A DNA stretch of 64,000 nucleotides from Pseudotabrizicola algicola (GTDB lineage: Bacteria; Pseudomonadota; Alphaproteobacteria; Rhodobacterales; Rhodobacteraceae). This document shows positions 1 to 64,000 of the stretch, piece by piece. The notes below the pieces were generated by a model. The model had not been told where the DNA came from. It was given only the letters and a program-made list of their open reading frames with translations, and did not search any database. A program made the translations under genes and the position numbers. The stretch lies in NCBI RefSeq assembly GCF_010915705.1, contig NZ_JAAIKE010000003.1:248001-312000 (forward strand), in the 5' to 3' direction. Position 1 is the stretch's first letter; each line of letters starts with the position of its first letter.

Positions 1-29
1 ATCATAAGCTCAGGCAGAAAGGTTGCCCC

Positions 30-686
30 ATGCCGTCTGTTTTTCTTTCCACCACATCACGCGATATTCCGGTTGTGCCAGAACGCGCCGCGCTGCTTTT
101 CATCGATGTGCAGAACTTTTCCTGCCATCCCGACGGTGCGGAATGGGCGATGATGCCCCCGGATGAGCGGGCTCAAAAGCGCGATCCCTTCCTTGCCCAT
201 TTCAACGCGGAAACCCTGCCCCGAATGCAACGGTTGCAGGCGGCCGCGCGGGCGGCGGGGATCGAGGTGATGTATACCACCATCGAGAGCCTGACTCTCG
301 ATGGGCGTGACCGCAGCCTTGATTACAAGATCAGCGGCTTCAACGTGCCGAAAGGGTCTTGGGACGGCAAGGTGCTGGAGGCCATTGCGCCGCAAGGTGA
401 TGAGATTGTTCTGCCAAAGTCGTCGTCCAGTGTCTTTGTCTCGACCCACATAGACTACATCCTGCGCAATCTGGGGGTGCAGCAGGTGATCGTTTCGGGC
501 GTGTTGACCGATCAATGCGTCGAGAGCGCGATCCGCGATGCCTGCGATCTGGGGTATCTGGTGACGCAGGTCACAGATGCCTGTGCCACCTTCGGGCCGG
601 AGCGGCAGGCTGCCTCGCTGAACGCCATCAAGGGCTATTGCCGCCAGATCACCACCGATGCACTGGTCCGCGAACTCGAGGGCTGA
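30..686 (+). CDS. Isochorismatase-like cysteine hydrolase
   Basis: A 218-residue single-domain hydrolase of the isochorismatase/cysteine hydrolase family. The Asp-Lys-Cys triad is visible: D26 in ALLFIDVQN, K130 in IVLPKSSSS and C163 in SGVLTDQCVESA. Characterised relatives hydrolyse amides or carbamoyl groups (RutB ureidoacrylate hydrolase, N-carbamoylsarcosine amidase) or isochorismate. The amide-hydrolase side seems more likely because there is no siderophore gene nearby. The ATG has a GAAAGG ribosome site about 8 bases upstream. The next genes on the same strand are a NodB-type deacetylase, a GST and an SDR, which suggests a small catabolic cassette whose upstream part lies outside the window. 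Substrate unknown. Confidence 0.85.
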   Translation: MPSVFLSTTSRDIPVVPERAALLFIDVQNFSCHPDGAEWAMMPPDERAQKRDPFLAHFNAETLPRMQRLQAAARAAGIEVMYTTIESLTLDGRDRSLDYKISGFNVPKGSWDGKVLEAIAPQGDEIVLPKSSSSVFVSTHIDYILRNLGVQQVIVSGVLTDQCVESAIRDACDLGYLVTQVTDACATFGPERQAASLNAIKGYCRQITTDALVRELEG

Positions 687-860
687 GCGCACTTTGGGCG
701 CTATGCGAACTTTAGTGCGAAAAATGTAGACATGCTGTGGGCGGCTCCTGTAGCATCACGGGGCAATCTGGAAACTTTTGTTTTCAGCGCGCACAGAACA
801 GCCACAGGGAAACCCGATGCTCCAACTTCGCGCCCACGCCTTTCGCAGGGATCGCCTGTC
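687..860. other. Intergenic region with CGCACT/AGTGCG inverted repeat
   Basis: This 174-base gap separates the cysteine hydrolase from the deacetylase. CGCACT at 688-693 is matched by AGTGCG at 714-719, a 6-bp inverted repeat with a 20-base spacer. It has no T-run, so it is not a convincing terminator. An operator or chance are both possible. I see no promoter I would defend. Confidence 0.3.
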
Positions 861-1760
861 ATGAACCCTGAACGCGTCTGGGAGACGCCGGAAAGCGAAT
901 GGCGCGCCGTGGTCAATCAGGTGCGCGCCGGACAGGCACTGCGACCCGATCGCTGGCCCAACGGGGCGCGGGCAGCGGTTGCGCTGTCTTTCGACGCCGA
1001 TCACGAGACGTTTGAGCTGGGGCAGGGGCGCGCCGCCATTGGCCGTCTGGCGTGGGGAGAGTTCGGGCGCCGCACGGGCGTGCCGCGTGTGCTGGAGGTT
1101 TTGCGGCGGCATGACGTGCGGGCCACCTTTTTTACGCCCGCCGTCGCCGCGCTGATCGACCCCTACGCGATGCGCCCCATCACCGATGCGGGCCATGAGG
1201 TCGGGGTGCATGGCTGGATGCATGAAAACACCTCGCGTCTGGATCGTGCGACAGAGCGCGAACTGATGCTGCGCGCCCGTGATACGCTGGAACAGATCAC
1301 CGGACAGCGCCCTGTCGGGCACCGCGCGGCGCAATGGGACCTGAGCCCGCATACCATCGAACTGGTCGCAGAGCTCGGCTTTGCCTATGACAGCAGCATG
1401 ATGGCCGATGACGAGTGTTACGAACTCGTCGTCAAGGGCAGGGCCACGGGCCTCGTCGAGGTGCCTGTCGAATGGGTGCGCGATGATGCGGTTTATCTTC
1501 TGTTCAACCGCGACCCCGCCACCCGGCCCTGGACCCCGCCCGAAGCCGTGTTCGACATCTTCCGGCGCGAGTTCGATGCGGCTTTTGACGAGGGCGGCCT
1601 GTTCCAACTGGTGATGCATCCCTTTGTCATCGGCTACCGCTCGCGGATCTGGATTTTGGATCAGTTGATCGCCCATGCCCGCGCGCGCGGTCCGATCTGG
1701 TTCGCGACACATGCGGAAATCGCCGACTGGGTCTGGCGGCACCGCACCGGATCGCAGTGA
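861..1760 (+). CDS. Polysaccharide deacetylase (NodB homology) family protein
   Basis: A 299-residue protein of the CE4/NodB fold. The metal-binding Asp motif is in the variant form SFDADHE (classical TFDDG), and the second motif HGWMH supplies the two metal histidines (HxxxH). The family contains peptidoglycan and chitin deacetylases and the PuuE-type allantoinases. This short soluble form without signal peptide resembles the cytoplasmic PuuE / HP0310-like branch, so it may open a cyclic amide rather than deacetylate a polysaccharide. That would fit the amide hydrolase upstream. I start at the ATG at 861 (MNPERVWETP) because the in-frame extension back to 732 runs through low-quality upstream sequence. 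Confidence 0.8.
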   Translation: MNPERVWETPESEWRAVVNQVRAGQALRPDRWPNGARAAVALSFDADHETFELGQGRAAIGRLAWGEFGRRTGVPRVLEVLRRHDVRATFFTPAVAALIDPYAMRPITDAGHEVGVHGWMHENTSRLDRATERELMLRARDTLEQITGQRPVGHRAAQWDLSPHTIELVAELGFAYDSSMMADDECYELVVKGRATGLVEVPVEWVRDDAVYLLFNRDPATRPWTPPEAVFDIFRREFDAAFDEGGLFQLVMHPFVIGYRSRIWILDQLIAHARARGPIWFATHAEIADWVWRHRTGSQ

Positions 1761-1786
1761 CTCCATTTTTGCGCAAAGGACACCCC

Positions 1787-2476
1787 ATGCTCAGGTTCTA
1801 TTACAACGCGGCGCCCAACCCCCTGAAGGTGGCGCTTTTTCTGGAAGAGTCCGGTCTCGCCTATGAGGGCATCGCGGTAGACACAAAGCGCGGCCAGCAG
1901 CACGAACCGGCCTATTTGGCGATCAACCCCAACGCCAAGGTTCCCGCTCTGGTTGACGGCGATGTGGTGGTGTTCGACAGCAACGCGATCCTTCTCTATC
2001 TGGCCGAGAAAACCGGAATGTTTCTGCCGGACGAAAGCCCCGTCGCCCGCGGCGCCTTGCTGTCATGGCTGATGTTCATTGCTTCGGGTGTCGGGCCGTT
2101 TTCGGGGCAGGCCGTGCATTTTCGCAACTTCGCGCCCGGCGATCACCCCTATGCGCGCAAGCGCTATACCTTCGAGGCCCGCCGCCATTGGCGCATCATC
2201 GAAGACCGTCTGGGCCAAGGACGTTACATGATGGGGGACCCTTACACGATCCTCGATATGGCCATCTGGGGTTGGGCGCCGCGGATACCCGCGATGCTGG
2301 GCGAGGATGCGATGGCCGAGTTTCCCAACATCGCCCGCTTGATGGCCGAGCTTGACGCCCGCCCCGCCGCGCAACGGGCGCTGACGCTGAAAGATCGCCA
2401 CGCTTTCAAGCTGGAAATGGATGAAGACGCTTTGCGCGCGATGTATCCGCAGATTTTTGCGCCGGACCCGGCCTGA
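1787..2476 (+). CDS. Glutathione S-transferase family protein
   Basis: A 229-residue GST of the GstB/YfcG type. The N-terminal thioredoxin-fold domain starts YYNAAPNPLKVALFLEE, with the NxxK arrangement typical of the Nu/YfcG class rather than a catalytic Ser or Tyr. Glutathione-site residues follow at NAKVPALV (cis-Pro) and FDSNAILLYLAE. The C-terminal helical domain holds WGWAPRIP. The start at 1787 is preceded by AAAGGA at 1775-1780. An upstream in-frame ATG at 1757 overlaps the deacetylase gene and lacks a site. The stop overlaps the start of the next gene (TGATG), so the two are translationally coupled. Confidence 0.88.
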   Translation: MLRFYYNAAPNPLKVALFLEESGLAYEGIAVDTKRGQQHEPAYLAINPNAKVPALVDGDVVVFDSNAILLYLAEKTGMFLPDESPVARGALLSWLMFIASGVGPFSGQAVHFRNFAPGDHPYARKRYTFEARRHWRIIEDRLGQGRYMMGDPYTILDMAIWGWAPRIPAMLGEDAMAEFPNIARLMAELDARPAAQRALTLKDRHAFKLEMDEDALRAMYPQIFAPDPA

Positions 2477-3237
2477 TGCGAACCGCTGTTGTTACCGGAG
2501 CCGGGTCGGGCATCGGGCGGGCCGTGGCTGCGCGGCTTGCCTTTGACGGGCTGGCGGTTCTTTGCGCCGATCTGAACGAAAGTGCCGCAGCGGAAACCGC
2601 CGCCGAATTGACTCGCGCCGGCTACGCCGCGCGCGCGGTGCATGCCGACATTGCCGATGAAGTCTCTGTCGCCGCGATGGTTGCGCAGACCCTTGAGTGG
2701 ACGGGGCGCATCGACATTTGCATCGCCAATGCGGGTGCGATGATAGAGGGCGATCTGCTTTCGCTTTCGCTCGAGCAGTGGAACCGTGCGCTTGAGATCA
2801 ATGCCACGGGTGCGTTTCTGACAGCCCGTGCGGTGATGCCGCATCTTCTGGTGCAGGGCGGCACCTTGGTGTTCACCGCCTCTACCGTCGGTCTCGCGGG
2901 TATGAAGGGCGTTGCCGCCTATTCTGCCGCAAAGGGGGCGGTGGTGGCGTTGACCCGTCAGCTTGCGGCCGATTATGCCGCGCGCGGTGTCAGGGTAAAC
3001 GCCGTTGCCCCCGGTGCGGTGCGCACGCCGTTGTCTGAATCGCAGTTCCGCGCCCGCGCACGCGATGACGATGATTTCGAAGCGCAGCTGAAGCAGGTGA
3101 TCGCACGCTATCCGATCTCGCGATGGGGGACCGCGCCCGAAATTGCCGAGGTGGTGCTGTTTCTAGCGACGGAGCGGTCCTCTTGGATGACTGGGCAGAT
3201 CATTCCGGTCGATGGGGGGCTGCTCGAAGTCCGTTGA
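2476..3237 (+). CDS. SDR family NAD(P)-dependent oxidoreductase
   Basis: A classical short-chain dehydrogenase/reductase of 253 residues. The nucleotide-binding TGAGSGIG motif is at residues 6-13, IANAG follows near 90, the catalytic Ser lies in FTASTVG, and the YSAAK Tyr/Lys pair is near 155-159. VRVNAVAPGAVRTP and the C-terminal MTGQIIPVDGG are standard for the family. It is the last gene of the cassette and starts inside the GST stop codon. Substrate cannot be inferred; the combination with GST, amidohydrolase and deacetylase suggests catabolism of an imported compound. Confidence 0.88.
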   Translation: MRTAVVTGAGSGIGRAVAARLAFDGLAVLCADLNESAAAETAAELTRAGYAARAVHADIADEVSVAAMVAQTLEWTGRIDICIANAGAMIEGDLLSLSLEQWNRALEINATGAFLTARAVMPHLLVQGGTLVFTASTVGLAGMKGVAAYSAAKGAVVALTRQLAADYAARGVRVNAVAPGAVRTPLSESQFRARARDDDDFEAQLKQVIARYPISRWGTAPEIAEVVLFLATERSSWMTGQIIPVDGGLLEVR

Positions 3238-3269
3238 TCGCGCGCGGGACGCTGGCAGGGATGATGCGA

Positions 3270-3303
3270 GAAATTCATATTTTTGTTTAAAAATATGAAT
3301 TTC
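3270..3303. promoter_or_regulatory. Perfect 15-bp AT-rich inverted repeat upstream of split metH
   Basis: GAAATTCATATTTTT at 3270-3284 is followed by a four-base loop (GTTT) and its exact reverse complement at 3289-3303. It stands out in a high-GC genome. It lies 54 bases before the homocysteine methyltransferase start and 32 bases after the SDR stop. It could be an operator for a methionine-cycle regulator, or a rho-independent terminator with an A/T stem. Symmetry through the ends and position ahead of a metabolic gene favour an operator. Confidence 0.6.
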
Positions 3304-3357
3304 AATCACATTCGGAAATAAGGTAACCAACCCCCTCCGTTACAGGGGCCAGTTGCC

Positions 3358-4383
3358 ATGCTCGATATCCAGACCCGGAACGCCGCTTTGACCGCGCTTG
3401 CGCGCGATCGTATCCTGATCCTTGACGGGGCGATGGGAACGCAGATTCAGGCCCTCGGCCTGAGTGAAGAAGATTATGCCGGCCAGAGCGGGGGCTGCGC
3501 CTGCCACCCTGCGTCCGAGCATCCGCAGAAGGGCAACAATGACCTTTTGATCCTGACCCAGCCGCAGGCGATTGAAGATATCCACTTTGCCTATGCGATG
3601 GCGGGGGCCGATATCGTCGAGACGAACACGTTTTCCTCGACCACCATCGCGCAGGCCGATTACGGGATGGAAGCGGCGGTGCATGAGCTTAACGCGCAGG
3701 GCGCACGCCTCGCCCGCCGCGCCTTGGACCGCGCGACGGCGATCGACGGGCGTCCGCGTTTTGTCGCGGGGGCGATCGGTCCGACCAACCGCACGGCCAG
3801 TCTCAGCCCCGATGTGAACGATCCCGGCTATCGCGCCGTGACCTTTGACGATCTGCGCCTTGCCTATGGCCAGCAGGTGCGCGGGTTGGTGGCCGGCGGG
3901 GCGGATATCATCCTGATCGAAACCATCTTTGACACCTTGAATGCAAAGGCGGCGATCTTTGCCTGTTTCGAGGTGTTCGCCGAAACTGCACGGCGTTTGC
4001 CGCTGATGATTTCCGGCACCATCACCGATGCGTCGGGGCGCACGCTTTCGGGGCAGACCCCGACGGCCTTCTGGTATTCGGTCGCCCATGCCCGCCCGTT
4101 TACCGTCGGACTGAATTGCGCGCTTGGCGCTTCGGCCATGCGGCCCCATCTGGCCGAACTTGCGGGGGTGTCGAACACCTTTACCTGCGCTTACCCGAAT
4201 GCGGGGCTGCCCAATGCCTTTGGCCAATATGACGAAAGCCCGGACGCCACCGCCGCGCAGGTCGCCGAGTTTGCCCGTGACGGCCTTGTAAATGTGGTGG
4301 GCGGCTGCTGCGGCACCACGCCCGAGCATATCCGCGCCATCGCCGACGCCGTTGCAGGCCATACACCAAGGAGCGTGCCATGA
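3358..4383 (+). CDS. metH: Methionine synthase, homocysteine-binding module (split MetH N-terminal part)
   Basis: A 341-residue homocysteine S-methyltransferase domain, equivalent to the first module of E. coli MetH. Visible features are [12 protein letters not shown] at the N-terminus and the zinc cysteines in GLNCALGA and [10 protein letters not shown]. The stop overlaps the start of the next gene by 4 bases (ATGA). The next gene carries the folate, cobalamin and reactivation modules. Together they total 1245 residues, close to full-length MetH, so this is a natural split rather than a frameshift. The reaction is methyl transfer from methylcobalamin to homocysteine in the cytosol. An AT-rich palindrome lies just upstream. 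Confidence 0.9.
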
Positions 4384-7094
4384 CCCGTTATCTGCGCCTG
4401 TCCGGGCTGGAGCCGTTCACGCTGACCCCCGATATCCCGTTTGTGAATATCGGAGAGCGGACGAATGTCACCGGCTCGGCCCGCTTTCGCAAGCTGATCG
4501 TGAACCGCGATTACGCCGCCGCGCTGGAGGTTGCGCGCGATCAGGTGGAAAACGGCGCGCAGATCATCGACATCAACATGGATGAGGGGCTGATTGACTC
4601 CAAATCCGCGATGGTCGAATTCCTCAACCTGCTGGCGGCCGAGCCCGATATCGCCCGCGTTCCCGTGATGATCGACAGTTCCAAATGGGAGGTGATCGAG
4701 GCCGGGTTGAAATGCGTGCAAGGCAAGCCGGTGGTGAACTCGATCAGCCTCAAGGAAGGGGAGGCCACGTTCAGGCATCAGGCCGGGTTGTGTCTGGCCT
4801 ATGGCGCGGCAGTCGTCGTCATGGCCTTTGACGAGGACGGTCAGGCCGACAGTTTCGCCCGAAAGACCGAAATATGCGCCCGCGCCTACCGCATTCTGGT
4901 CGAGGAGGTCGGCTTTCCGCCCGAGGATATCATCTTCGATCCGAACATCTTTGCCGTCGCCACCGGAATTGAAGAGCACAACAACTACGGTGTCGATTTC
5001 CTGCAGGCGACGCGATGGATCAGGCAGAACCTGCCGCATGCCCATGTGTCGGGCGGGGTGTCTAACCTGTCGTTCAGCTTTCGCGGCAATGATCCTGTGC
5101 GCGAGGCGATGCACGCCGTGTTTCTCTATCACGCCATTCAGGCGGGGATGGATATGGGCATCGTCAATGCGGGGCAATTGGCGGTTTATGACCAGATCGA
5201 CCCCGAATTGCGCGACGCCTGCGAAGATGTGGTGCTGAACCGCCGCGCCGATGCGACGGACAGGTTGCTCGACCTTGCCGAGCGCTTCAAGGGCGGCGCG
5301 CGCGAGGAAAAGCAGCGTGATCTGGCGTGGCGGGACTGGCCCGTGGAAAAGCGGCTGGAACATGCGCTGGTCAACGGCATCACCGAATTCATCGAGGAAG
5401 ATACCGAAGCCGCGCGCCAGATGGCAGAGCGCCCGCTGCATGTGATCGAAGGCCCGCTGATGGCGGGTATGAACGTGGTGGGCGACCTGTTCGGCGCGGG
5501 CAAGATGTTCTTGCCGCAGGTGGTGAAATCGGCCCGCGTGATGAAGCAGGCAGTCGCGGTGTTGCTGCCCTATATGGATGCCGAAAAGCTGGCCAACGGC
5601 GGCGAAGGGCGGCAGACGGCGGGCAAGGTCCTGATGGCCACGGTCAAGGGCGATGTGCATGACATTGGCAAGAACATCGTTGGCGTTGTGCTGGCCTGCA
5701 ACAATTACGAGATCATCGATCTGGGCGTGATGGTGCCGCCGCAAAAGATCCTTGAGGTGGCGCGCGCGGAAAAGGTGGATGTGATCGGACTGTCCGGTCT
5801 GATCACGCCCAGCCTTGATGAGATGGTGCATCTGGCGTCCGAAATGCAGCGCGAGGGTTTTACCATCCCCTTGCTGATCGGGGGCGCGACCACGTCAAAG
5901 GTGCATACGGCGGTGAAGATCGCGCCGCGCTATGCCGGTCCTGCGGTCTATGTGCTTGATGCCAGCCGTGCGGTGGGGGTGGTGAGCGCCTTGCTGAGCC
6001 CCGCGCAGCAGGGGCCCTTCGTCGAGGCTTTGCGCGCGGAGTATCGCGATGTGGCGGATCGGCACGAACGGAATGAACGTGCCAAGCAACGCCTGCCCTT
6101 GGCGCAGGCCCGCGCCAATGCGCTGCAACTGGAGTGGCAGGGCTATGACGTGCCTGCGCCACGCTTCCTCGGGGCAAGGGTGATCGACGACTGGGATCTG
6201 ACGGAGATTGCCCGCTACATCGACTGGACACCTTTCTTCCAGACGTGGGAACTCAAGGGCAGTTACCCCAAGATACTCGACGATCCCGCGCAGGGCGAAG
6301 CCGCCCGCGCGCTGTTTGCCGATGCGCAGGCGATGGTGCAGCGGATCATCGCCGAGCGTTGGTTCGGTCCACGTGCGGTGGTGGGCTTCTGGCCTGCCAA
6401 TGCGGTGGGGGAAGACATCCGTCTGTTTGCCGACGAGACGCGGGCGGAACCGCTCGCCACCCTGCACACTCTGCGCCAACAGCATGCCAAGCGCGAAGGC
6501 CGTCCCAATGTGGCGCTTGCCGATTTCGTGGCACCCGAGGGCAGCGCGCGTGACTATGTCGGCGGCTTCGTGGTGACGGCAGGGCCGGAAGAGGCCGAGA
6601 TCGCCGCCCGCTTCGACCGCGCGAATGACAATTATGCGGCCATTCTGGTCAAGGCGCTTGCCGACCGTTTCGCCGAAGCCATGGCCGAGATGCTGCATCA
6701 ACGGGTGCGCCGCGAGCTTTGGGGATATGCACCGGACGAAGCCTTTGCCCCCGACGAACTGGTGGGCGAACCCTATCGCGGCATCCGCCCCGCACCGGGC
6801 TATCCGGCGCAACCCGATCACACGGAAAAGCGCACCCTGTTCCGCCTTCTGGATGCCGAGGCGGCGACCGGTGTCACGCTGACCGAAAGCATGGCGATGT
6901 GGCCGGGGTCCTCGGTTTCGGGCCTCTATATCGGTCATCCGGACGCTTATTACTTTGGGGTGGCCAAGGTAGAACGCGATCAGGTGGCGGATTATGCACG
7001 CCGCAAAGGCATGGAATTGGACGAGGCCGAACGCTGGCTGGCGCCCATCCTCAATTACGTTCCCGCTCCGACCACCGCGCTTGCGGCAGAATGA
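4380..7094 (+). CDS. metH: Methionine synthase, folate / cobalamin / reactivation modules
   Basis: A 904-residue protein carrying the remaining MetH modules. The pterin-binding domain starts at [15 protein letters not shown] (about residue 20). The cobalamin domain carries the [11 protein letters not shown] motif near residue 425, whose His is the lower axial cobalt ligand. The C-terminal reactivation domain has [10 protein letters not shown] and MWPGSSVSG, which bind S-adenosylmethionine. It lacks the homocysteine module, supplied by the overlapping upstream gene. It makes methionine from 5-methyltetrahydrofolate and depends on vitamin B12. The cobalamin riboswitch downstream serves the next operon, not this one. 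Confidence 0.93.
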
Positions 7095-7106
7095 TGACAC
7101 AAGATG

Positions 7107-7137
7107 TTGACATCAGATCGCCAATTGGGCCAATTGG
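7107..7137 (+). promoter_or_regulatory. Candidate nrd promoter with tandem CCAATTGG palindromes
   Basis: A consensus -35 hexamer TTGACA lies at 7107-7112. Two identical 8-bp palindromes, CCAATTGG, follow at 7121-7128 and 7130-7137, separated by one base, exactly where the -10 region should be. I cannot name a good -10. The arrangement looks like a repressor site over the promoter of the riboswitch transcript. It does not match the NrdR box consensus I know. Confidence 0.4.
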
Positions 7138-7320
7138 TAGCGTCATGGTGACCCGGGGCGACTCGGGGATGAAAAGGGAAGCCGGTGCGGGTCGTGACCC
7201 AAAGCCGGTGCTGCCCCCGCAACTGTAAGCGGCGAGCGACGCTGAGATGCCACTGGGCCAGGTGCTCGGGAAGGCCAGCCGAGCCCCGACCCGCGAGCCA
7301 GGAGACCTGCCCTGACACGA
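7136..7320 (+). ncRNA. Cobalamin (B12) riboswitch
   Basis: The hallmark segments of the adenosylcobalamin riboswitch appear in order: AAAAGGGAAGCCGGTG at 7172-7187, CCCCCGCAACTGTAA at 7214-7228, and the B12 box GAGCCAGGAGACCTGCC at 7295-7311. Ends are approximate. It sits about 100 bases before nrdH and therefore controls nrdHIEF. Downstream pairing such as GCGGG(GGCT)CCCGC near 7361-7374 may form the expression platform. Known logic: cobalamin binding switches the downstream genes off. Here that would silence a B12-independent reductase when B12 is available. Confidence 0.93.
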
Positions 7321-7423
7321 GACGACCGAAACCATGCGGCGGGCATGGGGCGTGTTCAGGGCGGGGGCTCCCGCTCGGTTCCGTGCCTGTTCCCGCAAGA
7401 CATTTCTACAAGGGACACAGGGC

Positions 7424-7645
7424 ATGACCATCACCGTTTATTCCAAACCCGCTTGCGTGCAATGCACCGCCACCACGCGCGCGCTGGACGCCAAAGGCAT
7501 TGCCTACAGCGTTGTCGACCTGACCGAAGATGCCGAGGCGATGGAACGGGTGTTGTCGATGGGCTATCGTCAGGCCCCTGTGGTGGTGGCCGGCGGCGCG
7601 CATTGGGCAGGGTTCCGCCCCGATATGATCGGGCAACTGGCCTGA
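7424..7645 (+). CDS. nrdH: Glutaredoxin-like protein NrdH
   Basis: A 73-residue glutaredoxin-like redoxin that delivers electrons to class Ib ribonucleotide reductase. The redox motif CVQC is at residues 11-14 in [12 protein letters not shown], and the C-terminal part GYRQAPVVV (cis-Pro) and WAGFRPD fits NrdH, whose WSGFRP-type motif distinguishes it from glutaredoxins. The start at 7424 has AAGGGA upstream and lies about 100 bases after the riboswitch. It is the first gene of nrdH-nrdI-nrdE-nrdF. Confidence 0.93.
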
Positions 7646-7649
7646 TCCT

Positions 7650-8063
7650 GTGGCGGGGCTGGTCTACTATTCCTCGGGCTCCGGCAATACGGCGCGCTTT
7701 ATCGCTGCGCTTGGCTTGCCCGCAGACCGGATTCCCGTCCGCCCCGCCGATCCGATGCCGACACCTGCCGCGCCCTTCGTGCTGGTCTGCCCGACCTATG
7801 CAGACGGGCAGGGCAACGGTGCGGTGCCGAAACAGGTGATCGCCTTTCTGAACGATCCCGCCCGCCGCGCCCTGATCCGAGGGGTCATCGCGGCCGGCAA
7901 CCGCAACTTCGGCGCAACCTTCGCCCTTGCGGGCAAGGTGATCGCGCAAAAATGCAATGTCCCGCTGCTTTACAGCTTCGAACTGGCGGGAACCGAAACC
8001 GATATTGCCCGTGTGCGCACGGGCCTTGACCGCTTCTGGGGGGCAGAATGCTTGACGCCGTGA
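7650..8063 (+). CDS. nrdI: Class Ib ribonucleotide reductase assembly flavoprotein NrdI
   Basis: A 137-residue flavodoxin-like protein. It supplies the oxidant for assembling the dimanganese-tyrosyl radical cofactor of NrdF. The FMN phosphate loop is [12 protein letters not shown] at residues 6-17, and VCPTYADG and AAGNRNFG contribute to the flavin site. The start is GTG, four bases after nrdH. The gene overlaps nrdE by 16 bases, so translation is coupled. The position between nrdH and nrdE is the standard order. Confidence 0.93.
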
Positions 8064-10171
8064 AACCTGCGCTGGATTACCACGCGCTCAATGCCATGCT
8101 GAACCTGTATGACGAACAGGGCCGCATCCGGTTCGAGGCCGACCGCATGGCCGCGCGGCAGTATTTCCTGCAGCATGTGAACCAGAACACGGTGTTCTTT
8201 CACTCTCTGGACGAAAAGCTGGGGTATCTGGTGGCGGAAGGCTATTACGAAGCCGCCGTGCTGGACCAGTATTCGCGCAACTTCCACCGCCAGATCTGGG
8301 ACGCGGCCTATGCGGTAAAGTTCCGCTTTCCCACCTTTCTGGGCGCGTTCAAGTATTACACCAGCTACACGCTGAAAACGCGCGACGGGCAGCGCTATCT
8401 GGAGCGTTATGAAGACCGCGTGGTCATGGTCGCGCTGACGCTGGCGCGCGGCGATGAGGCGCTTGCCCTGCGCTTCATGCACGAAATGCTTGCGGGGCGT
8501 TTCCAGCCTGCCACGCCCACCTTCCTCAATGCCGGCAAGGCGCAGCGCGGGGAACTGATCTCGTGCTTCCTCCTCCGGGTCGAGGACAACATGGAATCGA
8601 TCGGGCGCAGCATAAACTCGGCGCTGCAACTGTCGAAACGGGGCGGCGGTGTTGCCCTGATGCTGACCAACCTGCGCGAGGCAGGCGCGCCGATCAAGGG
8701 CATCGAAAACCAGTCCTCGGGCGTGATTCCGGTGATGAAACTGCTTGAAGACAGCTTTTCCTACGCCAACCAGCTTGGCGCGCGTCAGGGGGCGGGGGCG
8801 GTCTATCTGAACGCGCATCACCCCGATATTCTGCGCTTCCTCGACACCAAGCGCGAGAATGCGGATGAGAAGATCCGCATCAAGACGCTGTCCCTCGGGG
8901 TGGTCATTCCCGACATCACCTTCGAATTGGCGAAGAAGAACCACGATATGTATCTGTTCTCGCCGCATGATGTGGAACGGGTCTACGGCGTGCCGTTCTC
9001 GGAAATCTCGGTCACCGAGAAATACGCGGAAATGGTCGATGACAAGCGCATCAAGAAGCGCAAGATCAACGCCCGCGAATTCTTCCAGACGATTGCCGAG
9101 ATCCAGTTTGAATCTGGCTATCCTTACATCATGTTCGAAGACACGGTGAACCGCGCCAACCCGATTGCGGGGCGGATCAGCATGTCGAACCTGTGTTCCG
9201 AAATCCTGCAGGTGAATGAGGCGAGCGCCTATAACGATGACCTGAGCTATGCCCATCTTGGCACCGACATTTCCTGCAATCTGGGGTCCCTCAACATTGC
9301 CGCCACGATGGATGGCCCCGATTTTGGCGCGACCGTCGAGAATGCCATCCGCGCGCTGACCGCCGTTTCGGAAATGTCGGCCATCAACTCGGTGCCGTCG
9401 ATCCGGCGCGGCAATGACGAGGCCCATGCGGTGGGGCTGGGGCAGATGAACCTGCACGGCTTTCTGGCGCGCGAGCGGATTCATTACGGCAGCGCCGAGG
9501 GGGTAGAGTTTACATCGGTCTATTTTGCCGCCGTCGCCTATCACGCCATCCGCACCTCGTGCCTGTTGGCGCAGGAAAAGGGGGCCACGTTCAAGGACTT
9601 TGCCAGCTCGACCTATGCCGATGGCAGTTTCTTTGACAAATACACCAGCCGCGACTGGCTGCCGACCCTGCCGGATGTGGCGCGGGTCTTTGAGGGCATA
9701 TCCCTGCCCACGCGCGAGGATTGGGCCAAGTTGCGCGCCGATGTGATGACGCATGGCCTTTACAACCGAAACCTGCAGGCGGTGCCGCCCACGGGGTCGA
9801 TCAGCTACATCAACAATTCGACCAGTTCGATCCACCCCATCGTGTCGAAGATCGAGATCCGCAAGGAAGGCAAGATCGGCCGCGTCTATTACCCCGCCGC
9901 CTTCATGACCAATGACAATCTGGACTACTACCGCGATGCCTATGAAATCGGTCCCGAGGCGATCATCGACACCTATGCGGCCGCAACCGAGCATGTGGAT
10001 CAGGGGCTGAGCCTGACCCTGTTCTTCCCCGCCGAGGCGACGACCCGCGACATCAACCGCGCGCAGATCTACGCGTGGAAGAAGGGCATCAAGACCATCT
10101 ACTACATCCGCCTGCGCCAGACCGCGCTGGAAGGCACCGAGGTTCAGGGCTGCGTTTCCTGCACGTTGTGA
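8048..10171 (+). CDS. nrdE: Class Ib ribonucleoside-diphosphate reductase, alpha subunit
   Basis: A 707-residue catalytic subunit that reduces ribonucleoside diphosphates to deoxy forms. The first active-site cysteine is in [13 protein letters not shown], and NLCSEILQ supplies the central cysteine motif. The C-terminal tail GCVSCTL holds the CxxC pair that exchanges with NrdH. There is no long N-terminal ATP cone, as expected for NrdE versus NrdA. It overlaps nrdI. The 97-base gap before nrdF contains a GGGGGGCAGCCCCCC hairpin, which may protect or attenuate the transcript. Confidence 0.95.
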
Positions 10172-10259
10172 GAAGGGCAGCGGCGGGGGGCAGCCCCCCC
10201 TATGGCATTGGCAGGCGCACCCTTGGCGCCTTCAATGCCCAACCCTGTGGGACATTTGA

Positions 10260-11243
<984 letters not shown>

Positions 11244-11270
11244 CGGCACGGCCACGCCGGATCGGCAGCA

Positions 11271-11297
11271 GCCCACGGGGAAACCCGTGGGCTTTTA
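11271..11297 (+). terminator. Rho-independent terminator after nrdF
   Basis: GCCCACGGG (11271-11279) pairs with CCCGTGGGC (11284-11292) around a GAAA loop, followed by TTTTATGT. It ends the nrdHIEF transcript. Confidence 0.85.
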
Positions 11298-11536
11298 TGT
11301 CTGCGCCCGGCAGCATCCGCCAAACCGCAAAAAGGACCGGATCGCGGGTGGCCCGGCCTTGGCGGACCAGTGTTCCGTATCCCTCCATCTTCGGCGGACG
11401 ACGGAGGAATGATCCGGCACAGGACCGGAACGACATTCCCGCGCCCGCCTGACCTTGCCGGGAAATCAAGGGCTTGCAGAGTTGAAAGCGCGGGGCTTTG
11501 GGCCTAGCTCCGCAGCACAAAAGGATTGCGCGCGCC
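11298..11536. other. Leader region of cys operon with possible RNA structure
   Basis: A noncoding stretch of 239 bases before cysA. TCCGCCAA at 11316-11323 pairs with TTGGCGGA at 11359-11366, enclosing ACCGC/GCGGGT. CCTCC...GGAGG and TTCCCG...CGGGAA pairs follow between about 11380 and 11465. This could be a structured leader. I compared it by memory with the SAM-II and SAM/SAH patterns and see no match. Confidence 0.3.
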
Positions 11537-12631
11537 ATGATTTCCATCTCGTCCTTGACCAAAAACTTTGGCCAGACTGCCGTTCTGCGCGGCATCGACC
11601 TTCGGATCGACGCCGGAGAGTTGGTCGCCTTGCTCGGCCCCTCCGGATCGGGCAAAACCACGCTTCTGAAGATCATCGCCGGACTGGAATGGCCCGATGC
11701 CGGTGCGCTCAAGGTGAATGGACAGGACTGGTTGACCTTGCCTGCGCAAAAGCGGCGCATCGGATTTGTGTTCCAGCACTATGCGCTGTTCCCGCACATG
11801 ACGGTGCGCGACAACATCGCCTTCGGGCTGACCGTGCGCCCGCGCGCCGAACGTCCCGGAAAATCGGTGATCGCGGCCAAGGTGGATGACCTGCTCGGCC
11901 TGCTGCAGATTCCGCATCTGGCCGATCGCTTTCCGGCGCAGCTTTCGGGCGGTCAGCGCCAGCGGGTGGCCCTTGGCAGGGCCTTGGCCATCGAGCCTGC
12001 GGTGCTTTTGCTCGACGAACCCTTTGGCGCGCTGGATGCCGCCATCCGCCGCGATTTGCGCCGCTGGCTGCGCGAGGTGCATCAGAAAACCGGATCGACC
12101 ACGCTTTTCGTCACCCACGATCAGGAAGAGGCCTTTGAACTGGCCGACCGCGTGGTGGTGATGGGCGAAGGGCGGATCGAACAGATCGGGAGCGCCGACC
12201 AGATCCACGATCGCCCGTCTACGCCTTTTGTCGCGCGCTTCATGGGGGCGGTGGTTGAGTTGCCGGTCACCTTGCGCGCAGGTCGGGTCGAGGCGCCGGG
12301 TCTCGATGCACGCGGGCTGGAGCGGCGGGCAATGGCCGACGGTCCGGCGCAGCTTTTCCTGCGCCCCGACGCCATCGCGTTGGAGCCTGATGCCGCCAGC
12401 CCCTGGACCCTGGCGCACAAAACCAGCACCGGAGCGATGATCCGCGCCACCCTGCGCCACGAGACCAGCCGCGAAATTCCCGTCGATCTGCCGCGCCATT
12501 CAGCGCCCGATCTGGCCATCGGCTCCGCCTATCGTCTGCGCCCCTTGTCGGGTGCGGTCTTTTCACTCGAAGGCACAGCGCCGACCGAAGCGCCGCGCCC
12601 CGTTGTCAGTCTCAAGGAGAAACGCACATGA
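11537..12631 (+). CDS. cysA: Sulfate/thiosulfate ABC transporter ATP-binding protein CysA
   Basis: A 364-residue ABC ATPase. Walker A is GPSGSGKTT, the signature is [16 protein letters not shown], Walker B is LLLDEPFGALD and the H-loop is FVTHDQEEA. A C-terminal TOBE-like regulatory domain follows residue 240. The assignment to sulfate rests on the three genes behind it. The start at 11537 gives the usual MISISSLTKNFG N-terminus; an upstream in-frame ATG (11498) adds residues unlike the family. It overlaps sbp by ATGA. Confidence 0.92.
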   Translation: MISISSLTKNFGQTAVLRGIDLRIDAGELVALLGPSGSGKTTLLKIIAGLEWPDAGALKVNGQDWLTLPAQKRRIGFVFQHYALFPHMTVRDNIAFGLTVRPRAERPGKSVIAAKVDDLLGLLQIPHLADRFPAQLSGGQRQRVALGRALAIEPAVLLLDEPFGALDAAIRRDLRRWLREVHQKTGSTTLFVTHDQEEAFELADRVVVMGEGRIEQIGSADQIHDRPSTPFVARFMGAVVELPVTLRAGRVEAPGLDARGLERRAMADGPAQLFLRPDAIALEPDAASPWTLAHKTSTGAMIRATLRHETSREIPVDLPRHSAPDLAIGSAYRLRPLSGAVFSLEGTAPTEAPRPVVSLKEKRT

Positions 12632-13629
12632 AAAACGGATTGATCAGGGCCGCCGTTCTGGCCGCCAGCCTCGGGGCGGCTGCCCCGGTTGCCGCGCAAG
12701 ACAGCTTGCTGAACGTCAGCTACGACATCTCGCGCGAGTTGTTCGAGGCACTGAACCCCGTGTTCGCGGCCAAGTGGAAGGCCGACACCGGCCGCGACCT
12801 GACCATCGACCAAAGCCACGGCGGGTCTTCGCGTCAGGCCCGCGCCATCCTTGAAGGTCTGGCCGCCGATGTGGTGACCTTCAATCAGGAAACCGACATC
12901 GACGTGCTGGCCGAGGGTGGCCTGCTTGCGGCAGATTGGCGCGAGAAACTGCCGAACGGGGCTTCGCCCTATTACTCGCTGCCCGCTTTCCTAGTGCGCG
13001 CAGGCAACCCCAAGAACATTCAGGACTGGTCTGATCTGGCGCGCGAAGACGTGGCCCCGATCTTCCCGAACCCGAAGACCAGCGGCAACGCGCGCTATAC
13101 CTATCTGGCCGCCTATGCCTACGGCTTGGAACAGAACGGTGGCGACCATGCCAAGGCGCAGGAGTTCGTCAAGGCGATCCTGTCCTCCGTTCCGGTGTTC
13201 GACACCGGCGGCCGCGCCGCGACGCAAACCTTTGCCGAGCGCGAGCTGGGTGACGTTCTGGTGACCTTCGAGGCCGAGACGGGTGGCATCGCCAAGGAAT
13301 ATGCCGACAAGGGGTTCGAGCGGATCACCCCTTCGCTGTCGCTGTTCGCGGCCTTCCCGGCGGCTGTGGTGACGGCGAATGCCGAAAAGAAAGGCTCGAC
13401 CGAGGTTGCGACGGCCTATCTCGAGTGGCTCTACACCCCCGAGGCGCAGGACATTCTGGCGCAGAACTTCTACCGGGTGAATGATGCCGAGGTGTCTGCC
13501 AAATACGCGGCCGACTTCCCCGAAGTGCGGCTGGTAACGGTCGACGAGGTGTTCGGCGGCTGGGATGCAATCCGCAAGGATCACCTCGCCGATGGCGCGA
13601 TCCTCGATCAGGTCTTTGTAAACCAATGA
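12628..13629 (+). CDS. sbp: Periplasmic sulfate-binding protein
   Basis: A 333-residue periplasmic receptor. A signal peptide ends near AAPVAAQ/D at residue 24. LNVSYDISRELFEALNPVF and SHGGSSRQARAILEG are typical of sulfate-binding proteins, as is the FPNPKTSGNARYTYLAA segment. It captures sulfate or thiosulfate for the CysTWA complex. It overlaps cysA and cysT by four bases each, so the operon is cysA-sbp-cysT-cysW. The order with the ATPase first differs from the E. coli cysPUWA arrangement. Confidence 0.92.
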   Translation: MKNGLIRAAVLAASLGAAAPVAAQDSLLNVSYDISRELFEALNPVFAAKWKADTGRDLTIDQSHGGSSRQARAILEGLAADVVTFNQETDIDVLAEGGLLAADWREKLPNGASPYYSLPAFLVRAGNPKNIQDWSDLAREDVAPIFPNPKTSGNARYTYLAAYAYGLEQNGGDHAKAQEFVKAILSSVPVFDTGGRAATQTFAERELGDVLVTFEAETGGIAKEYADKGFERITPSLSLFAAFPAAVVTANAEKKGSTEVATAYLEWLYTPEAQDILAQNFYRVNDAEVSAKYAADFPEVRLVTVDEVFGGWDAIRKDHLADGAILDQVFVNQ

Positions 13630-14468
13630 CCACTGCCGCCGCGCCCGTCCGCGCGAAACGCGTCTTGCCGGGGTTCACGCTGAGCCTCGGCACGACGCTG
13701 CTTTACCTGACCGTGATCATCCTGATCCCGGTTCTGGCGCTGGTCCTGAAAGGGGCCGAGATCGGCCCGGCGCGGTTCTGGGCGATTGTCAGTTCGCCCC
13801 GCGCGGTGGCGGCGTTTCAGGTGACCCTGATCGCGGCCGCCATCGCGACGGCCTTCAACGCGATCTATGGTCTGCTGATGGCTTGGGTGCTGGTGCGCTA
13901 CGAGTTCTTCGGCAAGCGGGTGCTGGATGCGCTGATGGACGTTCCCTTTGCGCTGCCTACGGCGGTCGCGGGGTTGTCGCTGACCGCGCTCTTCTCGGCC
14001 AATGGCTGGATCGGGGCATGGCTGGAGCCGCAGGGCATTTCCATCGTCTACACGATCTGGGGCATTGCCCTTGCGATGGCCTTCACTTCGGTGCCCTTCG
14101 TGGTGCGCACCGTGCAGCCGGTGCTGGAGGATCTGGACCCGGGGTATGAGCAGGCGGCGCGCACGCTGGGCGCGTCGGAGCTTGCGATCTTTACCCGCGT
14201 GGTGTTTCCCCAAATCCTGCCCGCGTGGCTGGCAGGGTGCACCATCGCCTTTGCCCGATCGCTGGGCGAGTTCGGGGCCATCGTCTTCATCGCGGGCAAC
14301 CTGCCCTTCAAGACCGAGATTGCGGCGCTTCTGGCCTTCATCCGGCTGGAGGAGTTTGACTACAACGGGGCGGCGGCGATTGCGCTGGTGCTCTTGTTCT
14401 TCGCTTTGGTGCTGCTTCTGGTGTCGAACCGGCTGCAGGCTTGGGCGGCGCGGCACAGGGGGGTGTGA
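13626..14468 (+). CDS. cysT: Sulfate ABC transporter permease CysT (CysU)
   Basis: A 280-residue inner-membrane permease with six predicted hydrophobic helices. The EAA coupling loop is visible as YEQAARTLGASELAIFTRVVFPQILP. SLGEFGAIVFIAGN is a typical CysT signature after the loop. It pairs with CysW to form the sulfate channel driven by CysA. Its TGA overlaps the ATG of cysW. Confidence 0.92.
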   Translation: MTTAAAPVRAKRVLPGFTLSLGTTLLYLTVIILIPVLALVLKGAEIGPARFWAIVSSPRAVAAFQVTLIAAAIATAFNAIYGLLMAWVLVRYEFFGKRVLDALMDVPFALPTAVAGLSLTALFSANGWIGAWLEPQGISIVYTIWGIALAMAFTSVPFVVRTVQPVLEDLDPGYEQAARTLGASELAIFTRVVFPQILPAWLAGCTIAFARSLGEFGAIVFIAGNLPFKTEIAALLAFIRLEEFDYNGAAAIALVLLFFALVLLLVSNRLQAWAARHRGV

Positions 14469-15295
14469 TGCAGGCGGTTGGAGTAATGGCCCCCGGCCAG
14501 AGCGCATGGGTTCCCCGCCTGCTGATCGGGGTGGCGGTGGGGCTGACCCTGCTGATCGTGGTGGCGCCGCTGGTCTATATCTTTGCCCGCGCCTTTGGCG
14601 AGGGGTGGCAGGTCTATGCGGCGAACCTGATGCATCCTGCCACCCGCAATGCGATCTGGCTGACCACGATCACCGCGCTGATCGTGGTGCCGGTGAACAT
14701 CGCCTTCGGGATCGCGGCGGCTTGGGCGGTCGCGCGGTTCCGCTTTCCGGGGCGGGGGCTGTTGGTGACGGCGATCGAGATCCCGTTCTCGATCTCGCCC
14801 ATCATCGCGGGGATCTGCTATCTGCTGCTCTATGGGCGGCAGGGGTTGCTGGGGCCGTGGTTGCAGGCGAATGACCTGCAGGTGATGTTCGCCCTGCCGG
14901 GGATCGTGCTGGTCACGATGTTCGTGACGGCCCCGTTTGTGGCGCGCGAGGTGCTGCCGCTCATGCAGGCGCAGGGGTCGGAGCAGGAGACGGCGGCGGT
15001 GACGCTGGGGGCGAGCGGGTGGCAGATCTTCACCCGCGTGACCCTGCCGAACATCCGCTGGGCCTTGCTGTATGGGGCGGTGCTCTGCACGGCCCGGGCG
15101 GTGGGGGAGTTCGGCGGGGTGTCGGTGGTTTCGGGAAATATCCGGGGCCAGACCAATACCTTGCCCCTGCATGTGGAGCTGCTTTTCAACGACCTGAACG
15201 CGACCGGGGCCTTTGCGGCGGCTTCGGTGCTGACCTTGCTGGCCCTGGTGGCGCTGGTGGTCAAGGCGGTGCTGGAGGGGCGGCGGGCGGCGTGA
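14468..15295 (+). CDS. cysW: Sulfate ABC transporter permease CysW
   Basis: A 275-residue permease with six hydrophobic segments. The coupling loop EQETAAVTLGASGWQIFTRVTLPNI is clear, and ARAVGEFGGVSVVSGNIRGQTNTLPLHVE is characteristic of CysW. I take the ATG inside the cysT stop (TGATG) rather than the in-frame ATG at 14441, which lies inside cysT. It is the last gene of the sulfate operon and faces arsH on the other strand. Confidence 0.92.
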   Translation: MQAVGVMAPGQSAWVPRLLIGVAVGLTLLIVVAPLVYIFARAFGEGWQVYAANLMHPATRNAIWLTTITALIVVPVNIAFGIAAAWAVARFRFPGRGLLVTAIEIPFSISPIIAGICYLLLYGRQGLLGPWLQANDLQVMFALPGIVLVTMFVTAPFVAREVLPLMQAQGSEQETAAVTLGASGWQIFTRVTLPNIRWALLYGAVLCTARAVGEFGGVSVVSGNIRGQTNTLPLHVELLFNDLNATGAFAAASVLTLLALVALVVKAVLEGRRAA

Positions 15296-15315
15296 GCGCC
15301 CCCTGTGTGACACGC

Positions 15316-15347
15316 GGGCCATCCCTTTGTTTTCAAGGGGTTGGCCC
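15316..15347. terminator. Hairpin between convergent cysW and arsH
   Basis: GGGCCATCCCTTTG pairs with CAAGGGGTTGGCCC around a TTTT loop, with one mismatch. It lies between convergent operons and may stop transcription from both sides, though neither flank has a long T-run. Confidence 0.5.
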
Positions 15348-15396
15348 TGCGGGATTAAGGGGTTCTTAACCTTTGCCCGCACCCCGCTGTGCCCGT

Positions 15397-16113
15397 TCAG
15401 AGCGCCGCCGAGAGGTTGACCCGCGCTGCAAGCTCTGCCGCCGTTTCCTTGCGTTCGGAATAGCGGTCGACCACATACCCCGCGCTGTCGCGCAGCAGCA
15501 GGGTGAACTTTACCAGCTCTTCCATCACATCGACCACTCGGTCATAGAGCGGCGAGGGGCGCATGCGGCCCGCCTCGTCAAATTCCTGGAACGCCTTGGG
15601 GATCGAGGCCTGATTGGGGATGGTGAGCATCCGCATCCAGCGCCCCAGTATCCGCATCTGGTTTACCGCGTTGAAGCTTTGCGAGCCGCCAGAGACCTGC
15701 ATCACCGCCAGCGTCTTGCCTTGGGTGGGGCGCACCGCGCCGTCGGAGAGGGGAATCCAGTCCACTTGCGTCTTCATGACGCCGGTCATCGCGCCGTGGC
15801 GTTCGGGCGAGGACCAGACCATGCCTTCGCTCCATGCGACCAGTTCGCGCAATTCGCGCACCTTGGGGTGGCTGGCATCGGCCCCATCATCGACCAGCGG
15901 CAGGCCGGAAGGGTTGTAGAAGCGCACCTCGGCCCCGAGGCGGGTGAGGATGCGCGCCCCCTCTTCCGCCGCGAGGCGGGAAAAGCTGCGGGGGCGCAGG
16001 GAGCCGTAGAGGATCAGGATGCGCGGGGCATGGGTGGACCGTTGCGGCGACAGGAGCGCGGCATGGTCGATGGCGGGCAGCAGGGCATCGGGAATGTTGG
16101 GCGTATCGGTCAT
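15397..16113 (-). CDS. arsH: Arsenical resistance flavoprotein ArsH
   Basis: A 238-residue NADPH-dependent FMN reductase of the ArsH family. The FMN-phosphate loop is [16 protein letters not shown] near residue 35, and [22 protein letters not shown] is a family hallmark. Characterised ArsH proteins oxidise trivalent organoarsenicals to the less toxic pentavalent forms and also reduce quinones or metals. It is the third gene of an arsR-acr3-arsH operon, with a 60-base gap after acr3. Confidence 0.93.
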
Positions 16114-16173
16114 GGCGGTTTCCTTCGGGGTCGGGCCAGAGCGGAGGCCGGTGCGGAGACCGGCCTGCGGCGA

Positions 16174-17193
16174 TCAGGGGGCGAAGCGCGCCCGCGTGCG
16201 GTTGGCAAAGGCGACAAGCGAGAGCATCACCGGAACCTCGACCAGCACCCCCACGACGGTGACGAGGGCCGCGCCGGAATTGAGACCGAAGAGGCCGATG
16301 GCGACGGCCACGGCAAGCTCGAAAAAGTTCGATGTGCCGATCAGCGCGCAGGGGGCGGCGATCTTATGCGGCAGGTTCCACAAATAGGCCGCCCCGTAGC
16401 CAAGCGCGAAGATGCCGTAGGACTGGATCAGGATCGGCACGGCCAGCAGGGCGATGAGGCCCGGTTGCGCCAGAATGACGGGGCCCTGGAAGCCAAAGAG
16501 CAGCGCCACGGTCAGCAGCAGGCCGAGCATCGAGGCGGGTTTGATGCGGGCGGTGAAGGCGGTCACGGCGGCTTCGCCCCCGCGGCGCAGCAGGGCGGCG
16601 CGGGTCAGCGCGCCCGCCGCCAGCGGGATGACGACATAGAGCAGGGTGGACAGGATCAGCGTTTCCCACGGCACCGCGATATCGGTGACGCCCAGAAGGA
16701 AGGCGACGATGGGCGCAAAGGCGACCACCATGATGAGATCATTCAGGCTGACCTGCACCAGCGTGTAGTTGGGATCGCCCTTCGTCATCTGCGACCAGAC
16801 GAAGACCATTGCCGTGCAGGGGGCGGCGCCCAGCAGGATCAGCCCCGCGATGTATTCAGGGGCCTTGGCGGCGTCGATCAGGCCGGAGAACAGGTGCTGG
16901 AAGAACAGGACGCCCAAGGCCGCCATCGTGAAGGGCTTTATCAGCCAGTTGATGACCATGGTGAGGATCAGCCCCTTGGGCCGCTGGCCCACGGATTTGA
17001 GCGCGCCAAGATCGACCGCGACCATCATCGGATAGACCATTGCCCAGATCAGCACCGCGACGACGAGGTTGACCGACGCATATTCGAGGCGGGCGAGGGT
17101 GGCGAAGGCGGCGGGAAAGAGGCTTCCCAGCGCCAGACCCGCAAGGATGCAGAGCGCGACCCAGAGGGTCAGATAGCGTTCGAACAAGGTCAT
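16174..17193 (-). CDS. arsB: Arsenite efflux transporter Acr3
   Basis: A 339-residue integral membrane protein of the ACR3 family with about ten hydrophobic helices. Segments such as [13 protein letters not shown] and [19 protein letters not shown] are highly characteristic; the Cys in [11 protein letters not shown] is the conserved catalytic one. It extrudes arsenite across the inner membrane using the proton gradient. The start overlaps the arsR stop by four bases (ATGA). No arsenate reductase gene lies in this operon. Confidence 0.93.
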
Positions 17194-17531
17194 GATTCGC
17201 TCGATTTGCGGTGTGAGGGGGCGCAGGCTTGGGGAAGGCAGCAGGGGCCGTCTGCGGGTTCGAGCGCCGCGATGAAGGCGGCGAGCGGGGCCAGAGCCGC
17301 CGGATTGAGCGCATAGCAGATGCGCGGGCCCGCGATTTCCCCGGTGATGACGCCCGCCGCCTTGAGGATGCGCAGGTGTTCGGAGACGGTGGATTGCGCA
17401 AGGCCAAGCGCGCCCACGATGTCACCGCCGATACAGCCCGGCGTGGCCTGAAGCAGCCGCAGTATCCTGACTCTGGCAGGGTGTGACAGGGCGCGGGCCA
17501 GATCGGCAAGCGTGGGGTCTGTGGCCTGCAT
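17190..17531 (-). CDS. arsR: ArsR-family arsenic-responsive repressor
   Basis: A 113-residue winged-helix repressor. The helix-turn-helix is [23 protein letters not shown]. Cysteines are at the CIGGD position ahead of it and near the C-terminus (GPCCLPQAC), so the As(III) site is likely atypical, as in alphaproteobacterial ArsR proteins that use C-terminal Cys pairs. I start at the ATG at 17531 ([15 protein letters not shown]); longer in-frame starts run into the operator. It is the first gene of the operon and probably autorepresses through the palindrome 15 bases upstream. Confidence 0.9.
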
Positions 17532-17545
17532 CGGAATGCCTTCGT

Positions 17546-17558
17546 CTATCGTCGATAG
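17546..17558. promoter_or_regulatory. Probable ArsR operator
   Basis: CTATC-GTC-GATAG is a perfect 5-bp inverted repeat with a 3-base spacer, directly upstream of arsR. Position and symmetry fit an autoregulatory ArsR site. Confidence 0.55.
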
Positions 17559-17612
17559 GCGATTGATGCGCCGATGTGCGCGGGCCGTCAAGGGGCTGTG
17601 GTGGGGGTGCAA

Positions 17613-17790
17613 CTTCCGTCGGGTTGACGCGGCGGAAAGGGCACAATCTGCGAGTGTAATAAAATTGACTTGTCGATCAAAAATATCGTTAACATTGCGA
17701 TGAGCTTGCCTCGGGGAGGCCGAATGTTACGCGCTTGTCGCAATTTTCGGGAACAGGGGCTTGGTCAGAACATCTTAGGAGGATGACATA
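17613..17790 (+). promoter_or_regulatory. ugp promoter region with AACATT/AATGTT inverted repeat
   Basis: TTGACT at 17665-17670 could be a -35 element, with TAACAT at 17690-17695 as a weak -10 (19-base spacer). TAACATT is repeated inverted as AATGTTA about 27 bases downstream, and GCCTC(GGG)GAGGC lies between them. AGGAGGA precedes the ugpB ATG. This may be an operator for a phosphate or glycerol-phosphate regulator; I do not see a clear Pho box. Confidence 0.35.
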
Positions 17791-19086
17791 ATGAAAACCG
17801 TAAAGCTTGTGGTTGCAGGACTTGTGGCCCTGCCCGTCGCCGCGCAGGCGCAGACCGAAATTTCGTGGTGGCATGCCATGACGGGCGCCAATTCCGAGGT
17901 GGTCGAGAAGATGGCGGCAGATTTCAACGCCAGCCAGTCCGACTATGTGGTCAAGCCGGTGTTCAAAGGCACCTATCCCGAGACGCTCAACGCCGGAATC
18001 GCGGCGTTCCGCGCGGGACAGGCGCCGGATATCATTCAGGTGTTCGACGTTGGCACCGGCGTGATGATGGGCGCGCAAGGCGCGATCAAGCCGGTGGCCG
18101 AAGTGCTGACCGAGGCCGGATATACCTTTGACAAGAGCGCCTATCTGCCGGGAATCGTTGGTTATTATTCGAGCCCGTCGGGCGAGATGCTGTCCTTCCC
18201 CTATAACTCCTCCTCGCCGATCCTGTATTACAACAAGGATATCTTCGAGAAGGCCGGCCTCGACGTCGACAACCCGCCGAAAACCTGGGCCGAGGTCTGG
18301 GCTGCGGCGCGGCAGATCAAGTCGAGCGGGGCTGCGACCTGCGGCTATACCTCGACCTGGCTGACCTGGATCCACACCGAGAACTTCGCGGCGTGGAACA
18401 ACGTGTCATGGGCGAGCAACGAGAACGGTCTGGCCGGCACGCCGGAACTGGCGGTCGACGGGCCGCTGTTCGTCAAGCATTTCCAGGAAATGGCCGATCT
18501 GGCGAAAGAGGGGGTGTTCGTCTACGGCGGCCGCACCTCGGAAGCCAAGCAGAACTTCACCTCGGGCGAATGCGGTATCCTGACGGAAAGCTCGGGCGGT
18601 CTGGGCGATATCGTGAAGGCCGGGATCAACTATGGCATCGGCCAGCTGCCCTATGACGACACCGCCGAAGGCGCGCCGCAGAACACGGTGCCGGGCGGGG
18701 CATCGCTCTGGGTGATGGGTGGCAAGTCGGACGAGGTCTACAAGGGCGTCGGGGCGTTCTTCAACTACCTGTCGCAGACCGAGGTGCAGCAGTTCCTGCA
18801 CGAGCAGTCGGGCTATCTGCCGGTGACGATGGCGGCCTACGAGGCAACCAAGGCGTCGGGCTTCTATGAAACCAACCCCGCGCGCGAGGTGCCGATCACC
18901 CAGATGATGGGCAAGGAGCCGACCGAGAACTCCAAGGGCGTGCGCGCGCCGAACCTGCCGCAGATCCGCGACATCCTGAACGAGGAGTTCGAGAAGATGC
19001 TGGCCGGTCAGCAGACCGCGCAAGAGGCGCTCACCGCCGCCGCCACCCGCGGCAATGCGGCGATCCGCGAAGCAACGGGCGGCTGA
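17791..19086 (+). CDS. ugpB: sn-Glycerol-3-phosphate-binding protein UgpB
   Basis: A 431-residue periplasmic solute-binding protein of family 1. The signal peptide is MKTVKLVVAGLVALPVAAQAQ, cleaved before TEISWWHAMTG. TEISWWHAM, GTYPETLNAGIAAFRAGQ and GGASLWVM are typical UgpB segments. It delivers glycerol-3-phosphate or glycerophosphodiesters to UgpAEC. The ATG has a strong AGGAGGA site. A terminator hairpin directly after the gene implies that UgpB is made in excess over the membrane parts. Confidence 0.93.
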   Translation: MKTVKLVVAGLVALPVAAQAQTEISWWHAMTGANSEVVEKMAADFNASQSDYVVKPVFKGTYPETLNAGIAAFRAGQAPDIIQVFDVGTGVMMGAQGAIKPVAEVLTEAGYTFDKSAYLPGIVGYYSSPSGEMLSFPYNSSSPILYYNKDIFEKAGLDVDNPPKTWAEVWAAARQIKSSGAATCGYTSTWLTWIHTENFAAWNNVSWASNENGLAGTPELAVDGPLFVKHFQEMADLAKEGVFVYGGRTSEAKQNFTSGECGILTESSGGLGDIVKAGINYGIGQLPYDDTAEGAPQNTVPGGASLWVMGGKSDEVYKGVGAFFNYLSQTEVQQFLHEQSGYLPVTMAAYEATKASGFYETNPAREVPITQMMGKEPTENSKGVRAPNLPQIRDILNEEFEKMLAGQQTAQEALTAAATRGNAAIREATGG

Positions 19087-19101
19087 TACAGGCCTGCCTT
19101 T

Positions 19102-19137
19102 GGCGCGCACCGGTAATGGGCCGGTGCGCGCCTTTTT
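19102..19137 (+). terminator. Intra-operon terminator between ugpB and ugpA
   Basis: GGCGCGCACCGG (19102-19113) pairs perfectly with CCGGTGCGCGCC (19121-19132) around a 7-base loop, followed by TTTTT. It is a strong intrinsic terminator inside the operon, likely partial, lowering ugpAEC relative to ugpB. Confidence 0.88.
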
Positions 19138-19164
19138 CATTTTGTTGCAATGCAAGGATTGTGC

Positions 19165-20046
19165 ATGCGTCGGACGGTATTTCCGCACAAGCTGTTGCCG
19201 TGGCTGCTTCTGGCCCCGCAACTTGCCATCACATTGATCTTTTTCTACTGGCCTGCTGCGCAAGCCTTTCGCCAGTCTGTCCTGCGGGAAGACCCGTTCG
19301 GGCTGTCGAGCACCTTTGTGGGGCTGGCCAATTTCCGCAAGGTTCTGAACGATCCGGCCTATCTGAACGCGTTGCAGGTGACGGTGATCTTCTCGGTGCT
19401 GGTGGCCTTTTTCGCGATGGCCATCGCGCTGTTTCTTGCGGTGCAGGTGGAAAAGATCATCCGTGGCAAGGGCTTTTACCGCACGCTGATGATCTGGCCC
19501 TATGCGGTGGCACCTGCCATCGCGGGGATGCTGTGGCTGTTCATGTTCAACCCGTCCTTCGGCACGCTGGCATGGCCCCTGCGGCAGATGGGCATCAACT
19601 GGAACCCGCTGCTGGACGGCGATCAGGCGATGGCGCTGGTGGTGGCTGCGGCGACGTGGAAGCAGATCAGCTATAACTTCCTGTTCTTCGTCGCGGGTCT
19701 TCAGGCAATTCCGAAATCCTTGTTGGAAGCGGCGGCGATTGACGGCGCGACCAAGCGGCGCGCGTTCTGGACCATTGTCTTTCCGCTGCTGACACCGACG
19801 ACCTTCTTCCTGTTGGTGGTGAACACGGTCTATGCGCTGTTCGACACCTTCGGCATCATCCATGCCGTCACCAGTGGCGGCCCCGGCAAAGCCACGGAAA
19901 CGCTGGTCTACAAGGTCTACAATGACGGGTTCGTCAACCTGATCATGGGCGACAGTGCCGCGCAGTCGGTGATCCTGATGGTCATCGTGATCGCGCTGAC
20001 CGCCTTCCAGTTCCGGTTCATCGAAAAGCGGGTGCATTATGGATAA
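19165..20046 (+). CDS. ugpA: Glycerol-3-phosphate ABC transporter permease UgpA
   Basis: A 293-residue permease with six hydrophobic helices. The coupling loop is [26 protein letters not shown], and [23 protein letters not shown] is a UgpA-type segment. I choose the ATG at 19165 (MRRTVFPHK) because AAGGA lies 7 bases before it; an ATG at 19150 is also in frame. It overlaps ugpE by 8 bases. Confidence 0.92.
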
Positions 20047-20908
20047 CGGCACACACAGCCCCCTTGTGGCACGCGGAGCGGCCCGCACGCTGGCGCATCT
20101 GTGGATGATCCTTGGCGTCATCATCGTGGCCTTTCCGGTCTATTACGTCTTCATCGCCTCGACCCATTCGGTGCAGACGATCCTGCGGCCGCCGCTGCCG
20201 CTGCTGCCCGGATCGGAGGCCTTCGAGAATTACCGCGCCGCCTTTTCGGGCGAGATCAACCGCATCGGCGGGGTCAGCCTGTGGCGCCTTCTGGGCAATA
20301 CCACGCTGATCGCGGTGGGGATCGCGGTGGGCAAGATCGTGATCTCGATGGCCTCGGCCTATGCGATCGTGTTCTTCAAGTTCCCGTTCCGCATGGCGTG
20401 TTTCTGGCTGATCTTCATCACCCTGATGCTGCCGGTCGAGGTGCGCATCCAGCCGACCTACAAGGTGATGGTCGATCTGGGGCTGATTGACACCTATGCC
20501 GGTCTGATCCTGCCGCTGATCGCCTCGGCCACGGCAACCCTGCTGTTCCGGCAGTTCTTCATGACCATTCCCGACGAATTGCTGGAAGCCGCCCGCGTGG
20601 ATGGCGCGGGGCCGTGGCGGTTCTTCAAGGATATCCTGTGGCCGCTGTCGCTGACCAATGTGGCCGCGATCTTCGTGATCCAGTTCATCTATGGCTGGAC
20701 GCAATATCTGTGGCCGCTTCTGGTGACCAATTCGAACGAGATGAACACCATCGTCATCGCGCTGAAAAAGATGATCTCTTTCGCCGATGCCGATACCCCC
20801 TGGAACCTTGTCATGGTGACGTCCGTGCTGGCCATCCTGCCGCCGATCCTTGTGGTCGTGCTGATGCAGCGCTGGTTCGTGAAGGGCCTTGTCGAGACGG
20901 AGAAATAA
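20039..20908 (+). CDS. ugpE: Glycerol-3-phosphate ABC transporter permease UgpE
   Basis: A 289-residue inner-membrane permease, partner of UgpA. Six hydrophobic helices are visible. The coupling loop is [24 protein letters not shown], followed by [15 protein letters not shown], a strong UgpE signature. The start lies inside the end of ugpA, so translation is coupled. The ATPase gene follows after three bases. Confidence 0.93.
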
Positions 20909-20911
20909 GAC

Positions 20912-21970
20912 GTGGCACATATCCAACTGAACGATCTGCGCAAAAGCTATGCCGGCCAAGAGGTGATTCACGGGATCACCATGAACATTGCCAATGGCGA
21001 ATTCGTCGTGATCGTCGGGCCTTCGGGCTGCGGCAAGTCCACCTTGCTGCGGATGGTGGCGGGGCTGGAAGGCATTACCGGCGGCACGATTTCCATCGGC
21101 GACCGCGTGGTGAACGATCTGGAGCCGCGCCAGCGCGACATTGCGATGGTGTTCCAGAATTACGCGCTTTACCCGCATATGAGCGTGCGCGAGAACATGG
21201 CCTACGGTTTGAAGATCGCCAAGATGCCTGCGGCCGAGATTGAGGCGCGGGTGGCCAAGGCCGCCGCCATGCTGGAGCTGGAGCCCTACCTTGACCGCAA
21301 GCCGCGCGCGCTGTCGGGCGGGCAACGGCAGCGGGTGGCGATGGGCCGCGCGCTGGTGCGCGAGCCTGCGGCGTTTCTGCTGGACGAGCCTTTGTCGAAC
21401 CTCGATGCCAAGCTGCGGGTGCAGATGCGCCTGCAGATCAAGGACCTGCACCAGACGACGGGGCAGACCATGCTGTATGTGACGCATGACCAGGTGGAGG
21501 CGATGACGCTGGCCGACCGCCTGATCGTGATGAACAAGGGCGTGGCCGAGCAGATCGCCACCCCGCAGGAGGTGTATATGACGCCCGCAAGCGAGTTCGT
21601 GGCGGGCTTCATCGGATCGCCGGCGATGAATATCTTTACCGTGCAGGTGCAGGGCGGCGAGGCGATGCTGCCGGGGGGGCACCGGTTGCCGATTGCGGGT
21701 CTGCCTGCGCGGCCCGAGGTGCGGCTGGGGCTGCGGCCCGAGGATATGGAGGTTGTGGGCGAAGACGTGCCGGGGATTCCGGTGGTGCTGCGGTCGGTCG
21801 AATGGCTGGGCGCGGATGCCTTTGGCTATGGCACGATCGAAGGGTCGGATGTGCCGATGACGCTGCGCCTGCCGGGGGCGACGGCGGCGGCGCGGGGCCA
21901 GCGGCTGCGGGTGGCCCCTGTAGAGGGGCGGTGGCATCTGTTCGCTCCCGATACCGGCAAGCGGCTGTAG
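20912..21970 (+). CDS. ugpC: Glycerol-3-phosphate ABC transporter ATP-binding protein UgpC
   Basis: A 352-residue ABC ATPase. Walker A is [11 protein letters not shown], the signature is [18 protein letters not shown] and Walker B is [17 protein letters not shown]-terminal MalK-like regulatory domain with FIGSPAMN follows. The start codon is GTG, with the ribosome site inside the ugpE end. It energises UgpAE. No ugpQ phosphodiesterase gene follows. Confidence 0.93.
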
Positions 21971-22045
21971 GCTGCGCCAGAGGCGCGCGGGCGGCCAATG
22001 GGGGCTGCCCCCGCGCCCCTTGCGTGGGTTCGGCGGGGCTGCTGG

Positions 22046-23314
22046 TCAGGCGCTGGCGAGCAGGCGTGTGGCGCCGTGGGCGGTGACGGTGGCGGTGATG
22101 ATCTGGCCTTCGGGCTGATCGGTCGTCAGGTCCACTTCGGTGAACTGTTCGGTGCGGCCCATGCGCGGGCCTTCCATCAGGATGCGGTGGGTCTGGCCCA
22201 ATTGCGCGCCGAGGTGCTGCGCAAGCGCGGCATCGCCCTTGGCGCGCAGTTGCGCGGCGCGGGCCTTGATCTCGGGGCCCTTGAGTTGCGGCATCCGCGC
22301 GGCGGGGGTGCCCTTGCGCGGGCTGAACGGGAAGACGTGCAGGAAGGTCAGGCCGCAGTCATCCACCAGCTTGAGGCTGTTGTCGAACATGGCCTCCGTC
22401 TCGGTCGGGAAGCCTGCGATGATGTCGGCGCCGAACACGATGTCGGGGCGCAGGCGGCGCGCGTCTTCGCAAAAGCGGATGGCATCGTCGCGCAGGTGGC
22501 GGCGCTTCATCCGTTTGAGGATCATGTCATCGCCCGCCTGCAGGGACAGGTGCAGATGCGGCATCAGTCGCGGTTCGGTGGCGATGGCCAGCATCAGGTT
22601 GTCATCGGCCTCGATGCTGTCGATACTGCTGATGCGCAGGCGGGCGAGGTCCGGCACCAGCCGCAGGATGCGCATGACCAGATCGCCGAGGCGCGGGGTG
22701 GCAGGCAGGTCTGCGCCCCATGAGGTGAGGTCGACGCCGGTCAGCACCACCTCGTTGAAGCCACGGTCCACCAGCCGCTTGATCTGGTCGATCACCACGC
22801 CCGCGGGGACCGAGCGGGAATTGCCGCGGCCATAGGGGATGATGCAGAAGGTGCAGCGGTGGTCGCAGCCGTTCTGCACCTGCACATAGGCGCGGTGACG
22901 GCCGAAGCCGTCGATCAGGTGGCCTGCGGTTTCGCGCACCGACATGATGTCATCGACCTGCACCTTTTCGGTCTGGCCGACGAAATCGGGGCCTGCGGGC
23001 GCGGCGAGGCCCGCCCATGTGTCGGCCTGCATCTTTTCGTGGTTGCCGATCACGCGGGTGACTTCGGCCATCGCGGCGAAGGTTTCGGGTTCGGTCTGCG
23101 CGGCGCAGCCTGTCACGATCACCGGCGCGCCGGGGTTTTCGCGTGAAAGCCGCCGGATTTCCTGCTTGGCCTTGCGCACCGCCTCGGCGGTGACGGCGCA
23201 GGTGTTGACGATCACCGCGCCTTGCAGGCCGGCGGCTTCGGCCAGTTCGCGCATGGCTTCGGATTCGTAAGCGTTGAGGCGGCAGCCGAGGGTGGCGAAA
23301 ACGGGGGCGTTCAT
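22046..23314 (-). CDS. mtaB: tRNA t6A37 methylthiotransferase MtaB
   Basis: A 422-residue radical-SAM enzyme. The N-terminal domain has three cluster cysteines ([26 protein letters not shown]). The radical-SAM motif is [15 protein letters not shown] near residue 145, and a C-terminal TRAM-like region ends the protein. It converts t6A to ms2t6A at position 37 of tRNAs reading ANN codons. It follows dapF with a four-base overlap (ATGA), a common alphaproteobacterial pair. Length and motifs favour MtaB over MiaB or RimO. Confidence 0.93.
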
Positions 23315-24156
23315 CGGTGGGCGGCCAGAAATTCGGGGGTGAGCCAGCCGTCGAACACATGGGCGACGGGGCCGGTCAGCCAGACGCCATCGTCGCGCCA
23401 GTCCACCTGCAGGGTGCCGCCATCAAGCGTCAGCGTCACCTGCCGCCCCGTCAGCCCGCGCAGATGGGCGGCCACGGCGGTGGCGCAGGCGCCCGAGCCG
23501 CAGGCAAGGGTGATGCCGGTGCCACGCTCCCACACCCGCATCCGCAGATGGTCCGGCGCGAGGAGGGAGGCAAACTCGACATTGGTGCGCTGCGGATAGA
23601 GCGGGTCGTGTTCGTAGCGCGGGCCGAGCCCGGCCAGATCGACCGCTTCGGCATCCTCGACGAACAGCACGCAATGCGGGTTGCCCATGCCCACGGCGAC
23701 AGGATCGCCCGCCAGCGGCAGGTGGAGCGGATCGACCGCATGGGACAGGGGCACCGAGGCCCAGTCCAGTTGCGGCGCGCCCATGTTGACCCAGACCTGA
23801 CCATCGGCCAGACGCCGGGCCGACAGCGCGCCGCGCGCGGTGACGAGCGACACCGCATCGCGCCCCAGCCCGCGCATCACCCTATCGGAGACGCAGCGGG
23901 TGGCATTGCCGCAGGCACCTGCGCGGCTGCCGTCGCTGTTCCAGAAATCCAGGCTGAAATCGGCCCCGTCGCTGCCGTCGCGAATCTCGGCCAGCTGGTC
24001 GAAGCCCACGCCGCGATTGCGGTCGCCCAAGGCCAGTGCCAGCGCAGGCGTGACCGCCGCCTCCGCGCGCCCGCGCGAGTCGATCACCACGAAGTCATTG
24101 CCTGCGCCGTGCATTTTCACAAAGGGCAGGCCGTTTGGCGCGTTCTTATGGTCCAT
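23311..24156 (-). CDS. dapF: Diaminopimelate epimerase
   Basis: A 281-residue epimerase converting LL- to meso-diaminopimelate for lysine and peptidoglycan. The two active-site cysteines are in ACGNATRCV (about residue 77) and [11 protein letters not shown] (about 220). [15 protein letters not shown] at the N-terminus is diagnostic. It is the first gene of the dapF-mtaB pair and is divergent from tRNA-Lys. Confidence 0.95.
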
Positions 24157-24211
24157 GCAGGGGCGTATACGCCTGATGCGAGATATTTGCCAGAGGCTGC
24201 ATCTTTTGCCC

Positions 24212-24240
24212 TTGACCCCACCCGCTGCTGACCTTAATCA
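24212..24240 (+). promoter_or_regulatory. Promoter of tRNA-Lys
   Basis: TTGACC at 24212-24217 and TAATCA at 24235-24240 are separated by exactly 17 bases, and end 13 bases before the tRNA. Confidence 0.7.
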
Positions 24241-24253
24241 GCGCCCAAGTTGT

Positions 24254-24329
24254 GGGCCGGTAGCTCAGTTGGTAGAGCAGCTGACTTTTAATCAGCGGGT
24301 CACAGGTTCGAATCCTGTCCGGCTCACCA
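24254..24329 (+). tRNA. tRNA-Lys (anticodon TTT)
   Basis: A 76-base cloverleaf. The acceptor arm GGGCCGG pairs with CCGGCTC (one G-T pair), and the gene encodes its own CCA end. The D arm is AGCTCAGTTGGTAGAGC. The anticodon arm is GCTGA-CTTTTAA-TCAGC, so the anticodon is TTT. The T arm is ACAGG-TTCGAAT-CCTGT. Confidence 0.97.
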
Positions 24330-24630
24330 CAACTTCCCGACATCGCTGATTATGCCCTGCGGCGCGCGTGCGCACGCTTTGGCGCTTCGGGCGCTGCGGT
24401 GGGCCGTGCGGGTGCATTCCCGTGCCCGCAGGGCCTTGGTAACGGGTTGAAGGCGCTGGTCTTTGTGGCCGTCCGCCGAATCGCTTCACCGAATCATCTT
24501 ACCGAGAACCCTGCGCCGAATCGCAACCGGATCGCAGGGCGCGTCGCGGCGTGCGGATGAGGGAGACGTTGCTGTGCGGGGGGGGGGCAGGCGGGGACGG
24601 GCGGGGCGCCTGGCCCCGCCGCGTCGGCAA
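24330..24630. other. Noncoding gap with a 10-G run
   Basis: This 301-base stretch after tRNA-Lys holds no credible gene. It contains an uninterrupted run of ten G at 24578-24587 followed by GGGG at 24593-24596 and 24603-24606, a possible non-canonical G-quadruplex and a likely slippage site. A GC-rich hairpin (GGGGCG...CGCCCC type) may end the minus-strand polyamine operon. Confidence 0.5.
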
Positions 24631-25866
24631 TCAGAGTTCGAGCAGGCGGTCGCCCGCCGCATCCTTGATGCGGGTGGGCAGGCCGATGGTGTTCAGCAGG
24701 TTGATGAAGGGCGCGGGATCAAGGTCTTCGACATTGGCCATCGCCCCCACATCCCAGACGCCATCGGCGATCAGCAGGGCGGCGGCCACGGGCGGCACGC
24801 CCGCCGTATAGCTGATGCCCTGGCTGCCCACCTCGTTGTAGGCGTCCTTGTGGTCGGCGACGTTGTAGATCAGCACCTCGACCGGCTGGCCGTCCTTGGT
24901 GCCTTTCACGAAATCGCCGATGCAGGTCTTGCCGGTGTAGTTCGGGGCAAGGCTGGCCGGATCGGGCAGCACGGCCTTGACCACCTTGAGCGGCACCACT
25001 TCCAGCCCCTCGGCGGTTTTGACGGGTTGCTCCGACAACAGGCCGAGGTTCTTCAGCACGGTGAAGACGTTGATGTAATGGTCGCCAAAGCCCATCCAGA
25101 AGCGCACATCGGCCTGCGGATAGCGGGCCGACAGGGAATGAACCTCGTCATGGCCGGTCAGATAGGCCTTTTGTTCGCCCACCACCGGCATGTCCCATGT
25201 CTTGCCGACCTCGAACATCTTGTTGGTCTGCCATGCGCCGTTCTGCCACGAATAGACCGTGCCGGTGAATTCGCGGAAGTTGATTTCGGGGTCGAAGTTG
25301 GTCGAGAACCATTTGCCGTGCGATCCGGCGTTGATGTCGACGATGTCGATGGACTCGATCTTGTCCATCATCCCTTCGGCCACGCGGGCATAGGCGTTGA
25401 CGACGCCGGGATCGAAGCCCACGCCCAGAATGGCGGTGACACCCGCGGCCTTGCACGCCTCGCGCCGTTTCCATTCGTAATTGCCATACCACGGCGGCGT
25501 TTCGCAGATCTTGGCGGGGTCTTCGTGGATGGCGGTGTCCATATAGGCGACGCCCGCCTGAATGCAGGCGTCGAGCACCGGCATGTTCACGAAGGGCGAG
25601 CCGACGTTGATGACGATCTGGCAGCCGGTCTGTTCGATCAGGGCGACCACGGCGGCACTGTCCGTCGCGTCAAGCGCGTGGGCGGCAAAGACGCCCGGCA
25701 CCTTCATCGCGGATTTCTCGTGCACGCTGGCGATGATCGCCTCGGCCTTGGCCACGGTGCGGCTGGCGATGTGCAAATCGCCCAGCCGGTCATTGTGCTG
25801 CGCCGCCTTGTGCGCCACGACCTGAGCCACGCCGCCGGCGCCGATGATCAGAACATTCCGTTTCAC
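24631..25866 (-). CDS. Carboxy(nor)spermidine dehydrogenase (saccharopine dehydrogenase family)
   Basis: A 411-residue NADPH-dependent enzyme. The Rossmann motif is LIIGAGGVAQVVAHKAAQ at the N-terminus, with NVGSPFVNMPVLDACI and GVGFDPGVVNAYARVA as family markers. It condenses aspartate semialdehyde with a diamine to give carboxyspermidine or carboxynorspermidine, the first step of the alternative spermidine route. The start is GTG with AAGGAG upstream. It follows nspC by 43 bases in the same operon, which decides the function over ordinary saccharopine dehydrogenase. Confidence 0.9.
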   Translation of the reverse strand: MKRNVLIIGAGGVAQVVAHKAAQHNDRLGDLHIASRTVAKAEAIIASVHEKSAMKVPGVFAAHALDATDSAAVVALIEQTGCQIVINVGSPFVNMPVLDACIQAGVAYMDTAIHEDPAKICETPPWYGNYEWKRREACKAAGVTAILGVGFDPGVVNAYARVAEGMMDKIESIDIVDINAGSHGKWFSTNFDPEINFREFTGTVYSWQNGAWQTNKMFEVGKTWDMPVVGEQKAYLTGHDEVHSLSARYPQADVRFWMGFGDHYINVFTVLKNLGLLSEQPVKTAEGLEVVPLKVVKAVLPDPASLAPNYTGKTCIGDFVKGTKDGQPVEVLIYNVADHKDAYNEVGSQGISYTAGVPPVAAALLIADGVWDVGAMANVEDLDPAPFINLLNTIGLPTRIKDAAGDRLLEL

Positions 25867-25909
25867 TTCGAACCGTCTCCTTTAAGGACAGAGGGAAGGG
25901 GCAACCTGA

Positions 25910-27004
25910 CTAGCCAAGATTGCCTTCAAAATCGGCATAGCCGAATTCACGCGCGACGGTCATCGAGCCATCGAGTTCCTTGATGACGATGCCCGGCATC
26001 TTCACCCCGTTGAACCAGTTCTTCTTGACCATCGTATAGCCCGCCGCATCGGCGATGCTGAGCCTGTCGCCCACCTGCAGGGGGGCGGGGAAGTTGAATT
26101 CGCCGAACACATCGCCCGCAAGGCAGGATTTGCCGCAGATCTGGAACGGGTGGTCGCCCGATGTCTCCATCTTGGCACCGATGCGGTAGATCAAGAGGTC
26201 GAGCATATGCGCCTCGACCGAGGAATCCACCACGGCAAGATCCTTGCCGTTGTTCAGCACGTCGAGCACGGTCACTTCCAGCGACGCGGCCCCGGTGATC
26301 GCGGCCTCGCCGGGTTCCAGATAGACCTGCACGCCGAAACGGTCGGAGAACGCTTTCAGCCGCGCGGCGAGTCTGGCGACGGGGTAGCCTTCGCCGGTGA
26401 AGTGAATCCCGCCGCCGAGGCTGACCCATTGCAAACGGCCCAGAAGCGCGCCGAATTCGTCTTCGATGCGGGTCAACTGGCTGTCGAACAGGTCGAAGTC
26501 GTCATTCTCGCAGTTGTAATGAATCATGAAGCCGCTGATGCGGTCCATCACGCGTTCGATCTTGCCCGCATCCCATTCGCCAAGGCGGCTGAAGGGGCGG
26601 GCGGGATCGGCGAGGTCAAAGCCGCTGGTGGAAAAGCGCGGGTTCAGGCGCAGGCCGCGGTTGATGCTGGCCGACTGGTTGTCGAACCGCTCCAGCTGGC
26701 CGATGGAGTTGAAGATGATCTTGTCGGCGTAGCTGACCGCCTCGGCAATCTCGTGATCGGCCCATGCGACGGAATAGGCGTGGGTTTCCTTGCCGAAGCG
26801 TTCGCGGCCCAGCTTCAGCTCATAGAGGCTGGAGGAGGTGGTGCCATCCATATGCTCGCGCATCTGGTCGAACACGCCCCATGTGGCGAAGCATTTCAGC
26901 GCCAGCAGGGTCTTGGCCCCCGAACTTTCGCGCAGTTCATCCATGATGGCCATGTTGCGGGCCAGCTTGGCGCGGTCGATCAGGTAAAACGGCGTCTGGA
27001 TCAT
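25910..27004 (-). CDS. nspC: Carboxynorspermidine decarboxylase
   Basis: A 364-residue PLP-dependent decarboxylase of the alanine racemase fold (group IV). The PLP lysine is in LLALKCFATWGVFD near residue 38. SLGGGIHFT and LEPGEAAI are phosphate and substrate-site motifs, and CLAGDVFGEF holds the C-terminal active-site Cys-Asp. It decarboxylates carboxyspermidine/carboxynorspermidine to spermidine or norspermidine. The partner dehydrogenase follows directly, so the window encodes the complete two-step pathway. Confidence 0.93.
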   Translation of the reverse strand: MIQTPFYLIDRAKLARNMAIMDELRESSGAKTLLALKCFATWGVFDQMREHMDGTTSSSLYELKLGRERFGKETHAYSVAWADHEIAEAVSYADKIIFNSIGQLERFDNQSASINRGLRLNPRFSTSGFDLADPARPFSRLGEWDAGKIERVMDRISGFMIHYNCENDDFDLFDSQLTRIEDEFGALLGRLQWVSLGGGIHFTGEGYPVARLAARLKAFSDRFGVQVYLEPGEAAITGAASLEVTVLDVLNNGKDLAVVDSSVEAHMLDLLIYRIGAKMETSGDHPFQICGKSCLAGDVFGEFNFPAPLQVGDRLSIADAAGYTMVKKNWFNGVKMPGIVIKELDGSMTVAREFGYADFEGNLG

Positions 27005-27094
27005 CGCATCCCCCTTTCGGGCAGCACAAGGAAGAAGGGCGCTATTTATGGCCCTCCCCCCCCCTATGCAAGCCCTGTGACGGGCAGATGACGT

Positions 27095-27799
27095 CTAGAC
27101 CATGCGGATCACGTCCTTGCCGACCGCCAGAACATAGCCGCGCCGCGCGATTGTCTTGACCAGAAGCTCGCTGACAAGCTGGTTGCCCAGCGTGTCGCGC
27201 AGGCGTTTGACGCGGGTGGCGCCAGCGGCCTCGTCGCAATCGGCCTCGTTGCGGCCCGAGATCACCGATTCGATCTGCGCGCCGGTCAGCACCTCGTCAT
27301 CCATCCGCGCCTCGGCCAGAACGGCCAGCGTTTCCAGCGCGGCCTCGGTCAGGGCGAATTCCATGTCGTTGATATAGACCGCGCGGCCTTCGCGGCTGAT
27401 CATCAGGCTGGCGACCTGAATGCCGGATCGCTGGATGGCGGAAATCCGGCGGTTCAGCGCGATGATCATCACCAGAAACACCAGTGCCGCGACCAGAAGC
27501 GCGGAGGAGAACACCAGAAGGACGAAGATCACCATGCGGTAGCTTTGCAGCACCTCGGAAAAGGAGGTGCCGCTTTGGGCCAGAATCTCCAGCAGCTTGA
27601 TCTCGGCGTTGGTGGTCAGGTTGTCGTTTTCCACGAACAGCCTTTCCACCCGCGCGTTGAAGGCGTTGGCATCGGGCAGGCTGAGAAAGAGGAACAGCGC
27701 CGCCCCGAACAGGATCAGCACGATGGCGGCTATGCCGAAGCTGACAACCCGGTTGCCCGCCTTCAGACTTTCAGTAACGGAGGAAGAATTCTCCTGCAC
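27095..27799 (-). CDS. Membrane-anchored winged-helix protein, function unknown
   Basis: About 234 residues. Two hydrophobic helices (roughly residues 19-40 and 88-113) flank a short loop of about 45 residues predicted in the periplasm. The remaining C-terminal 120 residues are cytoplasmic and look like an OmpR-type winged helix: DMEFALTEAALETLAVLAE, then ATRVKRLRDTLGNQLVSELLVKTIARRGYVLAV, where RRGYVL matches the wing. The topology is the reverse of ToxR/CadC. I prefer the GTG at 27799, with AAAGG 7 bases upstream, over a TTG at 27817. It overlaps the small secreted protein gene and lies 90 bases upstream of nspC. Confidence 0.75.
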   Translation of the reverse strand: MQENSSSVTESLKAGNRVVSFGIAAIVLILFGAALFLFLSLPDANAFNARVERLFVENDNLTTNAEIKLLEILAQSGTSFSEVLQSYRMVIFVLLVFSSALLVAALVFLVMIIALNRRISAIQRSGIQVASLMISREGRAVYINDMEFALTEAALETLAVLAEARMDDEVLTGAQIESVISGRNEADCDEAAGATRVKRLRDTLGNQLVSELLVKTIARRGYVLAVGKDVIRMV

Positions 27800-28061
27800 T
27801 CGCTTGCCTTTCGCCAAGGCCCTCGGGGCCGAATGTTGCCAGCACGTTCAACAACGTCCAGCCTGCCTGCGCAAGCCGTGGTTTCAACTCTCCCTGCGCT
27901 GCGCCGGGGGAGCAGTTGGCATCGCTGACTTGCGCGACACCATAGTGCAGGCGCAAGGGGTCATCCTGCTTGGCCTTGTAATCTGCGTAACATTCCGCCG
28001 ATGCAGGTGCGGCCAAGGCGGCAGCGAAGGCGGCAGCAAAGATCAGCGCGGGGGTTTTCAT
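27771..28061 (-). CDS. Small secreted protein with two cysteines
   Basis: A 96-residue protein. The signal peptide is MKTPALIFAAAFAAALAAPASA, cleaved before ECYADYK. The mature part of about 74 residues has two cysteines (positions 24 and 50), probably one disulfide, and PLRLHYGVAQVSDANC / LAQAGWTLLNVL segments that I believe recur in Rhodobacterales hypotheticals. No function is known to me. The end overlaps the start of the downstream winged-helix gene by about 29 bases, so the two are co-transcribed. Confidence 0.75.
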   Translation of the reverse strand: MKTPALIFAAAFAAALAAPASAECYADYKAKQDDPLRLHYGVAQVSDANCSPGAAQGELKPRLAQAGWTLLNVLATFGPEGLGERQASAGEFFLRY

Positions 28062-28132
28062 GTCTGGCTCCTGCTCGGGGCGTGAGTGTCGCGGTGGGGT
28101 CGGCTGGGGACAGAGTTGCGCGGGATTGCCGC

Positions 28133-28178
28133 GATATTCAATATCAGGGCCGCAAAAGGCGGCTGTTATCGCATAACA
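28133..28178. promoter_or_regulatory. Two operator-like palindromes in a divergent promoter region
   Basis: GATATT-C-AATATC at 28133-28145 and TGTTAT-CGC-ATAACA at 28164-28178 are both perfect. Their centres are 32 bases apart, about three helical turns. A further GCGATATT half-site occurs at 28184-28191. They lie between the minus-strand secreted protein gene (start 28061) and the plus-strand gene at 28291. Confidence 0.55.
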
Positions 28179-28290
28179 AGGCGGCGATATTGCCTGTCGC
28201 GGCGGAGGGGCGGCACCTTCGGGGGACAGCGGATCGGGTGCGATGGTCGCACCGTCAGGCCGCTTTTCCCCGTCAGACAGGAGGCCCCCC

Positions 28291-28926
28291 ATGTTCCCTG
28301 CAGATGCCGCGTTTGCACCCTTTGCCGCCCCGCCCCGCATGATCTCGCCCGCCTTGCCACGCGCAAAGACGCAGCCGCTGCGGCGGGTGGCGGGTGCGAT
28401 GATCGCCGCCGTCACCGTTCTGGCGCTTCTGGCTGCCAGTGCCGTGCCGGCCCGCGCCGACCGCCAGAGCGAAAAGCTGGCCGTTGCCCTTGTGGCTGCC
28501 CTCGCGGTGGGGGCCATCCTGCATGCCAACGAAAAGGCGCGCGCCAAGCCCGCGCCGGTGCCGGTCGTGCATCCGCCGGTGCCGAAACCGCCCGTCGTGG
28601 TGCCAAAGCCGCCGGTCGAGGTGCGCAGCCCGCGGGTGCCATCGGTGTGCGCCATCGAGATTTCGGGCGTGCGGCGGGATGTGACGGTGTATCCCGAGCG
28701 TTGCCTGCGCCGCGAGGGCTTTGATTTCCGCCTGCCGCGCCACTGCGCCAATGATGCGCGCGTGTTCGGGCGGGTCGACCGCGTGTATTCGGAAGACTGC
28801 ATGCGCAGCGCCGGTTTCCGCATCGAGGCACCCGGATATGGGCGCGATCAGGGGCGCGGCCACGGCTGGGGCCACGGGCGCGGACAGGGTTGGGACCACG
28901 GCCGCGGGCGTCCGCGCCACTATTGA
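28291..28926 (+). CDS. Secreted protein with Cys repeats and Gly/His/Arg-rich tail
   Basis: A 211-residue protein. A long N-region is followed by a hydrophobic segment (about 34-52) ending in PARA, which looks like a signal peptide. A Pro/Val-rich linker (PVPKPPVVVPKPPVE) leads to a four-cysteine region containing two copies of the pattern Y-x-E-x-C-x-R-x-x-G-F (YPERCLRREGF and YSEDCMRSAGF). The last 30 residues are almost only Gly, His, Arg, Asp and Trp, suggesting metal or polyanion binding. The start at 28291 is set by AGGAGG at 28279-28284. Function unknown. Confidence 0.75.
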   Translation: MFPADAAFAPFAAPPRMISPALPRAKTQPLRRVAGAMIAAVTVLALLAASAVPARADRQSEKLAVALVAALAVGAILHANEKARAKPAPVPVVHPPVPKPPVVVPKPPVEVRSPRVPSVCAIEISGVRRDVTVYPERCLRREGFDFRLPRHCANDARVFGRVDRVYSEDCMRSAGFRIEAPGYGRDQGRGHGWGHGRGQGWDHGRGRPRHY

Positions 28927-28997
28927 GTCCCGCAAGGGTGGGGAGGGTGAGCAGCTCCCCCCCTTTTTTCCGCGCCTGCCCCGCGCTATGGCGGGGC

Positions 28998-29618
28998 ATG
29001 TCCAAGGTGTTTCCAGATTTCACGCATGAATTGGCCGCCCTGTCGCAAGGGGCGGCTTTTGTCGTCGGGGTGGACGAGGTGGGGCGCGGCCCGCTGTGCG
29101 GCCCTGTCACCGCCGCCGCCGTGCGGTTGGACCTTGACCGGATTCCGGCGGGGCTGGCGGATTCCAAGGCATTGACCGCCGCAAGGCGTGACGCGCTCTT
29201 TGCCGAATTGCAGCAGGTGGCGCAGGTTGCGGTGGCCCATGCCAGCGTCGAGGAGATTGACGCGCTGAACATCCTGCGCGCCAGCCATCTGGCGATGGAG
29301 CGTGCGGTGGCGGCGCTGGCCGCCGATTTCGCGCTGATCGACGGGCACATGATTCCGCGCAACCTGCCCTGCAAGGGGATGGCCATCATCAAGGGCGATG
29401 CCAAATCGCTGTCGATCGCCGCCGCGTCGATTTGCGCGAAAGTCACGCGGGATCGGCTGATGGTGGATTTGGCGCAACAATACCCCGGTTATGGCTGGGA
29501 CGTGAACGCCGGTTACCCGACCAAAGCCCATCTGAGCGCCCTTCTAAATCTTGGGGTGACCCCTGTTCATAGACGTTCGTTCAAACCGGTGCACAATATC
29601 TTGTATCAAGAGAAATAG
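28998..29618 (+). CDS. rnhB: Ribonuclease HII
   Basis: A 206-residue RNase HII that cuts RNA in RNA-DNA hybrids and at single ribonucleotides. GVDEVGRGPLCGPV carries the first Asp-Glu pair, LADSKAL follows, and LIDGHMIP and AASICAKVTRD supply the remaining acidic and basic residues. The start at 28998 (MSKVFPDF) fits the family; longer in-frame starts read through the preceding gene. It lies 101 bases upstream of ccrM. Confidence 0.94.
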   Translation: MSKVFPDFTHELAALSQGAAFVVGVDEVGRGPLCGPVTAAAVRLDLDRIPAGLADSKALTAARRDALFAELQQVAQVAVAHASVEEIDALNILRASHLAMERAVAALAADFALIDGHMIPRNLPCKGMAIIKGDAKSLSIAAASICAKVTRDRLMVDLAQQYPGYGWDVNAGYPTKAHLSALLNLGVTPVHRRSFKPVHNILYQEK

Positions 29619-29628
29619 ATAACCCCTT

Positions 29629-30841
<1,213 letters not shown>

Positions 30842-30934
30842 GGCGCGACCGGCCCTGTGGCGGGGCAAGCCCCGCCCGATACCCCATGAAATACTGCGAA
30901 CGCCTGCACCGCGGTCCGCCTGCGGTGTCCCTTG

Positions 30935-30964
30935 CCCCGCCATGTCTGCATGGCGGGGTCTTTT
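30935..30964 (+). terminator. Rho-independent terminator after ccrM
   Basis: CCCCGCCATG (30935-30944) pairs perfectly with CATGGCGGGG (30949-30958), loop TCTG, followed by TCTTTT. The rest of the 212-base gap between 30842 and 31053 holds another GGCGGGGC...GCCCCGCC hairpin and no gene. Confidence 0.85.
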
Positions 30965-31053
30965 CATGCGCGGGGCGGGGGCGTCAGATCCCTTGTCAAG
31001 AAAGGCGTTCCGCGCCAAAGACAGGCCGGTAACGGTGCGTTGGGGGGCAAGGT

Positions 31054-32367
31054 ATGGACGGGCAGTCGGAAGTGATCACGCAGACGCTGGACTGGCTGGA
31101 GCAGGCCGGACAGATCGCGCTGGGCTGGCTGTTTTCGCCGGCGGCGTGGTCGCAATTTGCCTTGCTGGCGCTGGCCTATCTGCTGGCGCGCGCCGTGGCG
31201 GGGCGCCTGGCGGCGGTGATGACGCGGGTGCTGACGCCGCAGGGCGATGCGGTGGGCCTGTTTGCCACCGCGCGGCGCTTTGCCCTGCTGTTCCTGCCCC
31301 TGATGCTGCCGCTGATCGCCTATGCGCTGACCGCAACCGGCGAAAGCCTGACGCGGACGATGTTCGGCTCGGGCGAGGTGATTGCCTTTGGCAAGCGGGT
31401 GTTCCTGTTTCTGGCGGCGCGGGCGTTGGTCGCGCATGTGCTGACCGACCCGTTCCTGCATCTTCTGGGCAAGTTCGTGCTGGTTCCGGTGGCGGCGCTC
31501 TATGCGCTGGGGGTTCTCGACGAGATCACGCTGGCGCTGGCCGAGACGCGGGTGGAACTGGGCAACATCCAGTTTTCGGCGCTGTCGCTGATCCGCGGGG
31601 TGATCGCGGGGTCGCTGCTGTTCTGGCTGGGCAGCTGGTCGAACCGGCAATCGGCCAGCTATATCAAGGCCAAGCAGGAATTGCGCCCCGCCACGCGCGA
31701 GTTGGCGGTGAAGGCGGCCGAGATCGTGATCTTCGGCGCGGCCTTCCTGCTGCTCATGAGCATCATGGGCATCGACCTGACGGCGATTGCCCTGCTGGGG
31801 GGTGCCTTGGGTGTGGGCATCGGGCTGGGGTTGCAGCAGATCGCGGCCAATTTCATCTCGGGGATCATCCTCTTGGTCGAAGGACAGACCACGGTAGGGG
31901 ACTACGTGGAACTCGATGGCGGCGAGAAGGGCACCATCGTGAAGATGACCGCCCGCGCCTGCGTGCTGGAGACGTTTGACGGCAAGTGGATCGTGGTGCC
32001 GAACGAGCATTTCATCACCAGCCGCGTCATCAACTATTCCGATCAGGGCAGCGCCAACCGCTATGAGGCGGAGTTTTCGGTGAGCTATGACACCGACATC
32101 AACCGCGTGCCCGCGATCATCGAGGCGGCGGTGGCGGCCTTGCCCTTTGTGCTGACCAAGCCTGACGGGCCGGATTGCGAACTGGCAGGGTTTGGCGAGT
32201 CTTCGGTGGATTTCGTGGTGGAATACTGGGTCAGCGGCATTGATGACGGGGCAAACAAATACCGCTCGCCCGTGCTGTTCGCGATCTGGAACGCGCTGAA
32301 GGCCGAAGGGATCGAGATGCCGTTTCCGCAGCGGGTGGTTCACTTGCGCCCCGCGCCCGCCGCATGA
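31054..32367 (+). CDS. Mechanosensitive channel of the MscS family
   Basis: A 437-residue membrane protein with four or five hydrophobic helices in the first 230 residues. The pore helix is the Gly/Ala-rich stretch ALLGGALGVGIGLGLQQIAANF. It is followed by the beta-domain entry ISGIILLVEGQTTVGDYVEL and IVVPNEHFITSRVINYS. It opens under membrane tension to release solutes during osmotic downshock. The extended N-terminus compared with E. coli MscS points to the YjeP/YbdG-like medium-sized group. It overlaps the next gene by four bases. Confidence 0.88.
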   Translation: MDGQSEVITQTLDWLEQAGQIALGWLFSPAAWSQFALLALAYLLARAVAGRLAAVMTRVLTPQGDAVGLFATARRFALLFLPLMLPLIAYALTATGESLTRTMFGSGEVIAFGKRVFLFLAARALVAHVLTDPFLHLLGKFVLVPVAALYALGVLDEITLALAETRVELGNIQFSALSLIRGVIAGSLLFWLGSWSNRQSASYIKAKQELRPATRELAVKAAEIVIFGAAFLLLMSIMGIDLTAIALLGGALGVGIGLGLQQIAANFISGIILLVEGQTTVGDYVELDGGEKGTIVKMTARACVLETFDGKWIVVPNEHFITSRVINYSDQGSANRYEAEFSVSYDTDINRVPAIIEAAVAALPFVLTKPDGPDCELAGFGESSVDFVVEYWVSGIDDGANKYRSPVLFAIWNALKAEGIEMPFPQRVVHLRPAPAA

Positions 32368-33524
32368 CGGATGCGCTGGTCATAGGGGCGGGTCCGGCGG
32401 GGCTGATGGCGGCAGAGGCGCTGGCACTGGCGGGGCGGCAGGTGGTGGTGGCCGAGGCCAAGCCGACGCCGGCGCGCAAGTTCCTGATGGCGGGGAAATC
32501 GGGGCTGAACGTCACCAAGGACGAGCCCTTGGCCGATTTTGCCGCCGCTTATGACAGTGATCTGCTGGCCCCGATGCTGGCCGGTTTTGGACCGGCCGAG
32601 GTGGCGCAATGGTGCCGAGATCTGGGGCAGGAGGTGTTTACCGGCACTTCGGGGCGGGTGTTTCCGCTGGCGATGAAGGCGTCGCCGCTCTTGCGGGCAT
32701 GGCTGGCGCGGCTGGCGGGGCAGGGGGTGGACCTGCGCACGCGCTGGCAGTGGCAGGGGTGGGAGGATGGTGCCTTTCGCTTTGCCACGCCCGAGGGCGC
32801 GCGGCTGCTGCGCCCGCGTGTGACGGTGCTGGCGCTGGGCGGCGCGAGTTGGGCGCGGCTGGGGTCGGATGCGGCATGGGTGCCGTGGCTGGCGGCGCGC
32901 GGGGTGCAGATTGCGCCGTTCAAGCCCGCCAACATGGGCTTTGCCGTGGCGTGGTCGGACCATATGGCGGCGCATTTCGGCCAGCCGATCAAGGCGGCGC
33001 TTTTGCGCGCCGGCCCGCAGAGCGTGCGGGGGGAGTTCGTGCTGTCGGCGCGCGGGGTGGAGGGGAGCGCCATCTATGCCCTGAGCCGCGCCCTGCGCGA
33101 GGGCGCGGCGCTGACCGTCAACCTGTTCCCCGATCTGGCCCCGCTGGCGCTGGCGGCCCGCATCGCGCGGCTGAAACGGTCGGACAGTCTGGGCAACCGG
33201 CTGCGCAAGCTGGGCTTGCCCGCGCCCGCCGCCGCGCTGGTGATGGAGTTTGGCCGCAACCTGCCGCTGGAGGAGGCGCTGACCGCGCTGCCGGTTCCGC
33301 TGCTGGGCCCGCGCCCGATGGACGAGGCGATTTCCACCGCAGGCGGCATCCGGCGCGAGGCGCTGACAGAAGGATTGGAGTTGCGCGCGCTGCCCGGTGT
33401 CTTCGCCTGCGGCGAGATGCTGGACTGGGAGGCCCCGACCGGCGGATATCTGTTGACCGGCTGCTGGGCCTCTGGACTCTGGGCGGGGAACCATGCTGCG
33501 ATGGTGCGGGGGGCTGACCCCTGA
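32364..33524 (+). CDS. BaiN/HI0933-like NAD(P)/FAD-dependent oxidoreductase
   Basis: A 386-residue flavoprotein. The FAD-binding dinucleotide motif is VIGAGPAGLMAAEALALAGR at the N-terminus. KFLMAGKSGLNVTK is the hallmark of the HI0933/YhiN/BaiN family, and CGEMLDWEAPTGGYLLTGCWASG near the C-terminus binds FAD. I recognise it as the subgroup catalogued as TIGR03862. Substrate unknown. It overlaps the channel gene by ATGA, but I infer no functional link. Confidence 0.85.
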   Translation: MTDALVIGAGPAGLMAAEALALAGRQVVVAEAKPTPARKFLMAGKSGLNVTKDEPLADFAAAYDSDLLAPMLAGFGPAEVAQWCRDLGQEVFTGTSGRVFPLAMKASPLLRAWLARLAGQGVDLRTRWQWQGWEDGAFRFATPEGARLLRPRVTVLALGGASWARLGSDAAWVPWLAARGVQIAPFKPANMGFAVAWSDHMAAHFGQPIKAALLRAGPQSVRGEFVLSARGVEGSAIYALSRALREGAALTVNLFPDLAPLALAARIARLKRSDSLGNRLRKLGLPAPAAALVMEFGRNLPLEEALTALPVPLLGPRPMDEAISTAGGIRREALTEGLELRALPGVFACGEMLDWEAPTGGYLLTGCWASGLWAGNHAAMVRGADP

Positions 33525-33584
33525 GGGCGCATCCTGCGCAACAGCAGCGCGCGGGTGGGGCCTGTGTTTTGCAAGGGGGGTGCG

Positions 33585-34052
33585 ATGCGCATCATTTTGG
33601 CGGCGGTTTTGTTGGCGGCGAGCCTGCCCGCGACGGGTATGGCCTGTTCAAAGCCTTCGGGTGCGGCGGGGCTGGAGCGGGGGCTGGTGCAATGGATCAA
33701 CCAGGAGCGGCAGGCGAGGGGATTGGCGGCGCTGCGCCCGTCGGACAAGCTGGCGGCAGCGGCGCAGCAACATGGCTGTGACATGGCCACACGCGGCTAT
33801 TTCGCCCATCGCCGCGACGGGGGGCCAAGCATGGGCGACAGGGCGCGGGCGAATGGCTATGCCTTTCGCAAGATGGTCGAAAATCTGGCCCATTCGCGCA
33901 ATGCCAGCGTCGACTCGGCTGCGGGCATCTGGCGCAATTCACCGCAGCACTGGGCGAATATCCTGTCGCCCGAGATGCGCGATATCGGGGTTTCGGTGAC
34001 CACCGGTGGCGGCCGGATTTACTGGGTGATGAAGGCGGCGCAGGCTAGGTAA
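33585..34052 (+). CDS. Secreted CAP (SCP/PR1) domain protein
   Basis: A 155-residue protein. The signal peptide MRIILAAVLLAASLPATGMA is followed by a CAP domain: LVQWINQERQARGLAALRPSDKLAAAAQQHGCDMA, with the metal-type His in QQHG, then VENLAH and W..SPQHWANILSPEM, the second His. Bacterial CAP proteins are periplasmic and of largely unknown role. I start at the ATG at 33585 with AAGGGGGG upstream. The end overlaps the convergent gene by eight bases. Confidence 0.85.
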   Translation: MRIILAAVLLAASLPATGMACSKPSGAAGLERGLVQWINQERQARGLAALRPSDKLAAAAQQHGCDMATRGYFAHRRDGGPSMGDRARANGYAFRKMVENLAHSRNASVDSAAGIWRNSPQHWANILSPEMRDIGVSVTTGGGRIYWVMKAAQAR

Positions 34053-34362
34053 CGGTGACACCTGCCGCAAGCCGTGTCGCGCCCTGCGGCAGATCGGGCA
34101 GCGGCGGCTGCGTGCCTTGCCAGAAACACAGGCGGATATGCGGGCCAAGGGCGGGGTCCGAGACGTGATCCCATGCCAGATGGAAGCCTTCCATCAACAG
34201 GCCCTCGGCATAGAACAGGATTTCTTCGGTCTCGAGCGATTCGCCCGCCGCATCCGACCAGCCGCCGTCCTTGTGCCAGAGCACATAGGCCTCGATCGTC
34301 TTGTGCTTGCGTGTGATCTGGTCAAGCGGGGCGAGACGCGGGTCTTGGTCTGGGTCTGACAT
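34045..34362 (-). CDS. Conserved hypothetical protein, 105 residues
   Basis: A small soluble protein without signal peptide or membrane helix. Features are HKTIEAYVLWHKDGGWSD, ILFYAEGLLMEGFHLAWDHVSD and a Pro-rich C-terminus. I know of no function. It ends inside the convergent CAP gene and starts about 40 bases downstream of holA on the same strand, so it may be the last gene of the leuS-lptE-holA transcript. Confidence 0.7.
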   Translation of the reverse strand: MSDPDQDPRLAPLDQITRKHKTIEAYVLWHKDGGWSDAAGESLETEEILFYAEGLLMEGFHLAWDHVSDPALGPHIRLCFWQGTQPPLPDLPQGATRLAAGVTVT

Positions 34363-34405
34363 CGGGGCTTTCCGGTGGCGGCTTGCGGTTGCGGCGAGGA
34401 TAGGC

Positions 34406-35419
34406 CTAGCGCCGTGTCATGGCCAGACGGATCAGCGCGCGTTCCATCAGCGCCATGCCCGGCGCGCGGGAGGCCGAGCGCAGGGTCAGGTCGGTTTCGA
34501 GCAGGTCCGACACGGCGCGTTCCAGCAGGCGCATGCCCCAGGCCTGCGCCTGCCGCTGCATCTGGTCGCGCCTCGGGCCGAAGACCCGTGCCTTTTGCAG
34601 GCCACTTGCGATGCCCGCAGGGTCGGAGGCCGCGATGTGCAGCGCCTTGAAATGGCGCAGGGCCTGAATGCAGATGGTGACGGGCAGCACGCCCTGGCCT
34701 TCGAGCCGCCGCATCAAGAGGCCGATGGCAGGCGCGCGGCCATCGGCGACGGCGTGCAGCAGGTCATCGACCTCGGCCTCAAGCGTGGCGGGGGCCATCG
34801 CGGCCACATCGGCGGGGGTCAGCGGGGTGGGGTCGCCGTGTTTGTAGAGCGCGATCTTTTCCAGCGTCTGGCGGAAATCGCCGGGGTCGAGCGCGCGGGC
34901 CAGCGTGGTGAGGTCGGCCATCGCCTCGCGGTCGATGCTGGCAAGCCCGGCCTTCTTCAGCGCATCCTCGATTTCCTCGCGCGTGGGCGGATCGTCGTAG
35001 AGGATGGCGCAGAAGGCCTGCGTGTGCTTTTCGAACAGGGTCTTGAGCGCGGATTTCGCGGTGAGGTTGCCCGCCGTCACCACGATGGTGGCATCGCCCG
35101 GCTTCCAGTCCTTGAGGGCTGAACCGATGGCGGGGGCCAGCGTGTCGGTCGCATCCTCGACAAAGGCCACGCGCGGGCCGGGAAAAAAGCCGACCGCCTT
35201 GATCGCATCGAGCAGGGCCGCGCCATCCTTGCGCAGCTCCGCGCCCTGAATCCGCGTCAGGCGCATTTCGCCCTCGCCCTCGGGGCCGATCAGCGCGGCG
35301 ATCACCTCTTGCCGTTTGAGCGCGACGCGCATGGCATCGGCCCCTGCGATCAGCAGACCGGCCTTGGTCGGGTCGGGCTTGGCGAAATAGCGGCTGGCTT
35401 CGATCCCCTTGAGGATCAT
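34406..35419 (-). CDS. holA: DNA polymerase III subunit delta
   Basis: A 337-residue clamp-loader subunit. LIAGADAMRVALKRQEVIAALIG near the N-terminus and AGNLTAKSALKTLFEKH, YDDPPTREEIEDALKKAG are recognisable HolA segments. It opens the beta clamp during loading. It overlaps lptE by four bases. The leuS-lptE-holA order is common in Alphaproteobacteria and supports the assignment of this weakly conserved family. Confidence 0.9.
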   Translation of the reverse strand: MILKGIEASRYFAKPDPTKAGLLIAGADAMRVALKRQEVIAALIGPEGEGEMRLTRIQGAELRKDGAALLDAIKAVGFFPGPRVAFVEDATDTLAPAIGSALKDWKPGDATIVVTAGNLTAKSALKTLFEKHTQAFCAILYDDPPTREEIEDALKKAGLASIDREAMADLTTLARALDPGDFRQTLEKIALYKHGDPTPLTPADVAAMAPATLEAEVDDLLHAVADGRAPAIGLLMRRLEGQGVLPVTICIQALRHFKALHIAASDPAGIASGLQKARVFGPRRDQMQRQAQAWGMRLLERAVSDLLETDLTLRSASRAPGMALMERALIRLAMTRR

Positions 35420-35901
35420 GCCCAGGCGTCCGAGGTGGCGATGAGGCGGGTCACGATCTGGTCTGCCAGCATCCGCATCAGCCGGAAGGCGGCATCCTGT
35501 TCGGCGGCAAGGCCCGCGACCGTGCTGCCGGTGGCGGAATAGGCGGTGAAGCCCTGCACCCGCCCGCCGGTGACGCGCTGCCCGCTGTCGCGGCTGGTCA
35601 GCGTCCAGTCGATATGGCCGGTCAGGTGATAGCGGGTGATGGCGTTTTCGGGGGTGATTCCGAGCGTCTCGGCCTTGGTGACGATGGTATAGGCCAGATC
35701 AAAGCGCGGGGCCTGCGGGCGGCCCAGCCGTTCTTCCAGCCGTTCGACCAGATCGAAGCCCAGCTTGTCATTCGGGTCTGCCACGCGGATGCGCCCTTCC
35801 AGCGCCCGTGCCGCCCCGCCCGGTCCATAGGCCGGGGCGAAGCCGCAGGCCATCAGGGCCAGTGGCGCAAAAAGCACAGATCTGCGGTCAGGCAACGACA
35901 T
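35416..35901 (-). CDS. lptE: LPS assembly lipoprotein LptE
   Basis: A 161-residue outer-membrane lipoprotein. The lipobox is LMAC with Cys at residue 19 ([13 protein letters not shown]); GFxPxY after the Cys is characteristic of LptE. It plugs the LptD barrel that exports lipopolysaccharide. The gene overlaps leuS by 14 bases and holA by 4, so all three are tightly coupled. Confidence 0.9.
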
Positions 35902-38452
35902 TTATGATACGCCCCGGCACGACGATGATCTTCTTCACCGGCTGACCGGCAAGGAACCTGACCACATCCTCATTCGCCAGCGCGATCTTTTCAACCTCGG
36001 ATGCGGGCATGTCCTTGGGCACGCTGATTTCTGCCCGACGCTTGCCGTTGATCTGGATCGGCAGGATCACGGTGTCATCGACCAGCAGCGCCGGATCGGC
36101 CTTCGGCCAAGGGGCCTGGCAGCACAGGCCCTGCCCGCCCTGATAGGTCCAGATCGATTCTGCGATATGCGGCACCATCGGCTGCATCAGTTGCGCCAGC
36201 GTGCGGATCGCCTCTTTCATCACCGGGGTGGAGGCATTGGCCTTGGCCAGCGTGTTGGTGAAGCCGTAAAGCACCGCGATGGCCTTGTTGAAGGCAAAAC
36301 TCTCGATGCCGCGTGTCACCTCGTCGATGGCCTTGGCGGTGGCGCGGCGCAGGTCGTCGTCACCTTCGCCCTTGTGACCTTCCGGCATCTCGCCGATGCG
36401 CGAACACAGGGTCCAGACGCGGGAGAGGTGCTTGAAGGCGGCTTCGGCGCCCGATGAGGTCCATTCCACATCGCGTTCCGGCGGGCTGTCGGACATCACG
36501 AACCAGCGCGCGGTATCGGCCCCGAAAGAGGCGATGATGTTCATCGGATCGACGACGTTCTTCTTCGATTTCGACATCTTGGCCGAGGGGATCACCTCGA
36601 CCGCGGTGCCGTCGGCCAGCGTCGCGCCCGAGTCACTGCGCACGATGTCTTCGGGCAGGTGGTAGACGGGGCGGCCATTGGCATCGCGCGTCATGTAGAT
36701 CTCGTGCGTGACCATGCCTTGGGTGAAGAGCGCGTTGAACGGCTCGATGGCCGAGTGCGGCAGGTGGCCGGTCTTGGCCATCGCACGGGCGAAGAAGCGC
36801 GAGTAGAGCAGGTGGAGAATCGCGTGTTCGATGCCGCCGATATACTGGTCGACGTTCATCCAGTAGGCCGCATCCTCGGCCACGGTCGGCGTCTGGGCGC
36901 GCGGCGCGGTGAAGCGGGCGTAATACCACGACGAATCGACGAAAGTATCCATCGTGTCGGTTTCGCGCCGTGCCGCCGCACCGCATCGGGGGCAGGTGCA
37001 ATCGCGCCATGTCGGATGGCGGTCGAGCGGGTTGCCCGGCACATCGAAGCTCACGTCATCGGGCAGGCGGACGGGCAGGTTTTCCTTGGCCTCCGGCACC
37101 ACGCCGCAGGCGGGGCAATGCACGACAGGGATCGGGCAGCCCCAGTAACGCTGGCGCGACACGCCCCAATCCCGCAGGCGGAACTTGGTGACGCCGGTGC
37201 CGTAACCGGTTGATTCGGCATGGGCAATCGCGGCGGCGACGGCCTCGTCGCCCGTCTGCACCTCGGCTCCGGCGAAGCCGCGCAGATAGCGCACGCGTTC
37301 GGATTTCATCGGCACATAGGCTTCGGCCAGCGCCTCATCGCTTGCTGCGCCGCGCTCTTCGGGGGCAAAGACCGCCTTGATCGGCAGGCCGTATTTGGTG
37401 GCGAAGTCGAAGTCGCGCTGGTCATGCGCGGGGCAGCCGAAAATCGCGCCGGTGCCGTAATCCATCAGGATGAAGTTCGCGATCCAGACCGGCAGTTCCC
37501 AGTTGGGGTCCAGCGGGTGTTTCACGCGGATGCCGGTGTCAAAACCGATCTTCTCGGCGGTTTCCAAAGCCTCGGCCGTGGTGCCGCCCAGACGGCACCG
37601 GGCGAGGAAGGCCGCAACCTTCGGGTCCGATTCCAGCGTCTTGGCCAGCGGGTGATCGGCGCTGATGGCGGCAAAGGATGCGCCCAGCAGCGTGTCGGGG
37701 CGGGTGGTATAGACCTCGAGCTTTTCAAAGCCTTCTGGCGCGCCCACGGTTTCGAAGGCGAATTGCAGCCCGCGCGAGCGGCCGATCCAGTTGGCCTGCA
37801 TCAGCCGCACCTTTTCCGGCCAGTTGGTCAGCCCGTCGAGCGCGGAGAGCAGCTCCTCGGAATAGTCGGAAATCTTGAAGAACCATTGTGTCAGCTCGCG
37901 CCGTTCCACCGCCGCGCCCGACCGCCAGCCCTTGCCGTCGATGACCTGTTCATTGGCCAGCACGGTCATGTCGACCGGGTCCCAGTTCACCACCGCATTC
38001 TTGCGATAGACCAGACCGGCCTCCATCATGTCGATGAACATGGCCTGTTGCTGGCCGTAGTATTCGGGGTCGCAGGTGGCGAATTCGCGGGTCCAGTCGA
38101 TGGACAGGCCGAGGGGCTTCATCTGCGCGCGCATGTCGGCGATGTTGCCGTAGGTCCAGTCCTTGGGATGGCCGCCGCGTTCCATCGCGGCGTTCTCGGC
38201 GGGCATGCCAAAGGCATCCCAGCCCATCGGGTGCAGCACCGAAAAGCCTTGCGCGGATTTGTAGCGCGCGACCACATCGCCCATCGTGTAGTTGCGCACA
38301 TGGCCCATGTGGATGCGCCCTGACGGGTAGGGGAACATCTCGAGCACGTAATACTTGGGCTTCGCCGGATCGCGGCGCGCCAGAAACGCCTGGGCCTGAT
38401 CCCAGGCGGATTGCCATTTCGGTTCGATCTGGGCGGGTTCGTAGCGCGACAT
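35888..38452 (-). CDS. leuS: Leucyl-tRNA synthetase
   Basis: An 854-residue class I synthetase. The HIGH motif appears as [11 protein letters not shown] near residue 45, the KMSKS loop as [13 protein letters not shown] near 610, and the editing domain lies between them ([20 protein letters not shown]). The family-typical N-terminus [14 protein letters not shown] sets the start at 38452; an open frame upstream to 38626 reads through noncoding sequence. It charges tRNA-Leu in the cytosol. Confidence 0.96.
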
Positions 38453-38713
38453 GGTCAGGACCTCCGGAGTGCAGGCTGGAGTTACACCGATGCGGGGCGA
38501 AAGGTCCAGTGGGCAGGCGGGGCTGGCCGAACAGACAAACGGGCGGCAGATCTTTCGACCCGCCGCCCGGCACAGACTCTGGCACTCGTTCAGGAACTCG
38601 CACGCAACGGGGTAACCGTCAGGCACTCATACGGAACGGCAAACAGGCACTCTTGCAAAACAGGCGAACAGGCAGCACTCGTCCGACACACACAAACCAT
38701 GCCACTCGTCAAA
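38453..38713. other. Noncoding leuS upstream region with spaced GCACTC motifs
   Basis: A 261-base gap. The hexamer GCACTC occurs near 38582, 38622, 38648 and 38673, with CCACTC near 38703, at intervals of about 26-40 bases (GAGTGC in the direction of leuS transcription). No gene is visible. The repeats are too short and irregular for a CRISPR. Confidence 0.45.
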
Positions 38714-39253
38714 TCACTTGGGCAGCAGCACCGCGTTCACCACATGGATGACGCCGTTGGACTGCTTGACATCACCGATGGTCACCTGTGATGCCTTGCC
38801 CGATTCATCGATGATGTAGAGCTTGTTGCCCCGCACGGTCGCCGACAGGGCGTCGCCCGACAGGGTCTGCATATGGAAGTAGCGGTCTTTCGAGGCGCGG
38901 GCGCGGCGCATGATCTCGGCGCCCGACAGATCGCCCGCCACGACATGCGCGGTGAGGATCTTGGTCAGGGTGGGCTTGTTCTCGGGCTTCAGCAGGGTTT
39001 CGACAGTGCCTGCGGGCAGCGCGTCAAAGGCGGCGTTGACGGGGGCGAAGACGGTGAACGGCCCCGGGCTTTGCAGCGCATCGACAAGTCCGGCGGCCTG
39101 CACGGCGGCGACAAGCGTGGTGTGATCTGCCGAGTTCACGGCGTTTTCGACAATGTTCTTCGATTCGAACATCGGCGCGCCGCCGACCATCGGATTTTCG
39201 GCAAGCGCAGGGGTGGCAAGGGCAAGCAACACGGCAACAACGGACAGTTTCAT
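38714..39253 (-). CDS. Secreted fasciclin (FAS1) domain protein
   Basis: A 179-residue protein. The signal peptide is MKLSVVAVLLALATPALA. A single FAS1 domain follows: TLVAAVQAAGLVDALQSPGPFTVFAPVNAAFDALPAG (motif H1) and the C-terminal GVIHVVNAVLLPK (motif H2). FAS1 proteins act in adhesion or envelope interactions. I use the ATG at 39253 with GGAGG seven bases upstream rather than the GTG before it. It interrupts the usual DUF3576-leuS adjacency. Confidence 0.9.
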   Translation of the reverse strand: MKLSVVAVLLALATPALAENPMVGGAPMFESKNIVENAVNSADHTTLVAAVQAAGLVDALQSPGPFTVFAPVNAAFDALPAGTVETLLKPENKPTLTKILTAHVVAGDLSGAEIMRRARASKDRYFHMQTLSGDALSATVRGNKLYIIDESGKASQVTIGDVKQSNGVIHVVNAVLLPK

Positions 39254-39370
39254 CACGCTTCCTCCAGGGGTGGCAGGCCACTATTGGCCGCCGATGCCAG
39301 GAATACGGGGCGACCCCGGAGGAAAGTTTCACCCGTGCCTGCAAAAAAATGCGAAAGGCGGTGCGAAATG

Positions 39371-39393
39371 AAGAAAGGGCGCCGCAGCGCCCT
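39371..39393 (-). terminator. Rho-independent terminator after DUF3576 gene
   Basis: AGGGCGC and GCGCCCT form a 7-bp stem with a 4-base loop, followed on the minus strand by TTCTT. It separates the DUF3576 gene from the fasciclin gene. Confidence 0.65.
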
Positions 39394-39420
39394 GTCAAGT
39401 CATTGATAATGCGGCAAATA

Positions 39421-39975
39421 TCAGAGGTTGCTGTCGCGGATACGCAACTGGCGCGCGCGGGTCAGGATGGCATCTTCGATGGCGCGCGCGGTTTCCGCCG
39501 ACACCGCGCCGCCGCCCCGCGCCTGAAGCGCAACGCGCAGCGAGCGGGCATCCAGCGCCGGGTCTTGCACATAGACGGTGGCGCGATAGGCGCGCCCGCC
39601 GCCCGGAGGCGTGCCATATCCGGTCGAGATCACCCCGGTGAACGGGTCCACCGACTCGATCGGCAGGAAATTGAGAATCTCGAGGCTGGCCTGCCAGAGG
39701 TATTTGTTCACCGCGACGGTGGTGTTCGGGTCGGTGCCGTTTCCGAACAGGTCCCAGATGGTGGACCGGCGCTGGTCTTCGCCGCTTGCCCGTGCGAGGG
39801 CGGCGCGCTGCGCATCCGCGCGGGCCTTCCGGTCAAGCTGGACATCACTCGGGACAGTGGTGGCAGAGCGGCGGAACAGCCCGCTGTCGCCACTGGCAAG
39901 ACCGCCGCCGCAGGCTGCAAGCCCGCCGACGAGTCCGGTCATGATGACACCCCGTGCCAGACGGTGAAAGAACAT
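39421..39975 (-). CDS. DUF3576 family lipoprotein
   Basis: A 184-residue lipoprotein with a signal peptide ending in the lipobox LAAC (GLVGGLAACGGG). The mature part contains STIWDLFGNGTDPNTTVAVNKYLWQASLEILNFLPIESVDPFTG, which I recognise as DUF3576, a family found across Alphaproteobacteria close to leuS and lptE. Function unknown; the location suggests an envelope role. The upstream gap (39976-40324) is shared with the divergent porin. Confidence 0.85.
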   Translation of the reverse strand: MFFHRLARGVIMTGLVGGLAACGGGLASGDSGLFRRSATTVPSDVQLDRKARADAQRAALARASGEDQRRSTIWDLFGNGTDPNTTVAVNKYLWQASLEILNFLPIESVDPFTGVISTGYGTPPGGGRAYRATVYVQDPALDARSLRVALQARGGGAVSAETARAIEDAILTRARQLRIRDSNL

Positions 39976-40324
39976 CCGCACCCCCGCGATTTCCTTGGTG
40001 TTGTCTAGCCTAGCCCTTGGGGCGTGCCAAGGCTTTTCACGCCAGACCCCGTGGCGGGGCGCGGCGCGGGCAGGGTTTTGCGTGTGCATCGCGCGGGCGC
40101 GATGTCTGGCGAGGTGTTCAATGCGCGACGGCGCGGTTGGTTCCCGCCAAAGCGGCGGGGCCGGGGGGTGGCGGGCGATATGTGGCATTGCTGCACCACG
40201 CTTTCCCGCTTTTTGGCGGCCATCGCTGTCAGCGTTGCAATCCGAGGGGTCTGGGTGGAAAACACCATCATTCCCACTGCGGACCTTCCTGCGGCGGGGC
40301 TTACCTTGAGGAAAGAGGGAAAAC
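39976..40324. promoter_or_regulatory. Divergent promoter region of DUF3576 gene and porin
   Basis: 349 noncoding bases. TTGCAA at 40235-40240 is a possible -35 for the porin, but the -10 is unclear. A G-rich stretch occurs near 40150-40190, and GAGGAAAGAGGGA supplies the porin ribosome site. I see no gene. Confidence 0.4.
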
Positions 40325-41233
40325 ATGAAAAAAGTTCTTCTCGCGACGACCGTTCTGGCAATGTCCGCCACCGTCGCCGCTGCCGAAGTGAAGGTTTCGG
40401 GCAACGCTCGCATGGGTCTCGTCTATGACGGCAACACCGTGACCGCAGGCACCTCGGCTTCCAAGCTGAAGATGACCAGCCGCGTTCGGATCATCTTCAC
40501 CGCTTCGGGCGAGTCCGACTCGGGTCTGTCGTTCGGCGCGACCGTTCGTAACGACCAGTCCGGCCAGGGCAACACCGCAAACGGCGACTCGAAAGTGTTC
40601 ATCTCGGGCGCATTCGGCAAGCTGACCTTCGGCGACAACGACACCGCAGCAAACGTCCTGGTTGGCCACGTTGACGCGATCTCGCTGACCGGCCTCGGCG
40701 ACAACAACGAACTGGGCTACCTTGGCATGACCAAGACCTCGGCTCTGTACGAATACTCGACCGGCGCCCTGTCGTTCGCAGCTTCGCTTGGCCAGTTCGG
40801 CATCGACGTCCCCGGCGTTGGCACCAAGGCTGAAGATGCAGCTTCGGTTGCTGTGAAGTACTCGATGGACGGCTACGCTGTCGCTCTGGGCTACGAAACC
40901 CGCCGCGCAAGCGAAACCGTCAACGACAACCAGCTGTCGCTGGGCCTGTCGGGCACCTTCGGCCAGTTCGGCGTGAAAGCTGTGATCGCAGACCGCAAGT
41001 CCTGGGGCACCACCCAGTACGCTCTGTCGGGCACCTACACCATGGACGCTCTGAAAGTTTCGGCTTTCTACGCGAACAAGGACACCAAAGCTGCTGGCGT
41101 GACCACCAAGAACAACGCTTACGGCCTCGGCGCTTCGTATAACCTCGGCGGCGGTGCAACCGTTGTCGGCGGCGTGCAGAAGACCAAGAACGGCAAAGCC
41201 GTTGCAGACGTCGGTGTGTCTCTGAGCTTCTGA
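40325..41233 (+). CDS. Outer-membrane porin (Rhodobacter type)
   Basis: A 302-residue porin with signal peptide MKKVLLATTVLAMSATVAAA, cleaved before EVKVSG. VKVSGNARMGLVYDG, SGLSFGATVRND, VFISGAFGKLTFGD and YGLGASYNLGGGATVVGG closely match the R. capsulatus porin pattern, and the C-terminal Phe is the barrel-assembly signal. It forms a trimeric diffusion channel. Ala and Ser codons are unusually GCT/GCA and TCG/TCC compared with GCC/GCG in neighbours, the mark of very high expression. A strong terminator follows. Confidence 0.94.
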   Translation: MKKVLLATTVLAMSATVAAAEVKVSGNARMGLVYDGNTVTAGTSASKLKMTSRVRIIFTASGESDSGLSFGATVRNDQSGQGNTANGDSKVFISGAFGKLTFGDNDTAANVLVGHVDAISLTGLGDNNELGYLGMTKTSALYEYSTGALSFAASLGQFGIDVPGVGTKAEDAASVAVKYSMDGYAVALGYETRRASETVNDNQLSLGLSGTFGQFGVKAVIADRKSWGTTQYALSGTYTMDALKVSAFYANKDTKAAGVTTKNNAYGLGASYNLGGGATVVGGVQKTKNGKAVADVGVSLSF

Positions 41234-41258
41234 TTTGATCCACGGATCAATGTCAGGG

Positions 41259-41290
41259 AAAGAGCGGGTCTTGTGCCCGCTCTTTTCTTT
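41259..41290 (+). terminator. Rho-independent terminator after porin
   Basis: AAGAGCGGG pairs with CCCGCTCTT around a 7-base loop, followed by a T-rich tail. A second small hairpin GATC-CACG-GATC precedes it at 41238-41249. Confidence 0.87.
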
Positions 41291-41356
41291 TGTGCTATGC
41301 ACATGGCATCTTCATTTCGTGCGATGCACGGCGCATCGCAACCAAAAGGGGTTTCC

Positions 41357-42025
41357 ATGTCACTTGGCACCATCCAGTCCCGCCTGACCGCCGCCTGCGC
41401 CAAAGCGGGCCGCGCGCCCGCATCGGTTCGGCTGATCGCGGTGTCAAAGGTGCAGCCGCTGGAACGTGTGGTGGCGGTGCTGGACGAAGGGCACCGGCTG
41501 TTCGGTGAAAATTATGTGCAAGAGGCGCAGGGCAAATGGCCCGATCTGCGCGCGCGTTTCGGCGCGGTGCAGGTGCATATGATCGGGCCGCTGCAAACCA
41601 ACAAGGCCAAGGTGGCGGTCGATTTGTTCGATGCCATTCACACGCTGGACCGGATGTCGCTGGCGGAAAAGCTGGCAAAACTGGCGCAGGCGCGGGGGGC
41701 AAGCCCTGACCTTTTCGTGCAGGTGAACACAGGGGCCGAGCCGCAGAAGGCGGGCATCCTGCCGGACGAGACCGATGCTTTCGTGGCCCGGTGCCGCGCG
41801 ATGGACTTGCCGGTGCAGGGGCTGATGTGCATTCCGCCCGAGGGGGAGGATGCTGTGCCGCATTTCGCGATGCTGGCGCAGATGGCTGCGCGCAACGGGC
41901 TCGCGGGCCTGTCGATGGGGATGAGCAGCGATTTCGAGGCGGCCATCGCGCACGGCGCCACCCATGTGCGGGTGGGCAGCGCGATTTTCGGCGCGCGCGC
42001 TTACGGCACCCCTCTTCCAGCGTGA
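41357..42025 (+). CDS. YggS/PROSC-family PLP-binding protein
   Basis: A 222-residue PLP homeostasis protein with an alanine racemase-like barrel. The PLP lysine is K31 in LIAVSKVQP. GENYVQE, HMIGPLQTNKAK and LSMGMSSDFEAAI are family hallmarks. It buffers free PLP in the cytosol; no enzymatic reaction is established. The start at 41357 has AAAAGGGG upstream. It follows the porin terminator, so it has its own promoter. Confidence 0.93.
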   Translation: MSLGTIQSRLTAACAKAGRAPASVRLIAVSKVQPLERVVAVLDEGHRLFGENYVQEAQGKWPDLRARFGAVQVHMIGPLQTNKAKVAVDLFDAIHTLDRMSLAEKLAKLAQARGASPDLFVQVNTGAEPQKAGILPDETDAFVARCRAMDLPVQGLMCIPPEGEDAVPHFAMLAQMAARNGLAGLSMGMSSDFEAAIAHGATHVRVGSAIFGARAYGTPLPA

Positions 42026-42088
42026 CCGCTGTCATCGGTGGGTTGGCCAGCGAAGACAGCCGTCAGGCTGGATGAGCGCCCCGCCGGA

Positions 42089-43975
42089 TCAGACCAGCCA
42101 GACCCGCGCATAGGGCGGCAGCGCCACCGCGCCGTGATGGGTTTCCACCGGATGATCCGACAGCGCGTCGTGCATCTGGCTGACGCCTTGTGCGCGGACC
42201 CAATCCTCGGGCAGGTGCTGCCAGTCTTCGGTGAAGTTGAACAGGCACAGCACCACCCCGGTGGGGGCGAGCCGCTGGAAGGCAAAGACGCCGCGCGCAT
42301 CGGGGAACACCACGCGGGTGCCGTTTCCGGCGTGAAGGGCGGGCATGGCCCGACGCCGCGCCAGAATGTGCCGCGTTCCCCAATACACCTGCGCTGCGGG
42401 ACTGCCGGTTTCGCCCAGCCGCGCCACCGCGTCCCAATCCATCTTGGGGCGGTGGATCCAGCGGCTGTCATGTGCGTGTTCCGGCACCTGCAGATAGCCG
42501 TAGTCATTGGGCAACGCCAGTTCGTCGCCCATGTAGATCAGGGGAATCCCGCCGAAGCTGGCAATCAGCGCATGGCCCATCAACATGCGCTGCACCGCAT
42601 GGGCCACGCCCGCGCCATCGCCCGCCTTCTGCGCGCGCTCCACTCCGGCGAGCGCGGCGAAACTGCCGGAAATCCGTTTGTCGCCCGTGGCCTCGTTCAC
42701 CTGAAACAATGCGCCTTGCGCGAAAGAGCCGGGAAAGCTGCCTTCGTAGAAATCGGACAGGAAGGCGCGGTGCGCGGGGCCTGAAAGGCCCACCGCCTGC
42801 GCATCCTCATCGGTCACCGCCCAGCCGATATCGTCATGGCAGCGGATATAGGTGGCATAGGTCGCATTGCGCAGGGTTTCGGGGAAATGGGTGGCCAGCA
42901 CATGCCCCATCAACGCCGTGTCGCGGGTGGCCAGCGCGCCCCAGAACTGCACCATAAGGCTGTTGTGATAGGCAAGATTGCCTTCCTTGCCGTCATGCTG
43001 GCCGCGCCCCAGATAGGGCAGCATCTCGGACGGGGCGACGATCGCCTCTTCGAGATGGATCACCGCCGGGGCCGCGATGCGACTGCATGCACGCAGCGCC
43101 TGCAGCAGCATATGCACCTCGGGTTCCGACTGGCAGCGGGTGCCGAGCCGTTTCCACATGAAGGCCACCGCATCCAGCCGCAGCACATCCACCCCGCGAT
43201 TGGCGAGGTAGAGCATGATCTCGACGATCTCCAGAAACACCTGCGGATTGGCCCAGTTCAGGTCCCACTGGTGTTCGTTGAAGGTGGTCCAGACCCATTT
43301 GCCGAAGTCGGGGTAATGGGTGAAATTGCCCGGCGCGTTGTCGGGGAAGACCTCGACCAGCGTTTCGGAATAGCGGTCCGGCATCTCGGGCGTGTCGAAC
43401 ATCAGGTAATAGTCCTGATATTTGGCATCGCCCTTGGCGGCCTTTTTCGCCCAGGCGTGTTCCTTGGCGGTGTGGTTCAGCACGAGGTCGATGCAGACCG
43501 ACATGCCGCGCGCGCGCAGGGCGGCGGTCACCTCCTCGAAATCGGCCATCGTGCCATAGGCGGGGTTGATCTGGCGGTAATCCATCACCGAATAGCCGCC
43601 GTCACTGTCGCCGGGGCGGGGCTTCAGGCAGGGCATGAAATGCACATAGGTGACGCCCAGATCGGTCAGGTAATCCAGCTTGTCGAGCACGCCGCGCAGG
43701 GTGCCTGCGAAACGGTCGATGTAGAACACATAGCCCGCCATGTCGGGGCGCTGGAACCAGTCGGGTTCCAGATCGCGCTTGAGGTCAAGCCGCTTGAGGT
43801 CTGCCGGACGCGCGGCCCAGGCCTTTTTCAGCGTCTTCAAAAGGTTGGAGCGGAACGCCTCATAGGCGGGATGACGGCCATAGAGCGTATCGAGCATGGG
43901 CCAGAGATCGGGGGCAGAGCGGTCGAGCCGCAGTGCAAAAATCTCGTCATCCGCGGATGCGGGTGCCTTGGCCAT
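42089..43975 (-). CDS. Amylosucrase (GH13)
   Basis: A 628-residue GH13 enzyme with an N-terminal helical domain of about 90 residues, as in Neisseria amylosucrase. Region I is DLVLNH, region II is VLRLDAVAF (nucleophile Asp), region III is IHLEEAI (acid/base Glu), and region IV is CHDDIGW. AVAFMWKRLGT and RIAAPAVIHLEEAIV are specific to the amylosucrase/sucrose hydrolase group. The enzyme transfers glucose from sucrose to an alpha-glucan. GGGAGG precedes the ATG. No sucrose transporter or glycogen gene is nearby. Sucrose hydrolase remains an alternative. Confidence 0.88.
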   Translation of the reverse strand: MAKAPASADDEIFALRLDRSAPDLWPMLDTLYGRHPAYEAFRSNLLKTLKKAWAARPADLKRLDLKRDLEPDWFQRPDMAGYVFYIDRFAGTLRGVLDKLDYLTDLGVTYVHFMPCLKPRPGDSDGGYSVMDYRQINPAYGTMADFEEVTAALRARGMSVCIDLVLNHTAKEHAWAKKAAKGDAKYQDYYLMFDTPEMPDRYSETLVEVFPDNAPGNFTHYPDFGKWVWTTFNEHQWDLNWANPQVFLEIVEIMLYLANRGVDVLRLDAVAFMWKRLGTRCQSEPEVHMLLQALRACSRIAAPAVIHLEEAIVAPSEMLPYLGRGQHDGKEGNLAYHNSLMVQFWGALATRDTALMGHVLATHFPETLRNATYATYIRCHDDIGWAVTDEDAQAVGLSGPAHRAFLSDFYEGSFPGSFAQGALFQVNEATGDKRISGSFAALAGVERAQKAGDGAGVAHAVQRMLMGHALIASFGGIPLIYMGDELALPNDYGYLQVPEHAHDSRWIHRPKMDWDAVARLGETGSPAAQVYWGTRHILARRRAMPALHAGNGTRVVFPDARGVFAFQRLAPTGVVLCLFNFTEDWQHLPEDWVRAQGVSQMHDALSDHPVETHHGAVALPPYARVWLV

Positions 43976-44035
43976 GATCGTCCTCCCGTTTTGGTGGCGG
44001 CAGATTATGCGTTCCAAAGCGGTTTGGAAAGAGAT

Positions 44036-44539
44036 TTAGCTGCGGATAATCAGCCGAGTCCGGTGCTTGATCCTTGCGGCAATCCAGAGCAGATCGGACC
44101 GCGCAAAGGCCACGCAGCCAGCGGTCGGAAAGCGCGGCTTGCGCCATGTGTGCAGGAAAATCGCCGATCCGCGCTCGGGTTCGGCATGGGGCCAGTTCCA
44201 GTCGGTGATGATGACCAGATCATAAAGCGGATCGGGCCGTTGCAGCCGCTCGTGGCTGAAGCGATGCGGCAGGCGGACCATCAGGTTGTAGTCGGGATCG
44301 GCGCTGTCATCCGACCATCGGTCAGCAGGCGCGGTGGGCAGCGCCCAGTCCGCAGGCCGCGTCAGCCGCGCGGGGTGGTAGAGCATCCCCACCAGCCGAT
44401 GCACCCCCGCAGGTGTGGCCCCGTCCCCTTCGCGCTTTGCACGCGCAGGCACGATGCCGCCGCGCCCGATGGAACAGGGAAACTGCCGCCCCAGAAAGCG
44501 CGCGCCGTGGCGGGTCACCACGATATCGAAGGGGGTCAC
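44036..44539 (-). CDS. L,D-transpeptidase (YkuD) family protein
   Basis: A 167-residue YkuD-domain protein. The active-site region is AIFLHTWRKPRFPTAGCVAF, with His and the catalytic Cys (TxGCV). It probably acts on peptidoglycan tetrapeptides, but I see no signal peptide. The GTG start at 44539 overlaps the ribA stop (GTGA), so it is coupled to ribA. The longer in-frame ATG at 44641 lies inside ribA. Confidence 0.82.
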   Translation of the reverse strand: MTPFDIVVTRHGARFLGRQFPCSIGRGGIVPARAKREGDGATPAGVHRLVGMLYHPARLTRPADWALPTAPADRWSDDSADPDYNLMVRLPHRFSHERLQRPDPLYDLVIITDWNWPHAEPERGSAIFLHTWRKPRFPTAGCVAFARSDLLWIAARIKHRTRLIIRS

Positions 44540-45624
44540 AGCAGATGCCCCGATTTCGCCGCCTTGGTCGCCAGATAGGCGGCATTCTGCGCGGTCTGGC
44601 CGACCTGCAACGGCACCCGTTCCACCACCTGCACCCCGCATGATTCCATCATCGCCAGCTTTTTCGGATTGTTCGTCAGCAGCCGCACCGAGGAAAACCC
44701 CATCCGCCGCAGGATATCGGCCCCGATCCTGAAATCGCGCTCGTCATCCTCGAAGCCCAGACGGTGGTTCGCCTCGACCGTATCAAACCCCTGATCCTGA
44801 AGCGAATAGGCGCGCATCTTGTTGGCAAGGCCGATGCCGCGCCCCTCCTGGTTCAGATACAGCAGCACGCCCGCGCCTTCGGCCCCCATCTGCGCCAGTG
44901 CGGCGCGCAGTTGCGGCCCGCAATCGCATTTCAAGGACCCCAGCACATCGCCGGTGAAACAGGCCGAGTGCAGCCGCGCCAGCACCGGTGCCTTGCGGTC
45001 GGGCTGGCCGATCTCGATGGCGTAATGTTCGTCCCCGCCGTCCTCGGGGCGGAAGATATGCACCCGCCCCGCATCAGAGGCGACCATCGGCAGGCGGGCC
45101 GAGGTGACCTCGTGCAGGGGCGACAGAGACAGCAGGGCAGGGGCCACCGCATCCATCGGCAGGAAGGTCAGCCCCAGTTCCGCCGCCACCGCCAGCCCAT
45201 TCGGCACCGGCACCAGCAGGGCCGCCGGCAGCAGATGCGCCGATTTCGCCAAGGCCACCGCCGCGCGGTGCAGGTCCGCCGCGCCCTCGCGCAGCGACCG
45301 CAGCGGCCCCTTCATCGGGACCCGCAGATCATCCGCCGGATCGGCAAGGGCGCGCAGCCATGCCACATCGGCCGTCTCCGGCACCACGATGCGGGCCAGA
45401 TCGCCATCATAGGCGCGGGCCTTGAGCGTTTCCGCCCGCCGCGCGGTCAGCGCCAGTTCCGCAGCGCCCAGCGCGCGCAGGGCCGCCAGCCGCGCGGCGC
45501 TCAGCGCCTCGACCGCGACCACCAGCGCCGCGCGCCCGCCCCCCGACAGCACCACGGGCACACCCATGCGCAGATCGCCCCGCGCGCGGGTCAGACGTTC
45601 GGTGATGGTCGGGGCAAGGGTCAT
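44536..45624 (-). CDS. ribA: GTP cyclohydrolase II with divergent N-terminal domain
   Basis: A 362-residue protein. The C-terminal half is GTP cyclohydrolase II: LHSACFTGDVLGSLKCDCGPQL contains the zinc cysteines, and LNQEGRGIGLANKMRAYSLQDQGFDTVEANHRLGF the GTP site. It opens GTP for riboflavin synthesis. The first 150 residues resemble a DHBP-synthase-sized domain but lack the acidic catalytic motifs I would expect, so RibB activity is doubtful. It is divergent from the response regulator and coupled to an L,D-transpeptidase gene. Confidence 0.9.
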   Translation of the reverse strand: MTLAPTITERLTRARGDLRMGVPVVLSGGGRAALVVAVEALSAARLAALRALGAAELALTARRAETLKARAYDGDLARIVVPETADVAWLRALADPADDLRVPMKGPLRSLREGAADLHRAAVALAKSAHLLPAALLVPVPNGLAVAAELGLTFLPMDAVAPALLSLSPLHEVTSARLPMVASDAGRVHIFRPEDGGDEHYAIEIGQPDRKAPVLARLHSACFTGDVLGSLKCDCGPQLRAALAQMGAEGAGVLLYLNQEGRGIGLANKMRAYSLQDQGFDTVEANHRLGFEDDERDFRIGADILRRMGFSSVRLLTNNPKKLAMMESCGVQVVERVPLQVGQTAQNAAYLATKAAKSGHLL

Positions 45625-45778
45625 GGCACTCTCCTGCGCCTATCTCTAGCCGTTGAATTACGAAATTGAAACATATGGCCCGCATGCGACACGTCCGCGT
45701 GAGCATGAGGTTACAATGCTTGAGAGCGGGGCTGCGCACGCTCATGTGATAGCCAAGACGAAGAAGAGGAGGCCCCCG

Positions 45779-46465
45779 ATGGCGCAACTGCGCAAGATTC
45801 TGCTGGTGGATGACGATGACGATCTGCGCGAGGCGCTGAGCGAACAACTGGTCATGACCGAAGATTTTGATGTGTTCGAAGCCAGCAATGGGGCCGAGGG
45901 CATGGAAAAGGCCAAGGCCGCGCTTTACGATCTGGTCATCCTCGATGTGGGTCTGCCCGATACCGACGGGCGCGAATTGTGCCGCCGGATGCGCAAGCAG
46001 GGGGTGAAATGCCCGATCCTGATGCTGACCGGACATGACAGTGATTCGGATACCATTCTGGGTCTGGACGCGGGCGCGAATGATTACGTGACCAAACCGT
46101 TCAAGTTTCCGGTCCTTCTGGCCCGCATCCGCGCGCAATTGCGCCAGCATGAACAATCGGAAGACGCGATCTTCCAGCTTGGCCCCTATACCTTCAAACC
46201 GGCGCAGAAGATGCTGCTGGATGACAAGGAAAAGAAGATCCGGCTGACGGAGAAAGAGACCAACATCTTGAAATTCCTCTATCGCGCACAATCTGGGGTT
46301 GTGGCGCGGGATGTTCTGCTGCACGAGGTCTGGGGCTATAACGCGGGGGTCACCACCCACACGCTCGAAACGCATATCTACCGTTTGCGGCAGAAAATAG
46401 AGCCCGATCCGTCAAATGCGCGCATTTTGGTCACAGAAAGCGGCGGATATCGCCTGGTGGCCTAA
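45779..46465 (+). CDS. OmpR-family response regulator (orphan)
   Basis: A 228-residue response regulator. The receiver has the acidic pocket DDDDD at residues 11-15, the phosphorylation site D56 in LVILDVGLP, and the conserved Lys in NDYVTKPF. The C-terminal winged helix includes KETNILKFLYRAQSGVVARDVLLHEVWGY and ETHIYRLRQKIEPDPSNARILVTESGGYRL. The start at 45779 has AGAGGAGG upstream. No histidine kinase gene is adjacent. Target genes unknown. Confidence 0.9.
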   Translation: MAQLRKILLVDDDDDLREALSEQLVMTEDFDVFEASNGAEGMEKAKAALYDLVILDVGLPDTDGRELCRRMRKQGVKCPILMLTGHDSDSDTILGLDAGANDYVTKPFKFPVLLARIRAQLRQHEQSEDAIFQLGPYTFKPAQKMLLDDKEKKIRLTEKETNILKFLYRAQSGVVARDVLLHEVWGYNAGVTTHTLETHIYRLRQKIEPDPSNARILVTESGGYRLVA

Positions 46466-46506
46466 CGTCCTATTGTCGCACCGTTCACGCTTAATATACC
46501 TTTAGG

Positions 46507-46605
46507 GTTGAGAGTGAATACATCGGTTCCCCTTGCCGTGTCGGGGTCATGACATGGCACCTCCCTGTTGGACTCGGCCGGGCCTCGTGCCCGGCCTTTT
46601 TTTTT
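46507..46605 (+). ncRNA. Candidate small RNA 1 (CCTCCCTG module with terminator)
   Basis: ACCTCCCTGTTGGACT at 46559-46574 is followed immediately by a terminator: GGCCGGGC (46576-46583) pairs with GCCCGGCC (46589-46596), then nine T. The same 16-mer recurs at 46682 with another terminator. The 5' end is uncertain; TTGTCG at 46473 with TATACC at 46495 (16-base spacer) could be its promoter. The CCUCCC stretch is complementary to a Shine-Dalgarno sequence. Confidence 0.6.
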
Positions 46606-46645
46606 CCGGCAGCGGCGGTCTTTGTGAAAATCTTTCCCCCCTCGC

Positions 46646-46671
46646 GGAACTTTTCCGGCGCGCGCCGCGTT
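46646..46671 (+). promoter_or_regulatory. EcfG-like promoter of candidate small RNA 2
   Basis: GGAAC at 46646-46650 and CGTT at 46668-46671 are separated by 17 bases, matching the alphaproteobacterial general stress sigma consensus. Transcription would start near 46679, right at the repeat. Confidence 0.45.
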
Positions 46672-46679
46672 TCCCTTGC

Positions 46680-46729
46680 ATACCTCCCTGTTGGACTTTG
46701 CCCGGACCTTATGGTCCGGGTATTTTTTT
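46680..46729 (+). ncRNA. Candidate small RNA 2 (CCTCCCTG module with terminator)
   Basis: The second copy of ACCTCCCTGTTGGACT is at 46682-46697. CCCGGACC (46701-46708) pairs with GGTCCGGG (46713-46720) around TTAT, followed by TA and seven T. With the upstream stress-type promoter this would be a transcript of about 50 bases whose unpaired 5' end is the repeat. The two terminators share layout but not stem sequence, so the 16-mer is conserved for its own sake. Confidence 0.6.
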
Positions 46730-46830
46730 GCGTCCTGCCCGCCGGTGCCTGCCGTGAAGGGCGCTGACAAGCGGGGTTGAGATAGGCTGCCGCCCCCCCT
46801 AGTCTGCGCCCAGAAAAAAAGGAGCCGCAG

Positions 46831-47619
46831 ATGACCTTCACCCTTGCCACATGGAACATCAATTCCGTCCGCCTGCGCGAAGGTCTGGTCACCCGCCTGA
46901 TGGCCGAGGAACAGCCCGACATCCTGTGCCTTCAGGAATGCAAGAGCCCGGTCGAGAAGATCCCGGTCGAGCAGTTTCAGGCGCTGGGCTACCGATACAT
47001 GGTGGCGCGCGGGGAAAAGGGCTACAATGGCGTGGCGATCCTGTCCAAGCTGCCGATCATGGATGCGGGGGACCGCGATTTTGCCCGCATGGGCCATGCC
47101 CGCCATGTCGCGGCGCGGCTGGAAAACGGGGTGACGATCCACAACTGCTATGTGCCGGCAGGCGGTGACATCCCCGACCGGGAGGTGAACGCCAAGTTCG
47201 GGCAGAAGCTCGATTTTCTGACCGACATGCGCGAATGGTGCCGCTGGGACAGGCCGGACCGGTCGATCCTTGTGGGCGATCTCAACATCGCGCCGCGCGA
47301 GGATGATGTCTGGAGCCACAAGGCCCTGCTGAAGATCGTCAGCCATACCCCGATCGAGGTGGAGCATCTCTATCAGGTGATGGAGGCGGGCGGCTGGCAG
47401 GACATCACCCGCAAGGATATTCCGAGCGGGCTGCTCTATAGCTGGTGGTCCTACCGCGCCGCCGACTGGGATGCCGCCGACAAGGGCCGCAGGCTCGACC
47501 ATATCTGGGCGACGCCCGATATTGCCAATGCGGGCCATTCCAGCCGCATCCTGCGCCCCGTGCGCGGCTGGCTGCAACCGTCGGACCATGTGCCGGTGTT
47601 CGCGACCTTCGATCTGTGA
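46831..47619 (+). CDS. xth: Exodeoxyribonuclease III
   Basis: A 262-residue AP endonuclease/exonuclease. WNINSVRLR, CLQECK (catalytic Glu), GDLNIAPREDDVW and the C-terminal SDHVPVFATF (Asp-His) are all visible, as is RRLDHIWAT. It repairs abasic sites and trims 3' ends. AAAGGAGC precedes the ATG. It is convergent with the GT2 gene, six bases apart. Confidence 0.95.
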   Translation: MTFTLATWNINSVRLREGLVTRLMAEEQPDILCLQECKSPVEKIPVEQFQALGYRYMVARGEKGYNGVAILSKLPIMDAGDRDFARMGHARHVAARLENGVTIHNCYVPAGGDIPDREVNAKFGQKLDFLTDMREWCRWDRPDRSILVGDLNIAPREDDVWSHKALLKIVSHTPIEVEHLYQVMEAGGWQDITRKDIPSGLLYSWWSYRAADWDAADKGRRLDHIWATPDIANAGHSSRILRPVRGWLQPSDHVPVFATFDL

Positions 47620-47625
47620 TCGCGG

Positions 47626-48453
47626 CTAGCGCCCGCGCGTGAACGCCGTGTCGCCCCGCTTTGTCCGCACCGCGAGGGACACGGCGGCATAGGTGGCAAA
47701 ACCCGCCGGATCGGCCAGCGCCAGCCGCAACAGGGCGGCGCGGCCAAGGGGCGGTTTGCCTTCACGCGCCATCAGGCCGGGGTGCAGCGCCTGCAACTCG
47801 CGCACCCCCGCATCCTGACGGCGGCGCACGCGGACCAGGGCGGCAAAGCCCTCGATCATCGGCCAGTGATAGGGGGCGGGCACCTGCACCCGCTCTTCCG
47901 GCGCGAATTGCAGGCGCACGAAAGTGTCATCCGAGATGATCGCCGGAAACGCGCCCCAGCGCGCGCGCCCCGCCGCATTCACCGCGAACAGCCCATAGCC
48001 GGGCGCGGCGGTCCGGTTGAAGGGCAGGCGCTGCCAGAAGCGGGCGTAGGCGCGCGTCACCGCGCTGCGGGCGCGCGGGATTACCGGCGTGCCGCTGGCA
48101 TAGCGCGGGGCATCCCCCGCCAATGCTGCGCCAAGGGCCGAGAGCAACCCCGGCGAGACGGTCACATCGGCATCGAGATAGACCCGCAGCGGATGCACCG
48201 CCGCCGCGTCGCCCGCATTCAGCGCAACGGGTTTGGAGCCTTGCGCAAGCTCCAGCACCTCGCCCGACCAGCCTTGCGGCAGATGGGCGGCAAGGGCGGC
48301 GCGGGCCACGTCGGCGGTGGCATCGCGGCAGCCATTGGCCACCACGATCACCTGCACCACGGGCGCATCCGAGGCGCAGAGGTGGCGCAGGCAATCGCCG
48401 ATATAACCCGCCTCGTTCGAGGCAGGGATGATGACGCTCAGCACGCAAGGCAC
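47626..48453 (-). CDS. Family 2 glycosyltransferase
   Basis: A 275-residue GT-A glycosyltransferase. LSVIIPASNEAGYIGDCL is the nucleotide-sugar motif, and VYLDADVTVSPG holds the DxD metal site. A predicted substrate-site region follows at ISDDTFVRL. There is no clear membrane helix. The start is GTG and overlaps the 838-residue gene by 16 bases. It is the third gene of an operon with two SGNH-like proteins, suggesting assembly or decoration of an exported polysaccharide. Acceptor and sugar unknown. Confidence 0.87.
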   Translation of the reverse strand: MPCVLSVIIPASNEAGYIGDCLRHLCASDAPVVQVIVVANGCRDATADVARAALAAHLPQGWSGEVLELAQGSKPVALNAGDAAAVHPLRVYLDADVTVSPGLLSALGAALAGDAPRYASGTPVIPRARSAVTRAYARFWQRLPFNRTAAPGYGLFAVNAAGRARWGAFPAIISDDTFVRLQFAPEERVQVPAPYHWPMIEGFAALVRVRRRQDAGVRELQALHPGLMAREGKPPLGRAALLRLALADPAGFATYAAVSLAVRTKRGDTAFTRGR

Positions 48454-50954
48454 CCTTTGGCCAGAACCTGCCAGCGCGGGTTGTCATCGCCCAGATGGCG
48501 CAGCGCGCCCCAACTGCCCCATTTGCCGGGGGTCGCCAGATCGACAAAGGCGTTGAACGGCTCCGGCGTCACCGCCGCCCAGCCCTGCAACACACGGTCG
48601 TAAAGCTGGGCCATCTCGGGCGTGTAGTTCAGATGCACGAAGAAGGCGGTCAAGGTCCCGTCATCCACCTGCGCGCCCGTGCCGACCACATGGCTGCCGC
48701 CCTCATACATCATCAGCCGCAAGCCATGCCGTGCCGCCGCCTGCGCCTGATGCGGCAGAACGCGCGTCAGGAAATCGGCCACGCTGTCCTCGGGCCTGCC
48801 GCTTTGCGCGCCGCTTTCCAGTTCCGGCACGGCGCGGGCCACCGCCACGTCAAAGCGGTGCGCGGCCACGAATGCCGCCGCCTCGGCTCCGGTCAACCCC
48901 TGCGCCTGCGCCGCTGCCTGCGCGGCCGCCTCGGATTCGGCGATCCAGCCGCGCACCATCGCGGCCTTGTCATCGCTGCCCAGAAGCGCGCTGAAATAGC
49001 CGGTGATGGCATAGGCATCGAACAGGGCCGCAGGGGGGGTGCCGCTTTCGGCCACCACATCGGGCGCGTTCAAAATCTGCTCCTCCAGCCCCAGCCAGCC
49101 GGTCTGCGTCGCCAGAATCCGCACCAGCCGCGTATAAGCCTCATCGCCGAACACATCGGCCCAGATCGACGCCACCTCGCCCGCGCGATGGGCGTAGAAC
49201 TGCACCCATTTCGACTCGCCCCCCCAGCGGGCGCGGCCCTGTTCCTCGGCCCATGCGGCCTGAGCGAATTGCCAGTTCCACACCTCGTTGGAAAACTCGA
49301 CATGCGCCACCAGTTCCGGCTCCAGCCCGTCGCGCGCGGCGGTGGCGTAGAACCGCACCAGATCATCGCTCGCCAGATGCGGCAGGGTGAACCACGGGTT
49401 CGCGTCCAATTCGTTCGCCAGCGCCACCATCACCTCGATCGGCGCGCCGATGCGGGTCCATGTGTAGTCCTCGGGCTTGGGGCGGTCCTCCAGCCGCGAC
49501 AGGGTGCTGTCATTGGTGCGCATCCAGTCCATCAGGCGGATGGTCTTGACCCCGCGCAGGCGCGCCAGCCAGTCGGGGTTGAAGATTTCGCCGCCCGCCA
49601 GTAGCGCCGCGCGGTCCTCGCGCACGATCACGATGTCGCGGATCGGGTCGGCGGCGTCGATGGCGTCCAGATGCAGGAACACGCCGCCCTCGCCGGGGGC
49701 GAAGTCGAACTGCGCGCTGCCGTCGGCATAGGTCACGTTCTGCGCCCGCCCGTCGATGCGCAAGGCCCCCTTGCCCGCATAGGTCACAAGGTAGCGCCCC
49801 GACACGCCCTGCGCATCGGCGGGCAGGTCCACCATCACCAGCGTGGAAATGCCGGTGATCTCGGGCGGGATCGCGGTGGGCCAGCCGTTCGGCCCCAGCA
49901 CCCCCGCCGCCGCCAGCCGGTCATGGTCCCAGCCGCCATACTGGCCGGGCAGATGCCCCGTCCAGTCGCGGGCGGTTTTCATCACGTCGAGAAACGGCTG
50001 CTGCACCGACCAGTCGGTGATGCCATGCAGCCCGAGCGCCAGATTGGGGTTGGTGATCGGGGTCAGCGCCGCCGTGTCGATGGCGGGTTGTGCCACGGGG
50101 GCAGGGGCGGGCGCCGCCGCCGGGGTCGGGGCAGGGGCCGCCTGCTCGGCTGCGGGGGGCGGCGCGGGCGCTGCGGCCACTTCGGCGGGCGCATAGTCGC
50201 GCACCGCTTCCCATGCGATGCGCTGCAACGCTGCTGCCAGATCATCGGCAATCACCGCATCGCGGCTTTTCCATGTGCGCGTCATCTGCGCGGGCAAGCC
50301 TTCGGGAGATTGCCCTGTGATCGCGGCCAGATGCACGAGCGCGACGAAATACTTGCCCTTGTCGGACAGATGGATGTCGTCCGAGAAAAACGCCTCCATC
50401 GAGGCCACCCCCGGCACGGCACCCGCCTCGACCGCATCGGCCAGCCGCGCCATCGCCTGCCCTGCGGGGATCAGCGACACGTCGGCCCCCGAGGCGCGCA
50501 AGGCCCCCTCCCACTCTGGCAGGTCCGCCGCCAGCCGCTCGCGCCACGGCAGGGCCGAGTTTGGATCGCCCTCCACCAGCGCGCCCGCGCGGCTGTGCCA
50601 TGTCTCGTAGACAAACACCCGCACATCGGGGTTGCCCGCGCGCGCCAGTTCGGCAAAGGCGGCAATCGCGCCGGGGGTGTCGTTCCAGCGCAGGTGCTCG
50701 GCCAGCGGGATCGCCTCGGTCAGGATCAGCACTTCCGTCTCACCCTTGGCGAGTTCGGCCCGTGCATCGACGCCTTCGGCGCTGGCCGAGTTCCGCAGGT
50801 TGAAACGCAGGGGCGCGCCGTTGATGATCTGGGCCGAGACGGTGGCGGGCCGCTCCATCAGCCGCAAGCCCCCTTCGACCAGCGGCGGCAGATCGGGGCC
50901 GACAAGGCTGTGACCCACGAAGAGAACATCCGTCAACAGCGCAAAAAAGCTCAC
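48438..50954 (-). CDS. Two-domain protein: SGNH-like domain fused to glycosidase-like domain
   Basis: An 838-residue protein in three parts. Residues 1-255 form an SGNH/GDSL-like domain with FVGHSLVG (block I Ser), VLILTEA, VYETWH and DDIHLSDKGKYFVAL (block V Asp-His). Residues 256-295 are an Ala/Pro linker. Residues 296-838 resemble a TIM-barrel glycoside hydrolase, with HVEFSNEVWNW as a candidate acid/base Asn-Glu motif. The first domain is a paralogue of the upstream gene product. The start is GTG, nine bases after that gene, and no signal peptide is evident. Likely a polysaccharide-modifying enzyme; activity unproven. Confidence 0.7.
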   Translation of the reverse strand: MSFFALLTDVLFVGHSLVGPDLPPLVEGGLRLMERPATVSAQIINGAPLRFNLRNSASAEGVDARAELAKGETEVLILTEAIPLAEHLRWNDTPGAIAAFAELARAGNPDVRVFVYETWHSRAGALVEGDPNSALPWRERLAADLPEWEGALRASGADVSLIPAGQAMARLADAVEAGAVPGVASMEAFFSDDIHLSDKGKYFVALVHLAAITGQSPEGLPAQMTRTWKSRDAVIADDLAAALQRIAWEAVRDYAPAEVAAAPAPPPAAEQAAPAPTPAAAPAPAPVAQPAIDTAALTPITNPNLALGLHGITDWSVQQPFLDVMKTARDWTGHLPGQYGGWDHDRLAAAGVLGPNGWPTAIPPEITGISTLVMVDLPADAQGVSGRYLVTYAGKGALRIDGRAQNVTYADGSAQFDFAPGEGGVFLHLDAIDAADPIRDIVIVREDRAALLAGGEIFNPDWLARLRGVKTIRLMDWMRTNDSTLSRLEDRPKPEDYTWTRIGAPIEVMVALANELDANPWFTLPHLASDDLVRFYATAARDGLEPELVAHVEFSNEVWNWQFAQAAWAEEQGRARWGGESKWVQFYAHRAGEVASIWADVFGDEAYTRLVRILATQTGWLGLEEQILNAPDVVAESGTPPAALFDAYAITGYFSALLGSDDKAAMVRGWIAESEAAAQAAAQAQGLTGAEAAAFVAAHRFDVAVARAVPELESGAQSGRPEDSVADFLTRVLPHQAQAAARHGLRLMMYEGGSHVVGTGAQVDDGTLTAFFVHLNYTPEMAQLYDRVLQGWAAVTPEPFNAFVDLATPGKWGSWGALRHLGDDNPRWQVLAKGCLAC

Positions 50955-50963
50955 CCTGCTACC

Positions 50964-51899
50964 CTAACCGTTTGAAACACCCGTCAGACCATAGCCAAGA
51001 ACGGTGTCCCAGACTATCCTTTGCAGGGCCAGCGCGGTTTGCGGTGACAGCGTCGTGATCGGGCTGCCATCGGCGCGGGTCAGATCATGCGGCAGGCCCT
51101 TGGGGCTGCGCTGATAGATCACCGCGTAATGGGTCAGCGCCATCAGATAGGCGCCGATGTCGTTGAAGTGGATGGTATCGACCGCCCCCGCGTCATCCCG
51201 CGCAAACAGATCGTCGCGCGTGGCCAGCCCCGGCACCGCGCCCGCCTCGATCGCGCGCACCGTGGCCGCCATCACCGGACCGCCGGGAATGATGTAGATG
51301 TCGCCCACCCCTGCCTGCGCCATCGCGCCTGCCAGCAGGGTGCCCTGCCACGCCCGCGCGCTGTCGGCGTCGATCCGCGCCAGCCAGCCCTCGGGGTCGT
51401 CGGTGCGGTGCCACGTCTCATAGAGATACAGCCGCACATCGGGCCGCGCCTTGCGGGCGCGCTCGGCCCAGAGCGCCAGATGCCGCGCGCTGTCGTGATA
51501 GCGGATGGCGTCGCGGATCTCGACCATTTCGGTCAGCACCACCACGGGGTAATCGCCGCTGTCCAGCGCCTCTGCCGCCGGGCGGTGGCGGTCATGCGCG
51601 TTTTCGGTGTCGAAACCCGCCACCTCGCCGCGCCAGTGCTCTTTCAGGCTGCTGCCCCAGCCGAGCTGGCTGGCATGGTCATGCCCCGCCATCTGCGCCA
51701 GCATCGCCGGCATGTCGCGCCCCACCAGCGAATGTCCCAAGTGATACACCGCCTGCGGACCCTGCGGCGCGGGCAGCGGCACCGACAGGCGCGCGGTCAG
51801 CGCATCTGCCGTCAACGGCTTGGCCATCCGCCCCTGCCACCACCACCAGACCCCGCCCGCCAAGGCGGCGATCACCAGTGCAAGTATCCCTGTGCGCAT
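50964..51899 (-). CDS. Membrane-anchored SGNH-like protein
   Basis: A 311-residue protein with an N-terminal anchor (TGILALVIAALAGGVWWWW). The rest matches the first domain of the next gene product: LGHSLVG, VVLTEM, YLYETWH, IEAGAVPGLA, DTIHFNDIGAYLMALTHY, RSPKGLP and ALQRIVWDTV. The Ser in GHS and the Asp/His in DTIH fit an SGNH hydrolase acting in the periplasm, perhaps an esterase. AGAGGGAAA precedes the ATG at 51899. First gene of a three-gene operon with the SGNH-glycosidase fusion and GT2. Confidence 0.72.
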   Translation of the reverse strand: MRTGILALVIAALAGGVWWWWQGRMAKPLTADALTARLSVPLPAPQGPQAVYHLGHSLVGRDMPAMLAQMAGHDHASQLGWGSSLKEHWRGEVAGFDTENAHDRHRPAAEALDSGDYPVVVLTEMVEIRDAIRYHDSARHLALWAERARKARPDVRLYLYETWHRTDDPEGWLARIDADSARAWQGTLLAGAMAQAGVGDIYIIPGGPVMAATVRAIEAGAVPGLATRDDLFARDDAGAVDTIHFNDIGAYLMALTHYAVIYQRSPKGLPHDLTRADGSPITTLSPQTALALQRIVWDTVLGYGLTGVSNG

Positions 51900-51984
51900 C
51901 GCTTTCCCTCTGTTTCCCGCCGACATATCTGATAACTCTGGCCCCGAAAGACCAGATGGAGGCCATCTTTTGCTGACCTTTCTC

Positions 51985-52206
51985 ATGATCCGAAACGCCG
52001 CACCCCGCGCCCGCTTCTACCGGGTTGAAGTCGCCTACAACCTGTTTGGCGAATATTCGGTGGTGCGCGAATGGGGACCAAAGGGCAAGGGCGGGCAGCA
52101 TCTTCTGGTCTGGTTCTCCAACCTGCGCGATGCCTGCGCGGCTGCCGACAGGTGGCGCAAGCGGGCCATGCAGCGCGGCTATGTCACCGAAGGAACAAGC
52201 GCATGA
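51985..52206 (+). CDS. Small WGR-domain protein
   Basis: A 73-residue protein consisting of a WGR domain: ARFYRVEVAYNLFGEYSVVREWGPKGKGGQHL, then a helical end WFSNLRDACAAADRWRKRAMQRGY. WGR domains bind nucleic acids in PARPs and occur alone in bacteria, where their role is unclear. The WG pair is followed by P instead of the canonical R. The stop overlaps the ATG of the saccharopine dehydrogenase gene (ATGA). Confidence 0.8.
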   Translation: MIRNAAPRARFYRVEVAYNLFGEYSVVREWGPKGKGGQHLLVWFSNLRDACAAADRWRKRAMQRGYVTEGTSA

Positions 52207-53252
52207 CACATCTTTGGGTCCGGGCCGAACAGCGCCCGAATGAGGAACGCGTGGGCCTGACGCCCGACGGCGCGGCGGCCTTGGTGCAGGCAGGGCTGCG
52301 GGTGACGGTCGAGAAATCCTCGGTCCGCGCCATTCCGCTGGATGGTTATGTGCAGGCGGGGGTGGAGATTGCCGAGGAGAACTCGTGGCCGCAGGCGCCC
52401 GCCGATGCGATCATCTTCGGCCTGAAGGAGTTGCCCGAGGACGGCACCCCGCTGCCGCACCGGCACATCATGTTCGGCCATGCCTACAAGGGCCAGCCTG
52501 CGGGGCGGGAATTGCTCAAGCGGTTCAAGGCGGGCGGCGGCACGCTCTATGATCTGGAATATCTGGTGAACGAGGATGGCCGCCGTGTGGCCGCCTTCGG
52601 CTATTGGGCGGGCTATGCGGGGGCGGCGGTGTCGCTCAAGGCATGGGCGGCGCAACAGCGCGGCGCGCTGATCGGCCCCGTCGCCAAATATCCGGGGCGT
52701 CAGGCGCTGCTGGATGATCTGGCGGCAGAAATGCACAGCCTGCTGCGGCCCCGTGCCATCGTGATCGGTGCCTTGGGCCGCGTCGGCACCGGCGCAAGTG
52801 ACCTGTGCGAGGCGCTGGGCGTCAGCGTCACCAAATGGGACATCGCGGAAACCGCGCATGGCGGACCCTTCCCCGAGGTGCTGCAACATGAGATCTTCCT
52901 CAACTGCATCCTCGCCCGTCCCGGTTGCCCCGTGTTCGTGCCGGCCAGTGCCAAGACCGGGTCGCGCGCGCTGACCGTGATCGGCGATATCGCCTGCGAC
53001 CCCACATCGGATTTCTCGCCGATCAAGGTCTATGACCGCGCGACCGATTGGGCCGCCCCCGCCCTGCGCGTGGCCGACAACCCGCCGCTCGATGTGATGG
53101 CGATCGACAACCTGCCCTCCCTGCTGCCGGTGGAGAGCAGCGAGGATTACGCAGCCCAGCTTCTGCCCAGCCTGCTGACGCTGACTGCGCTTGATGCGGG
53201 TGTCTGGGGGCGGGCACGCGCGGAATATGACCGCCATATCGCAACTGTCTGA
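52203..53252 (+). CDS. Saccharopine dehydrogenase, LYS1-like (lysine-forming type)
   Basis: A 349-residue enzyme of the alanine dehydrogenase/saccharopine dehydrogenase fold. WVRAEQRPNEERVGLTPDGAAALVQAG at the N-terminus and HIMFGHAYKGQ, LYDLEYLVNEDGRRVAAFGYWAG are LYS1-type. IGALGRVGTGASDLCEALG is the NAD-binding motif. It interconverts lysine plus 2-oxoglutarate with saccharopine. It starts inside the WGR gene stop and lies 12 bases before a second saccharopine dehydrogenase, so the pair probably degrades lysine to aminoadipate semialdehyde. Confidence 0.88.
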   Translation: MTHLWVRAEQRPNEERVGLTPDGAAALVQAGLRVTVEKSSVRAIPLDGYVQAGVEIAEENSWPQAPADAIIFGLKELPEDGTPLPHRHIMFGHAYKGQPAGRELLKRFKAGGGTLYDLEYLVNEDGRRVAAFGYWAGYAGAAVSLKAWAAQQRGALIGPVAKYPGRQALLDDLAAEMHSLLRPRAIVIGALGRVGTGASDLCEALGVSVTKWDIAETAHGGPFPEVLQHEIFLNCILARPGCPVFVPASAKTGSRALTVIGDIACDPTSDFSPIKVYDRATDWAAPALRVADNPPLDVMAIDNLPSLLPVESSEDYAAQLLPSLLTLTALDAGVWGRARAEYDRHIATV

Positions 53253-53264
53253 GGGAATACGGAT

Positions 53265-54416
53265 ATGACAATTCATTGGTGCGGCACCGGCCTGTCCTCG
53301 GTTCCCGGCCTGCGTCGGCTGATCGAGGGTGGCCACAAGGTCGTGGTGTGGAACCGCACGGTCGACAAGGCGCGCGAAGCGGTGGGCGACATCGCCACCG
53401 ACATCCGCGCCTTTTCGCTGCAAGCCTTGGCCGGGGCGCTGGAGCCCGGCGATATCGCCATTTCAATGCTGCCCGCCGACCAGCATGTCGCCATCGCGCA
53501 GCTTTGCCTTGAAAAGGGGGCAAACTTTGTCTCCTCCAGCTATATCGCGCCGGAAATGCGCGCGCTGGATGGCGCGTTCCGCGACAAGGGTCTGGTCAGC
53601 CTGAACGAGATCGGGCTCGACCCCGGCATCGACCACCTGATGGCGCATGATCTGGTGGCCCGCTACCGCGCCAGCCCCGCCTATCACGCCGATAACGTGC
53701 TCAGCTTCACCAGCTATTGCGGCGGCGTGCCCAAACAGCCCAACGCCTTCCGCTACAAGTTTTCATGGGCGCCGGCGGGCGTGCTCAAGGCGCTGCGCTC
53801 GCCCTCGCGCTCTTTGCGCAACTTCTCGGAACTGCGGGTCAGCCGCCCGTGGGATGCGATCACCGCCTATGACGCGCCGCTGCCGAAGCCCGAATCCTTC
53901 GAGGTTTACCCGAACCGCGACAGCATCCCCTTCATCACCGATTACCGTTTCGATCCGGCATGGAAGCTGCGCGATTTCGTGCGCGGCACCATCCGCCTGA
54001 ACGGCTGGGCCGAGGCATGGGCGCCCATCTTTGCCGAGATCGAAGGGCTCGAAGGCGCCTCCCCCGCCGAGGTGGATGCCGCGCTGACCGCCCGCGCCAA
54101 TGCGCTGCTGAAAGAGAACTCCTATGCGCCGGGCGAGCCTGACCGCGTGGTGCTGTTCGTGTCGCTCAAGGCCGAGCGTGACGGCAAGCCGGTGTTCCAC
54201 GAGACATGGGCGATGGATGCCGCAGGCGATGCGCGCGGCACCGCGATGGGCCGTCTTGTGTCGGTTCCGGTGTCGCTGGGGGTCGAGGCGGTGGCCGCAC
54301 GGCAGATTCCCGCCGGTGTCCATGCCGCCCCGCATGACCCCAAGCTGATCACCGCATGGATGGATCAGGTGCAGGGTCTGGTGCAGTATCTCGACCGCGT
54401 CGATCATCTGGCCTGA
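53265..54416 (+). CDS. Saccharopine dehydrogenase, LYS9-like (glutamate-forming type)
   Basis: A 383-residue dehydrogenase. The N-terminus WCGTGLSSVPGLRRLIEGGH is a short Rossmann motif, and NFVSSSYIAPEM, LNEIGLDPGIDHLMAHDL, FTSYCGGVPKQPNAFRYKFSWAP are strongly LYS9-type. It converts saccharopine to glutamate and aminoadipate semialdehyde. Paired with the upstream LYS1-like enzyme it reconstitutes the bifunctional LKR/SDH of eukaryotes. Members of this pathway occur in marine Rhodobacterales and have been linked to osmotic stress. Confidence 0.9.
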   Translation: MTIHWCGTGLSSVPGLRRLIEGGHKVVVWNRTVDKAREAVGDIATDIRAFSLQALAGALEPGDIAISMLPADQHVAIAQLCLEKGANFVSSSYIAPEMRALDGAFRDKGLVSLNEIGLDPGIDHLMAHDLVARYRASPAYHADNVLSFTSYCGGVPKQPNAFRYKFSWAPAGVLKALRSPSRSLRNFSELRVSRPWDAITAYDAPLPKPESFEVYPNRDSIPFITDYRFDPAWKLRDFVRGTIRLNGWAEAWAPIFAEIEGLEGASPAEVDAALTARANALLKENSYAPGEPDRVVLFVSLKAERDGKPVFHETWAMDAAGDARGTAMGRLVSVPVSLGVEAVAARQIPAGVHAAPHDPKLITAWMDQVQGLVQYLDRVDHLA

Positions 54417-54527
54417 CCCGCCCTTTGCGGAGGGGCGCTCTAGCTGCGTGACAGCGCCCCCGCCCTTGGGCTATGCTCGCCCCTGACAAGCACCGGGAAT
54501 CCGGGCGGGCAGGGCGGGCGGAACCTT

Positions 54528-56276
54528 ATGGCGAAACAACGCGCAACTCAGGGCGGCTTTGGCGCGAGCGGTTTGCGCGTGCGCTTCGCCGTCTGGCAGG
54601 CGGCGCGCGGTCCGGTGGCGCAGGGCTTCACGTCATCGCCCGAACCCCGCTCCATTGGCCTCTTTGCCAAGGGGCGGCAGTTGGTGGCCGGAAACTTCCT
54701 GTTTGCGGGTCATCTGGTCGAGGCGCCGGGGGCGGGCCTGTGGGACATCACCCCGCCCGATGCCGATTTTGCCACCGAGCTTCAGGGCTTTGCATGGCTC
54801 GATGATCTGGCGGCGCTGGGTGATGCATCGGCCCGCGCCCGCGCGCAGGGCTGGACGCAGGACTGGATCGCACGGTTCGGCGCAGGCAAGGGGCCGGGCT
54901 GGACGCCCGATCTGACGGGGCGGCGGGTGATCCGCTGGATTCACCACGCGCTCTTCCTGCTCAACGGGGCCGACAACGCCGCCACCCACGCCTATTACCG
55001 CGTGCTGACCACGCAAACCCGCTACCTGTCGCGCCACTGGGCGCGCGCCGCCCCCGGCCTGCCACGGTTCGAGGCGCTGACCGGGCTGGTCTATGCGGGG
55101 CTGTCGCTGATCGGGATGGAAACCCTCGTCGCGCCCGCCGTTGCCGCGCTGGCGGTCGAGGCCAAGGCCGAGATCGACGCCTGGGGCGGGATCGCCACCC
55201 GCAACCCCGAAGAACTGCTCGAGGTGTTCACCCTGCTGAACTGGGCTGCGCAGGCGCTGACCGAGGCAGGCCATACGGTGCCGGGCGATCATCTGGACGC
55301 GATCGAGCGCATTGCCCCCACCCTGCGCGCCCTGCGCCATGCCGATGGCGGGCTGGCGCGGTTTCATGGCGGCGGCAAGGGGGCCGAAGGGCGGCTCGAT
55401 CAGGCGCTGGCCAGTGCAGGCATCCGCCCGCACAAGGCGCTGGGCCACGGCAACGCCCCCGCGATGGGGTTCGTGCGGCTGTCGGCGGGGCGCACCTCCA
55501 TCATTCTCGACGCCGCAGCGCCCCCCGGCGGGCGTGCGGGCGGGTCGGCCCACGCCTCGACCTTGGCGATGGAAGTCACCTCGGGGCGCAGGCCGCTGGT
55601 CGTCAACTGCGGATCGGGCGGGCCCTTTGGCACCGAATGGCGACGGGCAGGGCGCGCCACGCCTTCGCATTCCACCCTTGGCATCGACGGGGTGTCCTCC
55701 TCGCGCTTTGGCGCAGGTTCGGGCGATGTGCTCGAAGAACGCGCCACCGTGCTGACGCTGCGCCAGCAGGCCACGACCGAAGGCGCTGCCGTGCATGCCG
55801 CGCATGATGGCTGGGCGCAAACCCACGGCCTGACCCATGCGCGCGATCTGGCGCTGTCGTCGGATGGCCGCCACATCGCGGGGGCCGATACGCTCATCTC
55901 GCTCAACCCGCAGGGCAAGGCGCGGTTTGAACGGGTGCTGGCGGCGACCGGCCTGCAGGGCGTGCCGTTTTCCATCCGCTTCCACCTGCACCCCGACACC
56001 GATTCTACGCTCGACATGGGCGGCAACGCCGTTTCCGTTGCGCTCAAATCCGGTGAAATCTGGGTGTTCCGCCACAGCAGCCGCGCGAAACTGTCGCTGG
56101 AGCCTTCGGTTTACCTCGAACGCGGGCGGCTCAAGCCGCGTGCGACGAAACAGATCGTGCTTTCCGGCCACGCCGCCGAGATTGAAACCCGTATCGGCTG
56201 GACCTTGGCCAAAGCACAGGATACTCCGCTGGCCATCCGCGATCTGGACCGCGATGACACCCCGGTCCCCCTCTGA
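54528..56276 (+). CDS. Heparinase II/III family protein
   Basis: A 582-residue protein. The N-terminal half is helical and resembles an (alpha/alpha) toroid with [14 protein letters not shown] and [16 protein letters not shown]. The C-terminal half is a beta domain with [18 protein letters not shown] and [13 protein letters not shown], typical of heparinase II/III-like lyases. No signal peptide is evident. In Alphaproteobacteria such genes commonly precede purH. Substrate is likely an acidic polysaccharide or a cell-surface glycan, but this is inference. Confidence 0.85.
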
Positions 56277-56290
56277 CCAAAGGGCTGCCC

Positions 56291-57877
56291 ATGACCAACC
56301 TCGTCCCCATCGGCCGCGCGCTGATTTCCGTTTCCGACAAATCCGGCCTCTTGGACCTTGCCCGCGCGCTGCATGGCATGGGCGTGGAACTGATCTCGAC
56401 CGGCGGCACCAGCAGTATGCTGCGCACCGCCGGACTGCCGGTGCGCGATGTGTCCGATGTGACGGGGTTCCCCGAAATGATGGATGGGCGCGTAAAGACG
56501 CTGCACCCCCTTGTGCATGGCGGGCTGCTCGCGCTGCGCGATGATGACGAACATCTGGTCGCGATGGCGGCGCACGGGATCGAGCCGATCGACCTGCTGA
56601 TCGTGAACCTGTATCCGTTCGAGGAGACCGTCGCCAAGGGGGCCGATCACGCCACCTGCATCGAGAATATCGACATCGGCGGCCCCGCCATGATCCGCGC
56701 GGCGGCCAAGAACCACAAGTTCGTGGCCGTGGTCACCGACCCCGCCGATTATGCCCCGCTGCTTGACCAGCTCAAGGCGCAGGATGGCGCGACCAGCCTT
56801 GCCTTCCGGCAGAAGCTCGCGCTGTCGGCCTATGCCAAGACCGCTGCCTATGACACCGCCGTCAGCACGTGGCTGGCGGGCCAGATCAAGGAAAAGGCCC
56901 CGCGCAACCGCTCTTTCGCCGGGAAACTGGCGCAGACGCTGCGCTATGGCGAAAACCCGCACCAGTCGGCAGCCTTCTACACCGACGGGTCAAAGCGCGA
57001 GGGCGTGGCGACCGCGCGGCAATGGCAGGGCAAGGAACTGTCCTACAACAACATCAATGATACCGATGCCGCCTTTGAACTGGTGGCCGAGTTTGCCAAC
57101 GCAGGCCCCGCCTGCGCCATCATCAAGCACGCCAACCCTTGCGGCGTGGGGCAGGCGGGCAGCCTGAAAGACGCCTATCTGCGCGCCTATCACTGCGACC
57201 AGACCTCGGCCTTTGGCGGCATCGTGGCGCTGAACCAGCCGCTGGATGCCGAAACGGCGGAAGAAATCGTCAAGATCTTCACCGAAGTCGTGATCGCTCC
57301 CGGCGCGAGTGACGAGGCCAAGGCGATCTTTGCCGCCAAGAAGAACCTGCGCCTGCTGACCACCGCGGGCCTGCCCGATCCGCGCGCGGCGGGCCTCGCC
57401 TTCAAGCAGGTGTCGGGCGGGATGCTGGTGCAGGACCGCGACAACGGCTGGCTGAACCCCGCCGATCTGAAGGTCGTGACCAAACGCGCGCCGACCGAGG
57501 CGGAAATGGCCGACCTGCTGTTCGCATGGAAAGTCGCCAAACACGTCAAGTCGAACGCCATCGTCTACGTCAAGGACGGGGCCACGGTGGGCGTCGGCGC
57601 AGGCCAGATGAGCCGTGTCGACAGCACCCGCATCGCCGCCCGCAAGGCACAGGACATGGCCGAGGCGCTGGGCCTGCCCCAGCCGCTCACCATCGGGTCT
57701 TCCGTCGCATCGGACGCGTTCTTCCCCTTCCCCGACGGCCTGCTGACGGTGGCCGAGGCGGGGGCCACGGCGGTGATCCAGCCCGGCGGCAGCATGAACG
57801 ATGCCGCCGTGATCGCCGCCGCCGACGAGGCGGGGCTTGCGATGGTCTTTACCGGCATGCGCCACTTCCGGCACTGA
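56291..57877 (+). CDS. purH: Bifunctional AICAR transformylase / IMP cyclohydrolase
   Basis: A 528-residue enzyme for the last two steps of IMP synthesis. The N-terminal IMP cyclohydrolase domain begins [13 protein letters not shown], with STGGTSSML and [13 protein letters not shown]. The transformylase domain has [23 protein letters not shown] and [25 protein letters not shown]. Lies 14 bases after the heparinase gene and three before lspA. Confidence 0.97.
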
Positions 57878-57880
57878 CCC

Positions 57881-58399
57881 ATGCGCATCGCTGCCATCAC
57901 CGCGATTGCCACCTTTGCCCTCGATCAGGTCAGCAAACTGGCCGTGGTGCAGGGGCTGAACCTGATCGAGCGCGGCGTGATCGAGGTCTTGCCGCCCTTC
58001 CTCGTGTTCCGCATGGCATGGAACAGGGGCATCAACTTCGGCCTTCTGGCCAATGATGCCGATCTGGCGCGCTGGGCGCTGATCGTGGTGTCGCTGGCGA
58101 TTTCGGCTTGGGTCTGGGTCTGGGTGCGGCGCGAAAATCCGGGCCGCTGGGCGCAGATCTCGGCGGGGCTGCTGGTGGGCGGTGCCTTGGGCAATGTGAT
58201 CGACCGCATCCTTTACGGAGCGGTTGCCGATTTTCTCAACATGTCCTGCTGCGGCATTGAAAACCCCTATGCATTCAACGTGGCCGATATCGCGATCTTT
58301 GCGGGGGCGGCGGGGCTGGTGCTTTTCACGGGCGGCGGCAAGGACGGCAGCGGCAAGGATAAGCCAGGCCCACGGAAAGCGCGCCGAAAGACCCCGTGA
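57881..58399 (+). CDS. lspA: Lipoprotein signal peptidase (signal peptidase II)
   Basis: A 172-residue inner-membrane aspartyl protease with four hydrophobic helices. The catalytic aspartates are in [15 protein letters not shown] and [17 protein letters not shown] is also conserved. It removes signal peptides from prolipoproteins, such as the lipoprotein encoded 49 bases downstream. A Lys/Gly-rich tail of about 25 residues is unusual but harmless. Confidence 0.95.
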
Positions 58400-58448
58400 C
58401 GCGGCGGGTGGATTGCGCTAAGACGGGGACATTGGCTTGGTGGAGGCG

Positions 58449-58967
58449 ATGATGCAGACAGCACGGATAATCCTCGCGGTGACCTGCGCGGCGCTTCTGG
58501 CTGGCTGCGGCAATGGCAGCGACACGCCGCAGCTCATGAACATCCGCTCCACCACGGCGGGGCCGGACGAGTTCGGCATCCTGCCGCCCAAGCCGCTGGA
58601 AATGCCGACCGATCTGGCGCAATTGCCGGAACCCACGCCGGGCGGCACCAACCGCACCGACCCCACGCCCGAAGCCGATGCCATTCTGGCGCTGGGCGGG
58701 CGTCCGGGCGCGGGCGCGGGGCTTGATGGCGGGCTTCTGGCCCATGCGGGGCGCTATGGCGTTGCCTCCGGCATCCGCCAGACGGTTGCCGCCGAAGACC
58801 TGCAATGGCGGCGCGACAACAATGGCCGCGTGCTGGAACGGCTGTTCAACGTGAACGTCTATTACCGCGCCTATGAAAACCAGTCGCTCGATCAGCACGC
58901 GGAACTGTGGCGCTGGCGTCAGCGCGGGGTGCGCACGCCTTCGGCCCCGCCACCGCCCGCAGAATGA
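58449..58967 (+). CDS. DUF3035 family lipoprotein
   Basis: A 172-residue lipoprotein; the lipobox is LLAGC at the end of the signal peptide. The mature part starts GNGSDTPQLMNIRSTTAGPDEFGILPPKPLEMP, the DUF3035 pattern, and is rich in Pro and Gly. GGAGG at 58441-58445 supports the ATG at 58449. Function unknown; the gene sits between lspA and paired M16 peptidases, an arrangement common in Rhodobacterales. Confidence 0.87.
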   Translation: MMQTARIILAVTCAALLAGCGNGSDTPQLMNIRSTTAGPDEFGILPPKPLEMPTDLAQLPEPTPGGTNRTDPTPEADAILALGGRPGAGAGLDGGLLAHAGRYGVASGIRQTVAAEDLQWRRDNNGRVLERLFNVNVYYRAYENQSLDQHAELWRWRQRGVRTPSAPPPPAE

Positions 58968-59049
58968 CGGTCACATTGGCGTAGGCGGGGCTTGCGCCCG
59001 CCGCCGCGTGACGTAGCTTTGCCGGGAAACGATCAAGGATTTTCCCGCA

Positions 59050-60468
59050 ATGCCGCCACGGACTCTTGCCCGCACATTCGCGCTCTGCCTGTTGGTCGCT
59101 CCTCCGGCGCTTGCCCAGGATGTCACCTCTTTCCGTCTGGACAACGGGCTTGACGTGGTGGTGATCGAAGATCACCGCGCCCCCGCCGTGACGCAGATGG
59201 TCTGGTATCGCACCGGTGCGGCGGATGAGCCGCCGGGTCGGTCCGGCATCGCGCATTTTCTGGAACACCTGATGTTCAAGGGCACCGAAACCCTTGCCCC
59301 GGGCGAGTTTTCGGCCACTGTCGAGGCGCAGGGCGGCACCGACAACGCCTTCACCAGCTGGGATTACACCGCCTATTTCCAGCGCGTTGCCGCCGACCGG
59401 CTTGATCTGATGATGCAGATCGAAGCCGACCGGATGCGCAACCTGCAAATCTCGGAAGAAGATATCGTCACCGAACGCGCCGTCATCATCGAAGAACGCA
59501 AGCAGCGCACCGACAGCCGCCCCGCCGCGCTGTTGCAGGAACAGATGCGCGCGGCGCAATTCCTCAACCATCCCTACGGCATCCCCATCATCGGCTGGAT
59601 GCACGAGATGGAGCAATTGGGACGTCAGGACGCGCTGGACCATTACGCCCGCTTCTACGCGCCCAACAATGCCATTCTGGTGGTCGCGGGTGATGTGACC
59701 CCCGATGCCGTGCGCGAGATGGCGCAGCGCCACTATGGCCCCTTGGCCCCCTCCGATGCCATCACCGACCGTATCCGACCGTCTGAGCCGCCCCAGCGCG
59801 CCGAACGCCGCCTGACGCTGACCGATGCGCGCGTGTCCGAACCCTATGTCATGCGCACCTACCTTGCCCCCGAACGCAACCCCGGCGATCAGGAAAAGGC
59901 CGCAGCCCTGACCATTCTGGCCGAACTTCTGGGCGGCTCGGGCCAGACCTCGCTCTTCGCGCAGGCGCTGCAATTCGGCGCCGATCCGGTGGCCGTGTTC
60001 TCCTCGGCCTATTACGATGGCACCGCGCTCGACCATGCCACCTTCGGCCTTGTCGTCGTGCCGATGCCGGGCGTCGATCTGGCCACCGCCGAGGCCGCGA
60101 TGGACGGGGTGATCGCCCGCTTCATCGAAACCGGCCCCGACCCCGAGGATTTTGCCCGCATCAAGACCCAGATCCGCGCCGACCAGATCTATGCCCGCGA
60201 CAACAGCGATGGCCTTGCCCGCCGCTATGGCGAGGCGCTTGCCGTGGGGCTGAGCGTGCAGGATGTGCAGGACTGGCCCGCCGTGCTCGATGCCGTCACC
60301 GCCGAACAGGTGCAGCAGGCCGCGCGCGACGTGCTCAACCGCAACGCCGCCGTGACCGGATGGCTGATGCCCGAACCGCCGCCCCCCGCCGCAGAAGCCG
60401 CCGCAGAACCCGCTGCCGCGCCCCAAAACGCAGCCCAGATGCCCGAGCCAGAAGAGGCCGCCGAATGA
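59050..60468 (+). CDS. M16 peptidase, active subunit
   Basis: A 472-residue zinc peptidase with a signal peptide (ARTFALCLLVAPPALA). The inverted zinc motif HFLEH is in GIAHFLEHLMFKGTE, and the distal Glu lies about 75 residues later in ERAVIIEERKQR. It overlaps the next gene (ATGA), whose product is a second M16 fold without the metal site. Bacterial M16 enzymes work as such heterodimers in the periplasm. The tail is Ala/Pro/Glu rich. Confidence 0.93.
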   Translation: MPPRTLARTFALCLLVAPPALAQDVTSFRLDNGLDVVVIEDHRAPAVTQMVWYRTGAADEPPGRSGIAHFLEHLMFKGTETLAPGEFSATVEAQGGTDNAFTSWDYTAYFQRVAADRLDLMMQIEADRMRNLQISEEDIVTERAVIIEERKQRTDSRPAALLQEQMRAAQFLNHPYGIPIIGWMHEMEQLGRQDALDHYARFYAPNNAILVVAGDVTPDAVREMAQRHYGPLAPSDAITDRIRPSEPPQRAERRLTLTDARVSEPYVMRTYLAPERNPGDQEKAAALTILAELLGGSGQTSLFAQALQFGADPVAVFSSAYYDGTALDHATFGLVVVPMPGVDLATAEAAMDGVIARFIETGPDPEDFARIKTQIRADQIYARDNSDGLARRYGEALAVGLSVQDVQDWPAVLDAVTAEQVQQAARDVLNRNAAVTGWLMPEPPPPAAEAAAEPAAAPQNAAQMPEPEEAAE

Positions 60469-61775
60469 ACATCCTGCGCACCGCTGCCTTCCTGCTCGCC
60501 TTCGCGCTTCCCGCCCATGCGGAAATCGAGATCCAGACCGTCACCTCGCCGGGCGGCATCACCGCATGGGTGGCAACCGAACCCGGCATCCCCTTCACCG
60601 CGCTCGAAGTGCGCTTTCGCGGCGGCACCTCGCTCGACGCGCCGGGCAAGCGGGGGGCGGTCAACCTGATGACCGCGCTGATCGAGGAAGGCACCGGCGA
60701 TCTCGACTCCATCGGCTTTGCCCGCGCGCGCGACTCGCTCGCCGCCAGCTTCAGCTTCTCGTCGGATCAGGACAGTGTCGGCGTCTCGGCCCGTTTCCTC
60801 ACCGAAAACCGTGACGAGGCGGTAGACCTCTTGCGCCGCGCCCTGACCGAACCGCGCTTTGACCAGGACGCGATCGACCGTGTGCGCGGGCAGGTGCTGG
60901 CCGGTCTGCGGCAAGATGCGATGAACCCAAGCACGCTTGCCAGCCAGCGCCTGCGCGCGATGGCTTTCGCCGACCATCCCTATGCCACCACCGGCGACGG
61001 CACGCCCGAGTCGGTCACCGCGCTGACGCGCGATGACATTCTGGCCGCGCACCGCGCCACCATCGCCCGCGACCGCGTCTATGTGGCCGCCGCCGGCGAC
61101 ATCACCGCCGAAGAGCTTGGCCCCCTGCTCGACACCCTGCTGGGTGGCCTGCCCGAAACCGGCGCGCCTCTGGTGGGGCGCGCCCCGATGAACCTGACGG
61201 GCGGCATCACGGTGCAGGATTTCCCCGGCCCGCAGGCCACCGTGCTTTTCGCCCATCAGGGCATCAAGCGCGACGATCCCGACTTTTTCGCCGCCTCCAT
61301 CCTGAATGAAATCCTTGGCGGGGGCCGCTTTTCCGCCCGCCTGATGACAGAGGTGCGCGACCGCAGGGGCCTGACCTATGGTATCGGCAGCTATCTGGTG
61401 GGCTACGATCAGGCCGAAATGCTCATGGGCCAGTTTTCCTCGGGCAATGGCACCGTGGGGCAGGCGATAGAGGTGATCCGCGACGAATGGCGCAAGATCG
61501 CCGCCGAAGGCGTCAGCGCCGAGGAATTGCAGCGCACGCAAACCTATCTGACCGGCAGCTATCCCCTGCGCTTCGACGGGAACACCCCGATCGCCTCCAT
61601 GCTGGTGGGGATGCAGATGATCGGCCTTGATCCCGATTACCCCAAGACCCGCAACGCCAAGGTCGAGGCGGTGACGCTGGAAGACGTCCGGCGGGTGGCC
61701 GCGATCCTGTTCCGCGAAGGCGATCTGCGCTTTGTCGTCGTGGGCCAGCCCGAGGGCGTCACCTCGACCGACTAG
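60465..61775 (+). CDS. M16 peptidase-like protein, inactive partner
   Basis: A 436-residue M16 fold with signal peptide MNILRTAAFLLAFALPAHA. The HxxEH motif is absent: the equivalent position reads GAVNLMTALIEEGTG. The C-terminal RRGLTYGIGSYL is the conserved Arg/Tyr substrate-binding motif that the partner needs, so this supplies half of the active site. It starts in the stop codon of the active subunit. Confidence 0.92.
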   Translation: MNILRTAAFLLAFALPAHAEIEIQTVTSPGGITAWVATEPGIPFTALEVRFRGGTSLDAPGKRGAVNLMTALIEEGTGDLDSIGFARARDSLAASFSFSSDQDSVGVSARFLTENRDEAVDLLRRALTEPRFDQDAIDRVRGQVLAGLRQDAMNPSTLASQRLRAMAFADHPYATTGDGTPESVTALTRDDILAAHRATIARDRVYVAAAGDITAEELGPLLDTLLGGLPETGAPLVGRAPMNLTGGITVQDFPGPQATVLFAHQGIKRDDPDFFAASILNEILGGGRFSARLMTEVRDRRGLTYGIGSYLVGYDQAEMLMGQFSSGNGTVGQAIEVIRDEWRKIAAEGVSAEELQRTQTYLTGSYPLRFDGNTPIASMLVGMQMIGLDPDYPKTRNAKVEAVTLEDVRRVAAILFREGDLRFVVVGQPEGVTSTD

Positions 61776-61834
61776 CGGCAGAAGGGGCAGCGAATCTGTG
61801 GCCCTTGGCGGCGCGGGATGCTAGACTTGGGGGT

Positions 61835-63685
61835 ATGAACATCGTGGCCCCCAATATATCCACAGATCGCCCCGCAACTCCGCCCGTCATCCGCCCCTTG
61901 GATGAGGCGGCGATCAACCGCATCGCCGCCGGAGAGGTGGTGGAACGCCCGGCCTCGGCGGTCAAGGAACTGGTGGAAAACGCGCTGGATGCCGGAGCCA
62001 GCCGCATTGCCATCGACATCGCCGATGGCGGCAAGACCCTGATCCGCGTGACGGATGATGGCTGCGGCATGACGGCGGCCGACCTGCCGCTCGCCATCGC
62101 GCGCCACGCCACCTCGAAGATCGACGGCAGCGACCTGCTCAACATCCACAGCTTCGGCTTCCGCGGTGAGGCGCTGGCCTCGCTCGGCTCTGTCGGGCGG
62201 CTGACGCTGACCTCGCGGGCGCAGGGCCATGATGCCGCACAGATCAGCGTGGCGGGTGGCCGCGTGGGTGATGTGCGCCCCGCCGCGCTCACCCGTGGCA
62301 CCGTGGTGGAACTGCGCGATCTGTTCTACGCCACGCCCGCCCGCCTCAAGTTCCTGCGCACCGACCGCGCTGAGACGCAGGCGATTGCCGAGGTGGTGCG
62401 CCGCCTTGCGATGGCGGAGCCGCATGTCGGCTTTACCCTCACCGACACCACCGACGGCGACAGCCGCCTTTTGTTCCGCGCCGACCCGCAGTCGGGCGAT
62501 TTCTTCGACGCGCTGCACGGGCGGCTGACCGGCATCCTCGGGGCTGATTTCACGCAGAACGCCTTGCGCATCGACATCCCGCGCGATGGGCTGCACCTCA
62601 CCGGTTATGCCGCGCTGCCCACCTATTCGCGCGGCTCGGGCGCGCAGCAATTCGTCTTCGTCAACGGCCGCCCCGTGCTCGACAAGCTGCTGCTCGGCGC
62701 CCTGCGCGTCGCCTATTACGACTTTCTGTCGCGCGACCGTCATCCGGCGGCGGTGCTGAACCTGATCTGCGATCCGCAGCGGGTGGATGTGAACGTCCAC
62801 CCCGCCAAGGCCGAGGTGCGCTTCCGCGAACCCGACGCCGCCCGCAGCCTCATCATCACCGGATTGCGCACGGCTGTGTCCGGCGCGGGTCACCGCGCCT
62901 CGACCACCGTGGCCGATGAAACGCTGGCGGCCCTCCGCCCCGCGCGCCCCGTCTATCAGATGGACCGCCCGTCACAGGCCAGCTTCGCCCGCGCCTTCAC
63001 CTTTCAGGCGCCCGCGCCACCGCCTGACTCCGCCCCCGGCTTTGCCGAAGCCCCGACGGGCCGCATCGAAGAGCGCAGCGCAGCAAGCGATGAGAGCCAC
63101 GCCAGCCACCCGCTCGGCGCCGCCCGCGCGCAGCTGCATGAAAACTACATCATCGCCCAGACCGAAACCGGCATCGTGATCGTCGATCAGCACGCCGCGC
63201 ATGAACGGCTGGTCTACGAACGCCTCAAGCGCCAGATGGATGAATCCGGCATCACCGCACAGGCGCTGCTGATCCCCGAAATCATCGAACTGTCCCCGAC
63301 CGATGCCGCCCGCCTGCTCGACGCCGCCGCGACGCTCGCCGAAATCGGCCTGCGCGTCGAACCTTTCGGCGGCAATGCCATCGCCGTGCGCGAAACCCCC
63401 GCCATCCTCGGCGCGGTCAACGCTGCCGCGCTCATCCGCGACGTGCTCGACGAACTCGCCGACGCCGGCCACAGCACCAACATCCGCGCGAGGATCGACG
63501 CCGTGCTATCGCGCATGGCCTGCCACGGCTCCATCCGCTCGGGCCGCCAGATGCGCGCCGAAGAGATGAACGCGCTCCTGCGCGAGATGGAGGCGACGCC
63601 CCATTCCGGCCAGTGCAACCACGGCCGCCCCACCTATGTGGAGTTGAAACTCCACGACATCGAACGGCTGTTCGGCCGCCGATGA
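61835..63685 (+). CDS. mutL: DNA mismatch repair protein MutL
   Basis: A 616-residue MutL. The N-terminal GHKL ATPase has ELVENALDAGAS, DDGCGM and GFRGEALASLGSV. The C-terminal endonuclease motif DQHAAHERLVYE (DQHA-x2-E-x4-E) is intact, so this is a nicking MutL, consistent with absence of MutH in Alphaproteobacteria. ACHGSIRSGRQM and CNHGRPTYVEL close the C-terminal domain. Start at 61835; it overlaps rmuC by ATGA. Confidence 0.95.
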   Translation: MNIVAPNISTDRPATPPVIRPLDEAAINRIAAGEVVERPASAVKELVENALDAGASRIAIDIADGGKTLIRVTDDGCGMTAADLPLAIARHATSKIDGSDLLNIHSFGFRGEALASLGSVGRLTLTSRAQGHDAAQISVAGGRVGDVRPAALTRGTVVELRDLFYATPARLKFLRTDRAETQAIAEVVRRLAMAEPHVGFTLTDTTDGDSRLLFRADPQSGDFFDALHGRLTGILGADFTQNALRIDIPRDGLHLTGYAALPTYSRGSGAQQFVFVNGRPVLDKLLLGALRVAYYDFLSRDRHPAAVLNLICDPQRVDVNVHPAKAEVRFREPDAARSLIITGLRTAVSGAGHRASTTVADETLAALRPARPVYQMDRPSQASFARAFTFQAPAPPPDSAPGFAEAPTGRIEERSAASDESHASHPLGAARAQLHENYIIAQTETGIVIVDQHAAHERLVYERLKRQMDESGITAQALLIPEIIELSPTDAARLLDAAATLAEIGLRVEPFGGNAIAVRETPAILGAVNAAALIRDVLDELADAGHSTNIRARIDAVLSRMACHGSIRSGRQMRAEEMNALLREMEATPHSGQCNHGRPTYVELKLHDIERLFGRR

Positions 63686-64000
63686 TTACCCTTTTCGGCC
63701 AGACCTTCGCCCCCACCGACCCCGAGGTGCTGATCCTTGGCGGGCTGCTGCTGTTCCTGCTGGTGTTCCTCGCCCTCATCCTGCGTGCCGCAGGCCGTTC
63801 GGCCACGATGGCCGCCCCGCTGATGCGCGAAATCGGCTGGCTGTCGCAGCGGGTGCAGCAACTCGGCGACGGGCAGGAACGGCTGGCGGGCGGGCTGCAC
63901 CATGTCTCGGAAACCCAGGCCGTCAGCCAGTCCGCAATGCTTCAGGTGATGGAACAGCGTCTGGCCGAAGTCTCGCGCCAGATGAACGAGTCGCTGCACG
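63682..64000 (+). CDS. rmuC: DNA recombination protein RmuC, N-terminal part (runs off window)
   Basis: An open frame starts in the mutL stop (ATGA) and continues to the window end, giving about 106 residues. A membrane helix (LILGGLLLFLLVFLALILRA) is followed by a coiled-coil-like stretch rich in Gln, Glu and Leu, including RVQQLGDGQERLAGG. This is the typical N-terminus of RmuC. The identification rests on that and on the position after mutL; the nuclease-like domain lies beyond the window. Confidence 0.7.
   Translation, partial: MITLFGQTFAPTDPEVLILGGLLLFLLVFLALILRAAGRSATMAAPLMREIGWLSQRVQQLGDGQERLAGGLHHVSETQAVSQSAMLQVMEQRLAEVSRQMNESLH

Follow-up and report, generated by a model that had tools for sequence, protein, structure and literature searches.

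Work on SorX and SorY has treated them as two distinct stress RNAs, both from a single model species, Rhodobacter sphaeroides. In the literature that forms our background (PMC8625941, PMC6238624, PMC8307010, PMC7866481, PMC4263372, PMC5869019, PMC5036791, PMC9438474, PMC5830050, and PMC4603805), processing of SorX by RNase E and its repression of potA are known for R. sphaeroides only, binding of SorX by Hfq has been reported in the same species, and takP is the published target of SorY there; the regulation of potA and of takP is taken from these sources. Here, we followed up a prediction made on a 64,000-nucleotide stretch of the Pseudotabrizicola algicola genome (the whole of which is called the window below), namely that two new small-RNA modules sharing a 16-mer lie in tandem at its positions 46507-46729. 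The first of these modules, copy 1, is already known, and the new part is the second one, copy 2. We consider it likely that the two are sibling trans-acting sRNAs with a shared pairing sequence and different inputs, copy 2 being an apparently undescribed, shorter sister of SorX in which the pairing sequence has been kept. No description of copy 2 was found in the open-access literature searched; the founding SorX and SorY papers are outside that scope and could mention a tandem sibling.

The first copy and its relation to SorX

The 16-mer ACCTCCCTGTTGGACT is present as two exact matches on the forward strand, at 46559-46574 (copy 1) and 46682-46697 (copy 2), with a spacing of 123 bases, and no further match was found in the window with up to three mismatches allowed. 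Because at least two matches were also obtained in 5 of 100 shuffles at this three-mismatch setting, the evidential weight lies in the exactness of both copies and in their conservation elsewhere. An intrinsic terminator follows each 16-mer within 1-3 nt, that of SorX at 46576-46605 (+; stem 46576-46596 with 8 pairs, then nine T) and that of copy 2 at 46699-46729 (+; stem 46699-46722 with 10 pairs, then seven T), which confirms the predicted pair of 16-mers, each with its terminator. The terminators had also been called strong but unrelated; both are present, but their stems are partly alike, the direct repeat reaching into the stem (24 nt, 88% identity between the copies). The region is also spanned by open frames of the ORF list.

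Copy 1 was identified with Rfam family RF02784 (SorX), which matches 46529-46602 (+) over model positions 1-73 of 73 and with 83.1 bits against a cut-off of 46.6, the nine-T run carrying the RNA to 46605. The idea that both modules are new is thereby contradicted for copy 1, and SorX begins at 46529 rather than at 46507, where the predicted interval starts; the promoter-type site of copy 2 lies at 46646-46671. In the fold of 46529-46604 (z -3.78), the 16-mer of copy 1, a C-rich pairing region, is unpaired in the centroid structure save for its first one or two bases and holds a single weak 2-bp hairpin in the minimum-energy structure. The 5' end of SorX is located 64 nt past the stop codon (ending at 46465) of its host gene, an ORF at 45779-46465 (+) encoding an OmpR-family response regulator with the Pfam domains Response_reg and Trans_reg_C, for which the Pfam query covered 45785-46462 and started two codons past the ATG. 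This gene, the counterpart of RSP_0847 in R. sphaeroides, starts with the ATG at 45779, an alternative in-frame TTG at 45653 being possible. Copy 1 is the known stress RNA SorX in its usual position after an OmpR-family gene: among the best 80 Rhodobacteraceae ompR loci of a longer list (named contigs, up to two mismatches to 14 bases), the motif lies within 700 nt after the ompR gene in 61, five of which contain it twice, and was not found in the other 19, which include a locus shortened by a contig end (L070). On the basis of the R. sphaeroides literature, SorX would arise by processing of the ompR-family mRNA at its 3' end.

The 16-mer is conserved well beyond this locus. A 13-base part of it (CCTCCCTGTTGGA) was detected in 183 of 198 genomes sampled from the family, a sample that includes the window genome (G000) and G002; the reversed control was detected in 5 of the 198. 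Four such sites are present in the window genome, the two described here and those at G000:C1:335837 and C1:680591. The third site (L001 1470-1553, minus strand) gives a full-length SorY match of 81.3 bits, under the cut-off of 111, and is probably SorY. This third sibling had been missed in the prediction. Given such a score for a full-length relative, the SorY cut-off may be too strict for this family. At the fourth site (L020, G000:C1:680591-680603, minus strand), an inverted repeat rich in G+C and then TTTT come after CCTCCCTGTTGGA; the site may represent another sibling or chance. In G066, which we infer to be R. sphaeroides 2.4.1, the motif sites at C4:2598257 and C4:1632683 are 33 and 41 nt after the SorX and SorY 5' ends given in PMC6238624.

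Several other model matches were considered. The SorX model also matches G000:C1:507200 with 33.3 bits, but the printed stretch of this locus (L136) has a terminator and no CCTCCC, and we regard it as a false match. At class level, the SorX model reached E ≤ 0.001 in 91 of 289 genomes, five of which pass the cut-off; other sRNAs of Alphaproteobacteria with a comparable layout may contribute to this number. Weak Rfam similarities to Betaproteobacteria toxic sRNA (30.5 bits, cut-off 50), NmsRb (30.3, cut-off 52), suhB/mmgR (25, cut-off 41), and anti-hemB (24.8, cut-off 49.5) were set aside as evidence of membership because they probably stem from a shared layout of C-rich stretch and terminator. 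Elsewhere in the window, a cobalamin riboswitch was found at 7129-7328 (+), with 116.7 bits.

Copy 2 as a shorter module

Copy 2 is predicted to be a separate sRNA of about 48-52 nt at 46678-46729 (+), in which the 16-mer forms or lies close to the 5' end and the terminator follows, its start being placed from promoter spacing. The comparison with Rfam covariance models that had been proposed as a check put copy 1 above the SorX cut-off but left copy 2 under those of both SorX (RF02784, 37.3 against 46.6 bits) and SorY (RF02651, 38.5 against 111 bits). The 5' hairpin of SorX is missing from copy 2, its positions being deleted in the alignment and no such hairpin appearing in the fold of the predicted RNA (46680-46729, 50 nt; z -4.64), which consists of the terminator and a mostly open 16-mer.

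Of the 16 genus genomes, 13 carry copy 2 as a module of its own, 11 of which were recovered with up to two mismatches and two (G001 and G012) read by eye, their altered cores adjoining an unchanged promoter and terminator layout; it is missing from G007, G009, and G014. In G003, the module is at a contig edge, with xth present and ompR absent. The exact 14-base core is retained in 10 of the 13 modules. Relatives that lack the 16-mer while the terminators persist had been named in the original prediction as evidence against it; mostly the opposite was found, yet the core is changed in 3 of the 13 (G001, G006, and G012), with promoter site and terminator kept. For R. sphaeroides (G066), no second copy was detected in the 3.5 kb fetched around SorX with up to three mismatches. 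The base after GGAC agrees between the two copies in eight of the nine genus genomes in which both cores are exact and both copies were fetched, an agreement too weak to suggest co-evolution of the copies.

The stem of copy 2 shows covariation. The alignment holds 25 of 28 sequences, one of them (L024) shortened, with L030 left out for its longer stem, L115 as a duplicate of L148, and L150 for its altered core. Over the 24 distinct sequences, 91.5% of the stem cells are paired and both sides have changed in 7 of 10 pairs; none of 500 shuffles matched any of five stem measures, and controls in which the stem was slid dropped to 17-56%. The exact 14-mer is present in 21 of the 25 sequences, most of which were picked for the motif, a bias that affects motif conservation and not the stem.

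Two other arrangements were observed. Copy 2-like modules lie about 1.4-1.5 kb from SorX at L055 5178 and L140 2479, with GTGGTATGCA ahead of the 16-mer, and L137 and L139 (G037 and G162) each carry a tandem pair of hairpin-bearing SorX-like copies, another kind of duplication.

Promoter-type sites and competing explanations

The strict SigT/EcfG motif consists of GGAAC and CGTT with a spacing of 15-17 nt, as given in PMC5869019. Copy 2 of the window agrees with it: GGAAC, a -35-like element at 46646-46650 (+), is followed after 17 nt by CGTT, a -10-like element at 46668-46671 (+) that ends 11 nt before CCTCCC. The reading of the region as small-RNA modules is supported, and this separate site had been missed. 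Within the genus, all 13 copy 2 modules have a promoter-type site upstream. Eight are EcfG-type (GGAAC-N16/17-SGTT in G000, G001, G002, G004, G005, G011, G012, and G013), with CGTT in four and GGTT in four as the -10 element, and the distance from their end to the core is 9 or 11 nt. Five are FNR-type (TTGAY-N4-RTCAA in G003, G006, G008, G010, and G015), with 35 nt from the end of the box to the core in 5/5. Dinucleotide shuffles of the upstream stretches (2000 rounds) gave a mean of 0.0045 EcfG-type sites (maximum 1) and a mean of 0 FNR-type sites (maximum 0), figures for which the definitions were settled after sight of the sequences and the genomes, being related, are non-independent.

With 35 nt between box and 16-mer, the FNR-type sites agree with class II FNR spacing. 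Transcription from either type of site would begin at the 16-mer or up to a few bases ahead of it, and the resulting RNA would measure about 48-52 nt. This spacing argument is weakened because hairpin-bearing SorX has nearly the same FNR spacing (36-38 nt) in L144, L145, L146, L149, and L151, where SorX follows an FNR box located at the ompR stop codon. The data presented here concern sequence, conservation, synteny, promoter-type sites, covariation of the stem, and complementarity at the takP ribosome-binding site; we infer the transcription of copy 2, its start, its control by EcfG, and its targets.

Copy 2 could also be a second terminator of the ompR-sorX transcript, carrying a duplicated 16-mer and freed by processing of read-through RNA. 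Its place in tandem on the same strand, right behind SorX, would suit such an origin, for which CcsR1-4 in the ccaF1 3' UTR, as described in the literature, offer a parallel. We nevertheless regard this as unlikely, as SorX is already closed by its strong nine-T terminator and the promoter-type site is found at near-constant spacing in 13/13 genus copy 2 modules but not before the 15 genus SorX copies compared, a set that does not contain the SorX of G003 (EcfG-type 0/15, FNR-type 0/15). In L140, moreover, the second copy is about 1.4 kb away from SorX, though with no strict promoter site.

A very improbable explanation is that the promoter serves xth and that the 16-mer and terminator form an attenuator in the xth leader. 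This exodeoxyribonuclease III-like gene (46831-47619, +; Pfam PF03372), a downstream landmark outside the RNA, is the nearest gene downstream on the module's strand both in the window and in many relatives, though not every relative has it near the module. In G001, G004, and G013, copy 2 is followed instead by an opposite-strand frame of 431 codons that looks MFS-like by reading; xth was undetected in the G001 and G004 loci, and the G013 locus has only a fragment at its far end. The 16-mer is also that of the trans-acting SorX and SorY, which speaks against an attenuator.

The FNR-type sites extend beyond the genus. The pattern TTGAYNNNNRTCAA-N30-42-CCTCCCTG matched 12 of 394 family genomes, and its reversed control gave no match in the same 394. 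The ompR gene is present in 11 of these 12 loci; in the remaining one, L154, xth is present without it. Seven are hairpin-free (L143, L147, L148, L150, L152, L153, and L154), with a spacing of 35-39 nt, and the other five are the hairpin-bearing SorX loci named above. Although only CCTCCCTG was demanded, TTGGAC continues the core in 10 of the 12, and 5 of these 10 are of the type without the hairpin. Together with the retention of 16-mer, promoter-type sites, and compensatory stem changes amid diverged flanks, this makes it highly unlikely that copy 2 is a functionless, decaying duplicate of SorX, an explanation to which its loss from 3 of 16 genus genomes, the changed core in three others, and its absence from the 3.5 kb around SorX of R. 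sphaeroides would lend themselves.

Two sibling sRNAs with different inputs remain the preferred reading. In the window genome, NepR is encoded between frames read as PhyR and EcfG, an ECF sigma factor (L141), and the phyR-nepR interval contains GGAAC-N17-CGTT in both directions; among the 30 such sites no more than 500 nt from NepR in 14 loci of the genus, 26 have CGTT as the -10 element. NepR was found in 13 of the 16 genus genomes, and its presence fails to separate the groups because it occurs not only in 8/8 genomes with an EcfG-type site but also in 5/8 without one. Outside the genus, the EcfG pattern is uninformative because the reversed control matched about as often (19 of 394 family genomes, against 18 of 394 for the pattern). 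R. sphaeroides has a PhyR cascade in which PhyR is described as acting mainly in membrane stress and not as a general stress system, so that "general stress" may be too broad a label here. With regard to FNR, an FnrL ChIP-seq site has been reported at RSs2461 (SorX) in R. sphaeroides, the effect of which its authors were unable to establish. Together with TTGCGTGAGATCAA at the ompR stop codon of R. sphaeroides, this site indicates an oxygen input to the SorX locus in one studied species. Among six further copy 2 sites (L138 and L140 from other genera; L066, L068, L094, and L117 on named contigs), a strict FNR box was present in two and an EcfG-type site in none, and L068 has a degenerate FNR box. 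The window's own copy 2 has no strict FNR box in the place tested.

Because FNR-type sites also occur in other genera and EcfG-type sites are established only within the genus, the EcfG type looks derived. In the ompR tree, seven of the eight EcfG-type genomes and G014, which is without copy 2, form one clade (support 97/99), and G012 branches outside it; the xth tree has two FNR-type genomes, G003 and G006, in an open fork among the EcfG-type rows (85/93), and the FNR-type rows form a single clade in neither tree. As both trees leave the direction unsettled, an order of FNR first and EcfG later is an inference and not proof. On balance, we lean toward copy 2 as a minimal sRNA, with the pairing sequence at its 5' terminus ahead of the terminator, whose promoter was swapped within the genus, from an oxygen-responsive FNR-type site in relatives to an EcfG-type site of the general-stress kind in the clade of the window, with pairing sequence and terminator constant. 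If true, one set of targets would pass from one stress signal to another with the RNA unchanged.

Target pairing and comparison with known RNAs

By their shared sequence, copy 1, copy 2, and SorY would use ACCUCCCUGUUGGACU to base-pair with ribosome-binding sites, probably those of transporter mRNAs, with Hfq probably bound at the U-run and translation of the paired mRNAs reduced. The takP gene of R. sphaeroides was recognized by the match of its product to residues 1-365 of PDB 2hzk, an entry that is itself labeled SmoM and that we take to be TakP. Between the ribosome-binding site of takP and the 16-mer region, a duplex of 12 bp with a 2x2 loop forms at -22.8 kcal/mol, which lends support to the predicted anti-Shine-Dalgarno pairing. 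When the 3' part of the seed was shuffled, 4 of 500 versions equaled this pairing, which therefore extends beyond the CCUCCC core. Among 211 ORF starts, takP ranked second, after an ORF of locus L234. As a group, DctP genes paired no better than other ORFs (p 0.17), in a comparison that used the longest ORF over the middle of each locus, clearly on the wrong strand in several loci. No close TakP was found in the window genome, the best of 12 DctP loci having 36% identity, and the potA family gave 126 and 131 matches in the two genomes.

Searches for CAACAGGGAGG-N0-12-ATG in the genus mostly returned the antisense of the sRNAs themselves. The sole other match in the window genome (L189 1501, G000:C1:699096) precedes a second exodeoxyribonuclease III-like frame. 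In L176 and L182 (G002 and G009), a gene for a substrate-binding protein carries CAACAGGGAGG, an 11-base complement of the motif, at its start; this long match is present in two of eight genus homologues of the gene and missing in the other six.

Turning to the described systems, the C-rich motif and the clustering after a gene recall CcsR1-4 and the cuckoo RNAs, to which the original prediction had likened the modules. The motif of those RNAs is CCUCCUCCC according to that prediction, whereas the motif here is ACCUCCCUGUUGGACU, and neither copy gave an Rfam match to a CcsR/cuckoo-type family, which leaves this kinship unsupported. GsrN of Caulobacter, an EcfG/SigT-dependent RNA compared here by description only, resembles copy 2 in its EcfG-type promoter and in a C-rich region exposed near the 5' end; on the other hand, the 16-mer of copy 2 is that of SorX. 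A position beside phyR-nepR-ecfG is typical of GsrN, though not in C. crescentus itself, and copy 2, on contig C23, is away from the NepR locus on contig C1. E. coli FnrS, an sRNA activated anaerobically by FNR, is an analogy for the FNR-type modules only, and no sequence relation is claimed.

The closest systems are SorX and SorY. SorX of R. sphaeroides (RSs2461, RF02784) is like copy 1 in sequence, hairpin, terminator, and place after an ompR-family gene; copy 2 shares with it the 16-mer and the position of the terminator but differs in having no 5' hairpin, a score under the cut-off, and its own promoter-type site. SorY (RSs1543, RF02651) has the same 16-mer and, in R. sphaeroides, is transcribed from a promoter of its own, but its 5' part is longer and it is described as RpoHI/RpoHII-dependent, whereas copy 2 has an EcfG- or FNR-type site. 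Together, these comparisons suggest that SorX, SorY, and copy 2 are a sibling set in which one pairing sequence is connected to several inputs, namely 3' UTR processing, RpoH-type control, and apparently EcfG or FNR. Because the promoter of copy 2 has apparently been swapped within one genus, the rewiring of an sRNA between regulons becomes testable in two close species.
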